DNA of 64,000 nt from Bacteroidota bacterium. GTDB lineage: Bacteria > Bacteroidota > Bacteroidia > J057 > JAJTIE01. The stretch covers positions 1 to 64,000 of the forward strand of contig JAJTIE010000025.1 of the NCBI GenBank assembly GCA_021300195.1, given 5' to 3'. The position numbers and the translations under genes were made by a program. The notes beneath the pieces are model-generated. The model searched no databases. It worked only from the letters and a program-made list of their open reading frames with translations, and was not told the origin of the DNA. The stretch's first letter is position 1, and each line of letters starts with the position of its first letter. Shown here piece after piece: positions 1 to 64,000 of the stretch.

Positions 1-3
1 AAA

Positions 4-19
4 GGGGGGGGGGGGGGGG
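4..19. repeat. 16-G homopolymer at the window edge
   Basis: An uninterrupted run of sixteen G sits three bases from the window start, next to AT-rich sequence without genes. Its position at the extreme edge suggests a contig end or sequencing artefact rather than a biological element, but this cannot be decided from the sequence. Confidence 0.6.
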
Positions 20-120
20 TAATTGATTGATTTTTAGCATGACTGAAACAAATAGCAAGAAGTACTTAATTCAACACAATCAAACCTAGCTATTTTTTAT
101 TAAATCGTCAAGTTATTTTC

Positions 121-151
121 AAAAAAATAAAAACCCGGTATTCCTACCGGG
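121..151 (-). terminator. Intrinsic terminator of the aconitase gene
   Basis: Read on the minus strand, CCCGGTA and TACCGGG form a perfect 7-bp stem around a GGAA loop (134-151). It is followed by a T-rich run, five T, one A, seven T (133-121). It lies 34 bases beyond the aconitase stop, where a rho-independent terminator is expected. Confidence 0.88.
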
Positions 152-184
152 CTTTTGTTCAGGCACTGGGCTGCGGGGGGTTGC

Positions 185-2452
185 CTAGGCCTTACTCAGT
201 TCCTTCACACGGTTCAGGGCGCTGCCGGCGCGGAACCACTCGATCTGCTGGGCGTTGTAGGTGTGGTTTACAGCAAACTGCTCGGTGCTGCCATCTGCAT
301 GGGTTAGCTGCAGGGTCAGCGGCTTGCCGGGGGCAAAGCTGGTGAGGCCCAGGATGTCGAGGGTATCGTCTTCCTGTATGCGGTCATAGTCTGCCGGGTT
401 GGCAAAGGTGAGGGCCAGCATACCCTGCTTCTTCAGGTTGGTTTCGTGTATGCGGGCAAAGCTGCGCACCAGTACAGCACGCACGCCCAGGTGGCGGGGC
501 TGCATGGCTGCATGCTCGCGGCTGCTGCCTTCGCCATAGTTTTCATCTCCCACCACAATGCTGCCCAGTCCACTGGCCTTCATGGCGCGGGCCACCACCG
601 GCACCGGCTGGTATTCGCCCGTTAGCGGATTTTTTACCGCATCGGCCTTGTCGTTGTAGGCATTGATGGCACCGGTCAGGGTATTGTTGGCAATGTTATC
701 CAGGTGGCCACGGAAGCGCAGCCAGGGGCCGGCCATGCTGATGTGGTCGGTGGTACACTTGCCCTTGGCCTTAATGAGCAGCTTCAGCCCCTTCAGGTCC
801 GTACCCTCCCAGGCCGGGAAGGGGCTGAGCAGCTGCAGGCGGTCGCTGTCCGGTGCTACCTTTATGACTACACTGCTGCCATCCTGTGCCGGGGCCTGGT
901 AGCCGGGGTCTTCCACGTCGAAGCCCCTGGGCGGCAGCTCTATGCCCTGTGGCTCATCCAGCTTCACCTGCTTGCCGTCTTCATTGGTCAGGGTATCGGT
1001 CAGCGGGTTGAAGGTCAGGTCGCCCGCCAGGGTCATGGCCGTTACGATCTCGGGGCTGGCCACAAAGCCGTGCGTATTGGGGTTCCCGTCGTTACGCTTG
1101 GCAAAGTTCCGGTTGAAGCTGGTGATAATGCTGTTCTTGGGGTTACCGGCCTGGTTGTGGCGCTTCCACTGGCCTATGCAGGGGCCACAGGCGTTTGCCA
1201 GCACCACGCCCCCTATCTCCTCAAAGGTGGCCAGCAGGCCGTCTCGCTCGGCGGTGTAGCGCACCTGCTCGCTGCCGGGGGTTATGGTAAACTCCGACTT
1301 CACCTTCAGGTTTTTCTCGCCCGCCTGCCTGGCCACACTAGCGGCGCGGGTCAGGTCTTCGTAGCTGCTATTGGTGCAGCTGCCTATCAGGCCCACCTCC
1401 AGCTTGGCGGGGTAGCCTTTCTCTCGCACCGCTGCGGCAAACTGGCTGATTGGCCAGGCCAGGTCGGGCGTAAAGGGGCCGTTGATGTGCGGCTCCAGCT
1501 CGCTCAGGTTGATCTCGATCACCTGGTCGAAATACTTTTCGGGCGCATCATACACCCCGGCATCGGCTGTCAGGTGCTGGCTGATGCCCTGGGCCAGGTC
1601 GGCCACATCGGCCCGCCCGGTGCTACGCAGGTAGCGGTCCATGCTGGCATCGTAGGCAAAGGTGCTGGTGGTGGCTCCTATCTCGGCCCCCATGTTGCAT
1701 ATCGTGCCCTTGCCGGTGCAGCTCAGGCTCTCGGCACCTGGGCCAAAGTACTCTACAATGGCACCGGTACCGCCCTTCACAGTCAGGATACCGGCCACTT
1801 TCAGGATCACGTCTTTGGCACTGGTCCAGCCATTCAGTTTGCCGGTCAGTTTTACGCCGATCAGTTTGGGAAACTTCAGCTCCCAGGCCAGTCCGGTCAT
1901 GGCATCCACGGCATCGGCCCCCCCTACGCCTATGGCTACCATGCCCAGGCCGCCGGCGTTCACCGTATGGCTGTCCGTACCGATCATCATCCCGCCAGGG
2001 AAGGCGTAGTTTTCCAGCACCACCTGGTGGATAATGCCGGCACCGGGCTTCCAGAAACCGATGCCGTACTTTTTAGAGACAGACTCCAGAAAGCCGAATA
2101 CTTCTTTGTTCTCCTCCAGGGCGCGCTTCATGTCGGCATCGGCCCCGTCCTCGGCCTGTATCAGGTGGTCGCAGTGCACGGTACTGGGCAGGTCTACCCG
2201 GGCCTTGCCTGCCTGCACAAACTGTAGTAGGGCCATCTGGGCAGTGGCATCCTGCATGGCCACACGGTCTACCCGGAAGTCTACATAGCTCTTGGCTCGC
2301 TCATACTTCTCTGTGGCCAACCCGTCATACAGGTGGCTATACAGTATTTTCTCGGTGAAGGTGAGCGGACGGCCCACTATGCTGCGAGCAGCGGCCACAC
2401 GGTCCGGAAATGCGGCATACACCGCCTTGATCATGTCGATATCAAAAGCCAT
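185..2452 (-). CDS. acn: Aconitate hydratase (aconitase), 755 aa
   Basis: Converts citrate to isocitrate via cis-aconitate in the TCA cycle, in the cytoplasm, using a [4Fe-4S] cluster. The cluster cysteines are visible: one in GSCTNS near residue 360 and the CxxC of [10 protein letters not shown] near 421-424. The mobile C-terminal swivel domain has [13 protein letters not shown] near residue 637. The length fits the mitochondrial-type aconitases common in Bacteroidota. An upstream in-frame ATG at 2521 would add 23 residues ([10 protein letters not shown] and so on) that do not look like aconitase. It also lies upstream of the predicted transcription start near 2491, so the ATG at 2452 ([12 protein letters not shown]) is preferred. 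The gene stands alone, divergent from the MarR gene, with its own promoter and terminator. Confidence 0.96.
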
Positions 2453-2494
2453 ATACAAAGATTCAGATGGGAACGATAATAACGATTGCTGTTG

Positions 2495-2521
2495 CAAAAA
2501 TACAGCATTCTGGCCGGACAA
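2495..2521 (-). promoter_or_regulatory. Bacteroidota-type promoter for aconitase
   Basis: On the minus strand, TATTTTTG (2502-2495) matches the -7 consensus TAnnTTTG exactly. TTG (2521-2519) lies 16 bases upstream as the -33 element. Predicted transcription start is near 2491, giving a leader of about 39 bases. Spacing is one base short of the usual 17-23. Confidence 0.65.
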
Positions 2522-2580
2522 AAACCTATAAAATGCGGGGGATATTGAATTTATACCCGCAGCTCGGGGTTCATAGGGGG

Positions 2581-3027
2581 ATGCATCAGCCGGAAGAAGC
2601 CATTTTCAAGTTGATTGCCTGTGCCCACGAGCAGATAAACCGGCGGCTACAAGCGCGGCTGGATGCCGCTGGCGTGCCCCTTACTGCCGATCAGTTCCGG
2701 ATCATGCAAAGGCTATGGGAGGCCGAAGGCACAAACCAGCAGCAGCTGGCCTGTGCACTGCGGCGAAACCGTGGCTCGGTAACCCGTATTCTGGACGTGC
2801 TAGAGCGCAAGGGGCTGGTATGCCGCCGCTGCGATGACGGCGACAAGCGTGTGAACAAAGTGTGCCTGACGGCCGAGGGAAGACGCTGGCAGCACAGTGC
2901 ATGCACTGCGGCTAGCCAGGCCCTGGCCGACGCTAGCCAGGGCCTGCACGCCCTGCAGCAAGACCAGCTGCAGGCTGCGCTAAGGGTGGTTATACAAAAC
3001 CTGGAAGCAGCCCCCATCCATGCCTAA
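2581..3027 (+). CDS. MarR-family transcriptional regulator, 148 aa
   Basis: A small winged-helix DNA-binding protein. The fold is recognisable from the N-terminal dimerisation helix, the helix-turn-helix ([20 protein letters not shown] then [10 protein letters not shown]) and the wing ([16 protein letters not shown]), which ends in the typical 'LT.eG' motif. The start at 2581 (MHQPEEAIF) begins at the expected helix. In-frame ATGs at 2467 and 2533 would add low-complexity leader residues. Its 3' end overlaps the carotenoid desaturase start by 8 bases, so the two are almost certainly co-transcribed. It may therefore control carotenoid synthesis, though MarR proteins may also autoregulate or act elsewhere. 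Three Cys lie around the wing (two in VCRRC), which could matter for redox sensing; this is only inference. Confidence 0.85.
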
Positions 3028-4486
3028 AGCCCTGGTAGTAGGTGCCGGAATGGCCGGCCTGGCAGCCAGTATACGCCTGGCCCGCCTGGGCTACGACGTA
3101 GCGGTGTATGAGCAGCAAAGCGGACCCGGTGGCAAATTGAACGTGCTACAGCTGGATGGCTATCGCTTCGACACGGGGCCGTCCCTCTTTACCCTACCCG
3201 AGCTGGTAACCGAGCTGTTTTCCCTCTGCCAGGAAGATCCCGCGGCCTATTTCCAGTACAGGCGGTTAGACCCCATTACACGCTACTTCTGGGCAGACGG
3301 AACACGGCTAACAGCCTGGGCCGATCCCGAGCGTTTTGCCCAGGAATGCCAGCAGGTACTGGGTGCCCCAGCAGCCGAGGTGAGGGCCTTTCTGCAGCAG
3401 GCAGCCGCCAAGTATCGGCTGGCCGCCCCCTTCTTCCTGCAGCAGAGCCTGCACCGCCTGCACAGCTACACACGCCCCACTGCCCTGCGTGCCCTGCTGC
3501 AGCTGCCCCAGCTAGAGACTGGCCGAAGCATGGGCAGCGGGATAGACCGCCGCATCCGGCACCCCAAGCTGCGGCAGCTATTCCGCCGCTATGCCACCTA
3601 CAACGGCAGCCACCCCGAGCGAGCCCCCGCTACCCTGAACCTGATCCCCCACCTGGAATTCAACCTGGGGGCCTACCTGCCGGTGGGGGGCATGTATGCC
3701 ATAGCCCAGGCGCTGGAAGGGCTGGCCCGGCGGCAGGGCGTGCATTTCCACTACAACCAGCCGGTGGAACGCATAACGGTGGAGAAACAACGTGCCACCG
3801 GCCTACAGGTAAATGGCAGCCTGCTAGCAGCCGACCAGGTGGTGTGCAACCTGGATGTATTCTATGCCTACCACCGGCTGCTGCCAGACCAAAAGCCCCC
3901 CGAGCGAACCCTGCGGCAGGAACGCAGCAGCAGTGCGCTGATCTTCTACTGGGGGATAAACCGCAGTTTTTCCGAGCTGGATGTACACAACATTTTCTTT
4001 TCGGAGGACTATGCCGGGGAGTTCAGCGCGCTCTTTGCAGACCGAAGCCTGCACGCCGACCCCACCGTGTACGTACACATAACCAGCAAACAGGAGCCGC
4101 AAGATGCACCCGCAGGATGCGAAAACTGGTTTGTGATGATCAATGCGCCTAGCCTGGCCGGCCAGGACTGGGGCAAGCTGATCCCCCGTGCGCGGCAGCA
4201 CATACTGGCCAAGCTGGAGCGCATGCTCGGGCAGCCCGTGGCCGCACGCATAGTGGCCGAGCAGGTACTCGGCCCCGAGCAAATACAGGCAAATACCGGC
4301 AGCTACCAGGGTGCCCTGTATGGCACGGCTAGCAACAACCGATTTGCAGCTTTTCTGCGCCACCCCAATTTTATCCACCGTATCCGCAACCTGTACTTCT
4401 GTGGGGGTAGCGTGCACCCGGGTGGGGGGGTGCCCCTCAGCTTACTTTCGGGTAAGATTGTGGCAGACTTGATTGCAAAGCGCTGA
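3020..4486 (+). CDS. crtD: Carotenoid desaturase of the CrtI/CrtD family, probably CrtD-like
   Basis: An FAD-dependent desaturase, 488 aa. The N-terminus has the dinucleotide-binding motif VVGAGMAGLAASIRLARLG followed by the acidic residue of VYE. The C-terminus has the family signature CGGSVHPGGGVPLSLLSGKI. The GGSVHPGGG-PL form, together with HNIFFSEDY, resembles 1-hydroxycarotenoid 3,4-desaturases (CrtD) of Bacteroidota more than phytoene desaturases (CrtI), which usually have G-THPG-G-PG. The predicted step is 3,4-desaturation of a hydroxylated gamma-carotene- or torulene-type end group at the inner membrane. The start overlaps the upstream MarR gene (3020-3027). No crtB, crtI, crtY or hydroxylase gene is in the window, so the rest of the pathway must lie elsewhere. 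The exact substrate is unproven. Confidence 0.8.
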   Translation: MPKALVVGAGMAGLAASIRLARLGYDVAVYEQQSGPGGKLNVLQLDGYRFDTGPSLFTLPELVTELFSLCQEDPAAYFQYRRLDPITRYFWADGTRLTAWADPERFAQECQQVLGAPAAEVRAFLQQAAAKYRLAAPFFLQQSLHRLHSYTRPTALRALLQLPQLETGRSMGSGIDRRIRHPKLRQLFRRYATYNGSHPERAPATLNLIPHLEFNLGAYLPVGGMYAIAQALEGLARRQGVHFHYNQPVERITVEKQRATGLQVNGSLLAADQVVCNLDVFYAYHRLLPDQKPPERTLRQERSSSALIFYWGINRSFSELDVHNIFFSEDYAGEFSALFADRSLHADPTVYVHITSKQEPQDAPAGCENWFVMINAPSLAGQDWGKLIPRARQHILAKLERMLGQPVAARIVAEQVLGPEQIQANTGSYQGALYGTASNNRFAAFLRHPNFIHRIRNLYFCGGSVHPGGGVPLSLLSGKIVADLIAKR

Positions 4487-4556
4487 TCCATGCAGCCTGG
4501 CTGAAAATCGGTGGTTTCTTGTATCTTGTAGGCTGAATGTTATGCGACCATAGCCT

Positions 4557-5093
4557 ATGAACCTGACAATCAAGACAAAAATGCCGGAAGTTATCCTGAG
4601 GCCCTGGCAGGATGGCGACCAGCTTACCCTCAGCAGCATTGCCAACGACCTGGAGATATGGCGAAACCTGCGCGACCACTTTCCGCACCCCTACCGGCTG
4701 GAGGATGCGGAGGCCTGGGTAGCCACTGCCAGCAAGCAGCGCCCCCTGTACAACCTGGCCATTGTGCTGAATGGCAAGGTAGCCGGCGGGATAGGCATGG
4801 AGCCAGGCCGAGACATCATGCGCTTTGTGGGCGAAGTAGGTTTCTGGATAGGCACCAAGCACCAGGGCACCGGCATCCTGAAGGCCGCTATCCCGGCCTA
4901 TGCCAAGTATGCCTTCGATAATCTGGGGTTCCGCTTCCTTACCTCCATGGTACTGGGCTGGAACGAAAAAGGCGCACACACCCTGGAGGCCTGCGGCTTT
5001 CAGCGGATGACCACCTACCCCAAGGCGGGCAATAAGGACCGCGAGTTTGTGGATGTACACCTCTACGGCATCTCCCCGAAACCCCAGCTCTAG
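4557..5093 (+). CDS. GNAT-family N-acetyltransferase, 178 aa
   Basis: Resembles the RimJ/RimL branch of acetyl-CoA-dependent acetyltransferases. Evidence is the opening VILRPWQDGDQ, the central beta strands with VAGGIGMEPG and VGEVGFWIG, the acetyl-CoA site region (HQGTGILKAAIPAYAKYAF) and the ending LEACGFQRM, all in the order usual for the fold. The acceptor could be a protein N-terminus or a small molecule and cannot be told from sequence. It starts 70 bases after the carotenoid desaturase on the same strand and may be in its transcript. A 14-base GC palindrome (5095-5108) follows the stop codon directly. Confidence 0.85.
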   Translation: MNLTIKTKMPEVILRPWQDGDQLTLSSIANDLEIWRNLRDHFPHPYRLEDAEAWVATASKQRPLYNLAIVLNGKVAGGIGMEPGRDIMRFVGEVGFWIGTKHQGTGILKAAIPAYAKYAFDNLGFRFLTSMVLGWNEKGAHTLEACGFQRMTTYPKAGNKDREFVDVHLYGISPKPQL

Positions 5094-5094
5094 C

Positions 5095-5108
5095 GGGGCG
5101 CGCGCCCC
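5095..5108. repeat. 14-base perfect palindrome after the GNAT gene
   Basis: GGGGCGCGCGCCCC begins one base after the GNAT stop codon. It could help terminate transcription between the GNAT gene and the convergent nuoA, but there is no T-run, so the role is unclear. Confidence 0.4.
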
Positions 5109-5183
5109 TGGGGGTAGTGGGCTAGCCGGGCAGGCCAAATCCAGTTTCTCCCGGCAAAGAGGCTGTATGAAAAGGCTTATTCG

Positions 5184-5654
5184 CTAGCTATACTTTTCAT
5201 TCACCGCCTGGTACAGCTCAGGTGGGATGGGCACGGTGGCTGCGGGTGCCTTCGGCTGCGGCGGTTCCGGGCGTATCCAGTCTATATCGCCCTTCTGCCA
5301 GATGTATACCAGCCCCAGCAGCAGGATGCCGATAAAGAGGAAGGCCTCTAGTACAGCAAAGCTTGTCCAGCCGGGCACCGTTTTCAAGCCTGGGTCTGCA
5401 TACACGGTGGCCCAGGGGAATAGCAGCAGCACCTCCACATCGAAGATCAGAAAGATGAGGGCCATCCCATAGTAGCGTACATTGAACTGATGCCAGGCGG
5501 TGCCCACAGGCTCCTCGCCGCACTCGTAGCTGCTGTTTTTTTCAGCATTGGGGCGGCGCGGAGCCAGCAGGCGGCTGGTAACCATTCCGCCCAGAATAAA
5601 AATAAGCCCCCCGGCTACGAAGAGTAGAATCTTGGCATACTCCTGCATAGGCAT
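5184..5654 (-). CDS. nuoA: NADH-quinone oxidoreductase subunit A
   Basis: A membrane subunit of respiratory complex I, 156 aa. Family features are the first membrane segment (ILLFVAGGLIFILGGMV), the loop motif SSYECGEEPVG with its conserved Cys, then QFNVRYYGMALIFLIFDVEV and a third segment (FAVLEAFLFIGILLLGLVY). The C-terminal tail is Pro/Ala-rich and longer than in most NuoA. An internal ATG two codons in (MQEYAK) is an equally possible start. A near-consensus -7 box, TATCTTTA on the minus strand (5673-5666), would place the transcript start about 8 bases before the first ATG. The usual nuoB neighbour is missing. Three other complex I genes (nuoJ, K, L) lie near 24-27 kb. Confidence 0.94.
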   Translation of the reverse strand: MPMQEYAKILLFVAGGLIFILGGMVTSRLLAPRRPNAEKNSSYECGEEPVGTAWHQFNVRYYGMALIFLIFDVEVLLLFPWATVYADPGLKTVPGWTSFAVLEAFLFIGILLLGLVYIWQKGDIDWIRPEPPQPKAPAATVPIPPELYQAVNEKYS

Positions 5655-5715
5655 CTGTAATGGTGTAAAGATAAGGCAAAAGACCCGCCGCTCGCCCGCT
5701 ATGGCGTGGGCTTTG

Positions 5716-5723
5716 TAGCTTTG
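5716..5723 (+). promoter_or_regulatory. -7 box placed for a leaderless transcript
   Basis: TAGCTTTG matches TAnnTTTG exactly and begins 11 bases before the ATG at 5727. A box centred at -7 would therefore put +1 on the A of the start codon. No TTG is visible at the -33 position. Confidence 0.55.
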
Positions 5724-5726
5724 TGT

Positions 5727-6884
5727 ATGCTTTCACCCGAAGAGCGCGCCCTGGTGGCCCGGCATCTGGCCGATGACCCCACCCGCCTGGCGCTACAGCT
5801 GCGGCGGCAGGCGGGTGCACGGGCGGCCGTGGTGGCCACCCAGGTGGCACTGCTACAGCGGGCGCGGCACAAACTGCCCACCTGGGCCGCAGCCCGCTGC
5901 GAGCTGGAGCGTACGGCGCTGGAGCAGGCCAGCAGCGAGGCCGCAGCCGCACTCAGGTTTGCAGGCCTGCAGGGCGAGCGGGCTATAGACCTGACCGGGG
6001 GACTGGGGGTAGACAGCTGGCAGCTGGCCCGCCAGTACCGAGCGGTGCTATACGTAGAGCCGCAGCCCGAACGGATAGAGCTGGCCCGCCAAAACTTTGA
6101 GACCCTGGGGGTGCTGCCCCGCATGCAGCTGCTCCTCCATACGGCCGAATCGGCCCTGACCACCCTACCCGAGGCTGACCTGATCTACCTGGACCCAGAC
6201 CGACGCGCCGATGGGGGGCGGCGCATCCGGCTGGAGGCCATGCAGCCAGACGTACTGCAGCTGATGCCACACCTGCTGGCCCTGGCCCCACGGGTGTGTG
6301 TCAAGCTAAGCCCCATGCTGGATGCACAGGAGCTGGCACGCAGGCTGCCCCAGGCCTGCCGCATAGAGGCACTGGGGCTGCAGGGCGAGTGTAAGGAGCT
6401 ACTGGCCTGGGTGCAGCGAGAACCGGCATCTCCGCACCAGTGGCTGGCGCGGGGCCCCGGCTGGCAGGTAGCAAAGGGACAACCCCAGCCAAAGCTGGTA
6501 CCGGTGGCCGAACCGGCTGTAGGCAAGCCCGATACCTGGGTGTATGAGGCCGACCCCGCTGTGTACAAGATGGATCTGCTAGCCGAGGCCGCCCAGCAGT
6601 ACCTGAACGAGTATAGGCTAACAGGGCCGCGTGGCTATGCACTGAGTGATACCGATGCCCCTGCCTGGCCAGGTCGCCGCTGGCGGCTGGCAGGAACCCT
6701 GCCGGCAGCACAGCATGCCCTAAAAAAAATGCTAACCGCAGCGGGCATAACCGCCGCATTTATCAGTGGACGCGAATACCCGGAAAAACCAGAACTGCTG
6801 CGCAAAAGGCTGAAGCTGAAAGAAAGCAGCAAGCTTGGGCTGCTGTTTACCCCAGGGGCTGTATACCACGTGGAAACCGGGTAG
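5727..6884 (+). CDS. Class I SAM-dependent methyltransferase, THUMP-like (PG_1098 type), 385 aa
   Basis: The SAM-binding core is clear: motif I DLTGGLGVDSW near residue 88, the acidic strand end YVEPQPERI, and the DLIYLDPDRR motif near 151. A C-terminal region of about 100 residues (GYALSDTDAPAWPGRRWRL, then KKMLTAAGITAAFISGREYP) resembles the THUMP-like domain of Bacteroidota proteins typified by Porphyromonas PG_1098. That domain suggests an RNA substrate, but the target is unknown. The ATG at 5727 (MLSPEERAL) fits the family better than the in-frame ATG at 5706. It also lies exactly 11 bases after the first base of a -7 box. The gene is divergent from nuoA. Confidence 0.88.
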   Translation: MLSPEERALVARHLADDPTRLALQLRRQAGARAAVVATQVALLQRARHKLPTWAAARCELERTALEQASSEAAAALRFAGLQGERAIDLTGGLGVDSWQLARQYRAVLYVEPQPERIELARQNFETLGVLPRMQLLLHTAESALTTLPEADLIYLDPDRRADGGRRIRLEAMQPDVLQLMPHLLALAPRVCVKLSPMLDAQELARRLPQACRIEALGLQGECKELLAWVQREPASPHQWLARGPGWQVAKGQPQPKLVPVAEPAVGKPDTWVYEADPAVYKMDLLAEAAQQYLNEYRLTGPRGYALSDTDAPAWPGRRWRLAGTLPAAQHALKKMLTAAGITAAFISGREYPEKPELLRKRLKLKESSKLGLLFTPGAVYHVETG

Positions 6885-7004
6885 ACCCCATGGCCCTGAG
6901 GTGCCTCGCACTACCTAAACACTCGTACCCAAAGATAGATTATGGGGGGATGCAGCAGGAGACCGAATGCGCCAGTACTTTGATTGGACCGGCGGATTGG
7001 CAGA

Positions 7005-7931
7005 TCAAAAATACTCGGCCCAACCCGTGCCCATATAGGCAGCGGGAAAAAGCCTGGGGTGTAGTACCTCAGCCAAAATCTCGAAGCCCTGCACCAGGCG
7101 CGGAGCCGGCCGGTTGAAGTAGCTACTGCCATTCAGCACGTACACCTGCTTACGCCTGAAAGCCCGCAGTGTACGGAAGTACTCATTCTGGTGTATATTC
7201 CGTACCGCTACCCCCGCCCCGTACAGATCCAGTCCGTAGGGGATCATCAGCAGCAGATCGGGGTCCAGCTCCGCTATCTGCTCCCAGCTGAGTATGCGGG
7301 CAGGGTGTGCCTCGGCCCCAAAAGGCTCGTAGCCACCTGCCAGACTGATCATCTCGGGTATCCACTGCCCCACACTGGTGGGTGGAGCAAAATTTTCCAG
7401 CGCCAAAACGGTAGGTTTCGGCTCATCCTTCAGCTTCTCCAGCTTTCGCTTGGTTTTCTCCAGGCGCAGGGTCATCTGCTTCACCAGCTCTACCCCCTTG
7501 TGCGGGGCACCTACCTCAAAGGAAATGACCTCTATACTCTCCATCACCTCATCCATGCTCTCGGGGGCAATGGACACCAGCTTGCATTCTTGACCTAGGT
7601 AATCACTCAGGGCCTTGCTCACCTCTGCAAAGGGGATATTCAGCTCTCGCGTAAGGCACTGGGTGATGACGATATCCGGCTTTAGTTCCTTGAGGCTATC
7701 CAGCTCTACCTGATAGATAGAGAGCGCTGCTTGCAGCAAATCTTTCCCATCGGCAGCGCGTGGGCTGGACATCGGCCTGCTGATGCGCGGAGCCGTAACC
7801 ACCGGTACGCTGCCCACGCGCGCGGGATAGTCACTATCGTGGCTACGCCCCACCAGCTGACCGGCAAATCCACACTCGGCCACAATCTCGGTAGCGGCGG
7901 GCAATAGGGATGCAATTCGATGATGTGCCAT
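7005..7931 (-). CDS. BtuF-like ABC substrate-binding protein, 308 aa
   Basis: Belongs to the helical-backbone binding-protein family for cobalamin or iron chelates. The opening RIASLLPAATEIVAECG and LVGRSHDSDYP, then KPDIVITQCL and DPDLLLMIPYGL, are typical of the BtuF-like branch. No signal peptide is visible from the ATG at 7931 (MAHHRIASLLP), and the in-frame ATG at 7952 adds none. Standalone cytoplasmic-looking members of this branch are common, and their role is not settled. No permease or ATPase gene is adjacent, so transport is not supported by context. Its start is 24 bases downstream of the stop of the RsmI-like methyltransferase gene, so the two probably share a transcript. Confidence 0.8.
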   Translation of the reverse strand: MAHHRIASLLPAATEIVAECGFAGQLVGRSHDSDYPARVGSVPVVTAPRISRPMSSPRAADGKDLLQAALSIYQVELDSLKELKPDIVITQCLTRELNIPFAEVSKALSDYLGQECKLVSIAPESMDEVMESIEVISFEVGAPHKGVELVKQMTLRLEKTKRKLEKLKDEPKPTVLALENFAPPTSVGQWIPEMISLAGGYEPFGAEAHPARILSWEQIAELDPDLLLMIPYGLDLYGAGVAVRNIHQNEYFRTLRAFRRKQVYVLNGSSYFNRPAPRLVQGFEILAEVLHPRLFPAAYMGTGWAEYF

Positions 7932-7955
7932 AGGTAGACAAAGATGCTGCAAATA

Positions 7956-8684
7956 TTACACAATGCCTGCATAGATCAAAAAGATTGCCGGGCGCTGGTG
8001 CAGCTCGGGCAGGGGGCGTGCGTGCCAGCTGCCTACGGCGGCACTATAGATGTAGGGGGTGGTGGCACCCAGGTCTGCCGCCACCCCCAGGCGTGTATCG
8101 GGCTGCAGCACCTCCATGCAGGCCTGCAGTAGCTGGCGGTTTCGGTAGGGTGTTTCCATAAACACCTGGGTCATGTCCTGCTGGCGGCTTTGTAGTTCCA
8201 AGCTACGCAGGGCTTTTCGGCGTGCACCTTCGGCTACCGGCAGGTAGCCCTGGAAGGCAAAGCGCTGGCCCTGCAGGCCACTACCCATGAGTGCCAGCAG
8301 GATGCTGCTGGGGCCTGCCAGTGGCCGCACAGGCACCCCCAGCTCATGCGCCCAGGCCACCAGGCGCGCACCCGGATCGGCTACGCCAGGTGCCCCGGCA
8401 TCGCTCACCAGCCCCAGGGCCTGGCCCTGCAGGGGCAGCTGGGCCCACTGCATCAGCTCTACATCGGGGGTATCTGGCCGCAGCTCATACAGGTGGTAAT
8501 CTCCTACCAGGCCCGTATCTAGCCCATCGGCCCGGGCTGCCTGGGCCACAAAGCGGCGGGCCGGGCGGGCATGTTCCACCACCAGGTGGCGTAGCTGCAG
8601 CAGGCAGCTGCGTGCTTCTGCCGATATGCCCCACAGAGACTGCTCTTGCAGGGGGCTGGGTATGAGGTACAGGGCTGGCTCCAT
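7956..8684 (-). CDS. RsmI-like SAM-dependent methyltransferase (tetrapyrrole methylase fold), 242 aa
   Basis: Related to RsmI, which 2'-O-methylates C1402 of 16S rRNA. Matching features are LYLIPSPL at the N-terminus, the motif GLVSDAGAPGVADPGARLV near residue 90, PLAGPSSILLALMGSGL, and METPYRNRQLLQ. In RsmI the central motif normally reads SDAGTPLISDPG; here GAPGV replaces GTPLI. That change, and a length near 240 aa instead of about 280, place it with the shorter Bacteroidota paralogues whose target is unproven. A -7 box (TAGCTTTG, 8696-8689) ends four bases before the ATG, so the mRNA should have almost no leader. Confidence 0.85.
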   Translation of the reverse strand: MEPALYLIPSPLQEQSLWGISAEARSCLLQLRHLVVEHARPARRFVAQAARADGLDTGLVGDYHLYELRPDTPDVELMQWAQLPLQGQALGLVSDAGAPGVADPGARLVAWAHELGVPVRPLAGPSSILLALMGSGLQGQRFAFQGYLPVAEGARRKALRSLELQSRQQDMTQVFMETPYRNRQLLQACMEVLQPDTRLGVAADLGATTPYIYSAAVGSWHARPLPELHQRPAIFLIYAGIV

Positions 8685-8688
8685 GCCG

Positions 8689-8696
8689 CAAAGCTA
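8689..8696 (-). promoter_or_regulatory. -7 box for the RsmI-like gene
   Basis: TAGCTTTG on the minus strand matches TAnnTTTG. Counting 11 bases from its first T gives a start at 8685, one base before the ATG at 8684. No -33 TTG is obvious. Confidence 0.5.
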
Positions 8697-8751
8697 CACA
8701 GCCTTGCCCAGCAGTTTAGCCCATGCGGGTGGCGTTGTAGCTGGAATTTCG

Positions 8752-8759
8752 TACTTTTC
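8752..8759 (+). promoter_or_regulatory. Candidate -7 box for the small membrane protein
   Basis: TACTTTTC differs from TAnnTTTG only in the last base. It begins 12 bases before the ATG at 8764, the same geometry as the divergent RsmI-like promoter. No -33 element is seen at the usual distance. Confidence 0.35.
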
Positions 8760-8763
8760 CGGC

Positions 8764-9255
8764 ATGCAAATACAGCGGGTTATTCTTATGTTACTCTGCC
8801 TACTTGGCCTGGTAACTTGTTTCATGCCTTGGGTTATTTTTGGCGTAGACAATGGAAGTGTGTATGAGACCCTATTTATCTCAAACGCGTTCAACCTAAG
8901 TACCACGCGCCTATATGGGCCGCTGTGCTTTGCGCTATATATGGTACCGCTCTATGTATTGATGGGCAGGGCGCGTCGGCATCCCTTCTCCAGGGGCAGG
9001 CGGCTGCTGGTAGGCCTATGTGGCGTAGGCGTTCTGGTAGTGTCCATCGCCTTTATGGCAAACTTTACGCAGGTTTCTGTGCAGCATACCAATATCCGAA
9101 CAGGCACTAGCAGTATAGAAGAAACCCATTTTGGCAGCGGCATTTATTTAAGCATGTTGTGCGGGCTGCTTATTTTTCTGGCGGCGGTAGTGTGGGGTAG
9201 CAGGCTGCGGAGCAGCACACCTGCACGCCCTACTGGTGAGGAGGCTCAGCAGTAG
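8764..9255 (+). CDS. Small integral membrane protein of unknown function, 163 aa
   Basis: Family not recognised. About four membrane-spanning segments are visible: VILMLLCLLGLVTCFMPWVI; LCFALYMVPLYVLM; LLVGLCGVGVLVVSIAFMA; YLSMLCGLLIFLAAVVW. A polar loop of about 25 residues with TNIRTGTSSIEE precedes the last segment, and the C-terminal tail is polar. The ATG at 8764 opens directly into the first hydrophobic helix. The upstream in-frame ATG at 8626 would run antisense through the start of the RsmI-like gene and is unlikely. It ends 83 bases from the convergent glycosyltransferase. A real gene is supported by the promoter-like box and the coherent hydrophobic pattern. Confidence 0.65.
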   Translation: MQIQRVILMLLCLLGLVTCFMPWVIFGVDNGSVYETLFISNAFNLSTTRLYGPLCFALYMVPLYVLMGRARRHPFSRGRRLLVGLCGVGVLVVSIAFMANFTQVSVQHTNIRTGTSSIEETHFGSGIYLSMLCGLLIFLAAVVWGSRLRSSTPARPTGEEAQQ

Positions 9256-9338
9256 CCTTGCGCAGTGCGGGTGTGTAGCGATCACCCACATACAGCAGCC
9301 GTTTGCTGGGTGGAATGCCTACTCGAGTGGCTAGGTGG

Positions 9339-11051
9339 CTAGGGCGTTGCCATCGCTACATCGTCATTCCCGCCGGGGATAACCACCAGATAGCGTTTTT
9401 CCAGCGTAAGGTGCCGCCAGCTTGGCCGCAGAAAGGGCAACGAAAGTGCCTGTACCTTAAAATAGTCGTAACTATACACCCGCTCTACCGGCAAGCGGCC
9501 CTTTATTAGCCCATATCCCTCGGCCGTGGTGTACACCCACAGCCTGCCCACCTCCATGTGGTAGGCCTGCAGGGCACGCAGGTCTACATCAGCGCTATCG
9601 GTGTTGATCTTGTGGGTGTAGTGCCCGGCATAAAAGTCGAGCGAATGCAGGTGGGTGCGGAACTGCACGGTGCGTGCAATCGGCACCTGGTGCTTCTTAA
9701 GCTCCTGGGCCACTGGTATGCTGCTCTGATAGGTGAGCAGATTGGGGTAAAAATGGGCATTCATAATAAACCCGCCCCCCAGCACCACTACGAAAAGCGG
9801 CACAAACAACTGTGCCATGCGGTTTTTGCGGAAGTGCCAGAGCAGCCACACAGCTGCCAGGAGGGTGGCCGCCAGCACAGCCCACAGCAGGGGCTGACGT
9901 GTGGGGAAAACGGTAGAAAGCACCCAGCCTGCCAACGCCAGTACACCCAGAATCAAAAAAAGGTGGAAACCCAGCAGTACGCGGCTCCAGACACGCATAC
10001 TAGCCACCTGCTGCAGGGCGCGTGCTGCCAGGATAGACCCGAAGGGTAGCAAAACAAACAAGTAGTGTGGCAGCTTGTAGCGGCTGCTGCTGAGCCCTAC
10101 AAAGAGGAGAATAAAACCGCCCGCCGTAAGAAACTCCTGCATGCCGCGCAGCCTGAGGCCCTGGCGAAAAAGGCGCCACACGTCGGCAACTATCTGCCCA
10201 AACACCAGTAGCGACCAGGGAAAAAACACCCACAGCGCCACGTGTAAAAAATAATACCATCCGCTGTCATCTGCCCATTCGCTAGCGCCTGTAATGCGGC
10301 CAAAGCTCTGGGTCCACAGATAAAACTCGGGGCCCTGCCAGCCAAACTGCATGTACAAGCCGTAGAGCATGGGCAGCAGCATAAGGGCTAGCAGCAGCAG
10401 GCCCACCAGCCACTCAAAGCGAAAAAACTCCTTCCAACGGCGGGCCATCACCAGGTGGATGGTAAAAGCCAGCGCAGGGGCCATCAGCCCCATCGGGCCC
10501 TTGGCCAGCAGCCCCAGGCCAATGCCCAGAAAGGGCAGCATAAAGTGTGTAACCCGCTGATCCTGTAGGTAGGCCAGCAGCATCCAGCTACTGAAGGCTA
10601 CACTGCCAAACAGCAAGCCATCTGTCTTTACATCCAGCACCATGATGAAAAACCCCAGCGAACTACCGCACATCAGGCTGGCCATCAGGCCAATGCGGTG
10701 GCTGTACAGACGGCGGCCCATGCCATATACGCTAAGCAGGCCCAGCAGGCCAAAAAGAAGCGTAGGTAGCCTGAAGCTCCAGCCTGCCACACCGAACAGC
10801 CGGTAGCTCAGGCTGCCCAGCCAGAAAAGGAGCGGGGGTTTATCCAGGTAGTCGTGGTCCATTTCGCGCACCTGCAGGTAGTTGCCCTCCTCTAGCATCT
10901 GCCGGCTCATGTGGGCATACTGTGCGCTGTCCAGGTCGATAATCGGTACCATCAGGCCCAAGCCATAGATGACGCACAGACCTCCGAGGAGGAATAGCGC
11001 CATCCTGCTGAGCCAGAAAGGCTCCTCTGCCGGTTTCTTCTTTCGGTTCAT
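9339..11051 (-). CDS. ArnT/PMT-family membrane glycosyltransferase (GT39/83-like), 570 aa
   Basis: A polytopic GT-C enzyme expected to move a sugar from a lipid carrier onto an acceptor on the outer face of the inner membrane. Family features are the first periplasmic loop with acidic residues (PIIDLDSAQYAHMSRQM), the motif LDKPPLLFWLGSLSYRLFG, and roughly a dozen hydrophobic helices, followed by a soluble C-terminal part of about 120 residues. The acceptor (lipid A, protein or glycan) is not indicated by the neighbours. A perfect -7 box (11072-11065) gives a leader of about 10 bases. It is divergent from the TPR gene, with only 37 bases between their start codons. Confidence 0.88.
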   Translation of the reverse strand: MNRKKKPAEEPFWLSRMALFLLGGLCVIYGLGLMVPIIDLDSAQYAHMSRQMLEEGNYLQVREMDHDYLDKPPLLFWLGSLSYRLFGVAGWSFRLPTLLFGLLGLLSVYGMGRRLYSHRIGLMASLMCGSSLGFFIMVLDVKTDGLLFGSVAFSSWMLLAYLQDQRVTHFMLPFLGIGLGLLAKGPMGLMAPALAFTIHLVMARRWKEFFRFEWLVGLLLLALMLLPMLYGLYMQFGWQGPEFYLWTQSFGRITGASEWADDSGWYYFLHVALWVFFPWSLLVFGQIVADVWRLFRQGLRLRGMQEFLTAGGFILLFVGLSSSRYKLPHYLFVLLPFGSILAARALQQVASMRVWSRVLLGFHLFLILGVLALAGWVLSTVFPTRQPLLWAVLAATLLAAVWLLWHFRKNRMAQLFVPLFVVVLGGGFIMNAHFYPNLLTYQSSIPVAQELKKHQVPIARTVQFRTHLHSLDFYAGHYTHKINTDSADVDLRALQAYHMEVGRLWVYTTAEGYGLIKGRLPVERVYSYDYFKVQALSLPFLRPSWRHLTLEKRYLVVIPGGNDDVAMATP

Positions 11052-11064
11052 GCCGCGATTTTGT

Positions 11065-11072
11065 CAAAATTA
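11065..11072 (-). promoter_or_regulatory. -7 box for the 9.3-11.1 kb glycosyltransferase
   Basis: TAATTTTG on the minus strand matches TAnnTTTG exactly. Predicted +1 is near 11061, ten bases before the ATG. A TTC sits 18 bases upstream where TTG would be expected. Confidence 0.5.
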
Positions 11073-11088
11073 GCCATTTTTACTGCTG

Positions 11089-12267
11089 ATGAAGAGAATC
11101 TTTTGGCTGCTGCTGCTGGCACTGCCGGCCTACCTATGGGCACAGCGGGACTGCAACGCCCTGCCTGGCACGGTGGCAGCGCAGGTAGCAGCAGCCGATA
11201 GCCTGGCCGGAGAGCCCAAACAGGCCCAATACAGCCAGATATGGCACTGCCTATTGCCAAAAATAAAACACCTGGACTATGAAAAACTGGATAGCCTGGA
11301 CAAACTGGCTGTGCTGCAGCTACGCAATGAACTGGGTGCTAGCCAGCTAAGGCAGGCCAACTACCGGGAGGCTAGCCACTGGCTCTTGCCGAGGCCGGAT
11401 ATGCCCGAGACCGATACCCTGAGCCTGGCATACGCCGTGCTGCTGCATAACCGTGCGGTGCTGTATCAGCAGACGGAACGCTGTGCAGAAGCTATACCCG
11501 TGTACCGGCGTGCGCTAAACATTAAGCTGAAAACACTGGGCAACGAGTGGCACCTGACTGTGGCTGAGACCTTTAACAACCTGGGCCAGTGCTACCTGGA
11601 GCAGCAGGACTACGAAACCGCAGCCTACACCTTCATGCGGGCAGGGGGCATCCTGGTGGAAAAACGGGGGCCCAAAGACATAGATGTAGCAAACGTAAGC
11701 CTAAGCCTGGGGCGTGCACAGATGCTGATGGAGGAGTATGCCCGGGCAGAGGCTACCTACAAGGCAGCCCTGCACGTGCTAGATGGCTACCAGCCCACCG
11801 AACAGGTGCTTATCCTGGCAGGGCGGGCAGCACGCGGGCTGGCAGGTGCCCTGCTGAAGCAGGGAAAGGAGCAGGATGCGATAAAGGTACTGGGCATCCT
11901 GCTAGAGGACTTTGAGGCACAGGCAGCCACAGTACCCGCCCAGGAAGTGGTAGAGGCCTGGCGCCTGCTAGGGCACTGCTTTGAGCAGCAGCAGCTGTAT
12001 CAGCAGGCCGCAGACAGCTATACACGCGCCTATGCCAGGATGCAGGAAACAGGCCAGCCCATACCACCAGCCATGGCCTATGATGTGGGACGCATGCGGC
12101 TACTGCTACTGGACTATAACCAAGCCGATAGGTGGCTGTGGGAGGCCACCGAGGGAAAGGACCTGGCTGTAACCCAAGAGGCCCTGAAAGCCCTGAAACT
12201 GCTGTATGAAGCCACCGGAAACACCCGGCAGCTACAGAAAGTAACCCGCATGCAGGCACGCCTGTAG
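11089..12267 (+). CDS. Exported tetratricopeptide-repeat protein, 392 aa
   Basis: A signal peptide (MKRIFWLLLLALPAYLWA) ends before Gln-Arg-Asp, so the mature protein probably starts at Gln. The rest is helical TPR repeats. The clearest run is HNRAVLYQQTERCAEAIPVY, then TFNNLGQCYLEQQDYETAAY, VSLSLGRAQMLMEEYARAEA and LLGHCFEQQQLYQQAADSY. TPR arrays act as protein-binding scaffolds; no enzymatic domain, HTH or kinase domain is attached. It is probably periplasmic. The partner cannot be named from its neighbours, a divergent glycosyltransferase and a convergent T9SS cargo gene. Confidence 0.85.
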   Translation: MKRIFWLLLLALPAYLWAQRDCNALPGTVAAQVAAADSLAGEPKQAQYSQIWHCLLPKIKHLDYEKLDSLDKLAVLQLRNELGASQLRQANYREASHWLLPRPDMPETDTLSLAYAVLLHNRAVLYQQTERCAEAIPVYRRALNIKLKTLGNEWHLTVAETFNNLGQCYLEQQDYETAAYTFMRAGGILVEKRGPKDIDVANVSLSLGRAQMLMEEYARAEATYKAALHVLDGYQPTEQVLILAGRAARGLAGALLKQGKEQDAIKVLGILLEDFEAQAATVPAQEVVEAWRLLGHCFEQQQLYQQAADSYTRAYARMQETGQPIPPAMAYDVGRMRLLLLDYNQADRWLWEATEGKDLAVTQEALKALKLLYEATGNTRQLQKVTRMQARL

Positions 12268-12418
12268 ACAAGGTGAATGCCCGGCAAAACGGAACAAGAA
12301 CGAACAAGCCAAAGACCGAGCGGCGCCTGGCACGAGAACATAACCCGAAGCTCCCCCTCAAATCTGTAGAGCTTCTCTCTGGCTAAACGAGTCAGTTTCA
12401 GGTGCTATTTGTGTGTAA

Positions 12419-12459
12419 AGTGGCCGTCTCTTCGTGAAGTAGAAGTAGAAAGGGCCACT
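12419..12459. terminator. Candidate hairpin between convergent genes
   Basis: AGTGGCC (12419-12425) and GGCCACT (12453-12459) are a perfect 7-base inverted repeat with a 27-base interior. It lies between the TPR gene and the convergent T9SS cargo gene. There is no strong T-run, so the terminator role is tentative. The rest of 12268-12468 shows nothing recognisable. Confidence 0.3.
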
Positions 12460-12468
12460 GGGTCTCTC

Positions 12469-14055
12469 TTACTCCAGTACGATACGCTGCACGGCATCAC
12501 CGGCATGGCCACTTATGCTCAGCAGGTAGGTGCCGGCAGCCACACCGGCTACATCTAGCTGATATGTGGTACCGCCAAAGCTGCTACGGGCAACCTCCTG
12601 GCCCTGCCGGCTCAGTAGTCGCACGGTATAGGTGCCACTCTGTGCCACCGCCAGGTTCAGCTGGCCGCGCACGGGGTTGGGGTACACCTGCAGGCCTGCC
12701 AGGGTGCCAGCACGACCCCGGGCGTTGGTACCCTGTACAGTCAGCACGGCCGGGGCACTGGTTAGGGGTGAGCCACAGTCGCCACTTACCACCACCGTGT
12801 AGCTACCGGCATCGGCAGGCGAAACGGATGCCAGTGCATAGCTGCCAGCCGTGGCACCGGCAATATTCACATCACCTTTGCGCCACTGGTAGCCCAGGCC
12901 ACTGCCGGTGGCAACTACGCTTAGGACAACAGCCGTACCAGCAGCCACTGTCTGGCTAATGGGCTGGGTACTGATGGCCACCTCGGTCGGGCGGGTAATG
13001 CTCACCTCGTCGATTGCATTCGTACAGCCGCTGGCAGATACCGTGTAGCGGAAGGTATACGTGCCGGGTACAGTCAGGTTATTGGCCGTATTGCCACTGA
13101 AACTGGCACTTGCGCCCATCGGCTGGCTCACCACACTCCAGCTGCCCGTGCCATTGGTGGCGGTGGGGCTAAGGGTGTAGCTATTTCCGCAGGTGCTGGC
13201 ATCGGCACCTGCATTGGCCACTGGCAGGGGGTTCACGGTAATAGACAGGGTATCAGAGAACGCCTGTGCACTGCTATTGTCTGTTACCCTGCGGCGATAG
13301 TAGGTGGTACCCACAGTGTTTTGCACGGGGGCATCGTAGGTAGCATCCGTGGCACCCACAATGTTGGCATAGGTACCCGTTAGCGTGGCGCTGCTCTGCC
13401 ACTGGTAGCTGCGCGGTGCCGTCCCCCCCGTAGCAGCAGCCACGCTGGTAAAGGCCGCCGGGTCGCCCCCCAGGCAAACCGTCTGGTTGGCCGCTATGTC
13501 GCCACCAGCCAGGGGCGCAGGGCGATTGGAAAGGGGAATATCATGATTTTGCGGGCAATCGGTATTAGTAGGCACGGCACCCCCTCCCCCAAATGCCAGA
13601 AAGGAAATATCGTAGGCGGGAAAAGTGACCGTAGAACTGGGGGTAATAGAGACGGTAGCCGTCAGTGCAGTAACGCCATCACAAAAATTTGCATCGTTCT
13701 TGTAGTAAACATTATAAGCTGCGGTAGAACCACAGCCAGCACCTCCAAACGAGGTCTCCAAAAGCAAAACTATATTCAGGTCATTCAGTAAAAGGGTGAA
13801 ATTATCCCCCGTGTTTGTGCTAACCGTAACCGAGTTAACCGTCCATCCTGCAGGCAGGTTCTTGACCCCTATGATAGGACGATAGGGCAGCAATTCGCAG
13901 TCAAGCCCCGTCCCATCCTCAAAATCAGCTGCCAGCTGCACATTGAAGGCGGTACCGGCGGTGTAGGTAAAAGGTTCGCTGGTAATTCTCACATTGGAGA
14001 GCTGGGCCAGGGCGAAGCCAGAAATAGCGAGGCAAAGGAGTATCAGTTTTTTCAT
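12469..14055 (-). CDS. Secreted T9SS type A cargo protein with Ig-like domains, 528 aa
   Basis: Begins with a signal peptide (MKKLILLCLAISGFALA) followed by Gln. An N-terminal domain of about 180 residues with paired Cys is not recognised. Immunoglobulin-like modules follow, the clearest near residues 365-445 (ISQTVAAGTAVVLSVVATG then GYQWRKGDVNIAGA). The C-terminal domain starts at GLQVYPNPVRGQLNL and ends ISGHAGDAVQRIVLE, the type A sorting signal recognised by the type IX machinery, which is cleaved when cargo is attached to the surface or released. The ATG at 14055 is chosen over 14088 because it starts the signal peptide directly. A full promoter lies at 14086-14117. Ligand or adhesive role unknown. 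Confidence 0.87.
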   Translation of the reverse strand: MKKLILLCLAISGFALAQLSNVRITSEPFTYTAGTAFNVQLAADFEDGTGLDCELLPYRPIIGVKNLPAGWTVNSVTVSTNTGDNFTLLLNDLNIVLLLETSFGGAGCGSTAAYNVYYKNDANFCDGVTALTATVSITPSSTVTFPAYDISFLAFGGGGAVPTNTDCPQNHDIPLSNRPAPLAGGDIAANQTVCLGGDPAAFTSVAAATGGTAPRSYQWQSSATLTGTYANIVGATDATYDAPVQNTVGTTYYRRRVTDNSSAQAFSDTLSITVNPLPVANAGADASTCGNSYTLSPTATNGTGSWSVVSQPMGASASFSGNTANNLTVPGTYTFRYTVSASGCTNAIDEVSITRPTEVAISTQPISQTVAAGTAVVLSVVATGSGLGYQWRKGDVNIAGATAGSYALASVSPADAGSYTVVVSGDCGSPLTSAPAVLTVQGTNARGRAGTLAGLQVYPNPVRGQLNLAVAQSGTYTVRLLSRQGQEVARSSFGGTTYQLDVAGVAAGTYLLSISGHAGDAVQRIVLE

Positions 14056-14085
14056 ACAGCAAAAAAATGGAAGACCTTGTTTTAC

Positions 14086-14117
14086 CAAAGTTAAAGACCA
14101 GGCCGCTCCCCATGCAA
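14086..14117 (-). promoter_or_regulatory. Promoter for the T9SS cargo gene
   Basis: On the minus strand, TTG (14117-14115), 21 bases, then TAACTTTG (14093-14086) matches the Bacteroidota consensus fully. Predicted +1 is near 14082, leaving a leader of about 27 bases to the ATG at 14055. This supports 14055 as the start. Confidence 0.75.
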
Positions 14118-14167
14118 GCTATTTACCCAAATGCGCCAAAAAAGCGGACAAATTCACCGCCAAGCCC

Positions 14168-14175
14168 TACTTTTG
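14168..14175 (+). promoter_or_regulatory. -7 box placed for a leaderless transcript
   Basis: TACTTTTG matches TAnnTTTG exactly and begins 11 bases before the ATG at 14179, putting +1 on the start codon. No TTG is found at -33. Confidence 0.5.
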
Positions 14176-14178
14176 GGG

Positions 14179-15183
14179 ATGAAACTGCTGAGACCAAACT
14201 ATGTGCCCCTGGGTATCCTCCTGCTCATCTGCGTGCTGGCCGGATGCGAAAGCGACACCCCCCAGGGCCAGGCGGTGGAGCTGAAAGGCCCCGAACTGGG
14301 CACCCCGGCTATCGCCCTGAAGACCCAATTTGACGCCGAGCAGGCCTACCAGTATGTGGCGCGGCAGGTGCAGTTTGGCCCCCGGGTGCCGGGCACGGCG
14401 GCCCACCGGCAGTGCGGAGACTGGCTGGTGCAGGAGCTAAAGGCACTGGGTGCCGAGGTGCACGAGCAAAAAACCGAGCTACGCAACCACCTGGGCCAGC
14501 TTATACCGATCCGCAACATCATTGCCTCCTATCAGCCCGATGCCAAAAGCCGCATCATGCTAAGTGCACACTGGGATACACGCCCACTGGCCGACGAAGA
14601 CCCGAGTAACCCGGCCGGCAGCCTGGATGGCGCAAATGATGGTGCCAGTGGCGTGGGCGTGCTACTGGCGCTGGCCCGTGCGCTGAAAGAGCAGCAACCC
14701 GGCATGGGGGTAGACATCTTCCTGTGGGATGCTGAGGATGGCGGCGTGAGTGGCAACGACAACAGCTGGTGCCTGGGCAGCCGCTACTGGGCACAGCATC
14801 CGCATCGGGCCAATTACACCGCACAGTTTGGCATCAACCTGGATATGGTGGGTGCTGCACAGGCCACCTTCCCGCAGGAAGGATGGGGCGCACAAACAGC
14901 CGGAGCCATACAAGACCGGCTGTGGCAGCAGGCCCACAGCCTAGGCTATGGGCAGTACTTCCCGTTTGCCGAGCTGGGCAGCATCCTGGACGACCACTCG
15001 GTAGTGGGGCAGCTAACAGGCATACCGTACCTGGACATTATTCACCTGCGGCTGGATGCCCGCGAAGGCAGCTTTTTTGAGCACTGGCACACACAGGGAG
15101 ACAGGCTGGAGGTGATAGACAAAAAAACCCTGGAGGCCGTGGGCACTACCCTGCTGCACTTCATCTTTTCGCTTCCGGCCTAG
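14179..15183 (+). CDS. Glutaminyl-peptide cyclotransferase-like M28 lipoprotein, 334 aa
   Basis: Predicted to cyclise N-terminal Gln of exported proteins to pyroglutamate, facing the periplasm. A lipoprotein signal peptide ends in the lipobox LAGC. The zinc-peptidase fold shows its ligands in order: SAHWDTRPLAD (His about 130), GANDGASGVGV (Asp about 152), WDAEDGG (Glu about 186), NLDMVGAAQATF (Asp about 221) and FFEHWHTQGD (His about 304). The combination WCLGSRYWA, LDMVGAAQATF and ILDDHSVV matches glutaminyl cyclases better than M28 aminopeptidases. The ATG at 14179 gives a normal signal peptide; 14131 would make an overlong N-terminus. Its last 23 bases overlap the convergent gene. Aminopeptidase activity is the main alternative. 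Confidence 0.87.
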   Translation: MKLLRPNYVPLGILLLICVLAGCESDTPQGQAVELKGPELGTPAIALKTQFDAEQAYQYVARQVQFGPRVPGTAAHRQCGDWLVQELKALGAEVHEQKTELRNHLGQLIPIRNIIASYQPDAKSRIMLSAHWDTRPLADEDPSNPAGSLDGANDGASGVGVLLALARALKEQQPGMGVDIFLWDAEDGGVSGNDNSWCLGSRYWAQHPHRANYTAQFGINLDMVGAAQATFPQEGWGAQTAGAIQDRLWQQAHSLGYGQYFPFAELGSILDDHSVVGQLTGIPYLDIIHLRLDAREGSFFEHWHTQGDRLEVIDKKTLEAVGTTLLHFIFSLPA

Positions 15184-16648
15184 CAACACGCCAGAGCGAA
15201 ACTGCGCCCACGCGCCCAACCAGTGCCAGGTGGGGGGGCGGAAAGCGCCAGCGGAAGGCTGAGTCCAGCAGCACCACATAGTCTACCGGCTGGCCATGCC
15301 AGCTGAAGTCCGTATAGCCAGGCCGTTTCAGCGCATACAGGGTCAGGTTCGGCGTATCATCTGGCAGGCATAGCACGTGTGCCGTAGGGGGCACCTGTGC
15401 ATCCAGTAGCTGCCGAAAATGAGGATCGGACCGCAAAACCGGGTGTAGATACTCGCGGCCTGCACCATAGTAGTTGCTATGCAGCTGCATGCGTGCATAG
15501 CCCAGGTGCAGCAGGGCCCACAGGCCCAGCAGAACCTGGGCAAGGCGGGCACGACGACCCGGCCCGGGCTGAGACCAACCACCCAGTATAGACCACAGGG
15601 GCACCACCAGGATCCATAGAAAGGGCAGGCTGAAGTAATCGTGCGGCATAAAGCCCGTAAAAAGCAGCACGAAGCCCAGCAACGATACCCCCAGCATAGC
15701 CCACAGCCAGGGGCGGAGTGGATGGCGGCGGAGCAAGCCCCAAACCAGCAGTCCGGCAAGCACCAGCAGCATCCACCGGGAGGTGTACAGGCTGCCCCAA
15801 TTCAGGATCATGGTATGGATGTCGGCTACCGGGTCGGCACTATCCCAGATGGGCAGGGGCGACAGCAGAAAGTAGTCCGCATGGCGGCTAGCATACCAGC
15901 GTGCATAGCCCCACCAAAGCACATTGAGCAGCAGGGGGAAAAGGCCCACCAAAAGGCCCGCTAGCAGGGGCCACACAGCCCGCCGGCTGCGTAGCCACCA
16001 AAGGGCCTCTGCAAGCAAAATGGCCGCATACGGAATAAGCGCCGTAACCTTGAAAAGGCCAGCCAGGCCAAAGCCGGCACAGAATACCAGCGCATACGCC
16101 CGCACCTGCCACCGGGGGGCAGCGGGCGGGCTGTACCGTAGCCTGAAATAAGCCCACAGGCCCCAGGCCGCGTAGGCCAGGGCAATGATATCGGGCAAAT
16201 AACTGCTGCCGTAGTAGGCCACCACCGGGAAGCCCAGGTATACCAGCGGCGGCACCAGCGCCTGCAGCCGGCCCAGCCGGACTGCCCGGCCACAGGCATA
16301 CAGGCCTAGCAGCAGGGCCAAAAGATGCAGGCCCAGCACAAACCGCAGGCTGAACTCGGCAGTGCCAGCAGGGCCCTGCGCCACCAGCCAGTACCAAAAG
16401 GGAAACTCGCTCAGGATGCGCGGGTCGCCCTCAAAGAGGTTCCAGGTTTCCGGTGCCCAAAACGGTGCCCCCGCCTGATATCGATCTATCACACTCAGCA
16501 CATCGGCCTGCCGCCAGATGTGGATGCAGCAGGGTGGGTACGACCAGTACCGGGCATAATCATACAGCCCCAGCAAAATAGCCGCAAAAAGTACCAGCAC
16601 CAGGAGCCGATACATCCATCTTTTATTAAAGCGAGCTGCCATCATCAT
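15161..16648 (-). CDS. Polytopic membrane protein, GT39-like glycosyltransferase candidate, 495 aa
   Basis: An N-terminal helix is followed by a periplasmic loop with IHIWRQADVLSVIDRY, which resembles the acidic first loop of GT-C glycosyltransferases. About ten further membrane helices and a soluble C-terminal part follow. It is weaker to assign than the glycosyltransferase at 9.3 kb because no KPPL-like motif is seen. Three ATG codons stand in a row at 16648, 16645 and 16642, directly after a TATCTTTG box. The promoter geometry puts +1 on the second, so the true start may be 16645. The 3' end overlaps the glutaminyl-cyclase-like gene by 23 bases in the opposite direction, so both stop codons lie inside the other's reading frame. 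Confidence 0.78.
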   Translation of the reverse strand: MMMAARFNKRWMYRLLVLVLFAAILLGLYDYARYWSYPPCCIHIWRQADVLSVIDRYQAGAPFWAPETWNLFEGDPRILSEFPFWYWLVAQGPAGTAEFSLRFVLGLHLLALLLGLYACGRAVRLGRLQALVPPLVYLGFPVVAYYGSSYLPDIIALAYAAWGLWAYFRLRYSPPAAPRWQVRAYALVFCAGFGLAGLFKVTALIPYAAILLAEALWWLRSRRAVWPLLAGLLVGLFPLLLNVLWWGYARWYASRHADYFLLSPLPIWDSADPVADIHTMILNWGSLYTSRWMLLVLAGLLVWGLLRRHPLRPWLWAMLGVSLLGFVLLFTGFMPHDYFSLPFLWILVVPLWSILGGWSQPGPGRRARLAQVLLGLWALLHLGYARMQLHSNYYGAGREYLHPVLRSDPHFRQLLDAQVPPTAHVLCLPDDTPNLTLYALKRPGYTDFSWHGQPVDYVVLLDSAFRWRFPPPHLALVGRVGAVSLWRVARPEAKR

Positions 16649-16656
16649 CAAAGATA
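16649..16656 (-). promoter_or_regulatory. -7 box directly abutting a triple ATG
   Basis: TATCTTTG on the minus strand is followed immediately by ATGATGATG. Counting 11 bases from the first T gives +1 at 16645, the second ATG. Confidence 0.55.
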
Positions 16657-16764
16657 CGAGCTAACAAACAAGTGACACCTGCGGCCAGTAAGGGGCAAGT
16701 GCATGGTGCCCGCACAGAAAAAAATGAGCACTAGCGGGTACCGCGCCTGATGAAAATTTATCGG

Positions 16765-16772
16765 GATCTTTG
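16765..16772 (+). promoter_or_regulatory. Candidate -7 box for the dNTPase gene
   Basis: GATCTTTG differs from TAnnTTTG in the first base only and begins 11 bases before the ATG at 16776, again predicting a leaderless message. Confidence 0.4.
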
Positions 16773-16775
16773 ACG

Positions 16776-18194
16776 ATGGAATGGACCCGATGCTACACCT
16801 ATGACCGGCCCGGCGAAGACCCCCAAAGCGACCCGAATCGCTCTACCTTTGAGCGCGATTGGGACCGGCTCATCTTCTCCAGCGCCTTTCGCAGGCTGCA
16901 AAACAAGACACAGGTCTTCCCGCTCCCCAACGAAGTGTTTGTGCACAACCGGCTGACCCACAGCCTGGAGGTGGCAAGTGTGGGCCGATCTCTGGGCAGC
17001 ATGGTGGGCGAGCAGCTGGTGCGAGAGGAACCCGAGATTGCAGACCACGAAACAAGCCGAGACTTCTACCTGAACCACCTGAAGACCGTGATAGCTGCTG
17101 CCTGCCTGGCGCACGACCTGGGCAACCCGGCCTTTGGCCACTCGGGCGAGGATGCCATCTCCAGCTTTTTTCAGCAAAACCAGGACAAGCTGTATGCAAA
17201 CAAACCCCTGACGAAGTACTACAGCAAGGCAGAGTGGAAAGACCTGATCCGCTATGAAGGGAACGCCAATGCCATCCGGGTACTGACTAAGCCCAAGGCC
17301 GAGCTGGAGCATGGGGAGTTTCAGCTGTGCTATACCACCCTGGCGGCCATTCTTAAATACCCCTGCACCTCGGGCCTGAACGACAAGAAGCTGCTGCACC
17401 GCAAAAAATACGGGGTATTTCAGTCCGAACGGCACATCCTGCAGGCCGTGGCCGAGCGCACAGGCATGCAGCCCGATGGCGGAAGCGGCAAGCAGCTTGC
17501 CTACCGGCGCCACCCATTTGTGTACCTGGTAGAGGCGGCAGACGACATCTGCTACAGCATTATCGACCTGGAGGATGCGCACAAACTGGGCATCCTCTCC
17601 TACGCAGAGTGCAGGGAACTGCTGCAGCCCCTATGCCTGCTAGATGAGGCCACCACCGAGGCGCATCTGGCCCAACGCCTGGCTCAGTTTAGAGACGATC
17701 ACAATGCGCAGATTGGCTACCTGCGGGCCAAGGCCATCAACGGCCTGGCTAAGGCAACGGTCCGACAGTTCATCGCCCACCGGCGGTCCATCCTGGCGGG
17801 TACGTTCACCCATTCCCTGGTAGATGCACTGAACGCCGAGCTAGAGCAAAACGGGCGGCCTAATGTGCTGAAAGAAGTTAAAAACATCAGTGTACAAAGG
17901 ATCTACAACCACAGCTCGGTGGTGCGTATCGAACTGAGTGGCTACCGCATCTTCCACGGCCTGCTAGATGTATTCCTGGAGAGCACACTCCTACTGGGCG
18001 CTGGCAAGGGGCTATCCAGCTATCAGGAAAAAGCATTCGGCCTGATACCGAGCCAATTTGGCATTCAGGAAACACAATCGCCCTATGAGAAGACGCTGCG
18101 GCTGCTCGACTTCCTGTCGGGCATGACCGACCCCTTTGCCCTGAAGCTGTACCGAAACCTGAATGGCATAGAAACCCCCGGCGTGCATGCCTAG
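16776..18194 (+). CDS. dgt: dGTPase-like HD-domain deoxynucleotide triphosphohydrolase, 472 aa
   Basis: Predicted to split dNTPs into deoxynucleoside and triphosphate in the cytoplasm, helping balance nucleotide pools. The HD metal-site residues are visible: His in NRLTHSLEVASVGR near residue 58 and the HD pair in ACLAHDLGNPAFGHSGEDAI near 112. The N-terminal FSSAFRRLQNKTQVFP is characteristic of the Dgt family. A TTG codon at 16770 could extend the frame by two residues, but the ATG at 16776 matches the promoter geometry. Its last bases overlap the htrA-like stop: both genes share CTAG at 18191-18194. Whether it prefers dGTP is not determinable here. Confidence 0.9.
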   Translation: MEWTRCYTYDRPGEDPQSDPNRSTFERDWDRLIFSSAFRRLQNKTQVFPLPNEVFVHNRLTHSLEVASVGRSLGSMVGEQLVREEPEIADHETSRDFYLNHLKTVIAAACLAHDLGNPAFGHSGEDAISSFFQQNQDKLYANKPLTKYYSKAEWKDLIRYEGNANAIRVLTKPKAELEHGEFQLCYTTLAAILKYPCTSGLNDKKLLHRKKYGVFQSERHILQAVAERTGMQPDGGSGKQLAYRRHPFVYLVEAADDICYSIIDLEDAHKLGILSYAECRELLQPLCLLDEATTEAHLAQRLAQFRDDHNAQIGYLRAKAINGLAKATVRQFIAHRRSILAGTFTHSLVDALNAELEQNGRPNVLKEVKNISVQRIYNHSSVVRIELSGYRIFHGLLDVFLESTLLLGAGKGLSSYQEKAFGLIPSQFGIQETQSPYEKTLRLLDFLSGMTDPFALKLYRNLNGIETPGVHA

Positions 18195-19333
18195 CTACCT
18201 AGGCCGCCCCGTGCATCGCGCAGGCGGATTGTCTTCTCCAGCAGCTGGCCACCTCGCTGCAGCCGTAGCCGGATGGCATCTCCCGGGCGGTAGCGGGCCA
18301 CCTGCTCCTGCAGCTCGCTGGCACTGGCCACAGGCACACCCTGCACGGCCACCAGTACATCGCCCTGGCGCAGGCCAGCACGCCCCGCGCTGCCGCCCGG
18401 CACCAGCCCCACCACCAGGGCACCCTGCAGCGTGGGTAGCTTGTACTCGCTGGCCGTGTGGGCAGATATATCCTGGATGCTAACGCCCAGGAAGGCCCGC
18501 TTCACCTCGCCATAGCGGATCAGGTCGGCCACCACCTTGCGCACCAGCTGGCTGGGCACCGCAAAGCTATAGCCCTGAAAGCTGCCTGTTTCGGTAGCAA
18601 TGGCCGTATTGATGCCAATCAGCTCTCCATCCAGGCTCACCAGGGCACCGCCACTGTTTCCGGGGTTTACAGCAGCATCTGTCTGGATAAAGCTCTCGAT
18701 GGAGTAGTCTTGCCCACGGGCAGCCACCGACTGCCGCCTGAGCAGGCCTATATTCCGCGCCTTGGCAGACACGATGCCGGTGGTTACGGTACTGGTAAGC
18801 TGGTAGGGGTTGCCCACAGCCAGCACCCACTGGCCTATGCGCACCGAATCCGAGTTACCCATCCGCAGGCTGGGCAGGCTGTCGGCACCGGCGTCTATCT
18901 TCAGCACGGCCAGGTCTGTATGCGGGTCTTTGCCCACCAGGCGGGCCGGAAAGCTGCGCTTGTCATTCAGGGTAACCTGTATGCCCTCGGCTTCGGCCAC
19001 CACATGGTGGTTGGTAACCAGGTAGCCATCGGCAGTGAGGAGTACCCCGCTGCCAGAAGAGGCCTCGCTGAAGCGGCCAAAACTGCCCTGTGTGCTGATG
19101 TACACCACAGCGTGTACCGATCGACTGGCCGCGTACTCAAAATTGGTACCCGGCACCTGTGCGGCATGCACCGCAGACGGGTGCACGGCTGCCGCAGGCT
19201 GTATGTGCTGGTCAATACGCATCTGCTGCTGCAGGCGCGCTATTTTTCGATCCGAAATCCAGCTGAATAACAGCCCGCCCACCAGCAAACCACCGATAAA
19301 GACCGTGGCAAAGGGAAATAACCTAGTGTACAT
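18191..19333 (-). CDS. HtrA/DegP-type S1C serine protease, 380 aa
   Basis: A periplasmic quality-control protease. An N-terminal hydrophobic segment (FATVFIGGLLVGGLLFSWI) acts as anchor or signal. The trypsin-like domain shows the triad: His in VTNHHVV near 108, Asp in HTDLAVLKID near 140 and Ser in NPGNSGGALV near 226. A single C-terminal PDZ domain (GVSIQDISAHTASEYKLP then GGSAGRAGLRQGDVLVAVQG) follows. One PDZ makes it DegS-like in layout, though short one-PDZ HtrA proteins are common in Bacteroidota. The open frame extends upstream to 19621 across rsgA, but MYTRLFPFATV at 19333 is the natural start. It is divergent from rsgA by 29 bases and overlaps the dNTPase stop by 4 bases. Confidence 0.9.
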   Translation of the reverse strand: MYTRLFPFATVFIGGLLVGGLLFSWISDRKIARLQQQMRIDQHIQPAAAVHPSAVHAAQVPGTNFEYAASRSVHAVVYISTQGSFGRFSEASSGSGVLLTADGYLVTNHHVVAEAEGIQVTLNDKRSFPARLVGKDPHTDLAVLKIDAGADSLPSLRMGNSDSVRIGQWVLAVGNPYQLTSTVTTGIVSAKARNIGLLRRQSVAARGQDYSIESFIQTDAAVNPGNSGGALVSLDGELIGINTAIATETGSFQGYSFAVPSQLVRKVVADLIRYGEVKRAFLGVSIQDISAHTASEYKLPTLQGALVVGLVPGGSAGRAGLRQGDVLVAVQGVPVASASELQEQVARYRPGDAIRLRLQRGGQLLEKTIRLRDARGGLGS

Positions 19334-19362
19334 ACCAGAAATAACGGCTATTTTCGCTAAAA

Positions 19363-20304
19363 GTGCCAGAAAGTCATCCGGATATAGAAACAGGGATTGT
19401 GATGCGCAGCGTGGGCAGCAGCTACGATGTGCGCCTGCCAGATGGCCGCGCCCTAACCTGCACCCTGCGCGGCAGGCTGCGGCTGGAAGAGAACAAGGCA
19501 ACCAACCCGGTAGCCGTGGGAGACCACGTGCGGGTAGACCTGCAGGGCGAGAGCCCCGTGATAGCGGATGTGCTGCCGCGCAGCAACCACCTGATACGTA
19601 AAGCGGTAAAAAAGAGCGCACGCTACCAAGTGCTGGCCGCTAACATTGACCAGGCCATCTGCGTGGCCTGTATCGATCTGCCGTTTACCCCACTGGGCTA
19701 CATAGACCGCTTCCTGGTAATGGCCGAAGCCTACCACATCCCGGCGGTACTGGTGTTCAACAAGGTAGACCTGCTGGCCAAGGACAAGCACCTGCAAAAG
19801 CTGGTAGCCTTTGCCGAGCTGTACCGGCAGCTGGGCTACCGGGTAGAGGTGCTGAGTGCCCTGGAGGCCGACTTTCGCCAGCATGTGGTGGCCTTGCTAA
19901 AAGACAAGGTAAGCTTTCTGGTAGGGCTGAGTGGGGCCGGAAAAAGCAGCCTGGTAAACCTGGCAGACCCTGGGCTAAACCTGCGCACCGGCAGCATCAG
20001 CCTGCACAGTGGCAAGGGGCGGCATACCACCACTTTTGCCGAGATGCACCCCCTTTCCTTTGGCGGCTATGTGATAGATGCACCAGGCTTCAAGGAATTT
20101 GACCTGGTAGACATAGCGCGGGCTGAGGTAAGTCATTACTTCCCGGAGATGCGCCAGCTGCTGCCGCTGTGCAAGTACCACAACTGCACGCACACCTACG
20201 AGCCCGGCTGTGCCGTAAAGGACGCCCTGGCCATGGGCGAGATTGCCGAGAGTCGCTTCAACACCTACCTGAACATGCTGGAGGCGATGGAAAAGCCCTA
20301 CTAG
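19363..20304 (+). CDS. rsgA: Ribosome small-subunit GTPase RsgA
   Basis: A circularly permuted GTPase that assists late maturation of the 30S subunit, 313 aa. It has an N-terminal OB-fold (DVRLPDGRALTCTLRGRLR), then the permuted order of GTP motifs: G4 as NKVDLL, G1 as GLSGAGKSSL near 187, and G3 as DAPGFKEF. A C-terminal zinc knuckle follows (CKYHNCTHTYEPGCAV). It starts with GTG at 19363; the family usually begins a few residues before the strand GIVMRSVGSSY, so this fits. The alternative ATG at 19402 would cut that strand. A near-consensus -7 box, TATTTTCG (19349-19356), sits just upstream. Confidence 0.94.
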   Translation: MPESHPDIETGIVMRSVGSSYDVRLPDGRALTCTLRGRLRLEENKATNPVAVGDHVRVDLQGESPVIADVLPRSNHLIRKAVKKSARYQVLAANIDQAICVACIDLPFTPLGYIDRFLVMAEAYHIPAVLVFNKVDLLAKDKHLQKLVAFAELYRQLGYRVEVLSALEADFRQHVVALLKDKVSFLVGLSGAGKSSLVNLADPGLNLRTGSISLHSGKGRHTTTFAEMHPLSFGGYVIDAPGFKEFDLVDIARAEVSHYFPEMRQLLPLCKYHNCTHTYEPGCAVKDALAMGEIAESRFNTYLNMLEAMEKPY

Positions 20305-20356
20305 CACCCCCTGTTGATCCTCCGTCAGTTTGTGGGTCGGTAGCCATTCCAAGCTT

Positions 20357-20372
20357 CCCCCCCCCGGGGGGG
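20357..20372. repeat. Back-to-back C9-G7 homopolymer palindrome
   Basis: Nine C followed by seven G lie between rsgA and the convergent pseudouridine synthase. It could form a short hairpin that aids termination, but it has no loop and no T-run. No other feature was seen in 20305-20393. Confidence 0.4.
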
Positions 20373-20393
20373 ATCAGGCTCTCAATGCGTGGC

Positions 20394-21506
20394 CTAGTCG
20401 CCCAGCTCGCGGGGCATGGCTGCATACTCAGGCAGGGGGTCTACATGGGCAAACTCGGCCAGGCGGCTCAGCACCCGCTTCATATCCATAGGCAGGGGGC
20501 TCTCAAAAAACGTCCACTCGCCCGTGGCAGGGTGCAGAAAGCCCAGGTTCTTGGCATGCAGGGCCTGTCGACTCAAAATAGCCAGGTTCTCCTCCATAAA
20601 GCGCTGGTAAAAGGTGCTCTGCTTGCCCCGCAGGATACGGTCGCCCCCGTAGAAGGGGTCGCCCATCAGGGTATGGTTCTTGTATTTAAAGTGTACGCGG
20701 ATCTGGTGCGTGCGGCCTGTCTCCAGCTTGCAGCGCACCAGGGTGGCTACGCCAAAGCGCTGCAACACCTCGTAGTGCGTAACGGCGTGCTTGCCCATAC
20801 TGCCATCCTCGTATACCATAAAGCGCTGGCGCTGGGTGGGGTGCCTACCTATATGGCCCACAATGGTACCCTGGTCCTCGGCCACATCGCCCCACACAAT
20901 AGCCCAGTAGTTGCGAAACGTAGTACGGTCGTAAAACTGGCGGGCGAGCGAGTTGAAAGACTGTTCGTTTTTAGCAATCACCAGCAGGCCGGTTGTGTCC
21001 TTATCTATGCGGTGCACCAGGCCGGGGCGGATGGGGTCGCTCCCCTTGGTTTTGGCAAAGTCGGTCTCGTTGAAGTAATACAGCAGGGCATTTACCAGGG
21101 TGCCCCGGTAGTTGCCACTGCCGGGGTGGCACACCAGGCCCGCAGGCTTGTGCACCAGCACCAGGTGTTCATCCTCATAGGCTATGTTCAGCGGAATATT
21201 CTCGGCCAGTAGGTCGGGCTGCGGCGGATAGGGCAGGATCATGCTCACCTCATCGTAGGCCCGTATCTTGTGGCTGCTTTTTACCACCTCGTCATTCACC
21301 CGGATAAAGCCCGCCAGGGCCGCATTCTGTATGCGGCTGCGGCTTACGTGCCGGATGCGGTTGGCCAGGAAGTGGTCCACCCGCATGGGCTCCTGCCCGG
21401 GGTCTACCCGGATGCGCTGGTGCTCGTATATACGGATGTCGTCCGCCTCATCCAGGCCAAACTCCTCGGGGTCGTAGTCTATCGGTATCGGTTTATCGCT
21501 GTTCAT
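20394..21506 (-). CDS. RluA-family (RluD-like) ribosomal RNA pseudouridine synthase, 370 aa
   Basis: Predicted to isomerise uridines in 23S rRNA. An N-terminal S4 RNA-binding domain (MRVDHFLANRIRHVSRSRIQ) is followed by the catalytic domain. The active-site motif is PGLVHRIDKDTTGLLVIAKN, with the catalytic Asp in RIDKDT. LETGRTHQIRVHF and HALMGD-like HTLMGDPFYGG are also family hallmarks. About 40 acidic residues precede the S4 domain, longer than usual in E. coli RluD. It is 24 bases upstream of rseP's 3' end in the opposite reading order: rseP (start 22913, stop 21531) is transcribed first, then this gene begins at 21506. dxr-rseP-this gene therefore form a likely operon. Confidence 0.9.
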   Translation of the reverse strand: MNSDKPIPIDYDPEEFGLDEADDIRIYEHQRIRVDPGQEPMRVDHFLANRIRHVSRSRIQNAALAGFIRVNDEVVKSSHKIRAYDEVSMILPYPPQPDLLAENIPLNIAYEDEHLVLVHKPAGLVCHPGSGNYRGTLVNALLYYFNETDFAKTKGSDPIRPGLVHRIDKDTTGLLVIAKNEQSFNSLARQFYDRTTFRNYWAIVWGDVAEDQGTIVGHIGRHPTQRQRFMVYEDGSMGKHAVTHYEVLQRFGVATLVRCKLETGRTHQIRVHFKYKNHTLMGDPFYGGDRILRGKQSTFYQRFMEENLAILSRQALHAKNLGFLHPATGEWTFFESPLPMDMKRVLSRLAEFAHVDPLPEYAAMPRELGD

Positions 21507-21530
21507 GGCTGTTCATTCCCCAGAACGAGC

Positions 21531-22913
21531 TTACTTAAAGAAATCGTTCAATATCACAAAAGCCATCAGGCTAAGCAGCAGCAGCATGCCTATCTGCTGG
21601 GCTACCTCGCGCACACGCAGGCTGGGCTCGCGGCCCGTTACGGCCTCTATCAGCAGAAACACCAGGTGGCCCCCGTCCAGGGCGGGTATGGGCAGTATGT
21701 TCATCAGCGCCAGCACCATGCTGATGAGGGCCATCATCTCCAGGAAGCCGCGCAAGCCGCCGCGCAGGGTGGCCTTGTCCCACATCTTGGCTATCCCTAC
21801 GGGGCCACTCAGGCTCTTGGTTACATCGGCATCGCCGGAGAATACCTTACCCAGACCCTTCAGGTTCTGGCTCACTGCGGAAAAGGCAAGCGCCGTGCCC
21901 CGGCCTATACTGCCCAGAAAGCCGTAGGACTTCTGCTCGGTGGCCAGGGTATCGGCAGACCCCAGTCCCAGCTGATCCGTCTTGCCCAGGGGCACTTTCA
22001 CCTCATAGGTGGTGGTGCTATCCTGCCCGGTACGGGAAAAGGTGAAGCGGAAAGTCTTTTTCTCCGTTTCGCCCAGTAGCATCTTCTCCTTGGTGAGCAG
22101 GCGCAGAAACTGCTCAAAGGTTACGATCTCCTTGCCCTGAAAGCCTACAATGCGATCTCCGGTGCGGATACCCAGGCCTTTTGCCGTTGGTGCAGCGCCG
22201 GTCGTATCCACCCATACGCGGTTGCCCACCCAGGGCATCAGTACAGATGCTTTGATCGGGTCTTCCTGTATCTCGGCAAAGTAATTGATCATCCCATTGG
22301 GCACCGTAATCTTTACGCGCTGGCCGCTACGTTCCACCTCATACCAGGCATTGTCTTCCAGGAGTATGCCGGGGGTTGCCACCTCGTCGAAGTACTGGAT
22401 GGGCTGGCCCATAAAGGTCAAGAGCTTATCTCCCGACTCAAAGCCCAGGCTGTCTCCCAGGCTACCCTCCAGCACATACAGCTTCTGTACAGCCTTGTTG
22501 GAGACCTTGGTCTCGCCGTACAGGCCCACCAGGCCCGAATAGATCAGGATGGCCAGCAGCACATTCATGGTTACGCCCCCCACCATCACGATCATGCGCT
22601 GCCACACCGGCTTGCTGCGGAACTCCCAGGGCTTGGGGGCTTCGCGCATCTGCTCCTTGTCCATGCTCTCATCTACAATGCCGCTAATCTTCACATAGCC
22701 GCCCAGGGGGATCATGCCCACCCCATACTCGGTGCCGCCCTTTTTGAAGGAAAATAGCTTTCGGGGCCAATCAAAAAACAGGAAGAATTTTTCTACCCGC
22801 ATGCCAAAGAGGCGGGCGGGTAAAAAGTGGCCAAACTCGTGGACGATGATGAGCACACTAAGGCCGGCAATCAAGAGGCCTATCAGACGAAGAATATAGA
22901 CGAGGGTTTCCAT
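21531..22913 (-). CDS. rseP: Intramembrane zinc metalloprotease RseP (site-2 protease), 460 aa
   Basis: Cuts transmembrane substrates such as anti-sigma factors inside the inner membrane. The zinc motif HEFGH sits in the first helix (SVLIIVHEFGHFLPARLFG), and the third ligand lies in the LDGGHL motif near residue 412. Between them are membrane helices and PDZ-like segments (KGLGIRTGDRIVGFQG). The open frame extends to 22985, but METLVYILRLIGL at 22913 begins the first membrane helix. It starts 34 bases after the dxr stop, an arrangement often seen in Bacteroidota. Its substrate could include the anti-sigma-like protein at 35.6 kb; this is inference. Confidence 0.93.
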   Translation of the reverse strand: METLVYILRLIGLLIAGLSVLIIVHEFGHFLPARLFGMRVEKFFLFFDWPRKLFSFKKGGTEYGVGMIPLGGYVKISGIVDESMDKEQMREAPKPWEFRSKPVWQRMIVMVGGVTMNVLLAILIYSGLVGLYGETKVSNKAVQKLYVLEGSLGDSLGFESGDKLLTFMGQPIQYFDEVATPGILLEDNAWYEVERSGQRVKITVPNGMINYFAEIQEDPIKASVLMPWVGNRVWVDTTGAAPTAKGLGIRTGDRIVGFQGKEIVTFEQFLRLLTKEKMLLGETEKKTFRFTFSRTGQDSTTTYEVKVPLGKTDQLGLGSADTLATEQKSYGFLGSIGRGTALAFSAVSQNLKGLGKVFSGDADVTKSLSGPVGIAKMWDKATLRGGLRGFLEMMALISMVLALMNILPIPALDGGHLVFLLIEAVTGREPSLRVREVAQQIGMLLLLSLMAFVILNDFFK

Positions 22914-22947
22914 GTTAAAAAAAAGACTGGGGATGGGGAGTAAGGGG

Positions 22948-24123
22948 CTACACCAGGGCAGCCACCTGTTGCCGGGTTTCGGCATCGGTTAGCAGCAGGT
23001 CTTCCAGCTGGGGGTTGGGTATGGCAGGCACCCTGTGCAGGGCAGCCTCTACCAGGTCATATAGTTGGGTAAAACGGATTTTTTCTTCCAGGAAGGCCTG
23101 TACGGCCACTTCATTGGCGGCATTCAGCACGCAAGGGCGGTTTCCGCCATCGCGCAGCACCTCGGCGGCAAAGTCCAGGCTGCGAAATACGCTGTGGTCT
23201 ACTGGCTCAAAGGTTAGCTGTGGATAGTTGGCAAAGCTGAACCCTGGCTCATCTGGCTGGGCGTGCGGCAGCCGGTCGGGGTAGCTTAGGGCATACTGGA
23301 TGGGCACGCGCATGTCTGGCAGGCCTAGCTGGGCTTTCCAGCTGCCATCTACAAAGGCCACCAGGCTGTGCAGGATGCTCTGAGGGTGCACTACCACCTC
23401 TATCTGGTCTTGCGGTAGGTCAAACAGCCAGCGGGCTTCTATCACCTCCAGGCCCTTATTCATCATGCTGGCGCTGTCTATGGTTATTTTGGCCCCCATT
23501 TCCCAGTTGGGGTGCTTCAGGGCCTGTGCGCGGCTCACCTGTGCCAGGCGCTGGGTATCGTAGCCCCTGAAAGGGCCACCGCTGGCCGTAAGCACCAGCT
23601 TTTGCACCCGGTGGGCAGGTTCGCCCTGCAGGCACTGGAAGATGGCGCTGTGCTCACTGTCTACGGGCAGGAGCTGTACACCTCGGGCACGCACACGCTG
23701 CATCACCAGCTCGCCTGCCACCACCAGGGTTTCCTTGTTTGCCAGGGCTATCTGCTTGCCCGCCTCTATGGCTGCCAGGGTGGGCTGCAGGCCCGCAAAA
23801 CCCACTATGGCCCCCAGCACGGTGTCCACCTCGGGCAGGGTGGCGGCCTCTATCATACCCTGTAGCCCCGCGGCAGTGCGTATGCCCGGCAGATCTGCCA
23901 GGGCGGCTGTTAGCTCTGCATAGCGGCTTTCGTCGCCAATGACAACCAGCGAGGGGCGGAAGCGGCGGGCCTGCGCCACCAGTAGGTCCAGGTTCCGGCC
24001 TGCTGCCAGGCTGCTTACCCGCAGCTGGGGGTGTGCGGCCACTACCTCCAGTGCCTGGGTGCCTATACTACCAGTGCTGCCTAGTAGCGCAATGTGCTGG
24101 TTCTCTTGTTTCGCCAAAGCCAT
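22948..24123 (-). CDS. dxr: 1-deoxy-D-xylulose 5-phosphate reductoisomerase
   Basis: Second enzyme of the non-mevalonate isoprenoid pathway, 391 aa. It makes 2-C-methyl-D-erythritol 4-phosphate with NADPH and a divalent metal. The NADPH motif is ALLGSTGSIGTQALEV near residue 13. The catalytic region has LLPVDSEHSAIFQCL and LTASGGPF, and the central part has ITIDSASMMNKGLE. Length is normal. It supplies precursors for quinones, undecaprenyl phosphate and the carotenoids implied by the desaturase at 3 kb. A near-consensus -7 box, TATATTTA (24141-24134, minus), would give a 7-base leader. rseP follows in the same direction. Confidence 0.96.
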   Translation of the reverse strand: MALAKQENQHIALLGSTGSIGTQALEVVAAHPQLRVSSLAAGRNLDLLVAQARRFRPSLVVIGDESRYAELTAALADLPGIRTAAGLQGMIEAATLPEVDTVLGAIVGFAGLQPTLAAIEAGKQIALANKETLVVAGELVMQRVRARGVQLLPVDSEHSAIFQCLQGEPAHRVQKLVLTASGGPFRGYDTQRLAQVSRAQALKHPNWEMGAKITIDSASMMNKGLEVIEARWLFDLPQDQIEVVVHPQSILHSLVAFVDGSWKAQLGLPDMRVPIQYALSYPDRLPHAQPDEPGFSFANYPQLTFEPVDHSVFRSLDFAAEVLRDGGNRPCVLNAANEVAVQAFLEEKIRFTQLYDLVEAALHRVPAIPNPQLEDLLLTDAETRQQVAALV

Positions 24124-24273
24124 GAATGTGGCGTAAATATAGGCTTAATATGAGCTGCTGTATCGCCGCCTGTCACAAAGCTGGCCTCTGCCGCCCGTCC
24201 AGTTTTGCACGAGCAGAAACCTGTAGCGCACAAACAGCACCCGGCCCCTCCCGGAGACTACATCATGTGGCGG

Positions 24274-26241
24274 CTAGAAGGCCAGATAGGCCAGCAGGGC
24301 CATAATGCCCAGCACCATCAGCAGGGCATAGTGCTGCACCAGGCCTGTCTGAAAAAGCTTCAGAGCCGAACCAAATACATTCACAATGCCAGCGGTAGCA
24401 TTTACCACGCCATCTACTACGTATTTGTCGAAGGGGGCCACGATGAAGCGGCTAATGGCCACAAAGGGGCGAATGAGAAGCGTATTGTACAGCTCGTCTA
24501 CAAAGAATTTTCCCTGCATGGCGGGGTACAAGCCACGGAAGAGGCCGCGCACTACCTGGTCGCCCGCTACGCCGCGGCGGCTGTAGATGCGGTAGCTCCA
24601 CAGCAGGCCCAAGAAGGCGATCAGAATAGAAAGGGCAATGAGAATGGCCTCGATGCCGAGACTCAGGTGCTCGTAGTGTACATTATGCACCGGGTGCCCC
24701 TGCTCGCCGGCCAGCCAGTGGTGGGTTATCCAGTTCAGGTGTCCGTGGTCTATCAGCTCGGGCAGGCCTGCGGCACCGCCCACAACAGCTAGTATGGCTA
24801 GCACCCACAGCGGGATGGTCATCAGCGCCGGGCTCTCATGCGGATGGTGCCCCTCCAGGGAGAAGCGCGGCTGACCGTTGAAGGTAAGGGTGGTAACACG
24901 GGTCATGTAAAAGGCCGTCAGCAGGGCGGTAAACACCCCAACACCCCACACCAGGTAGTATACGGCATCGCCGCCTATATAGGCTGCCGCAAAGTTCTTG
25001 GCCAGGATTTCATCCTTGGAGAAAAAGCCTGCCAGCGGCGGGATGCCGGCAATCGCGATTGTGCTGATCCAGAAGGTGATGGCTGTAGAGGGCATGAAGC
25101 GGCCCAGGCCGCCCATGGTGCGGATATCCTGCGGATCCTTAACCGCATGGGTGTGGTCCATGGCGTGGATAACCGAGCCGCTACCCAGGAAGAGGCAGGC
25201 CTTGAAGAAGGCGTGCGTCATAACATGAAAGATGGCGGTGGAGAAGGCACCTGCGCCCAGTGCCATAAACATGAAGCCCAGCTGGCTGACGGTAGAGTAA
25301 GCCAGCACTTTCTTGATGTCGTACTGAGTGATGGCAATGAGGGCGGCCACCAGGGCGGTGAGGGCACCCACCACGCCCACAATCATCAGCACCTCTGGGG
25401 CATGGATAAAGATGCTACCACTGAGGCGGGCAATGAGGAAGATGCCACTGGTAACCATGGTAGCGGCGTGGATAAGGGCGGATACCGGCGTAGGGCCCGC
25501 CATGGCATCGGGCAGCCATACGTACAGGGGGATCTGCGCACTCTTGCCCGTGGCGGCAATAAAGACCAGGAGGCCGATCCAGAACGCCAGATCGGTGTGG
25601 GCTCCGCCATCGAAGAAGTCTTTGCTCCCTGCCAGGATGGTGGAGTACTGCAGGCTGCCGAAGTTCCAGTACAGCAGGAAGATGGCCACGAGAAAGGCAA
25701 AGTCTCCGATTCGGTTGGCCACGAAGGCTTTTTGGGCGGCCTTGGCTTTCTCCATATCGGTGTACCAAAAGCCGATGAGGAAGAAAGAGCAGGCGCCTAC
25801 CCCCTCCCAGCCCAGGAAGGTAACGATCAGGTTATCGCCCAGGATCAGGTTCAGCATGGCGAAGATGAAGAGGTTCAGGTACAAAAAGTACTTGTAGAAC
25901 CCGCTGTCGCCGTGCATATAGCCAATGGAGTACAGATGGATGAGCGAACCCACACCGGTTACAATCAGGCCCATGAGCAGGCTCAGTTCATCCAGGTGGT
26001 AGCCAAAGCTTAGGTCCAGGCTTCCGGCCCGCATCCAGTGCAGGATGGTGAAGGTAACGGGCTGGCTGCCATAGGTAAGAAACACCTGCAGCACCAGGAT
26101 GAACGGAATGGCTACCATGAGGGTAGCCAGGCTGCCTATCAATTTCTCCTGCCGGCGAAAGGCGGGCGACACAAAGCCCAGCAGGCCGATCAGGGTAGCA
26201 CCCAGTAGCGGCAACAAGATGATCAGTGCATTCAGCTCCAT
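24274..26241 (-). CDS. nuoL: NADH-quinone oxidoreductase subunit L
   Basis: The largest antiporter-like proton-pumping subunit of complex I, 655 aa, with about 15 membrane helices. Diagnostic stretches are HLYSIGYMHGDSGFYKYF, FLGWEGVGACSFFLIGFWY, KSAQIPLYVWLPDAMAGPTP with the following ALIHAATMVTSG, and ITQYDIKKVLAYSTVSQLG. The C-terminal lateral helix region is present (residues about 560-655), so the protein looks complete. It starts one base after the nuoK stop. The genes that usually follow (nuoM, nuoN) are not here; dxr comes next. Confidence 0.96.
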   Translation of the reverse strand: MELNALIILLPLLGATLIGLLGFVSPAFRRQEKLIGSLATLMVAIPFILVLQVFLTYGSQPVTFTILHWMRAGSLDLSFGYHLDELSLLMGLIVTGVGSLIHLYSIGYMHGDSGFYKYFLYLNLFIFAMLNLILGDNLIVTFLGWEGVGACSFFLIGFWYTDMEKAKAAQKAFVANRIGDFAFLVAIFLLYWNFGSLQYSTILAGSKDFFDGGAHTDLAFWIGLLVFIAATGKSAQIPLYVWLPDAMAGPTPVSALIHAATMVTSGIFLIARLSGSIFIHAPEVLMIVGVVGALTALVAALIAITQYDIKKVLAYSTVSQLGFMFMALGAGAFSTAIFHVMTHAFFKACLFLGSGSVIHAMDHTHAVKDPQDIRTMGGLGRFMPSTAITFWISTIAIAGIPPLAGFFSKDEILAKNFAAAYIGGDAVYYLVWGVGVFTALLTAFYMTRVTTLTFNGQPRFSLEGHHPHESPALMTIPLWVLAILAVVGGAAGLPELIDHGHLNWITHHWLAGEQGHPVHNVHYEHLSLGIEAILIALSILIAFLGLLWSYRIYSRRGVAGDQVVRGLFRGLYPAMQGKFFVDELYNTLLIRPFVAISRFIVAPFDKYVVDGVVNATAGIVNVFGSALKLFQTGLVQHYALLMVLGIMALLAYLAF

Positions 26242-26242
26242 A

Positions 26243-26554
26243 CTACCACTTAAAGATGTTTACGTTATTCAGTTTTACGGTCTCCTTGTTCCGGAAGAGG
26301 GCGATGATGATGGCAAGGCCTACCACTGCCTCTGCTGCGGCCACGCACATCACAAAGAAGACCAGCATGGTACCGGCAGGGTCATTCCAATAGTTGCTGA
26401 AGGCAACCAGGGCCAGGTTTACCGCATTCAGCATAAGCTCCACGCACATGAAGACGATAATGGCATTGCGGCGAATAAGCACCCCAATAACGCCGAGCAT
26501 AAACATGGCTGCGCTAATGGCCAGATAGTAGTACAGGGTTTCGATGGGATTCAT
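26243..26554 (-). CDS. nuoK: NADH-quinone oxidoreductase subunit K
   Basis: A small three-helix membrane subunit of complex I, 103 aa. Characteristic features are the second helix [20 protein letters not shown] with its conserved Glu, and the third helix [18 protein letters not shown] with a second buried Glu. It lies 30 bases downstream of nuoJ's stop and one base before nuoL, in standard J-K-L order. Confidence 0.96.
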
Positions 26555-26584
26555 GGGCGTAGGTTACTTGCAGATTGGCTGGAC

Positions 26585-27112
26585 TTACGATTGGCTGGGG
26601 GTCTGGTTCAGTTTCTTGCCGTGCTTTTTGGCTATGGCCATGGCACCTAGCAGCGCCACCAGCAGCACTACCGAGATCATCTCGAAGGGGAACACATAGT
26701 CTGTCATCAGGTAGCGGCCTATTGGCTCCACTTTGCCCACAAAGGGCCCTTTGTACTCGGGCATGGCTGCCTGTAGGCCGCCAAAGGCATAGAGCAGCTC
26801 GGCCAGAAAAGCCAGGCCCAGCATGTAGGAGAAAGCACGGTTTACCGTCAGGTCATTCGGCTCCATGTCCTCCTCACTCAGGTTCAGCAGCATGATGACA
26901 AACAGGAATAGCACCATAATGGCACCCGCATATACAATGATCTGCACTACGGCCAGAAACTCATTGCCCAGGCTAAGAAATAGGCCGCCAATGGCAAAGA
27001 AGTTTACGATCAGGTAAAGCACACAGTAGATGGGGTTGCGGCTGGTAATAAGCCCAATGCCGCCCAGGAGACCTACGGTGGCAAGGATCCAGAACAGAAT
27101 TTCGTGTATCAT
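26585..27112 (-). CDS. nuoJ: NADH-quinone oxidoreductase subunit J
   Basis: A membrane subunit of complex I, 175 aa, with five predicted helices. The stretches NPIYCVLYLIVNFFAIGGLF and IVYAGAIMVLFLFVIMLLNL are typical of NuoJ, the latter including the helix with the conserved pi-bulge region. It is the first gene of a nuoJKL cluster. No convincing -7 box was found between its start and the tRNA gene. nuoH or nuoI, the usual upstream partners, are absent from the window. Confidence 0.95.
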   Translation of the reverse strand: MIHEILFWILATVGLLGGIGLITSRNPIYCVLYLIVNFFAIGGLFLSLGNEFLAVVQIIVYAGAIMVLFLFVIMLLNLSEEDMEPNDLTVNRAFSYMLGLAFLAELLYAFGGLQAAMPEYKGPFVGKVEPIGRYLMTDYVFPFEMISVVLLVALLGAMAIAKKHGKKLNQTPSQS

Positions 27113-27278
27113 AGCATGGAGTTATGCGCACGCTAAATTCAGGCGTTTTGTTCAGATAAGCAAACAGAATCTGCCTGGCACTGGCCCATCTGGCCGGAGC
27201 GCATGGAGCCCAGGTATAGCAGGCTGAACTACCCAGGGGCAAAGTCTGATTTTTTTGATAAAAAAATCGGACGGACAC

Positions 27279-27308
27279 TTGCAGGCATTCACGTTATCTC
27301 TATATTTG
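27279..27308 (+). promoter_or_regulatory. Consensus promoter of the tRNA-Val gene
   Basis: TTG (27279-27281), 19 bases, then TATATTTG (27301-27308) match the Bacteroidota housekeeping promoter at every defined position. Predicted +1 is near 27312, twelve bases before the mature tRNA. This is the best promoter in the window and supports the use of the motif elsewhere. Confidence 0.9.
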
Positions 27309-27323
27309 TGGCCCATTCGGGAA

Positions 27324-27398
27324 GGGAATTTAGCTCAGCTGGTTCAGAGCATCTGCCTTACAAGCAGAGGGTCGGGGGTTCGAATCCCTCAATTCCCA
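27324..27398 (+). tRNA. tRNA-Val with anticodon UAC
   Basis: A cloverleaf can be drawn fully. The acceptor arm pairs GGGAATT with AATTCCC. The D stem is GCTC/GAGC. The anticodon stem is TCTGC/GCAGA around the loop CTTACAA, with TAC at positions 34-36. The T arm is GGGGG TTCGAAT CCCTC-like with the conserved TTCGAAT. The discriminator is A; the CCA end is not encoded. It stands alone, with its own promoter and terminator. Confidence 0.96.
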
Positions 27399-27410
27399 CT
27401 AAACGAAGAG

Positions 27411-27447
27411 CGGGCCATCTACTTGATAGATGGCCCGTTTTCTTTTT
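27411..27447 (+). terminator. Intrinsic terminator of the tRNA-Val gene
   Basis: An 11-bp perfect stem (27411-27421 with 27427-27437) around the loop CTTGA is followed by TTTTCTTTTT. It lies 12 bases after the tRNA. The 200 bases between here and the RNase P RNA hold nothing recognisable. Confidence 0.95.
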
Positions 27448-27649
27448 AAAACCTTGGAAGGAAGGCATACAGCGGTGCGTTTCGTCTCCCGCATTTTTTC
27501 GAAGCAGATCAACCTTTCTGCCAGGCAGGGGCGGCACAGCCGGCCCTACGGCAGGATAGGAAATAGCAAACGTAAGAGGCACGCGGCAGCAGAGGCCGCC
27601 GGGTTGTGAACCGGATTTGGGATAAATGCAGAAGCGGGAAGACGAGAAC

Positions 27650-28064
27650 AAACAGACAGGCCTGTAAGCCGGATTCTGTACTGCCACTGCTGGCAGCAGC
27701 TGCCATTTATCTGGGCCGCTACTCACGCATCGGCTCTATCGACCTACCCCCCGGCATGACTGGGCGGGCCACCCTAGCCGGTATACATGGTCTTTCAGCA
27801 CCTGGGGTTTACCGCGATGCCGGTTGCCCGGCAAAGCCGTGGGCTCTTACCCCACGCTTTCACCCTTACCGGCAGCACAACCCGTGAGGGCTGTGCTACG
27901 TAGGCGGTATGCTTTCTGTGGCACTTTCCGTAGAGGGGTGGTGGCGAGCATGCCCGCTCCCTGTCCCCTCCCCTACCCGTTAGGTAGCAGGCTGCCCTAT
28001 GCTGTCCGGACTTTCCTCCCCTGCCTCGGTGTGGACAGAAGCGGCAGCTCGGCCTGTCTGTGTC
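27650..28064 (-). ncRNA. rnpB: RNase P RNA (class A), catalytic subunit of tRNA 5' processing
   Basis: Read on the minus strand, the conserved blocks are present in order. Near the 5' end is GAGGAAAGTCCGGAC (about 28020-28005). The central AGGGTGAAAGCGTGGGG and TAAGAGCCCAC lie near 27870-27840, and the 3' end holds AATCCGGCTTACAGGCC. The terminal P1 helix closes by pairing ACAGACAGGCC (28061-28051) with GGCCTGTCTGT (27662-27652), which fixes both ends to within a few bases. The length is about 415 nt. Ends are estimated from P1. The gene is unrelated in orientation to the tRNA next to it. Confidence 0.94.
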
Positions 28065-28101
28065 TTCTCTCTTGTGCTTTACAAAGAACGCATCCGGCGC
28101 A

Positions 28102-29094
28102 TTATAGCAGCTGGATACTGGTTTTTAGTTCACTCTTGGTATCCACCGGAATGGGACTATTGCCCAGTGGCCCGCCGCTCATCTGTTGGATGCCGGTCAT
28201 GTTCTGGGTGATGGAGCGGCCCAGCAGCAGGTAGGTGCCTGGCTGTATACGCAGCTCCGTGTGCTGGGTACCACTGGTTTTGTCCTCGTTCAGTATTCCG
28301 TTGGGCAGGCGTTCGGCCTCCGCCTTGGGGTTGGGCACCTTGGCCCAGTCGGCCACTACGGTTATTTGGGCCTCGGTTACCTCACTTATCTTGTAGTTTT
28401 CCTCGCCCAGGTGCTTGCCCTTCTTGTGCTTTACTTTCCAGCTGTTATTAGCCGTTAGCGCTTCGGCAGGAGTAGCGCCGAAAATGGCTGTAACCTGCTC
28501 CAGCACCTTCTCTTCGGTATAGGCGTTGATCAGTGCCGCCTTCATGAGCTGAGACTGCTCGCCCTTGAAGCTTACCTTTTCCTCCATCTCCTTGCGCAGG
28601 GCCTCCCATCCTACAACCTTTACGGCCTTTCCCTGCGCATCTAGTTCCACTTCATAGGTTCGGTCTATCATCCAGGCATCCAGGCGCACAGCATCATAGG
28701 GTTTGTCTGCGGCATCCTCACTATTGTAGTCCTCCTTGCCCTGCATGCTGTTTTCGCTATCGGCTACCAGCTTGCGCAGGGTTACGGCCAGCACATAGCC
28801 CCCCCCCTGGCGCGTACGGAGCGCCTTGTAATCGGTTACCTTCCGGGTATTTTGTTTTACCAGTACGTTAGTACCCATCACGCTCTGGGTCTGCTCTATG
28901 CTAGCCTGCAGCTGGTAGGTGTAGGTTTTGCCCACTTCTAGCCGTATGGTGGGGGGCTGGCCCGCCTTGGCCATGGCGCTGCCTGCAAATAGCACAGCCA
29001 GCAGCGTACCAGTCAGCACTTGCCGCCAGCTACCTGGCACACCGGCTTCGCGCTTCGTCATCCGCTTCCTATTCTTGTTCATGGGGGTATACAT
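28102..29094 (-). CDS. Exported protein of unknown function, possibly DUF6263-type, 330 aa
   Basis: A basic N-terminus leads into a hydrophobic signal segment (VLTGTLLAVLFAGSAMA), so the protein is exported. The mature part opens with IRLEVGKTYTYQLQASIEQT and contains long alternating beta-type stretches plus a helical segment (QLMKAALINAYTEEKVLEQV). This layout resembles DUF6263-type Bacteroidota periplasmic proteins, but the match is by eye. No catalytic motif is seen. Starts at 29082 (MNKNRKRM) and 29061 (MTKREAG) are equally possible and leave the signal peptide intact. It begins 57 bases after the recN stop on the same strand, so it could be read from the recN transcript. Unlike most exported proteins here, Gln does not follow the cleavage site. 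Confidence 0.7.
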   Translation of the reverse strand: MYTPMNKNRKRMTKREAGVPGSWRQVLTGTLLAVLFAGSAMAKAGQPPTIRLEVGKTYTYQLQASIEQTQSVMGTNVLVKQNTRKVTDYKALRTRQGGGYVLAVTLRKLVADSENSMQGKEDYNSEDAADKPYDAVRLDAWMIDRTYEVELDAQGKAVKVVGWEALRKEMEEKVSFKGEQSQLMKAALINAYTEEKVLEQVTAIFGATPAEALTANNSWKVKHKKGKHLGEENYKISEVTEAQITVVADWAKVPNPKAEAERLPNGILNEDKTSGTQHTELRIQPGTYLLLGRSITQNMTGIQQMSGGPLGNSPIPVDTKSELKTSIQLL

Positions 29095-29151
29095 GTTTGG
29101 CTTAATACAAAAATTGTTCCAAAATAGCGCCCTTGGTGGCTTGGGTTTGTG

Positions 29152-30849
29152 TTATCGCATCAGTTCCTCGGCCGAGGCCAGGGCAGCCGGGCTGGGGTTA
29201 TCTCCGGCCATGATGCGCGCTACCTCTTGCACTCTTTCGGCTGCAAGTAAGGGTCTAATGCGCGTATTTGTCTTACCGTTCATCACATCTTTGTAGATAT
29301 AGTAGTGGGTGGCGGGGCGGCTGGCAATCTGGGGCAGGTGGGTAATGACAATGAGCTGGTGGCGCAGCGCCAGCTGCTGGATAACGCGCCCCACCCGGAG
29401 TGCAACCTCACCCGATATGCCCGTATCTATTTCGTCGAAGATGAGCAGGGGCAGATCGGTGTGCTCGGCCAGTGCGGCCTTCAGGGCTAGCATCACGCGG
29501 GCCAGCTCTCCGCCACTGGCTACCTGGTTGAGCGGGCCCATGGGTACACCGGCATTGGTGCGTATGCGGAAGCTAAGCCGGTGGATGCCATTCGGCTGGG
29601 GCTGCAGGTAGTCAGCGCCCAGTTTCAGGGGGCCATCGGGCTGTGTCAGCCGCGTCAGCTCAATGGCAAATTCGGCATGCGGCAGTGCCACCGCCTCCAG
29701 CTGGGCATTCACCTGCTGGGCCAGCCGCACAGCCGCCACCTGGCGGGCCTCTTCCAGGGCTTGTGCTAGCTGGGCCAGCTGCTGGTATCCGGCGGCTATC
29801 AGTGCTTTTAGTTCGGCCTGCTGCCGGTCGCTATCCTGGTAGGCCCCCAGCTGTAGGGCCAGCTGGTCTCGTAGTGCAATCAGGTCTGCCGCCACGGCCA
29901 CCTTGTACTTCAGCTTCAGGCGGGTGTACAGGTCGTGCCGTGCCTCCAGCTCGGCCTGGCGCTGGGGGTCGCGCTCCAGCTGGTCCAGCTCGTGGCTCAG
30001 CGTATGGCTGGCATCCTGCAGCAGCACCTGGGCCTCGGCCAGCTGGTCCAGCAGGCCAGGTAGGGCTGGGTGCAGGCTGGCCAGGCGCTCCAGCACCCGG
30101 CGCTGCCGGGCCAGCAGCTGCAGCACGGCGGTTTCAGATTCGCTGAGCACACTTAGGGTCTCGCCCATGCCCTGGGTCAGGGCCTCGTAGTGCTGCAGGC
30201 TGCGCAGCTCCTGTTCCAGCGCCTCGTCCTCGCCAGCCTGTAGCTGTGCCTGGCTCAGCTCGTCCAGCTGGTGGTGGCGGTAGTCGGCCTCTTGGCTGGC
30301 CCGCAGGTGCTCGGCCTGTAGCTGGGCCAGTTGGCGCTCGTGGGCCTGTATGGCCCGCAGTGCCTGGCCAAATGCGGCCACCTGCGCCTGTGTGCCGGCA
30401 TACTGGTCTAGCATATTCAGCTGCTCGCGCTCATCCAGCAGGCGCTGCCCATCGCGCTGGCTGTGCAGGTCTACCAGCTGGCTAGCCAGGGCCTTCAGTA
30501 CAGGCAGGGTGGCGGGGGTGTCATTCACAAAGGCGCGACTCTTCCCCTGTGGGCTTAGCTCGCGCCGCAGGATCAGTTCGTTCCCCTCTCGGTCCAGGTC
30601 TGCCTCGGCCATGGCCGCCCACACGGGGCTCTCATCGGGCAGCCTAAAGTACGCCTCTACCACGCACTTACGCGCCGTATCCAGCACCACGGCAGTGTCG
30701 GCCCGCTCGCCCAGTATCAGGCCCAGTGCACCCAGCATGATGGACTTTCCGGCCCCTGTTTCGCCCGTAATCAGGTTGAGCTGCGGGCCAGGCTGCAGGT
30801 CCAGGGCGTCTATCAGGGCATAGTTCTGTATCAGCAGGCGGGTGAGCAT
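29152..30849 (-). CDS. recN: DNA repair ATPase RecN
   Basis: An SMC-like ATPase used in recombinational repair of double-strand breaks, 565 aa. The N-terminal nucleotide site has ITGETGAGKSIMLGALGL near residue 30. Two long coiled-coil arms rich in Leu, Gln and Ala occupy about residues 150-370. The C-terminal half carries the ABC signature ASGGELARVMLALK and Walker B LLIFDEIDTGISGEVALRVG. Its ATG lies one base after the stop of the thioredoxin-like gene, so both are translated from the promoter at 31473-31503. Confidence 0.96.
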   Translation of the reverse strand: MLTRLLIQNYALIDALDLQPGPQLNLITGETGAGKSIMLGALGLILGERADTAVVLDTARKCVVEAYFRLPDESPVWAAMAEADLDREGNELILRRELSPQGKSRAFVNDTPATLPVLKALASQLVDLHSQRDGQRLLDEREQLNMLDQYAGTQAQVAAFGQALRAIQAHERQLAQLQAEHLRASQEADYRHHQLDELSQAQLQAGEDEALEQELRSLQHYEALTQGMGETLSVLSESETAVLQLLARQRRVLERLASLHPALPGLLDQLAEAQVLLQDASHTLSHELDQLERDPQRQAELEARHDLYTRLKLKYKVAVAADLIALRDQLALQLGAYQDSDRQQAELKALIAAGYQQLAQLAQALEEARQVAAVRLAQQVNAQLEAVALPHAEFAIELTRLTQPDGPLKLGADYLQPQPNGIHRLSFRIRTNAGVPMGPLNQVASGGELARVMLALKAALAEHTDLPLLIFDEIDTGISGEVALRVGRVIQQLALRHQLIVITHLPQIASRPATHYYIYKDVMNGKTNTRIRPLLAAERVQEVARIMAGDNPSPAALASAEELMR

Positions 30850-30850
30850 G

Positions 30851-31453
30851 CTAGCGGCTCCAGTCTTTTATCTTTTGTATAAACTCCAGCTGCAGGGTGG
30901 CCGTGCGGTCTTTGGCATACCAGTGGTGCAGGTCGGCGTACAGCTCCTGCCGGCTGCGGATGGGGTTGGCCTTATGGTCATCCACCATCTGCTGGGCCGG
31001 GGCGGGGCGGGGCCCCCAGTGGCCCAGCACCTGGCCGTCCGTGCTCCGCACGCAGATGACGATGGGGATGGCAATGCCCCCGTTGGTCTTGAAATGCGCC
31101 ATCAGGTCGGGGTGCTCATCCCGCAGCAGGACGTGCAGGGCTATCTGTGGGCTATACTCGGCCATAGCAGCTATGGCAGGCAGGCTTTGTGCTGCGTCTC
31201 CGCACCATATCTCGGATAGGGCTAGCCACACCCAGGGCCCGGGCACCTGCTGCAGGGCCTGCTGCAGGCTGGGGGCTAGCTGGGTCTGCTGGGCTACCCG
31301 GCGGCTGCGCTGCAGGTTCAGGGCAGTGTATTGCACCAGTTCATCGCTCTGGTTTGGGCCAGTAGTAGCCTTGGCAGCCACCTTGTCTTCAAACAGGGCC
31401 ATATAGGCCTGCCAGGTGTAGGCCTCGGATATGAGCACTCTATCGATCTGCAT
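30851..31453 (-). CDS. Thioredoxin-like protein with a single active-site Cys, 200 aa
   Basis: Resembles the thioredoxin-fold family typified by the motif E-WCGDA--LP. Here it reads SEIWCGDAAQSLPAIAAMAE near residue 85, followed by a strand, a cis-Pro-type loop (GGIAIPIVICV) and GHWGPRP. Only one Cys is present where thioredoxins have CxxC, so a simple dithiol reductase reaction is unlikely. No signal peptide is visible from the ATG at 31453 (MQIDRVLIS). The upstream in-frame ATG at 31519 precedes the predicted transcription start near 31469 and is rejected. It is first in a two-gene unit with recN, suggesting stress or repair-linked expression; the function is unknown. Confidence 0.82.
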   Translation of the reverse strand: MQIDRVLISEAYTWQAYMALFEDKVAAKATTGPNQSDELVQYTALNLQRSRRVAQQTQLAPSLQQALQQVPGPWVWLALSEIWCGDAAQSLPAIAAMAEYSPQIALHVLLRDEHPDLMAHFKTNGGIAIPIVICVRSTDGQVLGHWGPRPAPAQQMVDDHKANPIRSRQELYADLHHWYAKDRTATLQLEFIQKIKDWSR

Positions 31454-31472
31454 ACGGGTAATCGTTTGTACA

Positions 31473-31503
31473 CAAAGGTAGCAGCTGTAGGCCCCGTGCA
31501 CAA
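31473..31503 (-). promoter_or_regulatory. Promoter of the thioredoxin-like gene and recN
   Basis: On the minus strand, TTG (31503-31501), 20 bases, then TACCTTTG (31480-31473) match the consensus exactly. Predicted +1 is near 31469, giving a 16-base leader to the ATG at 31453. It overrides the longer open frame. Confidence 0.82.
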
Positions 31504-31537
31504 GCCCGCAGCGGTACACAGGCTGCCCAAAAAGACA

Positions 31538-32179
31538 TTAGCGGTTATTCCAGAAGGTGAGGCCCACGCCCATCCACAGCCGTAGTAGCGGGGCGCCCGT
31601 GCGGCTGGCGGTGGCCGTAGGGCGGTAGCGGTCGGTGCCCAGTAGGGCATAGTCTGCCCCCAGGCCCAGTAGCCAGCTGTTGTGTTTACTCATGGGCAGG
31701 CGGTACCAGGCACTCAGGCTGGCAGCCAGCTGCAGCCCGGGCTGCTCCAGGGTAGCCTGCTCGGGCTGATTGGCAACCAAATAAGCGGCTTTTTCATCGC
31801 CGCCGCCCAGCAGCTCCAGGCGGGGGCCTGCCAGCAGGTATGCCTCGCGGGGGCGATGGTAGTTTTTGCGCCGCAGCTTGAACAAGGCAGCCAGGTGCCC
31901 CCCGGCCCGGTTAGTGGTGATGCCCTGGCCGGGGGCCAAGGTGTGGTGCTGACTGAGATAAGAGGGGCCTGCCTCCAGCTGGTAGCCGTAGGGCTTGCCG
32001 CAGATGAAGTGGGTGTAGAAAATGGTAGCCCGAGCCAGGGTGCCAATGCCATCCGCAGACTCCAGGGCGGAAAGCGTGGGCCCTGCCTGGATGCCCGCCC
32101 CTAGCTCGGCAAGGTGATACTGGGCCTGTAGGGGCACGGAAAAGGCTAGCAGCAGCGACAACCCGATAAAACGTAGCAT
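31538..32179 (-). CDS. Predicted outer-membrane beta-barrel protein, 213 aa
   Basis: A signal peptide (MLRFIGLSLLLAFSVPLQA) is followed by Gln-Tyr. The mature part alternates hydrophobic and polar residues with Gly-rich turns: ELGAGIQAGPTLSAL, GYQLEAGPSYLS, AGGHLAALFKL, AYLLAGPRLELLGGG, LQLAASLSAWYRL, WLLGLGADYALLG. It ends with LLRLWMGVGLTFWNNR, an aromatic-rich last strand typical of Bacteroidota small barrels. About eight strands can be drawn. Function unknown. The gene lies 31 bases downstream of a strong terminator, which is itself preceded by a consensus promoter (32304-32334). Expression therefore probably depends on readthrough of that leader. Confidence 0.75.
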   Translation of the reverse strand: MLRFIGLSLLLAFSVPLQAQYHLAELGAGIQAGPTLSALESADGIGTLARATIFYTHFICGKPYGYQLEAGPSYLSQHHTLAPGQGITTNRAGGHLAALFKLRRKNYHRPREAYLLAGPRLELLGGGDEKAAYLVANQPEQATLEQPGLQLAASLSAWYRLPMSKHNSWLLGLGADYALLGTDRYRPTATASRTGAPLLRLWMGVGLTFWNNR

Positions 32180-32209
32180 GGCTACAAAGAAGAATCAAAT
32201 AACCGGCAA

Positions 32210-32300
32210 TAAAAAACCCCAAGTGACTCGGCACTTTGGGGTTCAACAATAAACTAACTAAACTAACTACTATGATAACCTACACTGCTGCAAGCTACTA
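32210..32300 (-). ncRNA. Candidate short leader RNA or small RNA ending in an intrinsic terminator
   Basis: A consensus promoter should start a transcript near 32300. It meets a strong terminator at 32242-32211 after about 60 bases, giving an RNA of about 90 nt. The 5' part holds a repetitive TAGTTAGTT-TAGTTAGTT stretch (about 32268-32250). No ATG-initiated reading frame is present. The beta-barrel gene starts 31 bases beyond the terminator. It could be an attenuator leader for that gene or a free small RNA. Alternatively the hairpin merely ends the receptor transcript from 32474. No named RNA family was recognised. Confidence 0.5.
32211..32242 (-). terminator. Intrinsic terminator between a promoter and the beta-barrel gene
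   Basis: On the minus strand, ACCCCAAAGTG pairs with CAC-TTGGGGT (one bulged A) around CCGAGT and is followed by a run of T, then ATT. It is a strong rho-independent form, located downstream of the promoter at 32304-32334 and 31 bases before the ATG at 32179. Confidence 0.88.
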
Positions 32301-32303
32301 GTA

Positions 32304-32334
32304 CAAAGATACACGACGAGTTTGAGACTTGCAA
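32304..32334 (-). promoter_or_regulatory. Consensus promoter of the leader RNA
   Basis: On the minus strand, TTG (32334-32332), 20 bases, then TATCTTTG (32311-32304) match the consensus exactly. Predicted +1 is near 32300. Confidence 0.82.
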
Positions 32335-32473
32335 GCAAAACTTGGCGACTAATGGGTCTTTTTTTTTGACAAACAAAAAGAGGCGGCATTCGAACAGATC
32401 ATGGGGCACAGTGTATACCGTTCTGGCTCCATCCAGGCCTGCTACGCAGCACGATCAGGCCGAAAGCAACCCG

Positions 32474-35400
32474 CTATTTATCACTGCCAAACTGTAGATT
32501 AAGATCCAGGATCCACTGCACATAGTACAGGCTGCCGATGAGGGGCGCGCTGATTACCTCGATGTGGCGGTTGTTCAGGATGTTGGTTCCCCCCAGCTTG
32601 ATGGTGGAGTACCACTCGGGCAGGCTATAGCTTACCTGTAGGTCTACGGTCTGATAGGCAGGCACAACGCCCCGGCCAATGGCAGCCTGATAGTAAAAGG
32701 CATCTACCCAATGCCAGATGGCGTTGAAGCCCCAGCGATCTCGAATCTTGCGACCGGAGAGGCCGATGTTGGCCCGATAACGGGATGAGTTGAAACCGTT
32801 GCTGAAGTTCTGGTTTATATACGCCTCGTCCTCCCCTTTCAGGTCATTGTGCGTCAGGTTAGCATCCAGGGTCAGCTGCCGGTTCAGGCGGTAGCCCGCC
32901 GCCAGGGTGTAGCCCCATACCGGAATGCTCCGGGTATTGTTGTAAGCAATGCGGTACACCTCAAAGTTTCGATTTTCTATATCGTCGATTGTCAGGGTCT
33001 CATTGGGGGTATCCAGGTCGGAGAGGGTGGCCGTAAGGAAGGTGGCATTGGCAATCAGGCGTCGATATTCGCTGTAGTAGCCCACTACATCCACGCTCAG
33101 GCGGTCGTTCAGTTGGTTTCGGTAGCCCAGCTCATAGTTGATTACCTGTTCGGGCTTCAGCACCTGTATGTCTATGCGCTGTAGCAGCTGGGCGGCCTGT
33201 TCGGGCGTTTGGCCCTGCTGGCGGGCTGCCAGGTAGCTCTGGTAGGAGGATTGGGAAAAATTATTTCCCGTCTCCAAGTTCAGCCTATCCAGGGTGGCTT
33301 TTATAGCACCCACATCGATTGCCCTACCCAGATCCAGAAAAGAAAACTGGTCTTGCAGGCTAGACTGGCGGAAGCCAGTCTGCCAGGTAGCGCGTACAAT
33401 GTGGTTTTTTCGTTCGCCCAGTGCGTAGAGGGCGGCGAGGCGCGGCGAGAGTTGGCTCTGGAAGTATTTGTGCCCGTCGAAGCGGAGCGAACCTAGCAGC
33501 CGCAGCCGCTCGTTCAGCAGCCAGCGCGAGGCCTGCACATAGGTTCCGTACTCGTAGGTGGTGAGCGATACGCCATTGGTGTCGGCAAAGATGGTCCCCC
33601 CGCTATTGGGGGTATACAGCCGGTAGTTTCCACCCACTATCAGCTCCACATATTCCTTCAGCTGCTCAAAGTTGTACTGGGCCTCGGCATGGTAAAAACG
33701 AGATCGGTCGAAATACTTTGCGCCGGTGTTCAGGTTACCGTCTATGCGCTGGCGCTTGGCCTGCTGCAGCAGCCCCTGGTACTCAGCACTGCCGGGCTCC
33801 ACGCGGGCCTGCCCGCCGCTGTAGAGGGCACTAAGCACCGCAGCCTGCTGCTGGGCAGCGGTGGTGCCCAGTGTGGGCTGCAGCTGGCTGAAAAGAATCT
33901 GCTGCAGCACCGGCTGCAGCGCCCGGTTGTCTCCGTCGGCAAAGGCGCGTGCAGCCGCGTCATTACCCGGTGCCAAGGTAGGCTGGCCAGTGGCCTGCAG
34001 GGCGCCGTTCAGAAACTGATCGCCCGTATAGGCCAGCAGGTACTGGGCAAACCAGTTTTCGTTCGCCTTACGATTGCCCTCGATAAATACAGCAGCCAAT
34101 TCAGAGTTATAGCTATTGGCAGAGTACTGGCCACTGGTATAGGTGCGCACAAAGAAGTTTCGCCCCCTCAGCTCCAGCTTGGCCTGGTAGGTGGCAAAGT
34201 CCTGTAGGTTGAAACGACTGGTAGCCTGATAGATGGCTGTGCCCAGGGCATACCTGCCGAATGCAATCAGCTCCAGCTTGTCGGTGGGTCGAAAGTGTAC
34301 ACTGGCATCCGTCCGGACATTACGCATATTGTAGTCCAGCAGATCGGGTTCGGCATAGCCGGTGCGAGCCAACAGCAGAGACTGGGTGAGCGGAGCCACC
34401 TGGGCACCCGGCAGCAGGAAAGGAGTGGACGACCGGCTGGGAGTGAAAACATTATTCACCACTTCTCCGTAGCGGTTTGCGCCATCATATCCGGGATTTC
34501 CGGGCCCGGGGATGTTGTTCCCTACCCCTTCATACACCTGCACGTCCCGCCGGCTATTTGCCTCCCAGTCATAGGCCGAAAGGATGCTGCTGTTTACCTT
34601 GAACGCCCATCGGTTGCTGAAGCGATGGGCATAGCGTACGCCCACATCATACATCGGAGACGGGTAGTGATCTATGTTGTCTGCATGGGTTACCCCCGCC
34701 TTGGCGGATACGGAGAGGCCGGGAAAGTCGAACGGACTCTTGGTATATACCTGAAACATCCCATTGAAGGCATTGGGTCCATAAAGGGCCGAAGCCGGAC
34801 CCGTGGTAATCTCCGCACTGGCCACGTCCAGGTCGTTCACCCCATTTAGCATACCCACTACGATATTCAGGCCAGGTGCTGTTACATCCACCCCGTCTAC
34901 CCAGTACAAAAAGCGGGCGTTGCTGGTAGAGTTGAAGCCCCGGGCATTCATTACCTGAAACCCGATGCTGCTGCTCACCACCTCCACCCCGGGTGTGCTG
35001 TAGGGCATGCTGTACAGGTTCAGGTTGGGCGACTGGCGTATGTCCATCGCGTTGATCTTGTACACCGACACCACACTGTTCATGGTTTTTTCCTCCAGGC
35101 GCGCGGCCGATACCACCACCTCATCGGTCATAAACACCTGGGGGGCCAGGGCCGCTTTCAGCTCGCTAGCACCGGGATACACTGCCTGCTCTAGCCGCAG
35201 GTAGCCCACATATTCTATCTGTATGGTGGCAGAATCGCCAGTTGCAAACCGGAGTGTAAACCTGCCGTCGGCATCCGTCAGGGTTCCTACCATCAGGCCT
35301 TTCACCTGCACGGGGGCGCTTATCAGGGGCTCGCCGGTCTCTCGGTCGTGCACCGTGCCCGAAATCTCGTAGCTATGGTCTGCAGCCGCCACCACCTCAT

Positions 35401-35515
35401 AGGTAGTGCTTTCGCTACGCTGCAGGCGCTTGCGGTCTTCGCGCTGGGCTTTTAGCAACGAAAAGGGTGCCAAACAAAGAAGCGCGAGTGCAAGGCAGAA
35501 TAGAGATTTATACAT
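32474..35515 (-). CDS. TonB-dependent outer-membrane receptor, 1013 aa
   Basis: Imports an unknown ligand across the outer membrane using TonB energy. A signal peptide (MYKSLFCLALALLCLAPFSLLKA) precedes Gln. Next is a carboxypeptidase-regulatory-like domain near residues 48-120 (SGTVHDRETGEPLISAPVQV). The plug follows (VSVYKINAMDIRQSPNLN, MNARGFNSTSNARFLYWVDG, EITTGPASALYGPNAFNGMF). The rest is barrel, ending LNLQFGSDK. No SusD-like gene is adjacent, so glycan uptake is not specifically suggested. It is the last gene after an ECF sigma and an anti-sigma-like protein but has no N-terminal FecA-type signalling domain. Its own promoter lies at 35544-35573. Confidence 0.92.
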   Translation of the reverse strand: MYKSLFCLALALLCLAPFSLLKAQREDRKRLQRSESTTYEVVAAADHSYEISGTVHDRETGEPLISAPVQVKGLMVGTLTDADGRFTLRFATGDSATIQIEYVGYLRLEQAVYPGASELKAALAPQVFMTDEVVVSAARLEEKTMNSVVSVYKINAMDIRQSPNLNLYSMPYSTPGVEVVSSSIGFQVMNARGFNSTSNARFLYWVDGVDVTAPGLNIVVGMLNGVNDLDVASAEITTGPASALYGPNAFNGMFQVYTKSPFDFPGLSVSAKAGVTHADNIDHYPSPMYDVGVRYAHRFSNRWAFKVNSSILSAYDWEANSRRDVQVYEGVGNNIPGPGNPGYDGANRYGEVVNNVFTPSRSSTPFLLPGAQVAPLTQSLLLARTGYAEPDLLDYNMRNVRTDASVHFRPTDKLELIAFGRYALGTAIYQATSRFNLQDFATYQAKLELRGRNFFVRTYTSGQYSANSYNSELAAVFIEGNRKANENWFAQYLLAYTGDQFLNGALQATGQPTLAPGNDAAARAFADGDNRALQPVLQQILFSQLQPTLGTTAAQQQAAVLSALYSGGQARVEPGSAEYQGLLQQAKRQRIDGNLNTGAKYFDRSRFYHAEAQYNFEQLKEYVELIVGGNYRLYTPNSGGTIFADTNGVSLTTYEYGTYVQASRWLLNERLRLLGSLRFDGHKYFQSQLSPRLAALYALGERKNHIVRATWQTGFRQSSLQDQFSFLDLGRAIDVGAIKATLDRLNLETGNNFSQSSYQSYLAARQQGQTPEQAAQLLQRIDIQVLKPEQVINYELGYRNQLNDRLSVDVVGYYSEYRRLIANATFLTATLSDLDTPNETLTIDDIENRNFEVYRIAYNNTRSIPVWGYTLAAGYRLNRQLTLDANLTHNDLKGEDEAYINQNFSNGFNSSRYRANIGLSGRKIRDRWGFNAIWHWVDAFYYQAAIGRGVVPAYQTVDLQVSYSLPEWYSTIKLGGTNILNNRHIEVISAPLIGSLYYVQWILDLNLQFGSDK

Positions 35516-35543
35516 AGGCGAACGGTGTAAAGCAAAAGGAGTA

Positions 35544-35573
35544 CGAAGTTACACCCTGCTGACCGGCAGGCAA
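35544..35573 (-). promoter_or_regulatory. Candidate promoter of the TonB-dependent receptor
   Basis: On the minus strand, TTG (35573-35571), 19 bases, then TAACTTCG (35551-35544) differ from the consensus in one base. Predicted +1 is near 35540, a 25-base leader. If real, the receptor can be expressed apart from the sigma/anti-sigma genes. Confidence 0.55.
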
Positions 35574-35597
35574 CCCATTACTTTGCTTTTTTCTGCA

Positions 35598-36302
35598 CTA
35601 ATACAGCTTCTGCACAAGGGTCCAGTCCATAGCCAGGGGTCGGGCCTGGGCTGCTGGCACAGGCGGCGGCGCCGAGGCGGCGGCATTGGTTGCTGGCTTG
35701 GCCTTTTCACTCAGCTGGATTCCTTCCTTCCAGCCAGCCACCTGTTCGCGAATCATCGGCTCCGTATCCTGCGTGGGGGGAAGCGGCGCAGGGACATCGG
35801 CAGCCCTACCCAGAGCAGCCGTAGCGGGGGCCTCGGGGGGCAGGGGGGCCGGCTGCCTGGGTTCAGCCAGGGGCGCAGGGGCGGGTGCCTGGGCAAGGGT
35901 AGACCCCCGCTCTATGGCCGGCTGCCTGTCCGCATCGCTGTTCCGGTTGATCAGCCAGAAACCTGCCCCCACGGCAATTAGCAGTACCAGTGTAGCAGTT
36001 GCCAGGGTTAGCATGTTGTTGAACCGGTGGTACCGGGGCGGGCTGGGCACACGGCGCTGCTGTAGCCTGCCCAGTGCTGCCCGTACGGCAGCACCCGGCT
36101 CTGGGGGTGGGGCTACCCGCAGCGGGGGCGCAGCCAGGGCGTGCAGGGCTTGGCTATAGGCTGCATACTCGGCCTCGTCGGCCACAAACTGCAGGGCCAG
36201 GCTCCGCTCATCGGCCGAAAGCAAGGCCCAGGGCGTATGCTGTGCGAGCTGCAAAAACTGCTCGTAAGGGTCGGTGGATGGTTTGGGGGTGGATGGTTCC
36301 AT
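35598..36302 (-). CDS. Putative transmembrane anti-sigma factor, 234 aa
   Basis: A cytoplasmic N-terminal part of about 105 residues (MEPSTPKPSTDPYEQFLQLA and FVADEAEYAAYSQALHALAA) is followed by one membrane helix (MLTLATATLVLLIAVGAGFW). Then comes a periplasmic tail rich in Pro and Ala that ends ARPLAMDWTLVQKLY. This one-helix layout, and its start 28 bases after an ECF sigma gene, make it the likely inhibitor of that sigma factor. It lacks a recognisable FecR domain or the HxxxCxxC zinc motif, so it is not a standard class. The open frame extends to 36362 inside the sigma gene, but the ATG at 36302 is the sensible start. RseP (21.5 kb) could process it; that is inference. Confidence 0.72.
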   Translation of the reverse strand: MEPSTPKPSTDPYEQFLQLAQHTPWALLSADERSLALQFVADEAEYAAYSQALHALAAPPLRVAPPPEPGAAVRAALGRLQQRRVPSPPRYHRFNNMLTLATATLVLLIAVGAGFWLINRNSDADRQPAIERGSTLAQAPAPAPLAEPRQPAPLPPEAPATAALGRAADVPAPLPPTQDTEPMIREQVAGWKEGIQLSEKAKPATNAAASAPPPVPAAQARPLAMDWTLVQKLY

Positions 36303-36330
36303 TTTGGCTTGATTCGTTTCGCACACCAGC

Positions 36331-36900
36331 TTACAGCCGGCTCTGCACAGGGCCCAGCACATGGGCCAGCTTCTTCAGGGTATAGTGTAGTCGGCTTTTG
36401 ATGGTGCCCTCGGGCACACCCATAATCTGGCCGATCTCTTTCAGCTCCAGTTCTTGCTCAAAGCGCAGGGCTATCAGCTGCTGCAGATCTGGCTTCAGCG
36501 CCCGGATAGCGCGCTGCAGCACGTCCTGATACACCTGGCTGTCTATTCGGCCTCCGGCCTCGGCAGCCGTGTGGGGGGCGTGGCCGTTCTTTGCTACCTC
36601 TAGCGCCTTTCGGGCATTTCCCTGCTTTCGGTAGTGGTTTTTGCACAGGTTGTAGGCAATGGTGTATATCCAGGTGGTGAAGGCATAGCGGGCATCGTAG
36701 CGGGGCAGGTTCTCCACTACGCGCACAAAGCAGTCCTGCACCTTGTCTTGGGCCAGGGCTTCGTCCTGATACAGCATGCGATAGAAGTAGCGGTATAGCC
36801 GGGGGCTGTATCGGGCATACAGCTGGTCAAAGGCCCGGCTATTCCCCGCCAATACCTGCTGTACCAGCTGGGCATCCGGGGTGGCATCCTCCTGGCTCAT
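36331..36900 (-). CDS. ECF-type RNA polymerase sigma factor, 189 aa
   Basis: Directs RNA polymerase to a dedicated regulon. Region 2 is visible from AFDQLYARYSPRLYRYFYRM to YAFTTWIYTIAYNLCKNHYR (DNA-melting and -10 recognition). Region 4 runs from LQRAIRALKPDLQQLIALRF through the helix-turn-helix LKEIGQIMGVPEGTIKSRLH. Length is normal. Its ATG overlaps the stop of the upstream secreted-protein gene (36897-36900), and the anti-sigma-like gene follows. The natural hypothesis is that these genes and the TonB-dependent receptor form one signalling unit. Confidence 0.93.
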   Translation of the reverse strand: MSQEDATPDAQLVQQVLAGNSRAFDQLYARYSPRLYRYFYRMLYQDEALAQDKVQDCFVRVVENLPRYDARYAFTTWIYTIAYNLCKNHYRKQGNARKALEVAKNGHAPHTAAEAGGRIDSQVYQDVLQRAIRALKPDLQQLIALRFEQELELKEIGQIMGVPEGTIKSRLHYTLKKLAHVLGPVQSRL

Positions 36901-37610
36901 GGCAGATAGGGCATTAGGTCGGGACGGTTTAGCCGCGTGGCCAGGGCTGCCGCATGCAGGCGGTACTGCCGGGCCAGCTGCTCCTCGCCACGGGCACGGT
37001 GCGCCTGCGCCAGCACCAGCAGTGGATAGAAATAGGGCAGGTCTTCTGCCGTAGGCACACGCACCTCATCTGCAAAGTTTCCGTAGTGCCCGCCCCGCCA
37101 GCGCTGCATCAGCACCTCCACATTGGCTACCGGCTGCAGGCCGAACTGATAGGTAAGGCCGGTTACATACAGCTTGTCCTTCAGCTCGGGGTAGCGCGTG
37201 GGGTTGTCCAGCGCACTGAGATACACCCCTAGGCCCGGATGCCGCTGTGCCAGCTGCTGCACAAAGGCCGGCACCGGCTGCCCCGCTGGCACCTGCACCT
37301 GCAGGGTGGCCAGGGCACGCCTGGCACGTTCGCTATTGGTGTGGATGTCTTGCTCGGTCAGCACGGCCAGGGCTTCCTGCCAGCCCAGCCGCTGCCGGGC
37401 AGCCAGCAGGGCCCTGTAGTTAGCCGGATCCTGCACAATCAGCACCGCCGGCAGCTGCATGCCCACCAGCTGGTCGTGGGCGCGGGCCTCGGCTGGGGCC
37501 ACAGCCTGGCCACGCGGTGGTGCCTGCTGGGCCCACACCCGCACACTCAACGTCCGACAGAGCAGGACGAAGAAGAAACATAGACATAAGGTTCGAAACA
37601 CAGCTTGCAT
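36897..37610 (-). CDS. Exported protein of unknown function, first gene of the sigma-factor operon, 237 aa
   Basis: A signal peptide (LCLCFFFVLLCRTLSVRVWA) precedes Gln-Gln. The mature part is helical and Arg/Ala/Leu-rich, with repeats of a charged pattern (NYRALLAARQRLGWQEALAV, NSERARRALATLQVQV) and a TPR-like end (FYPLLVLAQAHRARGEEQLA then RQYRLHAAALATRL). No enzyme motif was recognised. Its stop codon overlaps the sigma-factor start by four bases, so translation of the two is probably coupled. Such coupling suggests a role in sensing or in the same stress response. It is divergent from the lipoprotein gene at 37725. Confidence 0.75.
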   Translation of the reverse strand: MQAVFRTLCLCFFFVLLCRTLSVRVWAQQAPPRGQAVAPAEARAHDQLVGMQLPAVLIVQDPANYRALLAARQRLGWQEALAVLTEQDIHTNSERARRALATLQVQVPAGQPVPAFVQQLAQRHPGLGVYLSALDNPTRYPELKDKLYVTGLTYQFGLQPVANVEVLMQRWRGGHYGNFADEVRVPTAEDLPYFYPLLVLAQAHRARGEEQLARQYRLHAAALATRLNRPDLMPYLP

Positions 37611-37724
37611 GGTCCCTCAAATTAGTACTTCTGCATTCAACTATCCAGCTATACCCCACAGGCAGCCGAAGGTTCAGCCAGCAGGCGCAATACTTTCGGG
37701 CTCGAACTCGTATATTTACAGGCT

Positions 37725-38438
37725 ATGCGCATCGTTACGATTCTGCTAGGGTGCTTGTGTCTGCTCTGTGTCGGCTGCAACCGGGAGCTGGAAACCGAGA
37801 GCCGGGGCGAGGACTTCTTCCCCCTGGGCCAGGGTACCGCACGTACTTATCTAATCATAGATACCAGTTTCACAGCACAGCCCAGTACCACCAACTCCTA
37901 TGGGCTAACCCTGGTACTGGACCCCCACTACCGGCGAGAGGTACAGGGCGGGGTGGAGGCCGACCAAACCGGACGCAGCCTGCAGCGCCTGGAACTATAC
38001 CGCAGCCCGAACGCCGTCAAGATAGACACCACCTACACCTTCCAGGAGCTGTGGACGCTGTTTCGGGGCGAAAACTTTGCCGAACGGACCGAGGGAAATA
38101 TTCGCTATCAGGTACTGAGGTTCCCCATCCAGCGGGGGGGAGACTGGGACGGCAATGCCTTCAACACCCGCCAGGGAGGGCCAGACCAGCAAGACTATGT
38201 GTACCTAAGCACCGACACCACCATCACCCTGCACGGCACCACCTACACCGGCTGCCTGTGGGTGCAGCAGCGCAAGGCCAGCAACGTGCTGTTCGACGTA
38301 GATACCTACGAGGTCTACGCGCCCAACGTGGGGCTTATCTACCGCTACGATAAAAACATCCTGTACGATGATGCCAGACCTGGCAGCCTGCTAACCGACA
38401 GCTATATCCGAATCCAGTCCCTTGTTCGCCCTTTCTAA
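37725..38438 (+). CDS. Lipoprotein of unknown function, 237 aa
   Basis: A short lipoprotein signal peptide (MRIVTILLGCLCLLCVGC) ends in a Cys acceptor at VGC-NRE. The mature part is beta-rich with YLIIDTSFTAQPSTTNSYG, QVLRFPIQRGGDWDGNAFNT and YEVYAPNVGLIYRYDKNILY. The phrase 'VGLIYRYDKNI' plus a final strand recalls Bacteroidota lipoproteins of unknown role that share an 'ap-vGliy' motif. A near-consensus -7 box, TATATTTA (37711-37718), would place +1 three bases before the ATG. Its 3' end overlaps the next gene by 17 bases. Confidence 0.75.
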   Translation: MRIVTILLGCLCLLCVGCNRELETESRGEDFFPLGQGTARTYLIIDTSFTAQPSTTNSYGLTLVLDPHYRREVQGGVEADQTGRSLQRLELYRSPNAVKIDTTYTFQELWTLFRGENFAERTEGNIRYQVLRFPIQRGGDWDGNAFNTRQGGPDQQDYVYLSTDTTITLHGTTYTGCLWVQQRKASNVLFDVDTYEVYAPNVGLIYRYDKNILYDDARPGSLLTDSYIRIQSLVRPF

Positions 38439-39108
38439 CCTTTGCTTTCTGTCCTTATTCGGGTTGCTGGCTGCTGTAGCCGGACCCACCCAGGCACAGA
38501 CCCCCCTAAGTGGCTCGGAGGTAGCCCTGTATTTCAGCAAGAAAAACCTGAGCTATCCACCCCACTATGCCAAGGCCTTTGCAGCCTTTGTACAGCAGGA
38601 AGATAGCCTGGGCCTAAGTGACGAGGCACTAAAGCTGGCCTACAGCATACAGGCGGGCAACTACCTGACCCAGCAGCTACAGGCACTGGGCAGCCCCCGC
38701 AGCTGGTTTACCGCTTCGCGGCCCGAGGTGGCCCAGGCGCTGATTCGCAGTTACCAGCCCGGGCAGCCCATATCCGCCTCCAGCCTGCGGGCGCAGCTGG
38801 CCGGGGCCGACTATCTGCTGGCCATCGACTCGCTGATCTACCGCCAGGAGAAGCGACGGAACCTGCTGGTGTATAGCAACCAGATTATTGACCAACCCCG
38901 AAACGTGGAGGTGGTGCGCATGCAGGTGCGGCTGGTAAACCTGCAGAGCGGCGCAGTGTACGCCTACACCGCCACCTACGATGCCGATAAAGCCCCGGGC
39001 GTGCCCGTCTTTATCAACTGGCAGGCCGAAACCCGGCCTGCAGCACGCATGTTGGCCCTGCTGCTAGACCAGGCCCTGCTGCACCTCTTTATCCAACTAA
39101 GCGAATAA
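38422..39108 (+). CDS. Exported protein of unknown function, TTG start, 228 aa
   Basis: The only start that keeps the signal peptide (FALSNLCFLSLFGLLAAVAG then PTQAQTP) is TTG at 38422, inside the last codons of the preceding lipoprotein gene. The mature protein probably begins at Gln after TQA. It contains SRPEVAQALIRSY, YLLAIDSLIYRQEKRRNLLV and VVRMQVRLVNLQSGAVYAYT, the last resembling a beta-sandwich edge of LPS-assembly- or CsgG-like lipoproteins, but the match is weak. hflX starts directly after its stop. The packing of three genes with overlaps or no gaps implies one transcript. Confidence 0.72.
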   Translation: MFALSNLCFLSLFGLLAAVAGPTQAQTPLSGSEVALYFSKKNLSYPPHYAKAFAAFVQQEDSLGLSDEALKLAYSIQAGNYLTQQLQALGSPRSWFTASRPEVAQALIRSYQPGQPISASSLRAQLAGADYLLAIDSLIYRQEKRRNLLVYSNQIIDQPRNVEVVRMQVRLVNLQSGAVYAYTATYDADKAPGVPVFINWQAETRPAARMLALLLDQALLHLFIQLSE

Positions 39109-40269
39109 ATGAAAGAAGACGGTTTTTACTACCCGGCGGTGCGGGCAGACCGGGCCATTATTATAGGTATCTGGAACCGCCACATCAGCCAAGACCAGGC
39201 CGATGAATACCTGGCTGAGCTGGCCTTCCTGGCCGAGACGGCAGGCGTGCAAACCGTGAAGCAACGCCTGCAGCGCCTGGACAACCCCCACCCTGCCACC
39301 TATGTAGGAAAAGGCAAGCTGGAAGAGCTGCAAGAAGACATCCAGAAGCTGGAGGCCACCCTGGTACTCTTTGACGAAGACCTAAGCCCCACCCAGCTGC
39401 GAAACATTGAGCGGACGCTGAATGTGCGCATACTGGACCGAAGTGGCATCATCCTCCAGATCTTTAGCGAACATGCACGCACTGCCCAGGCACGTGCGCA
39501 GGTAGAGCTAGCTTATGCGCAGTACATGCTGCCCCGCCTGACACGGCTGTGGACCCACCTGAGTAGAGAACGGGGGGGAATAGGCCTGAAAGGGGCCGGT
39601 GAAAAAGAGATAGAAACCGACCGCCGGATGCTGCGAGACCGCATTGCCCGCCTGAAACAGCAACTACAAAAGATAGACCTGCAAAACGCTACCCGCCGCA
39701 AACACCGCACGCAGACGGTGCGCGTTACCCTGGTAGGCTATACCAACGTGGGCAAAAGCACCATCCTGAATGCACTGACCAAACGAGAAGAAGTGCTAGC
39801 AGAGAACAAACTCTTCGCTACGCTGGATACCACCGTGCGAAAAGTGGTACTGCACTCGGTGCCCTTCCTGCTAGCTGATACCGTAGGCTTCATCCGCAAG
39901 CTGCCCCACCACCTGGTAGAGAGCTTCAAGAGCACCCTGGATGAGGTGCGCGAAGCTGACCTGCTGGTGCATGTGGTAGATGCCAGCAACCTGCACTACA
40001 TGGAGCACATCCGTGTGGTGCAAGACACCCTGCACAGCCTGGGTTGCCATGAAAAACCTGTGCTCTACGTATTCAACAAAGTGGACACGCTGGAGGACTA
40101 CGAAATAGAAAATCTGAAAAACACCTGGCTATATGGCGAGAAAGCCCCCTGTGTCTTTATCTCCGCTACCCAGAAGCAGGGCCTAGACGAACTGCGCAGC
40201 CAGCTCGCCACCCTGGTGATCGACCAGTACAAGCACAAGTTCCCCGGCCTGGACTACTACCAGCAGTAG
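39109..40269 (+). CDS. hflX: Ribosome-associated GTPase HflX, 386 aa
   Basis: Binds the 50S subunit and helps rescue stalled or stressed ribosomes. The N-terminal domain has NPHPATYVGKGKLEELQEDI and ATLVLFDEDLSPTQLRNIER. A linker has the family motif SRERGGIGLKGAGEKEIETD. The GTPase domain has G1 VGYTNVGKSTILNAL, G3 LADTVGFIRKLPHHLVESFK and G4 FNKVDTLED. Its ATG directly follows the stop of the upstream exported-protein gene, an unusual partner for a cytoplasmic GTPase. The start has no spare room upstream. Confidence 0.95.
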   Translation: MKEDGFYYPAVRADRAIIIGIWNRHISQDQADEYLAELAFLAETAGVQTVKQRLQRLDNPHPATYVGKGKLEELQEDIQKLEATLVLFDEDLSPTQLRNIERTLNVRILDRSGIILQIFSEHARTAQARAQVELAYAQYMLPRLTRLWTHLSRERGGIGLKGAGEKEIETDRRMLRDRIARLKQQLQKIDLQNATRRKHRTQTVRVTLVGYTNVGKSTILNALTKREEVLAENKLFATLDTTVRKVVLHSVPFLLADTVGFIRKLPHHLVESFKSTLDEVREADLLVHVVDASNLHYMEHIRVVQDTLHSLGCHEKPVLYVFNKVDTLEDYEIENLKNTWLYGEKAPCVFISATQKQGLDELRSQLATLVIDQYKHKFPGLDYYQQ

Positions 40270-40402
40270 AGCCCAGCTTGCGCGGGCTACGGTCTGATAC
40301 AGGGCAAAACAGCCCCTCTACTGCCTGCGCACGCCCCCACCCTAGCGGGTAGACCCGGCTTACGGCCGTAGTGCGTATACCGGCACACCCCACCATCAGG
40401 CA

Positions 40403-40437
40403 TAGTGGATCACCAGGAAGAACCCGGCGATCCACTA
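40403..40437. repeat. 9-bp perfect inverted repeat between convergent genes
   Basis: TAGTGGATC (40403-40411) and GATCCACTA (40429-40437) flank a 17-base loop, between hflX and the 3' end of the giant SprB-repeat gene. It could be a bidirectional transcription stop, but no T-run follows on either strand. Confidence 0.4.
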
Positions 40438-40451
40438 GCCTACCCGGATAC

Positions 40452-43400
40452 CTAGCGTATGATGGCCACCGTACCCTGGTCTTCTATCTCGGTGCCATAC
40501 AGGTCCGTGGCGCGCACGATCCAGAAGTAGCTGTTGGTGGGGGCATCGGCTCCATTGATGGTGCCATCCCAGCCTTCGTCCGCACGGGTGGTGCTGAACA
40601 CCTGCTTGCCATAGCGGTCGTAAATCAGCAGCTCGAAGCGCCGCAGGTTGGAGGTAGTAACCCGTAGCAGGTCGTTCACACCATCTCCATTGGGTGTAAA
40701 CACCTCGGGTATGGTGAAATAGGCCTCCTCCGAAACCACCACATTCTGTAGGCAGTAGGTCTCGTCGCAAAAGCCCACATCCACGGTCAGGCAGATCGTG
40801 TAGGTTCCGGGGCGCGTATAGCGGTGGGCGATCTGATCTGTACAGCCCCTTAGCACCGTACCGTCGCCCATATCCCACAGGCAGTTCTCCGCCGTAGCAC
40901 CATTCAGGCGGGTAGTGTTCTGTAGGATGACATCCGCCGCCGGCAGGTTTAGCACCTGGCCGGGCAGCTGTGGCCGTGTGCTGAAGCCCGGCTCGGGGCC
41001 CGCTTCCACCTGCACCAGCACGTCGTCGCTACAGGCCGTAGCAGACGGAGCCGTTAGGGTGGCCACAAACCCAAGGGGTGGCGTGGCAGAAGAAAGGTCG
41101 AAGATGCCCTTGACCGGATCCAGTACCGCTATAGCGGGGTTGCTGCTGCTCCATACACCGATTCCAAAAGGTTCGGCTATCTGGAAAGTGCGGCGGGTGG
41201 CGGATACACAGGCAATGGTATCTCGCCCTGCATCCAGTGGCCCGAAGAATAGCCGCACCGTATCCTGGCACCCAAAGGTAGCCTCGGTAAATACGGCAAT
41301 AAAGATGCCGGGTGCATCGGCCACAAAGGCGCTGCCTGTTAGGTTACTCACCGGGTTGCCCGCCGGGTCAAATGCGGCCCAGGTGCCACTAACCGGGCTG
41401 CCCCCCAGTGTGGGCGCAGGGCTAGCCAGGTCTACCAGGTCGGCCACAGGCTCGCCGGGATTCGTGCACAGGGCATAGTCTGGCCGCACCAACAGCCTGG
41501 GGCCCTCGGCTATGAAGAAGTCCAGCGTCTCATCAAAGCCTGCCTGATCCCGTACGCGCACACGATAGGCACCACTGGGCAGGTTCAGCGCTACCTGGAA
41601 GGTATCTGCCGTAGAGGCCTGCTGCACGACAGTACCGCTGGGCAGGCGCGTCCAGGTGAAGTTGAGGGTACCGGTTACCTTGCTGCGCTCTACGCGTACG
41701 GTGGCCGCCCCATCGTTTCGGCGGCAGCTCTCCGGCACCAGGTTATCCAGAATCAGGTCGCCCCGGCTGATCTCAAAGTTCGATAGGGTCTGGCAGCCGT
41801 CGGCATCCGTCAGTCGCAGGCTATAGGTGCCGGGGGGTAGGCCCTCAAAAGCCGGATAGGGCTCGGAGGCGGGACCTACGGACAGGGGACCAAACCCCGG
41901 ATTGGAAACCCCCGAAAGGGTGAGGGTACTTGGGTCGCTCTGTCCACTGGCATCCAGTATCTGGATGCGGCCATTGGCCAGGCCGGTACTGGGCTGCACA
42001 TCCGTGATGAGCAAGGTAATGGGTGCCGGATTGGGCAGGCTAAGCACCACGCTGTCTCGGCAGCCGGTAGCATCGGTTACATACACCTTGTAGCTACCCG
42101 CCGGCAGGCCGGTGCGGGCGGCCGTAGTGGCGCCGTTGTCGGCCCACAGGAAGCTGAAGCCGCCACTCCCCCCACTGGCCGACACTGCCAGTGCCCCAGA
42201 TGCATCGCCCGGGCAGATGGGCAGGGTGGTCTGCTTATCCAGCACAAAGGCGGGTGGATTGGCGAGCGTAACCTCTATACTGTCTGAACAGCCCCGGCTG
42301 TCCGTTACGCGAACCCGATAGGTGCCAGCAGCCAGGCCCGGCTGGGTGGCAGCAGTGCCTACCAGTGTGGTGGTGCTACCCAGTGCAAACCAGCGGTAGG
42401 TATAGCCCCCCGTACCCGGTATGCCTCCTGAGGCCAGTACAGAGAGGCTTCCATCGGCTCCATCGTGGCAGCTGATGGGGTCTTGTGTAAGCTGTAGTTG
42501 GAGCGGATTTGGCTGGAAAATCTGGAAGGCTACGCTATCCCGGCAACCATTGTCATCGGTAACGATGACACGATAGATTGCTGTAGGCAGGTTTGCAACC
42601 GTGTCCGTACCCAGCACGGTAAAGGCGGGGTTAGACAGGTTTTTCCATAGATAGGCATAGGGAGGCGTTCCACCACTGGCATCTACCCCTGCTGCGCCGG
42701 TATTACCACCACTACAGCTCACGTTAGATACCTGGACGCTTAGGCTCAGCTGGGCAGGTTCGCCTACGGTTACGTTTACCGAGTCTTTACAGCTATTTTG
42801 GTCTCGAACCACTACTTTGTATATACCCGCCGTCAGGTTGTTTACACTGGCAGTAGTGTAGCCCCCGGGGCTCCAGCGGTAAGTATAGGGGCCTGTACCA
42901 CCAGAGGGGGTTACCACCACGCTACCGCTGTTATCTGAAAAACAATCGTTGTTGTCTACAAAACTGACGCTAATGGCCAGATCAGCTGGCTGGGTAACCT
43001 GTGCACTGGTACTGGTGTTACAGCCCTTTTGATCCGTTACCGTAAGGATATAGGTGCCCGCTGCCAGGCCCGTCAGGCTGGGCGTGGTACGCACGCCTAC
43101 GTACTGGGCACTCACCCAGCTGTAGCTATAGGGGGGGGTGCCACCACTTACAGTCGCACTCAGGCTGCCATCCAGAGCTGAGTGGCAGTCCAGGGCATCA
43201 TTGGCCACTGCCAGGGTGATGGCAGTGGGGGCCGTAATGGTGATACCAGTTAGGGTAACGGCAGGGGCTGGCCCGGCATCATTTACCACAACAGCATAGG
43301 TAGTAGTGGTGCTGAGGCCCCCTGCGTAGCTACTGGTACTCACATTGGGCGTCCACACAAAGCTGTAGGGGGGTAGGCCGCCAGTTACATTGATGCTCGC

Positions 43401-46400
43401 TGCCCCGTCTGTGGCACCACTACAGCTGGCATCGGCCGTAAAGGCTGTGGCTACAATGGCACCACCAGTGGTCTCTGTTACCTGGATATTCGCATTGGCG
43501 GTGCAGCCGTTGGCATCGGTTACCCGTACGGTGTAGGTACCCTGGCCTAGGCCCGTGATGGTAACGGGGTCGTTGTTGTCTCCGGTACCATCGTTGCTCC
43601 AGTCGTAGGTGTAGGGGGCCTGGCCGCCCTCCACCAGCACACTGGCCATACCATTGGTACCCCCGGCAGCCGTGGCACTGGTCTGGGTAGTCTGTAGGCT
43701 GATGGGGCCAGGCATGGTCACAATGGTCTGCCGACTGGTGCTACAGCCGTTGGCATCGGTGGCCGTAACGGTATAGGTGCCGACGGGCAGATTCTGAAAA
43801 ATACTGTCTTGCAAAACCGTGCCGGCGGTAGGACTGATGGCATAGGTATAGGGGCTGGCACCACCCAGAGGTACGCCGCCACTTGCCCGAACGGTGATTC
43901 GTCCATCGTTTCCTCCGTTACAGCTCACGTTGTTCTGCTGGATATTCACCAGTAGGGCCGGGCTCTGGAGTACGGTGATAAAGGCCGAGTCTTTACACCC
44001 CAGTGGATCGCGCACCACCACCTTATAGGTGCCCGCTGCCAGATTGTTTCGGTCCTGGGTAGTTTGTCCACCCGGTGTCCACAGGTAGGTATAGCCCCCG
44101 GCATTGCCCCCCGCTGGGGTAATGTTGATGGCGCCATTTGTGCCACCCTGGCAAGAAACTGGGGTAATGGTGCGGGCAATGGTGATGGGGCTTGGCTGGC
44201 TAAGGCTGGTGGTGCTACTGGCCGTACAGCCATTGGCATCCGTTACGGTAATGGTATAGGTGCCCGCAGGCAGGTTATTTGCCGTAGCAGTGGTGTATAC
44301 CACGGGAGAACCGGCTCGCTGCCAGAGGTAGCTATAGGCGGGTCCGGTGGTATTGGGGGTACCCCCGCTAGCAGTAACAGAGAGCACACCATCCTGGCTG
44401 CCATTGCAGGTCAGGTTCGTGCTGCTAATGTTGGTGATCGAAACTGCCGCAGCAGGCTGGGTAATGGTAGCGGAAGCAAGCCCGGTGCAGCCAAGGGCAT
44501 CGGTAACCGTGGCGGTGTAGGTGCCCGGCTGTAGGGCCGAGAGGGTCTGGCTTGTGCTGGAAAAGCTACCAGGCCCACTCCAGCTATAGGTATAGGGCGG
44601 GGTACCCCCATTGGGGTTTACGCTGGCCGTACCATTGGCCAGGCCAAAGCAACTCACATTTGTGCGGGCGGCAGTTGGGCTCAGGGCTGGGTTCTGGCTC
44701 AGCACAAACGTAACCGATTTTATTGTGCCCGCATCATCTGTTACCGCTACCGTGTAGGTGCCTGCGTCCAGGCCCGTTGCGCGTTCCGTATCTGCCGTGG
44801 GGTTGGTGGTAGCAAAGCCACTTGGCAGCGGGCCCGGCACCTTGCTCCAGGCAAAGGTGTAGGGGGCTGCACCGCCAGCGGCCGTTGCCAAGGCCTCTCC
44901 GCTGGCGTCTCCTGGGCACAGGGTACCACTAGTGGCAACCGTCAGGCGCAATACGTCCGGGTCTAACAGCTCTACCACCAGGACGCGCTCGCAGCCACTG
45001 GCATCGCGCACGATGGCGCGATAGAAACCAGCAGGCCGATTTGTCAGGCTAGCACTGGTACCGGCAATGGGGGTGCCGGACAGGGTCTCCCAGCGGTAGG
45101 TGTAGGGCGGGGTGCCCCCGGCTGGCTCTTGGGTAATACTACCATCGGAGGCGCCGGGCACGCTAGGGTTCACCTGCGAGCTACTGAGGGTTAGTGTAGC
45201 AGGCTGGGTGATGCTGAAGTCGCGCTGGGCCCTGCAGCCGTTCGCATCCGTTACCTCTACGCGATAGGAGCCCACACCGAGGCTGCCCAGGGTATTGGAC
45301 GGGCCATTCTGCAGGGTGGCATTGCTCGGCTGGCGGGTAAAGCGGTAGGTATAGCCACCAGCACCGCCCGTAGCGTTCAGGGTGAAGCTGCCACTGTTGT
45401 CTCCGTTACAGCCCACATTGGTCTGGCTAAAGGTATTGACACTGATGGCGGTGGGCCCACTAATAGTTACGTTCCGGGTTTGCACACAGTTTTCGCCGTC
45501 GCGCACTGTTACCGTATAGTTTCCGGCGGGCTTACCACTTACGCTGGCAGTGGCCTCATTACCCGGGGTCCACAGGTAGGTGTAACCTCCGTTGCCTCCG
45601 CTGGCCGTCACACTAGCGGCCCCATCGCTCAGGCCGAAACAGCTGGTGGGCGTGGTACTATTCAGGCTGATGGCAAGGGGCGTGGCAGGCTGGGTTATCA
45701 CCACGTCTACTGAATCCTTACAGCCGTTCTGGTCGGTCACCACGGCGCGGTAGGTACCTGCGGCCAGGCCGGTAGCCGTGCGGCCAAACTGGCCAATGAG
45801 GGTTCCTGCAGGCACACGCTTCCAGAGGAAGGTGTAGTCGGATCCCGAACTTAGGGTGCCGCCGGTAGCATCCACACTGGCTGTTCCGTTATTGCCACCA
45901 AAGCAACGAACAGGTGCGGAATTGGTGATTATGGCATCAAGAGGTGCCGGATCCAGAAGGGTAACGACCACGGAGTCTCGTACGCCGGGGACACTGCTAT
46001 CCAGCACAACTGCCTTGTATTGACCGGGGGGCAGGTTGGCCTGCTGGTTCAGGTTCAGCCCATCGGGGAGGGGTATGGGCCCTGTCCAGGTATAGGTATA
46101 GGGCGCAGTACCAGCAGCGGGGGTGATGCTGATCTGGCCATTGGCATCGCCGTGGCAGGCGGGCTGGGTAACTAGGCTGTTCAGGCGCAGGTCGCCCACG
46201 GCCGGTTCCAGGATCACGTAGGTCGTACTATCTCGGCAGCCCCGGCTATCGATGCTGTAAACCTTGTAGGTGCCACTGCAGAGACCGGAGATGCCCGGAG
46301 CAGCCAGTAGCGTGCCATTGGGACGCCGCCACTCGAAGGTATAGGGCGGAAACGGGCTCTGACCCGTAGCGGTAGCGGTAGCCGTACCATCGCAGCCTCC

Positions 46401-48470
46401 GGGGGCTGTTACATCCGTCTTGGTTACGTTGATGCTGGCATCGGCCACACGCACCCGCACGGTATCGGCGCTGGAGCAGCCCACTGCATCAAAGGCCCGC
46501 ATAATGTAGCGCGTGGAGCTGAAGGGGTAGGCTGTGGCTATGCTGCTACCCGTGCCTGTAGCAGGGTTTAGGGTAGGTGCACCAAAGCTTACTGACCCGC
46601 CGTTGTCCGCCTCCCACACGATGTCTACAATCTCATTGACCGAAGAGCTTACATTGAAGGTAATCGACCAGTCCAATAACGACGCAGGTGTAGCTACATT
46701 ATCATCTTTCACAATCAGGTTCCAGGTGCCGGTAGCCTCGGAGCCGAGTATGCCTGCCCACAGGCCCGTGGAGCTGAGCGTGGGATTGTCTACCCGGAAT
46801 GTGCCGGTTACCACCTGTGGGGGCGTGGCAGGTGGGGGGTTATTGGGCCAGGCAGAGGCACCCGGGCGGATGCATACACCAGACAAGAAAGTGCTGTTTA
46901 GGGCTCCCCGGCGGTTGATCAGCGTATCGATGCCGCCGGCGGGGTTTTGTAGCAGAACAACCAGATCTCGGCTGCGGAGCGTGGCAATGTTCAAGCACAC
47001 CTCCTTTACCGTGCTGGCCGTTACTGTGTTGGGTAGCACCTGGGTTACGGCTATTGGGAAATAGGTGTCGGTGCCAGCCACTGGGCCTCCCTCAAAGTTG
47101 CCAAAAGTGAGTTCGCCGGTGGTGGTGGAGGGCAGCGCCTGCACGGTGCCAGTCATATTCACCTGCCCGCCAGCGCATACGGCTATATCATAGGGCAGGG
47201 CTGGGGTACTGGGGCTGGTGGCAACGGTGGGGCCAGGGGTAATAGTTACATTCTGGCGGGCCATGCTGGTTACGCCGGTGTTCAGGTCCGTCAGGGTTAG
47301 TACCACCTCATAGGTACCTGCTACTTCGTACTGATGCTGGGGATTGGGCTGGTAGCTGGTACTGCCATCGCCAAAATCCCAGCTATAGGCAAAATGACAA
47401 GCATCATTAAAGTTGGTAAAGCGCACCGCATTGCCATCGCATTCCAGCGAGCTGGCAAAACGGGGCTTGGGCATCCCGATCAATAAGCCGGGCTGGCTGG
47501 TGATACCCGAAAAGGTTACAATCAAGCCCGTGTTGCTGGCTTTTCGATCAATCATTAGCCCATAGGTTTGTCCTGCGGTAATGCTTAGGCCATCGGGGCA
47601 GTTCAGGCTGGCACCTGTACAGGTGTTGGTCCCGCAGATGGAGGGCGGGCAATTCCACCCTACCGTTCCGCCATTGGTGGTAGCGGTATTTGAGTTGCAC
47701 CCCTGCGGCAAGGCCAGAGGACTACCTTGGCAGCCTTGGGTAACGTCGTATACAGCATAGTCGATGTTTACAGGGGTATTGGGGGTAACGGTGAAGGCGA
47801 GCCGCCCCCCAGAAACTGCGTAAAATTTGAGCCAAAGCGTATTTTCCTCGTCCACGGTACACTGCGTAGGCTCTACGCGGGTGCCGGCGCCCAGGCTTCC
47901 GGACGGGATAACCAGTGCATTGGTATTGGTAACATAGAAGGCGGAACCACAGTCTTGTCCGGGCGTGCTACAGGGGGTGGGCACCACCTGGCGCTCTATA
48001 CACACGGCAAAGTTGCCGCTACCCCCGTCGCTATCCACCACCAGGTAGTAGGTCTGCCCGGCAGTAAGGCCCGTGACCAACAGGCTATTCTTACGCTCAT
48101 TTTCTATCGCAAACACATCCTTCTGGCAACCCACCAGGGCCAGGGTGCCGCAGCTGCCGCTATACACCGCAATCTTGGTATCGATAACGGTTTGGGCAAA
48201 GTTGGTACTTACCCGGACAGCCGGACCGGGAGCCACAAAGGTAAACCAGACCGAATTGTTAAAACCACTGCCCCAGCACAGGGGCGGGATGGGATCGGAA
48301 ACAGAAGTAGACAGTGCATTGGAGTACACATTGGCTTCGCACAGGCCACTACCTACGGAAAGAGAAATAGCATTCGCACAATCGTCATTTGCCGGCTGGG
48401 CCCACAGCCCCGCCGCACACATGATAACCAAGCCAAGAGACAAGCAAGTTCGCCACAGCAGAGATCGCAT
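40452..48470 (-). CDS. Giant SprB-repeat surface protein with a T9SS type B C-terminal domain, 2672 aa
   Basis: Likely a secreted or surface adhesin of the SprB class, which in gliding Bacteroidota is moved along the cell surface. A signal peptide (LGLVIMCAAGLWA) precedes Gln. Two Cys-containing beta domains run to about 330. A PKD domain lies near 345-430 (YSWDFGDGSTSYQPNPQHQY) and a P/proprotein-convertase-like domain near 460-620. About twenty SprB repeats of 70-90 residues run to about 2270; each starts around 'SC-G--DG--SV---GG-PPYTY-W' and ends 'GTY-V-VTD-NGC'. A second PKD is near 2500-2580. The end (YFTIPEVFTPNGDGVNDLLR onward) is the gliding-motility-associated type B sorting domain. 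It is larger than most such proteins and appears intact. Confidence 0.93.
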   Translation of the reverse strand: MRSLLWRTCLSLGLVIMCAAGLWAQPANDDCANAISLSVGSGLCEANVYSNALSTSVSDPIPPLCWGSGFNNSVWFTFVAPGPAVRVSTNFAQTVIDTKIAVYSGSCGTLALVGCQKDVFAIENERKNSLLVTGLTAGQTYYLVVDSDGGSGNFAVCIERQVVPTPCSTPGQDCGSAFYVTNTNALVIPSGSLGAGTRVEPTQCTVDEENTLWLKFYAVSGGRLAFTVTPNTPVNIDYAVYDVTQGCQGSPLALPQGCNSNTATTNGGTVGWNCPPSICGTNTCTGASLNCPDGLSITAGQTYGLMIDRKASNTGLIVTFSGITSQPGLLIGMPKPRFASSLECDGNAVRFTNFNDACHFAYSWDFGDGSTSYQPNPQHQYEVAGTYEVVLTLTDLNTGVTSMARQNVTITPGPTVATSPSTPALPYDIAVCAGGQVNMTGTVQALPSTTTGELTFGNFEGGPVAGTDTYFPIAVTQVLPNTVTASTVKEVCLNIATLRSRDLVVLLQNPAGGIDTLINRRGALNSTFLSGVCIRPGASAWPNNPPPATPPQVVTGTFRVDNPTLSSTGLWAGILGSEATGTWNLIVKDDNVATPASLLDWSITFNVSSSVNEIVDIVWEADNGGSVSFGAPTLNPATGTGSSIATAYPFSSTRYIMRAFDAVGCSSADTVRVRVADASINVTKTDVTAPGGCDGTATATATGQSPFPPYTFEWRRPNGTLLAAPGISGLCSGTYKVYSIDSRGCRDSTTYVILEPAVGDLRLNSLVTQPACHGDANGQISITPAAGTAPYTYTWTGPIPLPDGLNLNQQANLPPGQYKAVVLDSSVPGVRDSVVVTLLDPAPLDAIITNSAPVRCFGGNNGTASVDATGGTLSSGSDYTFLWKRVPAGTLIGQFGRTATGLAAGTYRAVVTDQNGCKDSVDVVITQPATPLAISLNSTTPTSCFGLSDGAASVTASGGNGGYTYLWTPGNEATASVSGKPAGNYTVTVRDGENCVQTRNVTISGPTAISVNTFSQTNVGCNGDNSGSFTLNATGGAGGYTYRFTRQPSNATLQNGPSNTLGSLGVGSYRVEVTDANGCRAQRDFSITQPATLTLSSSQVNPSVPGASDGSITQEPAGGTPPYTYRWETLSGTPIAGTSASLTNRPAGFYRAIVRDASGCERVLVVELLDPDVLRLTVATSGTLCPGDASGEALATAAGGAAPYTFAWSKVPGPLPSGFATTNPTADTERATGLDAGTYTVAVTDDAGTIKSVTFVLSQNPALSPTAARTNVSCFGLANGTASVNPNGGTPPYTYSWSGPGSFSSTSQTLSALQPGTYTATVTDALGCTGLASATITQPAAAVSITNISSTNLTCNGSQDGVLSVTASGGTPNTTGPAYSYLWQRAGSPVVYTTATANNLPAGTYTITVTDANGCTASSTTSLSQPSPITIARTITPVSCQGGTNGAINITPAGGNAGGYTYLWTPGGQTTQDRNNLAAGTYKVVVRDPLGCKDSAFITVLQSPALLVNIQQNNVSCNGGNDGRITVRASGGVPLGGASPYTYAISPTAGTVLQDSIFQNLPVGTYTVTATDANGCSTSRQTIVTMPGPISLQTTQTSATAAGGTNGMASVLVEGGQAPYTYDWSNDGTGDNNDPVTITGLGQGTYTVRVTDANGCTANANIQVTETTGGAIVATAFTADASCSGATDGAASINVTGGLPPYSFVWTPNVSTSSYAGGLSTTTTYAVVVNDAGPAPAVTLTGITITAPTAITLAVANDALDCHSALDGSLSATVSGGTPPYSYSWVSAQYVGVRTTPSLTGLAAGTYILTVTDQKGCNTSTSAQVTQPADLAISVSFVDNNDCFSDNSGSVVVTPSGGTGPYTYRWSPGGYTTASVNNLTAGIYKVVVRDQNSCKDSVNVTVGEPAQLSLSVQVSNVSCSGGNTGAAGVDASGGTPPYAYLWKNLSNPAFTVLGTDTVANLPTAIYRVIVTDDNGCRDSVAFQIFQPNPLQLQLTQDPISCHDGADGSLSVLASGGIPGTGGYTYRWFALGSTTTLVGTAATQPGLAAGTYRVRVTDSRGCSDSIEVTLANPPAFVLDKQTTLPICPGDASGALAVSASGGSGGFSFLWADNGATTAARTGLPAGSYKVYVTDATGCRDSVVLSLPNPAPITLLITDVQPSTGLANGRIQILDASGQSDPSTLTLSGVSNPGFGPLSVGPASEPYPAFEGLPPGTYSLRLTDADGCQTLSNFEISRGDLILDNLVPESCRRNDGAATVRVERSKVTGTLNFTWTRLPSGTVVQQASTADTFQVALNLPSGAYRVRVRDQAGFDETLDFFIAEGPRLLVRPDYALCTNPGEPVADLVDLASPAPTLGGSPVSGTWAAFDPAGNPVSNLTGSAFVADAPGIFIAVFTEATFGCQDTVRLFFGPLDAGRDTIACVSATRRTFQIAEPFGIGVWSSSNPAIAVLDPVKGIFDLSSATPPLGFVATLTAPSATACSDDVLVQVEAGPEPGFSTRPQLPGQVLNLPAADVILQNTTRLNGATAENCLWDMGDGTVLRGCTDQIAHRYTRPGTYTICLTVDVGFCDETYCLQNVVVSEEAYFTIPEVFTPNGDGVNDLLRVTTSNLRRFELLIYDRYGKQVFSTTRADEGWDGTINGADAPTNSYFWIVRATDLYGTEIEDQGTVAIIR

Positions 48471-48882
48471 AAGAGTTACTCAATAAAAATATCCTGGTTT
48501 TTTGCAATAGTTGAACAAAAGTAGAAAAAACTAATCTTATGTAAATACGGTAGGCCAATATAAAAGGATTTCCATTCTATACACCATCTGGCGAACAAAT
48601 GCCAGGATAGATAAAATAGGTACACCTGCAGATTTACCTAGGCATTTTTGCCCAATATAACCAAACCAATACGATCATTTTTTTACAGGAATGACCCATT
48701 TTTATTTTAAAAAAGACCTAACAAATATATCTGTGTCTTTTTTTTAAATAATTGATTATTAATTACTTAATAAAAAACAAATGCCTGGTAGCAGCAGCCT
48801 AGGTAGGCAGAGAACGGACAAACTTTCCGAAATGTGAGGCGTACACGCCACAGAACACCCTCACACAACAAAACAAGCGTTT
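48471..48882. other. 412-base AT-rich intergenic region between two giant divergent genes
   Basis: Clearly richer in A and T than the rest of the window, with runs of T and A around 48680-48780. It contains the promoter of the SprB-repeat gene (48516-48545). A 9-base inverted repeat, TACCTAGGC (48635-48643) and GCCTAGGTA (48797-48805), brackets the most AT-rich part. No convincing -7 box was found for the plus-strand gene at 48883, no gene-like frame and no RNA motif. Confidence 0.6.
48516..48545 (-). promoter_or_regulatory. Candidate promoter of the giant SprB-repeat gene
   Basis: On the minus strand, TACTTTTG (48523-48516) matches TAnnTTTG exactly. TTT (48545-48543) lies 19 bases upstream in place of TTG. 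Predicted +1 is near 48512, giving a leader of about 41 bases. Confidence 0.6.
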
Positions 48883-51800
48883 ATGGGCCCTTTTCTACTA
48901 CCTAGCCGGGTATTCTGCGTTGCTTTGCTTGCCATACTCTTGGCAAAACCCGGCACAGCGGCCACCTTCTTCTGGATGGGTACGGTCAATAGCAGCTGGG
49001 ATGAGCCAAACAACTGGTCTCCCGTCGGCGTGCCAGATGGGAACCTGGGCGATGACGTGCGAATCATCGGCCCATTGGGGCCCGGCGCCCCTGCTCCGGT
49101 TGTGAATGTTACCACGGCCTCTTGCCGCCACCTGCTGATCGACTTTGTAGACCTGGAGGTGGCAATCGGCATGCAACTGGACATACAGGGCAATCTGCAG
49201 TTTGTGAATGCCACCAACATCACCCTACAGCCCAATAGCCGGCTGAAGCTACAGGGCAACCTGGACAATGCCTCGGGAAACGGCAACCTGATCTCGCAAC
49301 CTGGTAGTCGGGTTGTCCTGTATGGCACCCAGAACACGAAAATTCTGGGAGACATCACCTTCTACGACATTACCATCAGCAAAACACCCCCCTACTACGT
49401 GTTCAATGCACCGCTGTGTAGCGGAATCCCCACCTTCGTTACCATCGACAACAACCTGACCATCGACCTGGGGGTGTACCGGGTGTGCGATGCAGACAAT
49501 GGCCAAACCCAACCCGAGCTCTCAGTAAACGGAAACATCATCATCAACAACGGTGGAGGCCTAGACCTAAGTGGCCGCGAAGACTTTGCCCAAGGCTGCG
49601 CTGTGGATGCCGATGGCTATAACAGCGAAGAGATACGGGTACACTTGGGAGGGAACCTGAGCGACAACTCCAGCCCCTACGACCCCACCCCCAGCCGCGG
49701 ATTCTATATAGGCGATCTGACAATCAATAGTGCCACCCATGCAGGCGAACGGGCACTACTAGTCTTCGTAGGTGCGCGCGACCAAACCGTGCTAGGCCAG
49801 TACACCCTAACTGACGAGGGCAATGTGCCCAACCAGGGCGCAGGCATCTGGATGCCCCGAATACGGATAGACAAGAGCAACCCGGCCAAGCGTGTAGCCA
49901 TGCTTACCAACATGCGGATCTACGGTAACTCGGAGATCCGGAGCGGCGTTTTGCTAACGAATGGCAAACGCCTGCTATTTGGAGAGCGGAACGACGAAAC
50001 CCTGGATATAACCAACAGTGGCACCCTGTATGCCAATGAGAATAGCGAGATCCGCCTGCTGGGGCAAAATGCGAACGGGGTATTCCTGCGAGTATATAGC
50101 GGCGGGCACCTGAAGATGATAGGCGGCCCGGCTGAGCGGATAATCGTAACCCGAGATGCGGCTACCCCGGGCCGCTACTTCCGTACTGCGGTATACAACG
50201 GCGGGCGTATATCTGCCCGCTATGTAGACTTCAACTTCCAGGGCAGCTCAAACACGGGCTTCAATAACAATGGGCTGCTGGGCAGCACCTGCAACTGCCA
50301 GGATCCGGCCGACCCCTGCTACAGTAGCCTGGGTGGCTTCAAGGTATTCCAGGGTGCGGTGCTCGACCCCGATGGACTTGGTGCCAACTTCTCCGACTGT
50401 GCCTTCTCCGCCGGTGCAAACGCCTACACTGGCCTACTGCTGAATGTAACCGGCAACCATATATTGCAGAATGTGGTCTTCAATGGCTCCAACCAGGATG
50501 CCTCTATCCCGCACATCTTTGGCCGGCCACCTGCAGCCACCTGCGACGACTTTGTAAACCCAACGGACCAATGCCTGTGCCGGGGCACTGTGACGCCCAC
50601 AAACATCATCTCGAACAACCCGAACACCACCATTACCCTGGTGAATGGCAGTGGCATGATCGGGGGAGACATCATCGGCGAATACTTTGATGCCGGTAAC
50701 CGGGACTATGTACAGACCTACCTGAACCCGGCCTATGCCGCTAGCGCCAGCAACCAAGCCTGGGGCTACCACGAAAACAACAGCAACCGGCTGAGCTACG
50801 TCAATGACTTTGTGGTGCATACCGGACGTGGAATAGCTGTGTGGATAGGCCGATCGGCCACCAGCGACAACTGGAATGATATAGATAACTGGAGTACCAA
50901 GACCCTGCCCGGCAGCCCCATACCAGGAGTAGGGGGGGCCGACACCTTCACCGTCATCATCCCGCGGGGTGCACGCCGAAATCCGGTGGTGAATGTACCG
51001 GTCAGCCTCCGAGGCTCTATCCACAATAACCTCACCACCTGGGTTATCCCTACTGTGTATCTAAACAATAGCCTGGGCATTTACCCCGCCACCACTACCT
51101 ACACCCAGTCTACCACAAACAAGATATTGACGGTAAATGCCGGCATGCGCCTCTCATTCGAGGGAGACCTCTTTAACTATGCCAGCAGCACGCTAACGAT
51201 GACGGGCGCAAGCGAGCTGTACGTAGGGGGCAGTTACTTCAACCACTCTGCCAACGCACAGTTTAACCGGGCCAATAGCACGGTGTACTTCAACGGGGCC
51301 GGCCCGCAGCAGGTACGCACGGGAGATGATGAGTTTTGGAATGTAACCATCATCAAGCCCTCCTCCACCGTGTACATCCAGAATAATAGCCTGACTATCC
51401 GGAACAACTTCCTGCACCAGAGTGGTGCCATGGAGCTCTTTACCGGCCAGCAGCTGCGGGTGCACGGAAACTTTACGATGAATGGCGGCCGCCAGATATG
51501 GAACTTCTCCCCGCTCTTCTTCCGGGGCAACTTTGTCATCAACGACGGGGAACTGATGCCGCAGGGCAGCTCCGTGCAGTTTGAACACACCGTGGCAGGT
51601 ACCTATCGCTTCAAGACGAATAACCAGGCCTTTAACTACCTCCGCATAGGGGGGGTAGCAGGCTGTGTGTTTACCCTGGAGGACAACCTGACTATCCTGA
51701 GCTCGCACAAGGGCGTAGCGCCGGCCTTCATAGGCACCACCTACAACCACGCCTGGCTGGCAGCCGGAAACACCCTGAACCTGAATGGAAACCAGATGCG

Positions 51801-54561
51801 GGTGCAGCACTTTGTGGTAGATGGCACCCTGAATGTAACCCCCGGCAGTGGCCCGCGTGGCGCCGAGCTGCTAATAGAGGGCCTGGACAACGCCAATACC
51901 ACAGGAGACGGAACCTATACCTATCCGACGGCAGGTACCGTGGCCGATAACTCGCTGCGGGTGCGAACCGGCGGACGCCTGAATGTGATTGGCACCGCTG
52001 CCAAAACCTCAAAAGTATCTCGCCAAGGCATAAACGGGCGATACCGGCTGGAGGTAGAGGCAGGGGCGAGCATATCCGCAGAGCAAGCCCTATTCGACCT
52101 GATGGATGCCAATGGCATAGACTGCCGCCTGGCCACCATCGTCACACCTGCCTCGGGCAATGCCTGCTTTAGCCACACCACCTTTACCAACGGTGCCCCC
52201 ACAGCGGGCAGCATCCTGCTGCGCATACCCAAGCGCTGGGACCCGGTAGAAAAAACCGTACAACAGGCCAACTTCCCCGCGCGGGCACATGGCAGCGCGA
52301 TAAATGTATGGCGGGATGTAAGCGGTGCTGGGCCAAACACCACTATTACCTTCAACCTGCCGAGTGGCATATTTGCTGGCGAAGACTTTGATGATGACAA
52401 TGGCCAGGCTATTACCTATGTTGACTGGGTCATTACCAACATTAAACGCTGGGATGGCGGCGGAGACGGCATCAGCTGGAACGATGCCAACAACTGGTGC
52501 GACAACACCGTGCCCGGGCCCACGGATGATGTGATCCTGGACCACACGGCCTGTAGCCCACTGGCGGCCTATACCATTACAGCCAGCGCGCCGGTCGCGA
52601 TCAAAGACCTATACATCATACCCGACAACCAGCTGGCTGCCGGTACGGTAAACCCCATTGTGCTGCGGGTGAATGCCAACTTTACGGTAAACGGGCAGTT
52701 TACCTGCGATGCCCTGGGCACCTTCCATATCCAGAACAGCACCTCCACCCTTACCTTCCGCCGCAGTTTCAGCCTGGATGGCGAGTTTTACCACGGAAAC
52801 AATCCGAATCTGAACTTCGATGGAACCGGCATCAATGTGATTAACAACTCGGGCTATGCTGACTATCCATTCTACACTATGAACTTCCTGAATGGTATCT
52901 ATGAGCTGAACTCCATCATCCAGGTACAAAATGACGTTACCATCCAGAGTACGGGTGTCCTGGATGCCTCTAATGACAACTTCCGCATCAACCTGGCGGG
53001 CAACTGGACCAACAACAACGGAAATTTTGAGCCGCGCTTTGGTACCGTGGCCTTTGTAGACCTGGATGCCCACACCGAGGCGCTGGGGGGCAGCACGGTG
53101 AGCTACCCCGCCGTAGCCAGTGCCCAATCCATACGCTACACCAATGGCTACACCACCTTTGCCGACTCGCTGGCCAACCTGGTGCGGGTACCCGAGACTT
53201 TCTTCAACCTGGTGATCGACAAGCACCTGTCTCCCGTAGGGCAGGATGTGAAGAGCAGGGCTACCCTGCTGGTAAACGGGGTGCTAGACCTGCGGCAGCG
53301 AAACCTGAACACGCAGTGCACCAGCTGCCCCGTACCAGGCATCAGCAAACAGCAGTATGAAAACCTGGCGATACTGGGCCTATTTGGCAGCTGGACAAAT
53401 GCCTCGGAGGTAAGCTATATCGACGGGCCACTGGCGCGCACGTATATATCTAACGTACCCTTTAACTATGATTTCCCGATAGGCAAAACCGGGGACTACG
53501 TGAAGCCGATGGAGCTGGAAATAGCACTGGCTACCAATGGCCCGGAGCTGGCCCTCTTCGCCGTAGAGCAGTTCAGTCTCGCTATCGATACCCTGAACCG
53601 GCCTATCCCCCCCAGCACTTGTGCCGCTGTGGCGTCCAATACCAGCCCTGTCCTGCTGAACCGGTCGTGGAATGTGGCACAAGTTCGGCCCAGCCTGTGG
53701 GGCTCTCCCACCCTGGCATCCGGAAACGTGAAACTGGTGTGGGGCGCTGCAGATGGCATACCCAATACCTACGAGGGCATGAGTGCCCTGAAGGACAACG
53801 GACCGGACCCACGTGGCCTGAGCGCGAAACACGCTGGCTTACTGGATGACTACGACCCGAGCTGTACCCCAGCCGAGGCCCTTGTGAATGGCAATGAGCT
53901 AGGCGGCGAAATCCTGAGCCTTAGCAGCTTCTCCAGCCTGGGTAATGGCGACTTTGGCGTGGTGTACCATAATGTGACCCTGCTACCCATTGAGGAGATC
54001 AGCTTCGAGGCGAGCTATGCACACCCGGGCGCCCAGCTGGGCTGGCTCACCCGGAATGAGTACGGAAATGCAGGATTTGAACTACAGCGGGCCGAAGTGG
54101 GGCATGGCTTTGAAACCATAGCCCACTACACCGCAGACGCAACCCTGGTGGGCAGGGGCACCTATCTGGGCAATAGCCAGTACCACTACTACGATGCGGC
54201 CCGGCTGCTACCCGGCCACACCTATACCTACCGCCTGTATAGCGAGGACCTGCAGGGCAACCGGCACCTGGATGGCGAACGCAGCATAACCGTACCCCGG
54301 TCTAGCTACCTGGACAATGTGTTTCCCAACCCATTCAGCCAGCAGCTTACACTCCGCTACGGGCTTACACAGGCGGCACCCGTAACAGTTAGAATCTACA
54401 ATGCACAGGGCGTACTGGCTATTCAGCCCCTACGGCAGGCAGCGATGCCAGCTAGCAACCATAGCCTGACGATAGACACAAGCCAGCTGGAAAGCGGGGT
54501 GTATATCTTGCACCTGATAACGCCCGATGAGGCGCACAGCCAACGCCTCATCAAGCAATGA
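48883..54561 (+). CDS. Very large secreted T9SS type A protein with three 'W-G-WN-NW' modules, 1892 aa
   Basis: A signal peptide (VFCVALLAILLAKPGTA) is followed by a long beta-rich protein, probably a surface or matrix component. A recurring motif marks three modules: FFWMGTVNSSWDEPNNW near residue 29, VWIGRSATSDNWNDIDNW near 650 and KRWDGGGDGISWNDANNW near 1190. Each continues into a '-P---DDV-I' strand and beta-helix-like stretches (NGNIIINNGG, RVHGNFTMNGG). Near 1700-1800 a FnIII-like domain (VTLLPIEEISFEASY then ELQRAEVGHGFETI) precedes the type A sorting domain (YLDNVFPNPFSQQLTL to the end). No catalytic motif was found. The first residue after the signal peptide is Ala, not Gln. Confidence 0.88.
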   Translation: MGPFLLPSRVFCVALLAILLAKPGTAATFFWMGTVNSSWDEPNNWSPVGVPDGNLGDDVRIIGPLGPGAPAPVVNVTTASCRHLLIDFVDLEVAIGMQLDIQGNLQFVNATNITLQPNSRLKLQGNLDNASGNGNLISQPGSRVVLYGTQNTKILGDITFYDITISKTPPYYVFNAPLCSGIPTFVTIDNNLTIDLGVYRVCDADNGQTQPELSVNGNIIINNGGGLDLSGREDFAQGCAVDADGYNSEEIRVHLGGNLSDNSSPYDPTPSRGFYIGDLTINSATHAGERALLVFVGARDQTVLGQYTLTDEGNVPNQGAGIWMPRIRIDKSNPAKRVAMLTNMRIYGNSEIRSGVLLTNGKRLLFGERNDETLDITNSGTLYANENSEIRLLGQNANGVFLRVYSGGHLKMIGGPAERIIVTRDAATPGRYFRTAVYNGGRISARYVDFNFQGSSNTGFNNNGLLGSTCNCQDPADPCYSSLGGFKVFQGAVLDPDGLGANFSDCAFSAGANAYTGLLLNVTGNHILQNVVFNGSNQDASIPHIFGRPPAATCDDFVNPTDQCLCRGTVTPTNIISNNPNTTITLVNGSGMIGGDIIGEYFDAGNRDYVQTYLNPAYAASASNQAWGYHENNSNRLSYVNDFVVHTGRGIAVWIGRSATSDNWNDIDNWSTKTLPGSPIPGVGGADTFTVIIPRGARRNPVVNVPVSLRGSIHNNLTTWVIPTVYLNNSLGIYPATTTYTQSTTNKILTVNAGMRLSFEGDLFNYASSTLTMTGASELYVGGSYFNHSANAQFNRANSTVYFNGAGPQQVRTGDDEFWNVTIIKPSSTVYIQNNSLTIRNNFLHQSGAMELFTGQQLRVHGNFTMNGGRQIWNFSPLFFRGNFVINDGELMPQGSSVQFEHTVAGTYRFKTNNQAFNYLRIGGVAGCVFTLEDNLTILSSHKGVAPAFIGTTYNHAWLAAGNTLNLNGNQMRVQHFVVDGTLNVTPGSGPRGAELLIEGLDNANTTGDGTYTYPTAGTVADNSLRVRTGGRLNVIGTAAKTSKVSRQGINGRYRLEVEAGASISAEQALFDLMDANGIDCRLATIVTPASGNACFSHTTFTNGAPTAGSILLRIPKRWDPVEKTVQQANFPARAHGSAINVWRDVSGAGPNTTITFNLPSGIFAGEDFDDDNGQAITYVDWVITNIKRWDGGGDGISWNDANNWCDNTVPGPTDDVILDHTACSPLAAYTITASAPVAIKDLYIIPDNQLAAGTVNPIVLRVNANFTVNGQFTCDALGTFHIQNSTSTLTFRRSFSLDGEFYHGNNPNLNFDGTGINVINNSGYADYPFYTMNFLNGIYELNSIIQVQNDVTIQSTGVLDASNDNFRINLAGNWTNNNGNFEPRFGTVAFVDLDAHTEALGGSTVSYPAVASAQSIRYTNGYTTFADSLANLVRVPETFFNLVIDKHLSPVGQDVKSRATLLVNGVLDLRQRNLNTQCTSCPVPGISKQQYENLAILGLFGSWTNASEVSYIDGPLARTYISNVPFNYDFPIGKTGDYVKPMELEIALATNGPELALFAVEQFSLAIDTLNRPIPPSTCAAVASNTSPVLLNRSWNVAQVRPSLWGSPTLASGNVKLVWGAADGIPNTYEGMSALKDNGPDPRGLSAKHAGLLDDYDPSCTPAEALVNGNELGGEILSLSSFSSLGNGDFGVVYHNVTLLPIEEISFEASYAHPGAQLGWLTRNEYGNAGFELQRAEVGHGFETIAHYTADATLVGRGTYLGNSQYHYYDAARLLPGHTYTYRLYSEDLQGNRHLDGERSITVPRSSYLDNVFPNPFSQQLTLRYGLTQAAPVTVRIYNAQGVLAIQPLRQAAMPASNHSLTIDTSQLESGVYILHLITPDEAHSQRLIKQ

Positions 54562-54590
54562 TGGGGGTGATAATCCGTTTCCGAAAGCCC

Positions 54591-57500
54591 CTATCGCACA
54601 ATGGTAAGGGTACGGAAGTACTCCCGCTTGTTCCCCTCACAGTCTATGTACTCAATCAGTACCAGATAGGCACCCTCGGGCACATCGGCACCGTTGCTTA
54701 GCCCACGCCAGGGCGTGCTCCCCTCGTGCACCAGGGTACCCCAGCGGTCGAATACCTTCATCCTATACTGCGAGATATCTACCGCATTGGAGGGATACTC
54801 ATCGTTCATGCCGTCGTTATTGGGCGTGAAGACGTTGCCCCAGTAGCTGGGCGAAATCTGGAAGGGCTTGGGCTCAGTCAGCTGCACCCGTTCCTCGCGG
54901 GTGTTGCCGCACTTGTCGGCCACTGTCAGGGTATACAGGCCGGCCTCTTGCACCGTCAGGGTATAGGTGGTGCCCACGGTCTCCCCATCCTCGTTCTTCC
55001 ACGCATAGCCATAGGGGTTGCCTACCTGCTCGGGCAGCGGGTATGCCAGGCCGATCTGCTTGGGCGAACCAGGGCAAATGAAGCCACTGGTGGGCATCTC
55101 CAGCGCAGGCACGGCCTGTGGGTAGCTTAGCACCTTCTCGTCGGCGGTGTATTCGTTGCACACGCGGTTGATGCGTAGCTGGTAGTTACCCGGCTGGTTG
55201 GTGGTAAGGATGCGGTCTTCGCTCACCAGGTCGCCCTCGCGGTACCAGCGGTACTTGTACGCGGCGGCATAGGCATCCTGGCCCTCCGGTCCTACCAGTT
55301 GGTAGGATTCGCCTACGCAGATCACGTCATCCGGCCCCAGGCTAAACGGTGGGGGGGTGGCGGGCAGGTACTCCACCGTGTTCTCTACCGGGGCGGCGCA
55401 GCCATTGCTTACGGTGAGCGAGTAGCGGCCGGGCTTGTCTACCGTTACGGTGCGTAGTGCCCCTACCGAGGCTCCATTCAGCTTCCAGGTGTAGATGTAG
55501 CCGGCGCCGGTGGGCCCGCTGATGGTGTAGCTGTCTGTGCCGCACAGGGGTACGTCTACCCCCAGGTCAAAGCCCGGGATGGTGTTCTCGGTCAGCTTGA
55601 TGTCGTCCTCGCGCTGTAGGCCGCAGCCGTTTCGTACCACGATGCGGTACTCGCCCGGGCCTGCCAGATAGGTGCGTGTGTCGGCCAGCCGCTCGCCGGT
55701 CAGCTTGTTGGTCCACTCGTACTGGAAGCCAGCACCCACTGGCACACTCTTCGTTGGGTCTATCATGTTATCTCCAATGATTCGCTTGGCATCCGCACAC
55801 AGGATGTCATCCGGCCCAAGGTCAAACTCCGGTATGGGGCTAGGGCCAAATACCCGGATCACCTGGGTGAACACGCCGCAGGCATTGGTAAGGGTCAGCT
55901 GGTAGTTGCCCCACCTGTTGGTGGTGAATACCTGGCTGGTAGACAGTGGTGCGGGGTTACCCACGCGGATCCAGCTGTAGAGAGCCCCAGCTGCTGCGGG
56001 CGCAGTCAGCGTAGCTACATCGGCCGTGTTTTCTGCGCACAGCAGCACATCTGGTATAGCTAGCACGGGCACAGGTTGGGGCAGTAGGGTTACGGTTACG
56101 CTGCCGCTACCCGTAGAGCCACAGCCATTGTTTACTTCCAGCTGGTAGGTTCCGGGCTGGTTTACATCTATAAAGCCGGGGTTAGACGAAAAAATCGTGC
56201 CATCCCGGCGCCAGGTATGGGCCGGCGGGCCAGGCACATTCCAGTAGGGGGAAAAAATCCGGACGGTTTGACCCTGGCACAGGCTGCGCGGATCGCCCAG
56301 CAGCAGCACTGCTGGCACAGGGGTCGGGGGTACCAAGACAAAGGGAACCCGCTTGGCATTACAGCCATTGCGCAGGGTGAGCGAGTAGGTGCCGGGTTCA
56401 TCCACCTCCAGCCTTCGCTCAGTGCCTATTATCGTCGGGTCAGGGTCCTTGCGCCACTCGTACTGATAAGACACGTCGGGACCTATCAGGTCCTTAGCCG
56501 TTAGCTCGCAGAGCGTGCCACCCGGCGGATCGGGCGTGATGGCAAAATCACCAATCCGCTTCTCATTCGCAAACTCGACGACCACCTGGCCAGACACCGT
56601 GGCACCGCAGCCATTGGTTACCTCCAGGCGATAGAGACCTCCCTGGTTTTTCACCTCCAGCTCGCGTGTGGTTATGCCAGTAAATTCTCCGTCCCTGTAC
56701 CAGCGGTAGGCATAGTCGGGGCTTTCGGGGCCAGATAGTATCCGCTTTTCATCCAGGCACAGGCGGCTTGTTTCGCCCAGGCTAGGGGGCGTAAAGGGCT
56801 CGGGGTCCTTCAGCTCGATAGAATCCAGGCCTAGCAGGCCACATGGATTTCGCACTTCCAGGTAGAACTTACCTTTTCCGGTAGCGGTATAGTCCTTGGT
56901 GGTGGCTACCTGGTTGGCCAGCGTGTTGCTACCCGCCCGCCAGCTGTAGGTAAGGTCGGTACCCGTGGGTCCTATCAGGGTGCGTTTCAGGTCGGGGCAT
57001 AGCGGCAGAAACGCGGGAATATCAAATACATACTTCTGATAGCCCGGGAAAAAGTTGGGTAGGCCCTGCACACTCTCGGTACCTGCGGGCAGCACAATGG
57101 CATTCCGCTGAAACTGGAAGGCCGGGGTGCCCACACGTGCATCGGGGGTATTGATGCGGTGTACGGTGCCGCCCGACTGGGCCACATAGATGCGCCCGTC
57201 GGGCCCCAGCTGCAGGTCACCATATTTATTCAGGGCTGTACCGGGCTCGCCAAACTCCCGCTGGGATGCCAGCAGGTTGGTAGCAGTCAGGTCATACTGC
57301 CGGATGGGCAGGGGGCTTTCGGTAGTGGTGTACAGGTACTGTCCATTGGGCGAAAACACGGCTCCGTAAGGGGTTTGGCCCGTCAGCACGATGTTCCGGG
57401 GGGTAGCTAGCAGGCCTGTCGTGTTGTTGAAATCGAAGATATTGATGACTCCGTCGCCAAAGAGGCAGTTCACCACACGGGTATACTGAAAGTTGCTGCG

Positions 57501-58154
57501 CAGCACGCCCGCCTCGGCAGCGGTTACTACATCGCCCCGGCTGCTTATGCTGCCTATGGCCTGTGTGCCCTGTGGGCCCAGGCCAGTCTTGGTGAGCAGG
57601 TAGCGTACAAATACGTTGCTATTCCGGCGGTGGCCAAGTATCCACACATCCTCGCCATTGGCGTGCGGGATGGCGGTCAGTTTTTCCTCGCACCCATCCG
57701 TTATCTGCGTGCGGGGCACCACCATGCTTACGGCACCGGTAGTCATATTCTGCTCGAAAACAGCATAGTACAGGCGGCCCAGGGTGCCGGGCTGATACAG
57801 GCCCACCTCGGCGGTGAACAGGTAGTAGCGGTTGCAGCTCAGCGGCTGCCGCACCACCACGGCCGACTGCGTGGAAGAGCCATGCCCGCCCAGCTCCACA
57901 GCACCCGCTATGGGCTGGTTATCGCGGTTCCAGGCACGATCCCCGTCGGAGTAGAAAAGCAAATTGCCCTCGGCATCATAGGCCGCAGCACAGCCCTCCA
58001 GCGTGTTCATTTGGCTGCCCCCTGCAGGAGCCGGATTGGCCAGATCGGCAAACGAAATGCCAGCGTTCTGGCCAAAATACCACACCTTTTGGGCATGGCT
58101 ACTGGTAAAAAGAACAAGAAGTGCGAAGAAGAGCCAAAGACGTTTCGATTTCAT
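54591..58154 (-). CDS. Secreted multi-Ig-like protein with T9SS type B C-terminal domain, 1187 aa
   Basis: A signal peptide (LWLFFALLVLFTSSHA) precedes Gln-Lys-Val. Residues about 23-385 look like a beta-propeller (NAGISFADLANPAP, NLLFYSDG, GAVFSPNGQYLYTTTES, DLQLGPDGRIYVAQSGG). This N-terminal type recurs in Bacteroidota gliding-motility-associated proteins. Nine Ig-like modules of about 75 residues follow (385-1090). Each opens with 'LC---' and closes with 'PG-Y-L-V-NGCG', so each has a probable disulfide. The end (GNVFTPNNDGMNDEYPSN onward) is the type B sorting domain. It is convergent with the 1892-aa gene, 29 bases apart, suggesting that three exported proteins cluster here. Ligand unknown. 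Confidence 0.9.
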   Translation of the reverse strand: MKSKRLWLFFALLVLFTSSHAQKVWYFGQNAGISFADLANPAPAGGSQMNTLEGCAAAYDAEGNLLFYSDGDRAWNRDNQPIAGAVELGGHGSSTQSAVVVRQPLSCNRYYLFTAEVGLYQPGTLGRLYYAVFEQNMTTGAVSMVVPRTQITDGCEEKLTAIPHANGEDVWILGHRRNSNVFVRYLLTKTGLGPQGTQAIGSISSRGDVVTAAEAGVLRSNFQYTRVVNCLFGDGVINIFDFNNTTGLLATPRNIVLTGQTPYGAVFSPNGQYLYTTTESPLPIRQYDLTATNLLASQREFGEPGTALNKYGDLQLGPDGRIYVAQSGGTVHRINTPDARVGTPAFQFQRNAIVLPAGTESVQGLPNFFPGYQKYVFDIPAFLPLCPDLKRTLIGPTGTDLTYSWRAGSNTLANQVATTKDYTATGKGKFYLEVRNPCGLLGLDSIELKDPEPFTPPSLGETSRLCLDEKRILSGPESPDYAYRWYRDGEFTGITTRELEVKNQGGLYRLEVTNGCGATVSGQVVVEFANEKRIGDFAITPDPPGGTLCELTAKDLIGPDVSYQYEWRKDPDPTIIGTERRLEVDEPGTYSLTLRNGCNAKRVPFVLVPPTPVPAVLLLGDPRSLCQGQTVRIFSPYWNVPGPPAHTWRRDGTIFSSNPGFIDVNQPGTYQLEVNNGCGSTGSGSVTVTLLPQPVPVLAIPDVLLCAENTADVATLTAPAAAGALYSWIRVGNPAPLSTSQVFTTNRWGNYQLTLTNACGVFTQVIRVFGPSPIPEFDLGPDDILCADAKRIIGDNMIDPTKSVPVGAGFQYEWTNKLTGERLADTRTYLAGPGEYRIVVRNGCGLQREDDIKLTENTIPGFDLGVDVPLCGTDSYTISGPTGAGYIYTWKLNGASVGALRTVTVDKPGRYSLTVSNGCAAPVENTVEYLPATPPPFSLGPDDVICVGESYQLVGPEGQDAYAAAYKYRWYREGDLVSEDRILTTNQPGNYQLRINRVCNEYTADEKVLSYPQAVPALEMPTSGFICPGSPKQIGLAYPLPEQVGNPYGYAWKNEDGETVGTTYTLTVQEAGLYTLTVADKCGNTREERVQLTEPKPFQISPSYWGNVFTPNNDGMNDEYPSNAVDISQYRMKVFDRWGTLVHEGSTPWRGLSNGADVPEGAYLVLIEYIDCEGNKREYFRTLTIVR

Positions 58155-58448
58155 AACCTGGAAATTAACATTGCCATACCTGCGTGCACTGGCAAGCCAC
58201 CATACACACAGGACGTCATAAATTTACACTGTGTACCAGTAGTTAACTACAGCCCATGTCCCAAATGGGCAGAATATAGGCTGAACTGTTATTTTCGATG
58301 CGCGAGTCGTCTTTCAACCTGGTGCGAAAGAGCCGGAAACCCATTTTCTCACATCTTGGCAAATGAATTTTTGTAGCTATGTGCCATTTTTTTTAGTAAA
58401 AAGAGGTAAATCGTAACGGTATAGGATCCTATTCACGTACTACAGGAC
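58155..58448. other. 294-base divergent intergenic region
   Basis: Separates the 1187-aa secreted protein from the alpha/beta hydrolase. It holds the start regions of both genes, but no exact TAnnTTTG with a spaced TTG was found on either strand. No RNA fold, repeat or frame of note was seen. Confidence 0.5.
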
Positions 58449-59312
58449 ATGAACCCAAAAACCGGGATTATACAGGGCAAACATGGCCCCATAGCCACAA
58501 GTCTGTTTCTACCCAAACACCACCAGCATACCCCCCTGGTTATTTTTAGTCATGGCTTCAAGGGGTTTAAGGACTGGGGGCACTGGCCCCTACTGGGTCA
58601 GGCATTTTCAGAGAAGGGCTATGCATTTTTAAGTTTCAACTTCTCGCAAAATGGTACCACCCCACAGCACCCCACAGAGATTGTGGACCTGGAGGCATTT
58701 GGCCACAATACCTATAGTAAGGAACTGGATGACCTGCAGACCGTGGTAGCCCACGCACGCAGCCAGCTAGCCGATGTGGTGGATACCGAAGCCCTGTTTC
58801 TGCTGGGGCATAGCCGGGGTGGCGGCATCAGCCTGCTGGCTGCAGCTGCCGACCCCAACCTGAAGGGTGTATGCACCTGGGCCGGCGTGGGCACCCTGCT
58901 TCGCTTCAGCCGGGCCGAGCTGGAAGAATGGCAGAAAGCGGGCGTGCTGCACGTGCCCAATAGCCGAACAGGCCAACTGCTGCCCCTGTACCCAGACCTG
59001 CTAGAAGACTACCACCGCCACATCAAGCACTACCAGCTGGCCAAGGTAGCCCAAAGCCTGCAGATGCCCTACCTGCAGATACATGGCACCGAAGACACCA
59101 CCGTTCAGCTAGACGAAGCCCGCAGCCTGCGCATCTTCAACTACCGGATGCAAAGCCTGGAGATAGCAGGGGCCAATCACACATTGGGCGGCGCACACCC
59201 CTGGACAGAGGCCCAGCTACCACCCCACAGCCAGCAGGCGCTGGAGGCCACCCTGGCTTTCTATGGTCAATGCCGCCAAGTACCTGGCGGCGCACACAGT
59301 TTGCAAGGCTAA
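58449..59312 (+). CDS. Alpha/beta hydrolase, dienelactone hydrolase-like, 287 aa
   Basis: A cytoplasmic serine hydrolase. The fold shows strand LVIFSHGFKGFKDW with an oxyanion HG, the nucleophile elbow GHSRGGGISLLAAA near residue 120, a late acidic residue in IHGTEDTTVQLDEA, and the catalytic His in IAGANHTLGGAHP. The spacing between nucleophile and acid includes a lid of about 70 residues (RFSRAELEEWQKAGVLHVPN). This suits a carboxylic-ester or acyl substrate, but the natural one is unknown. No signal peptide is present. It is followed 41 bases later by uvrB on the same strand. Confidence 0.87.
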   Translation: MNPKTGIIQGKHGPIATSLFLPKHHQHTPLVIFSHGFKGFKDWGHWPLLGQAFSEKGYAFLSFNFSQNGTTPQHPTEIVDLEAFGHNTYSKELDDLQTVVAHARSQLADVVDTEALFLLGHSRGGGISLLAAAADPNLKGVCTWAGVGTLLRFSRAELEEWQKAGVLHVPNSRTGQLLPLYPDLLEDYHRHIKHYQLAKVAQSLQMPYLQIHGTEDTTVQLDEARSLRIFNYRMQSLEIAGANHTLGGAHPWTEAQLPPHSQQALEATLAFYGQCRQVPGGAHSLQG

Positions 59313-59353
59313 ACCTGGCGTAGCGGCGCAAAGCACCGTATCTTTAGGGCGCT

Positions 59354-61375
59354 ATGCCCAACTTTGAGCTGTATAGTAACTACCAGCCCGCCGGAGACCA
59401 GCCCGAAGCCATACGCCAGCTGCTGGAGGGCCTGGCCCAGCATGAGGCACACCAGGTGCTGCTGGGGGTTACCGGCAGTGGGAAGACCTTTACCATGGCC
59501 AACGTAATAGCCCAGTGGAACAAACCCACCCTGGTGCTGTGCCACAACAAAACCCTGGCCGCACAGCTATACAGTGAGTTTCGCCAGTTTTTCCCGAACA
59601 ACCGGGTAGAGTTCTTCATCTCCTACTACGACTATTACCAGCCCGAGGCCTATATCCCCAGTAGCGATACGTATATCGAAAAGGATATGAGCATCAACGA
59701 GGAGATAGAAAAACTGCGACTACGTGCCACCACCGCCCTACTGGAGGGCCGGAACGACACGCTCATCGTAGCCTCTGTCAGCTGCATCTACGGCATCGGC
59801 AATCCCAGCGACTACAAAGAGAATGTATTCCGGATAGAGCAGGGTGCTGCAATGAGCCGAAACGCCCTGCTGCACAGGCTAGTAAGCGTGCTGTACAGCC
59901 GCAGCGAAACCGAGTTTCGCCAGGGGCGTTTCCGGGTGCGGGGCGATACGGTAGAGGTCTTTCCGGCCTACTCAGACACCGCCATTCGGGTCATCTTCTT
60001 CGGAGACGAAATCGAAACCCTACAGCAGTTTGACCCCACTACCGGAAAGACGATAGCCGACCTACCGGAGTACACCATGTACCCAGCCAGCCTGTTTGCC
60101 ACCCGGCCCGAGATACTAAACCAGGCCATACGCCGCATACAGGATGAGCTGGTGGAGCAGGTGGGATATTTTGAGCGGGGAAGCCAGTACCAGGAGGCCA
60201 AACGCCTGAAAGAGCGCACCGAGCATGACCTGGAGATGCTGCGCGAACTGGGCTTTACCCGGGGTATAGAAAACTATAGCCGCCACATAACCGGCCGGGC
60301 GCAGGGCGAGCGGCCATTCTGCCTGATCGACTACTTTCCGGACGACTACCTACTGGTGATAGACGAGAGCCATGTAACCGTAGGCCAGGTGCGCGGCATG
60401 TACGGCGGAGACCGAAGCCGTAAGCTGGTGCTGGTAGAGAACGGCTTCCGCCTGCCCAGCGCACTGGATAACCGCCCCCTGAAGTTCGATGAATTTGAAG
60501 GGCTGATGAACCAGGTGGTATACGTGAGTGCCACCCCGGGCGACTACGAGCTGGAAAGAACTGGCGGCGCGGTAGTAGAGCAGATTGTGCGGCCCACGGG
60601 CCTGCTGGATCCACCGGTAGAAGTACGCCCCCTTATTAACCAGGTGGATGACCTGCTGGAGGAGATAGACCGAACCGTGAAAAAGGGCGAGCGCGTGCTG
60701 GTAACCACCCTAACCAAAAAAATGAGCGAGGAGCTGAGCCGCTACCTCATCGACCTCGGCATCAAGGCCCGCTACATACACAGCGACATTGATGCCCTGG
60801 AGCGAGTAGAGATCCTGCGAGACCTGCGGCTAGGCAAGTTTGACGTGCTAATCGGAATAAACCTGCTGCGCGAGGGGCTAGACCTGCCAGAGGTGAGCCT
60901 GGTAGCCATACTGGATGCCGATAAGGAGGGCTTCCTCCGCTCCGAGCGTAGCTTCATCCAGATAGCTGGCAGGGCCGCCCGAAATGCCAGGGGACGCGTT
61001 ATCCTGTATGCCGAGAAGATAACCGGCAGCATGCAGATGCTGATAGACGAAACCGAACGCAGGCGAGAAAAGCAGATGGCCTACAACACTGCCCACGGTA
61101 TAACCCCCACCACCGTGAGCAAGAGCACCCAAGAGATACAAGAGCAGATGGCCGTAGGGGCGCGCACCTTTGGCTACAGGATGGAAGAGACTGAGCTGGC
61201 CCAGGTGGCAGACCCTATAGTGGCCTACATGAGTGCCGACCAGCTGCGCCGCAGCATAGCCGACACGCGCAAGCAGATGGAGCAAGCAGCCCGGCAAATG
61301 GACTTTCTGAGCGCCGCCAAGTACCGCGACGAGCTATTTGCCCTGGAAAAGCTGATGCAGGAGCGGGAAAAGTAG
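59354..61375 (+). CDS. uvrB: Excinuclease ABC subunit B
   Basis: Damage-verifying helicase of nucleotide excision repair, 673 aa. Walker A is LLGVTGSGKTFTMANVI near residue 40. The beta-hairpin that inserts into DNA is SYYDYYQPEAYIPSSDTYIE. Helicase motif II is LLVIDESHVTVGQVRGMY. Domains 2 and 3 carry VLVTTLTKKMSEELSRYLID and INLLREGLDLPEVSLVAILD. The C-terminal UVR helix pair (LRRSIADTRKQMEQAARQMD then AAKYRDELF) contacts UvrC. The length is that of the family. A near-consensus -7 box, TATCTTTA (59339-59346), predicts a leader of about four bases. Confidence 0.97.
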   Translation: MPNFELYSNYQPAGDQPEAIRQLLEGLAQHEAHQVLLGVTGSGKTFTMANVIAQWNKPTLVLCHNKTLAAQLYSEFRQFFPNNRVEFFISYYDYYQPEAYIPSSDTYIEKDMSINEEIEKLRLRATTALLEGRNDTLIVASVSCIYGIGNPSDYKENVFRIEQGAAMSRNALLHRLVSVLYSRSETEFRQGRFRVRGDTVEVFPAYSDTAIRVIFFGDEIETLQQFDPTTGKTIADLPEYTMYPASLFATRPEILNQAIRRIQDELVEQVGYFERGSQYQEAKRLKERTEHDLEMLRELGFTRGIENYSRHITGRAQGERPFCLIDYFPDDYLLVIDESHVTVGQVRGMYGGDRSRKLVLVENGFRLPSALDNRPLKFDEFEGLMNQVVYVSATPGDYELERTGGAVVEQIVRPTGLLDPPVEVRPLINQVDDLLEEIDRTVKKGERVLVTTLTKKMSEELSRYLIDLGIKARYIHSDIDALERVEILRDLRLGKFDVLIGINLLREGLDLPEVSLVAILDADKEGFLRSERSFIQIAGRAARNARGRVILYAEKITGSMQMLIDETERRREKQMAYNTAHGITPTTVSKSTQEIQEQMAVGARTFGYRMEETELAQVADPIVAYMSADQLRRSIADTRKQMEQAARQMDFLSAAKYRDELFALEKLMQEREK

Positions 61376-61541
61376 CCCACGCTACCAGCACCCCTCCCCA
61401 TCCGGAACCTGAAGCAGCCAACACCCCGGCATGCCAACGGGCCCACAGTTGTGTGGCTAGCGTGGCTGCGGTGCAGAAAAAACCTAATTTAGTTTCTATG
61501 GAAACAATTTTAATAGTTACTTTGTGGCTCTTAATTAAAAA

Positions 61542-61985
61542 ATGAAGAAGATGAAAAACGGACTGATACCAGCCTGCCTGCTCCTGGTGGCACTGCTGCT
61601 GGGTGGATGTGAAAAAGAGGGTGAGCTAACCCGTAACCCGCCAGGAAGAAATGTAACCGTAAGCACCGAGGCACAGCTGAGCAAAACAGGACAACTGGAG
61701 GGACGCAACGGCTACAGGGCCAGTGGCACTGCCGAGCTGCTGCTGGATGAAGGGGTATACAAGCTTCGGTTTACCAACCTGAACGTATCCAACGGGCCCG
61801 ACCTGCGGGTGTATCTGTCTCGTGGCACCAGCCCGCAGGATATTATCAATGTAGGCAGGTTTTCCAATGGGCAGACCGAGCTGGCCTACACCGTGCCCGA
61901 AGGAAGAGACCCTAGCACCTACCCCTTCGTATTGGTCTACTGCCAGGCCTTCAGTGTCACATTTGCTGTAGCCCCGCTTAATTAA
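61542..61985 (+). CDS. DM13-domain lipoprotein, 147 aa
   Basis: A lipoprotein signal peptide (KNGLIPACLLLVALLLGGC) is followed by a short linker and a DM13 domain. Typical features are GQLEGRNGYRASGTAELLLD, the strand LRFTNLNVSNGPDLRVYLSR and the conserved Cys in VLVYCQAFSVTFA near the end. The domain is known in eukaryotic electron-transfer or cell-adhesion proteins and in bacterial exported proteins; its bacterial role is not established. A candidate promoter, TTT (61493-61495) then TTACTTTG (61517-61524), lies upstream. It is 19 bases ahead of an outer-membrane protein gene and shares its terminator, so the two form a unit. Confidence 0.85.
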   Translation: MKKMKNGLIPACLLLVALLLGGCEKEGELTRNPPGRNVTVSTEAQLSKTGQLEGRNGYRASGTAELLLDEGVYKLRFTNLNVSNGPDLRVYLSRGTSPQDIINVGRFSNGQTELAYTVPEGRDPSTYPFVLVYCQAFSVTFAVAPLN

Positions 61986-62004
61986 CCTTATTGCATCTAG
62001 TATC

Positions 62005-62946
62005 ATGCCCATTTATTCTCCAACATTCCGCCTACACACCATAGGCGTATATCTGCTGCTAGTAGCCGTGCTGATGCCCACACTGGCCAAGGCACAGGGC
62101 TGTAGCGATGCCGGTTTCTGTACCATAACCGGTAGCCATGGCCAAAGCATCGACTCGCTGCACAACCGCCTGGAAATTGGCAACGTGTATGCCGTGGCCG
62201 AAGAGGACGTGCAGGTAAATACCCAGTACATCACCTATCGCCGCCAGTTTGGTGCGCGCTGGGCCGCCAGTGTAAAGACCACCTTCTCCACAGCCTGGGG
62301 CAACTTTGGCACCCGGGGCCACTTTGGCGATGTGTATGGAACGGGCTTTTACACACTCTCGCACCCGAGTGTGCCCAAAAAAGTGATGTGGAACGCCCTG
62401 CTGGGTGTAAAAGTACCGACCAACCTGGGCAACCTCAAGATAAACCAGAACCCCCTGCCCATGGTGTACCAGAGTAGCCTGGGCACGGTGGATGCCATAG
62501 CCGGGCTAAACGCAACCATAGAGAGCTGGACGCTGGATGCTGCCGTGCAGCTACCTGTGGTACAAAGCAATCGGAACTCCTTCTTTGCCGAACAGTCTGG
62601 CACGGATGTATTCCCCTCTACCAACCTCTTTGAGCGCCGGCCCGATGCCCTGCTACGCGTTACCTACAACTATCAGACGGACGACAGGCGACTGACTGTG
62701 CGGCCCAATCTGCTGGCCATCTATCACCTGGGCGAAGACACCTTTGAAGACGCACTGGGCAAGCGGCAGGATATAAAAGGCTCCGACGGACTCACCCTGA
62801 ACATCAACCTGATTGCCGACTACTTCTGGGTGCCTCGCCATGGGCTGGAGCTATCGGTAGCAGGCCCGCTAGTTGTGCGCGAGGAGCGGCCTGACGGCCT
62901 TACACGCGGCCTAACGGCGGGGCTGGCCTACATTGCCCGCTTCTAG
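62005..62946 (+). CDS. Predicted outer-membrane beta-barrel protein paired with the DM13 lipoprotein, 313 aa
   Basis: A signal peptide (IGVYLLLVAVLMPTLAKA) precedes Gln-Gly. A short Cys pair (GCSDAGFC) opens the mature protein. The rest alternates in barrel fashion: ITYRRQFGARWAASVKTTF, GDVYGTGFYTLSHPS, WNALLGVKVPTNLGNLKI, WTLDAAVQLPVVQSN, LLRVTYNYQ, LTVRPNLLAIYHLG, LNINLIADYFWVPRHG, LELSVAGPLVV. It ends GLTAGLAYIARF with the terminal Phe recognised by the BAM machinery. About 12-14 strands are likely. The family resembles Bacteroidota outer-membrane transporter-like proteins. It follows the DM13 gene by 19 bases and ends at the terminator at 62990. Confidence 0.78.
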   Translation: MPIYSPTFRLHTIGVYLLLVAVLMPTLAKAQGCSDAGFCTITGSHGQSIDSLHNRLEIGNVYAVAEEDVQVNTQYITYRRQFGARWAASVKTTFSTAWGNFGTRGHFGDVYGTGFYTLSHPSVPKKVMWNALLGVKVPTNLGNLKINQNPLPMVYQSSLGTVDAIAGLNATIESWTLDAAVQLPVVQSNRNSFFAEQSGTDVFPSTNLFERRPDALLRVTYNYQTDDRRLTVRPNLLAIYHLGEDTFEDALGKRQDIKGSDGLTLNINLIADYFWVPRHGLELSVAGPLVVREERPDGLTRGLTAGLAYIARF

Positions 62947-62989
62947 AATTTACCGCTCCGTACCCGAACCCACCACGCTGGGACAAAAG

Positions 62990-63028
62990 GCAAGCCCGAC
63001 AGGATGAACTGTTGGGCTTGCTTTTTTT
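62990..63028 (+). terminator. Intrinsic terminator of the DM13/outer-membrane pair
   Basis: A 13-bp stem (62990-63002 with 63009-63021, one G-T pair) around a six-base loop is followed by seven T. It begins 43 bases after the outer-membrane gene stop. The remaining sequence to 63223 shows nothing recognisable. Confidence 0.92.
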
Positions 63029-63223
63029 GGGGGTGTTACGCGCCCGAAAGGAAGGAAAATTGGCAAAAAATGCAGAAGCGTGCTTGCAAAAAACAGAATA
63101 ATCGCTAATATGGTGAACGCGGGCCGGATGGGTTAGCAGGCTACAGGCTGATTGCTGTAGCCTGACTGCCCGGTACCTACCGCACCCAAAAATCGAACCA
63201 GAAAAAACACAATCCTGAATAGC

Positions 63224-64000
63224 ATGGAACGCATCTGGCAAGCACAATACCCGAAAGGCGTAGCACGAGACATAGACCCCAACCGGTACGCCTCGGTGGT
63301 GGATTTTTTCCTGAAAAGCTGCGAGAAGTTTGCCGACCGGCCTGCCTTTACCCACATGGGCCGTACCCTTAGCTACCGCCAGCTGGAGCAGGAGAGCCGC
63401 AAGTTTGCCGCCTACCTGCAGCAGCACACCAGCCTGAAGCCGGGCGACCGAATAGCCCTGCAGATGCCCAACCTGCTGCAATATCCTGTCATTATGTTTG
63501 GTGCCATGCGGGCCGGGCTTATCCTGGTAAATACCAACCCCCTGTATACCGAGCGCGAAATGCAGCACCAGTTTGCCGATGCCGGGGTAAAGGCAATCGT
63601 CATCCTGGACTTCTTTGCCCACAAGCTGGAAGAAATTCTGCCCCATACCGAGATCAAGCACGTCATCCTGACCCAGGTAGGCGATTATCAGCCCAACCCA
63701 AAGCGGCAGATCATTCAGTTTGTGCTGAAAAAGATCAAGAAAATGATCCCCGACTACCAGCTGCCCGATGCGGTGTGGTATAGAAGCACCCTAAAGCTGG
63801 GAGCCAAGGCCAGGCTGAGCGACCATGTGTGGCAGCGGGATGACGTAGCCATCCTGCAGTACACGGGGGGCACCACTGGCGTAGCCAAGGGGGCCATGCT
63901 CACCCACCGAAACCTGGTGGCCAACACCCTGCAAAACTGCGCCTGGATGGCCCCCCTGCTAAAGGAGGGTGCCGAAACAATCATGACCCCCCTACCCCTA
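63224..64000 (+). CDS. Long-chain acyl-CoA synthetase, 5' part only (259 codons in window)
   Basis: Activates fatty acids to acyl-CoA with ATP at the cytoplasmic face of the membrane. The frame runs open off the right edge. The N-terminal region (VVDFFLKSCEKFADRPAFTH, LSYRQLEQESRKFAAYL, PGDRIALQMPNLLQYPV) and the AMP-binding loop ILQYTGGTTGVAKGAMLTHR near residue 215-235 are those of FadD-type ligases. MIPDYQLPD and a basic stretch (LKKIKKMIP) also fit. The ATG at 63224 (MERIWQAQYP) gives the usual FadD N-terminus. No promoter was recognised in the gap after the terminator at 62990. About half of the protein is missing. Confidence 0.93.
   Translation, partial: MERIWQAQYPKGVARDIDPNRYASVVDFFLKSCEKFADRPAFTHMGRTLSYRQLEQESRKFAAYLQQHTSLKPGDRIALQMPNLLQYPVIMFGAMRAGLILVNTNPLYTEREMQHQFADAGVKAIVILDFFAHKLEEILPHTEIKHVILTQVGDYQPNPKRQIIQFVLKKIKKMIPDYQLPDAVWYRSTLKLGAKARLSDHVWQRDDVAILQYTGGTTGVAKGAMLTHRNLVANTLQNCAWMAPLLKEGAETIMTPLPL

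Follow-up and report, generated by a model that had tools for sequence, protein, structure and literature searches.

The locus and its features

The window, by which we mean the whole 64,000-nucleotide stretch of DNA analysed here, comes from a Bacteroidota genome (G000) and carries on its minus strand a series of genes and a short intergenic element, which are listed in Table 1 together with an RNase P RNA and a tRNA gene found elsewhere in the window. At another locus of the window genome (L076, 1278-2152), two overlapping frames were seen, suggesting a frameshifted gene or an assembly error.

Table 1. Coordinates of the features in the window
Feature	Position	Strand	Basis
tRNA gene	27324-27398	plus	
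RNase P class A RNA	27649-28060	minus	
Downstream gene, 213 aa, called beta-barrel by the first-pass annotation	31538-32179	minus	no Pfam match
Intrinsic terminator, 11-pair stem with one bulge, loop CCGAGT, T6 tail	32211-32243	minus	sequence and folding
Predicted sRNA, ~88-92 nt	32211-32299	minus	promoter/terminator spacing and match of model R1 (32300-32211)
Invariant 35-base core with five UAGU units	32240-32274	minus	100% identity in G000, G001 and G003
5' hairpin, 10 pairs and 4-base loop, sequence not conserved	32275-32298	minus	folding, present in 3/3 copies
sRNA promoter: TTG (32334-32332), 20-base spacer, -7 box (32311-32304)	32304-32334	minus	read from sequence
TonB-dependent receptor gene, upstream, stop codon 140 bases before the promoter	32474-35515	minus	Plug, CarbopepD_reg_2
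Anti-sigma-like protein	35598-36362	minus	40% identical to G001 counterpart
ECF sigma factor	36331-36900	minus	56% identical to G001 counterpart

Read along the minus strand from 32334 to 32211, the element runs from TTG through 20 bases, the TATCTTTG box, 5 bases and a 24-base hairpin into the core CATAGTAGTTAGTTTAGTTAGTTTATTGTTGAACC and then the terminator, whose letters are AACCCCAAAGTG-CCGAGT-CACTTGGGGTT followed by T6 and whose 3' end lies 31 bases before the ATG at 32179; in the window copy, the last core bases form part of the terminator stem. The first-pass annotation of this DNA had placed a promoter at 32334-32304, a terminator at 32242-32211 and the same 31-base distance to the ATG, and all three were borne out, the promoter as TTG-N20-TATCTTTG of the Bacteroidota type and the terminator with an extent of 32243-32211, the earlier coordinates being right within 1-2 bases. 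The doubled TAGTTAGTT stretch that it had pointed out in the leader is present as TAGTTAGTTTAGTTAGTTTA, with no ATG there. What it had not described is that this repetitive part is an invariant core found also in two other genera, nor had it described the 5' hairpin in front of this core.

TAnnTTTG is the -7 box type of the Bacteroidota and is recognised by the primary sigma factor of the phylum, and the TATCTTTG box of the element fits this type. A scan for E. coli-type promoters gave no match at the site, because Bacteroidota promoters differ. The pattern TTGC-N18-20-TAnnTTTG occurs at 3 sites in the 64 kb, against 0.34 expected in shuffles, and one of the other two sites lies 15 bases upstream of the tRNA gene at 27324 (TTGC-N18-TATATTTG), which gives the promoter consensus internal support from the same genome. 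Placed by the -7 box, the RNA is predicted to start at ~32299-32298, and its predicted end is the T run. Folding of the window RNA is stronger than that of shuffled sequences (z -2.8 to -3.7), and in the predicted fold the core, which reads CATAG...GAACC and is made of UAGUU repeats, stays mostly unpaired between the 5' hairpin and the terminator hairpin. A coding role for the core was considered and rejected: it contains one open frame, without an ATG and broken off in relatives.

Conservation of the element and its neighbourhood

We searched the whole genomes of 100 relatives with 211 bases around the site, which yielded two strong matches, one in G001 (same family, other genus; 42 identical bases, per-genome E-value of 4e-15) and one in G003 (other family, same order; 35 identical bases, per-genome E-value of 2e-11). 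The invariant block common to the three genomes comprises 35 bases (32274-32240 in the window), is 100% identical and spans 3 genera in 2 families; the conservation in relatives on which the first-pass annotation had made its proposal depend is therefore present, in both G001 and G003. The window genome holds a single copy. A pattern search (up to 3 mismatches in 28) found no copy beyond those in G001 and G003 among 295 genomes of the class, and none in the other members of the 22-genome order (3/22 carriers). A scan of an 84,980-species collection recovered the same two genomes and otherwise chance matches only, and the viral contigs scanned gave coding-like chance matches only. The exact core is known from three genomes only, all of them draft and apparently metagenome-derived. 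Outside this trio, matches of model R1 at 25-31 bits fell mostly either in coding sequence or at the 3' ends of genes, where a UAGUU stretch comes ahead of a terminator, and they were not counted as members.

The promoter elements and their spacing match in all three copies (TTG-N20-GAACTTTG in G001 and TTTG-N21-TATTTTTG in G003), with diverged flanking sequences. The 5' hairpin is found at the same place in each copy, in unrelated sequences, and dinucleotide shuffles of the 5' segments fold less well than the segments themselves (combined p of 7e-4 for the three copies). The terminator stems share only AACC/GGTT, yet 11 positions pair.

On synteny, the G001 copy is an ortholog of the window copy at the same locus, because the sigma factor, anti-sigma-like and lipoprotein genes are shared with G000, the divergent lipoprotein being 59% identical between the two loci. 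The sRNA of G001 is located directly 3' of the sigma/anti-sigma pair and is followed by a convergent carboxylase gene; in the window, the TonB-dependent receptor gene sits between the anti-sigma gene and the sRNA. The G003 copy is flanked by two opposite-strand genes. The upstream one is divergent and matches an outer-membrane barrel below threshold; the downstream one is convergent and encodes a SIS-domain protein. The 213-aa downstream gene of the window has no counterpart 3' of the sRNA in G001 or G003.

Identity of the element and candidate modes of action

The element has its own promoter and its own intrinsic terminator, its sequence is conserved independently of its neighbours (the downstream side differs), and there is no neighbour on which a cis element could act across the three genomes. 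By these marks, which are those of an sRNA gene, it is very probably one. It would be a stand-alone, single-copy, minus-strand gene of ~90 nt, transcribed from a housekeeping-type promoter and ended by a terminator of its own, and its predicted RNA would comprise a 5' hairpin, a mostly unpaired UAGUU-repeat core and a terminator hairpin.

The best explanation overall, to which we assign a probability of roughly 0.6, is that this stand-alone sRNA gene acts in trans through its core, most likely by pairing near mRNA starts. The core would then anneal to one mRNA or a few, close to the start codon, and block translation. Base pairing with mRNAs as the mode of action, considered by itself, is proposed by analogy and could equally well be right or wrong: the Bacteroides sRNAs FopS, GibS and BatR pair around the start codons of mRNAs (PMC11697453, PMC10861873). 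At its 5' end the core reads CAUAGUAGUUAGUUUA, a sequence complementary to a start context. The generalised complement of this sequence, TAAA-CTAA-TACTATG, has 18 matches outside sRNAs in genomes of the class, and 11 of these mark real ORF starts, compared with 8% of all ATGs at the same loci; the core complement is thus a genuine start-codon context in the class, which makes pairing at starts plausible. In the start regions of ~340 genes of G000 (drawn from ~464 kb) and of 203 genes of G003 (259 kb), complementarity to the core did not exceed that to shuffled versions of it, and no near-perfect start-codon target of the core was found in the carriers. The perfect or near-perfect complements that did turn up were rejected: those of G000 and G001 lie inside genes or off real starts, and one in G003 lies in frame within a gene. 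The sRNA may have a few targets with short pairing.

The chief rival to mRNA pairing is protein binding by the repeated UAGU units. The core would in this case be a multivalent site that recruits an RNA-binding protein, of the RRM type or another, and the sRNA would serve as a decoy or a protein-dependent scaffold. Five UAGU units are packed into 24 bases of the window core, BTnc049-like sRNAs (see below) keep 3-4 such units with shifted spacing, and the 35 invariant bases exceed the needs of most pairing seeds and fit a protein-binding site equally. One RRM_1 protein is encoded in each of G000 and G001, and the lack of pairing enrichment at starts also speaks for this reading. Bacteroides RbpB binds many sRNAs in their single-stranded parts (PMC11697453), and its reported motif is GUAGGAUA, as cited in PMC12119571. 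However, G003 carries the sRNA and its near-complete genome yielded no RRM protein, so that RbpB-type binding cannot explain everything, and three other genomes (G004, G006 and G008) have RRM proteins without the exact core. The G003 result weakens an RRM protein as obligate partner, and we regard protein binding in place of mRNA pairing as unlikely.

Readings as part of a neighbouring transcript

Instead of a stand-alone gene, the element could act in cis on the downstream gene (ATG at 32179), as its transcription attenuator or leader. The layout would suit this reading, with a promoter, a short leader and a terminator that stops 31 bases short of the ATG, as would the fact that no strong promoter is seen between the terminator and the ATG. 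In both relatives the gene 3' of the terminator is convergent (the carboxylase gene in G001, the SIS-domain protein gene in G003), so that an attenuator has nothing to control in 2 of the 3 genomes. Nor is an alternative anti-terminator apparent, and no Rfam leader or riboswitch matches at threshold, RNase P and tRNA being the only RNAs of the window to reach gathering scores; the earlier remark that no known riboswitch or leader family was recognisable holds at these thresholds. We consider an attenuator very improbable. Of the two layouts named by the first-pass annotation, the small RNA gene of ~90 nt stands, with conservation in three genera, its parts kept and its neighbours changed, and the attenuator falls with the opposite-facing downstream gene in both relatives. 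A promoter plus terminator before a gene would in this way be resolvable as an sRNA gene through the orientation of neighbours in relatives.

Just as improbable is that the element is only the 3' end of the receptor transcript from 32474, that is, its terminator, possibly giving a 3' UTR-derived RNA. This outcome had been raised against the earlier proposal, and we checked it. No other clear terminator lies between 32474 and 32340, a co-directional gene also ends ~130 bases upstream in G001, and relatives of the 3' UTR type may exist (L101, on contig C57 of G001). Against this, G003 has no co-directional upstream gene on its contig, with no co-directional gene on either side of the sRNA, the promoter is present in all three copies, and a bare terminator has no need of an invariant 35-base core.

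Chance identity, cross-assembly contamination or a mobile element bearing the core, to which the draft, apparently metagenome-derived state of the three genomes and the patchy presence in the order (3/22) might point, is scarcely credible, as flanks and terminator stems differ in all three and thus argue against shared contamination, synteny backs descent in G000 and G001, and the per-genome E-values given above speak against chance.

Comparison with known sRNAs

Most knowledge of Bacteroidota sRNAs stems from Bacteroides thetaiotaomicron. The base-pairing Bacteroides sRNAs FopS (RF04319) and GibS (RF04182) are short and intergenic like the window sRNA, and BatR and MasB (BTnc201), also of Bacteroides, are intergenic sRNAs with a terminator, again like the window sRNA, BatR being likened by description. 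BatR and MasB act on mRNA 5' regions (PMC10861873, PMC10994844). The only Rfam match of MasB was sub-threshold, to G001 (E-value of 1.4). Comparison gives good support to the view that the element would be a new sRNA gene of a known general type.

FopS has the same promoter type as the window sRNA, and its R1' seed contains UCAUAGUA-UUAG-UUUA, a near-match to the core 5' end; both complement start-codon contexts. It starts at the seed without a 5' hairpin, whereas the window RNA has the hairpin first and then the UAGUUAG array, and it is present in 12-15 copies per genome, in contrast to the single copy in G000. Its local similarity to the window core is weak (77/2000 shuffles), and the FopS Rfam model gave no match to the window element even at E-values up to 10. 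In G003, the exact FopS seed CATAGTATTAGATTTA occurs at L113, around position 1021 (G003:C92:37521), where the opposite strand reads as an apparent gene start (ATGAAAAACC), which suggests a common start context mirrored in this seed.

A second sRNA-like element was seen in G001 (L101, G001:C57:29836-29750, minus strand). It consists of TCATAGTAGTTAGATTTAGGTTAGTGTGAA and a terminator, lies 3' of an RND-pump gene without a clear promoter, and resembles the window core (0/2000 shuffles) and also the FopS seed. Several Bacteroidia intrinsic terminators (L137, L144, L149, L153, L160 and L162) have a UAGUUUAGUUAG-like stretch before them, some directly after a stop codon; these stretches were found with a terminator-containing model, and their occurrence is not a measure of enrichment.

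No Rfam family matches the window element at the gathering threshold. The nearest is BTnc049 (RF04179), whose gathering score is 81.9, with 18.2 bits for the window and 25.2 bits for G001. In its Bacteroidaceae copies, a TAnnTTTG promoter is followed by ~30 nt that contain a 5' hairpin, by a core rich in UAGUU that opens with AUAG and by a terminator, in likeness to the window sRNA. The alignment of their core with the window core has a score of 97; shuffles average 61 (sd 8.7), and 1/2000 of them reach it. The two differ in their surroundings, with no gene neighbours in common seen. A sequence-only model of BTnc049-like sRNAs, built without the trio, gave E-values of 0.05-0.08 for G001, was insignificant for G003 and had no listed window match. 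Model R2 was rejected as proof of BTnc049 homology: AT-rich control DNA reaches 6-10 bits, so that only G001 (12.1 bits) stands out. These comparisons suggest common descent of the window sRNA and BTnc049, which is plausible at about even odds.

We then ran the BTnc049 model against the 295 genomes and obtained sub-threshold candidates in families f58 (L198 and L209) and f18 (L205), each with a promoter-like box, a 5' hairpin, a UAGUU core and a terminator. A ten-sequence model extended this to further f18 species (E-values of 2e-9 to 7e-5), of which the three loci read have every part of this layout, and the 5' hairpin signal over the ten sequences has a p of 1e-8. Genus g28 of f18 (L205, L224, L225 and L226) has a clear, apparently undescribed sRNA in several species, composed of a TATMTTTG promoter, an ACAGT/ACTGT 5' hairpin, the core TTTAGTTAAGTTTAGTTAGGTTAGGTTAG and a terminator, and adjoining a LuxR-type response regulator in both loci read (L205 and L224). 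The f58 candidates L198 and L209 represent two genera and have the core ATAGTATAGTTAGTTTTAGTTAAGG; the L198 copy has a FecR-type anti-sigma gene on one side and an ArsR-type regulator on the other.

To our knowledge, the Bacteroidota are a phylum without Hfq, and they make little use of Shine-Dalgarno sequences. We tentatively propose, while holding it doubtful, that BTnc049, the sRNAs of f58 and f18 and the window RNA all belong to one ancient Bacteroidia family whose defining parts are a 5' hairpin and a UAGUU array, the latter acting as a conserved hub, for example as a protein decoy or a general anti-start-codon element. A core unchanged across families outside the Bacteroides group, together with the layout recurring elsewhere, would give a first sRNA to trace class-wide. 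The literature searched assigns no function to BTnc049, and the window sRNA would offer a lead on it.
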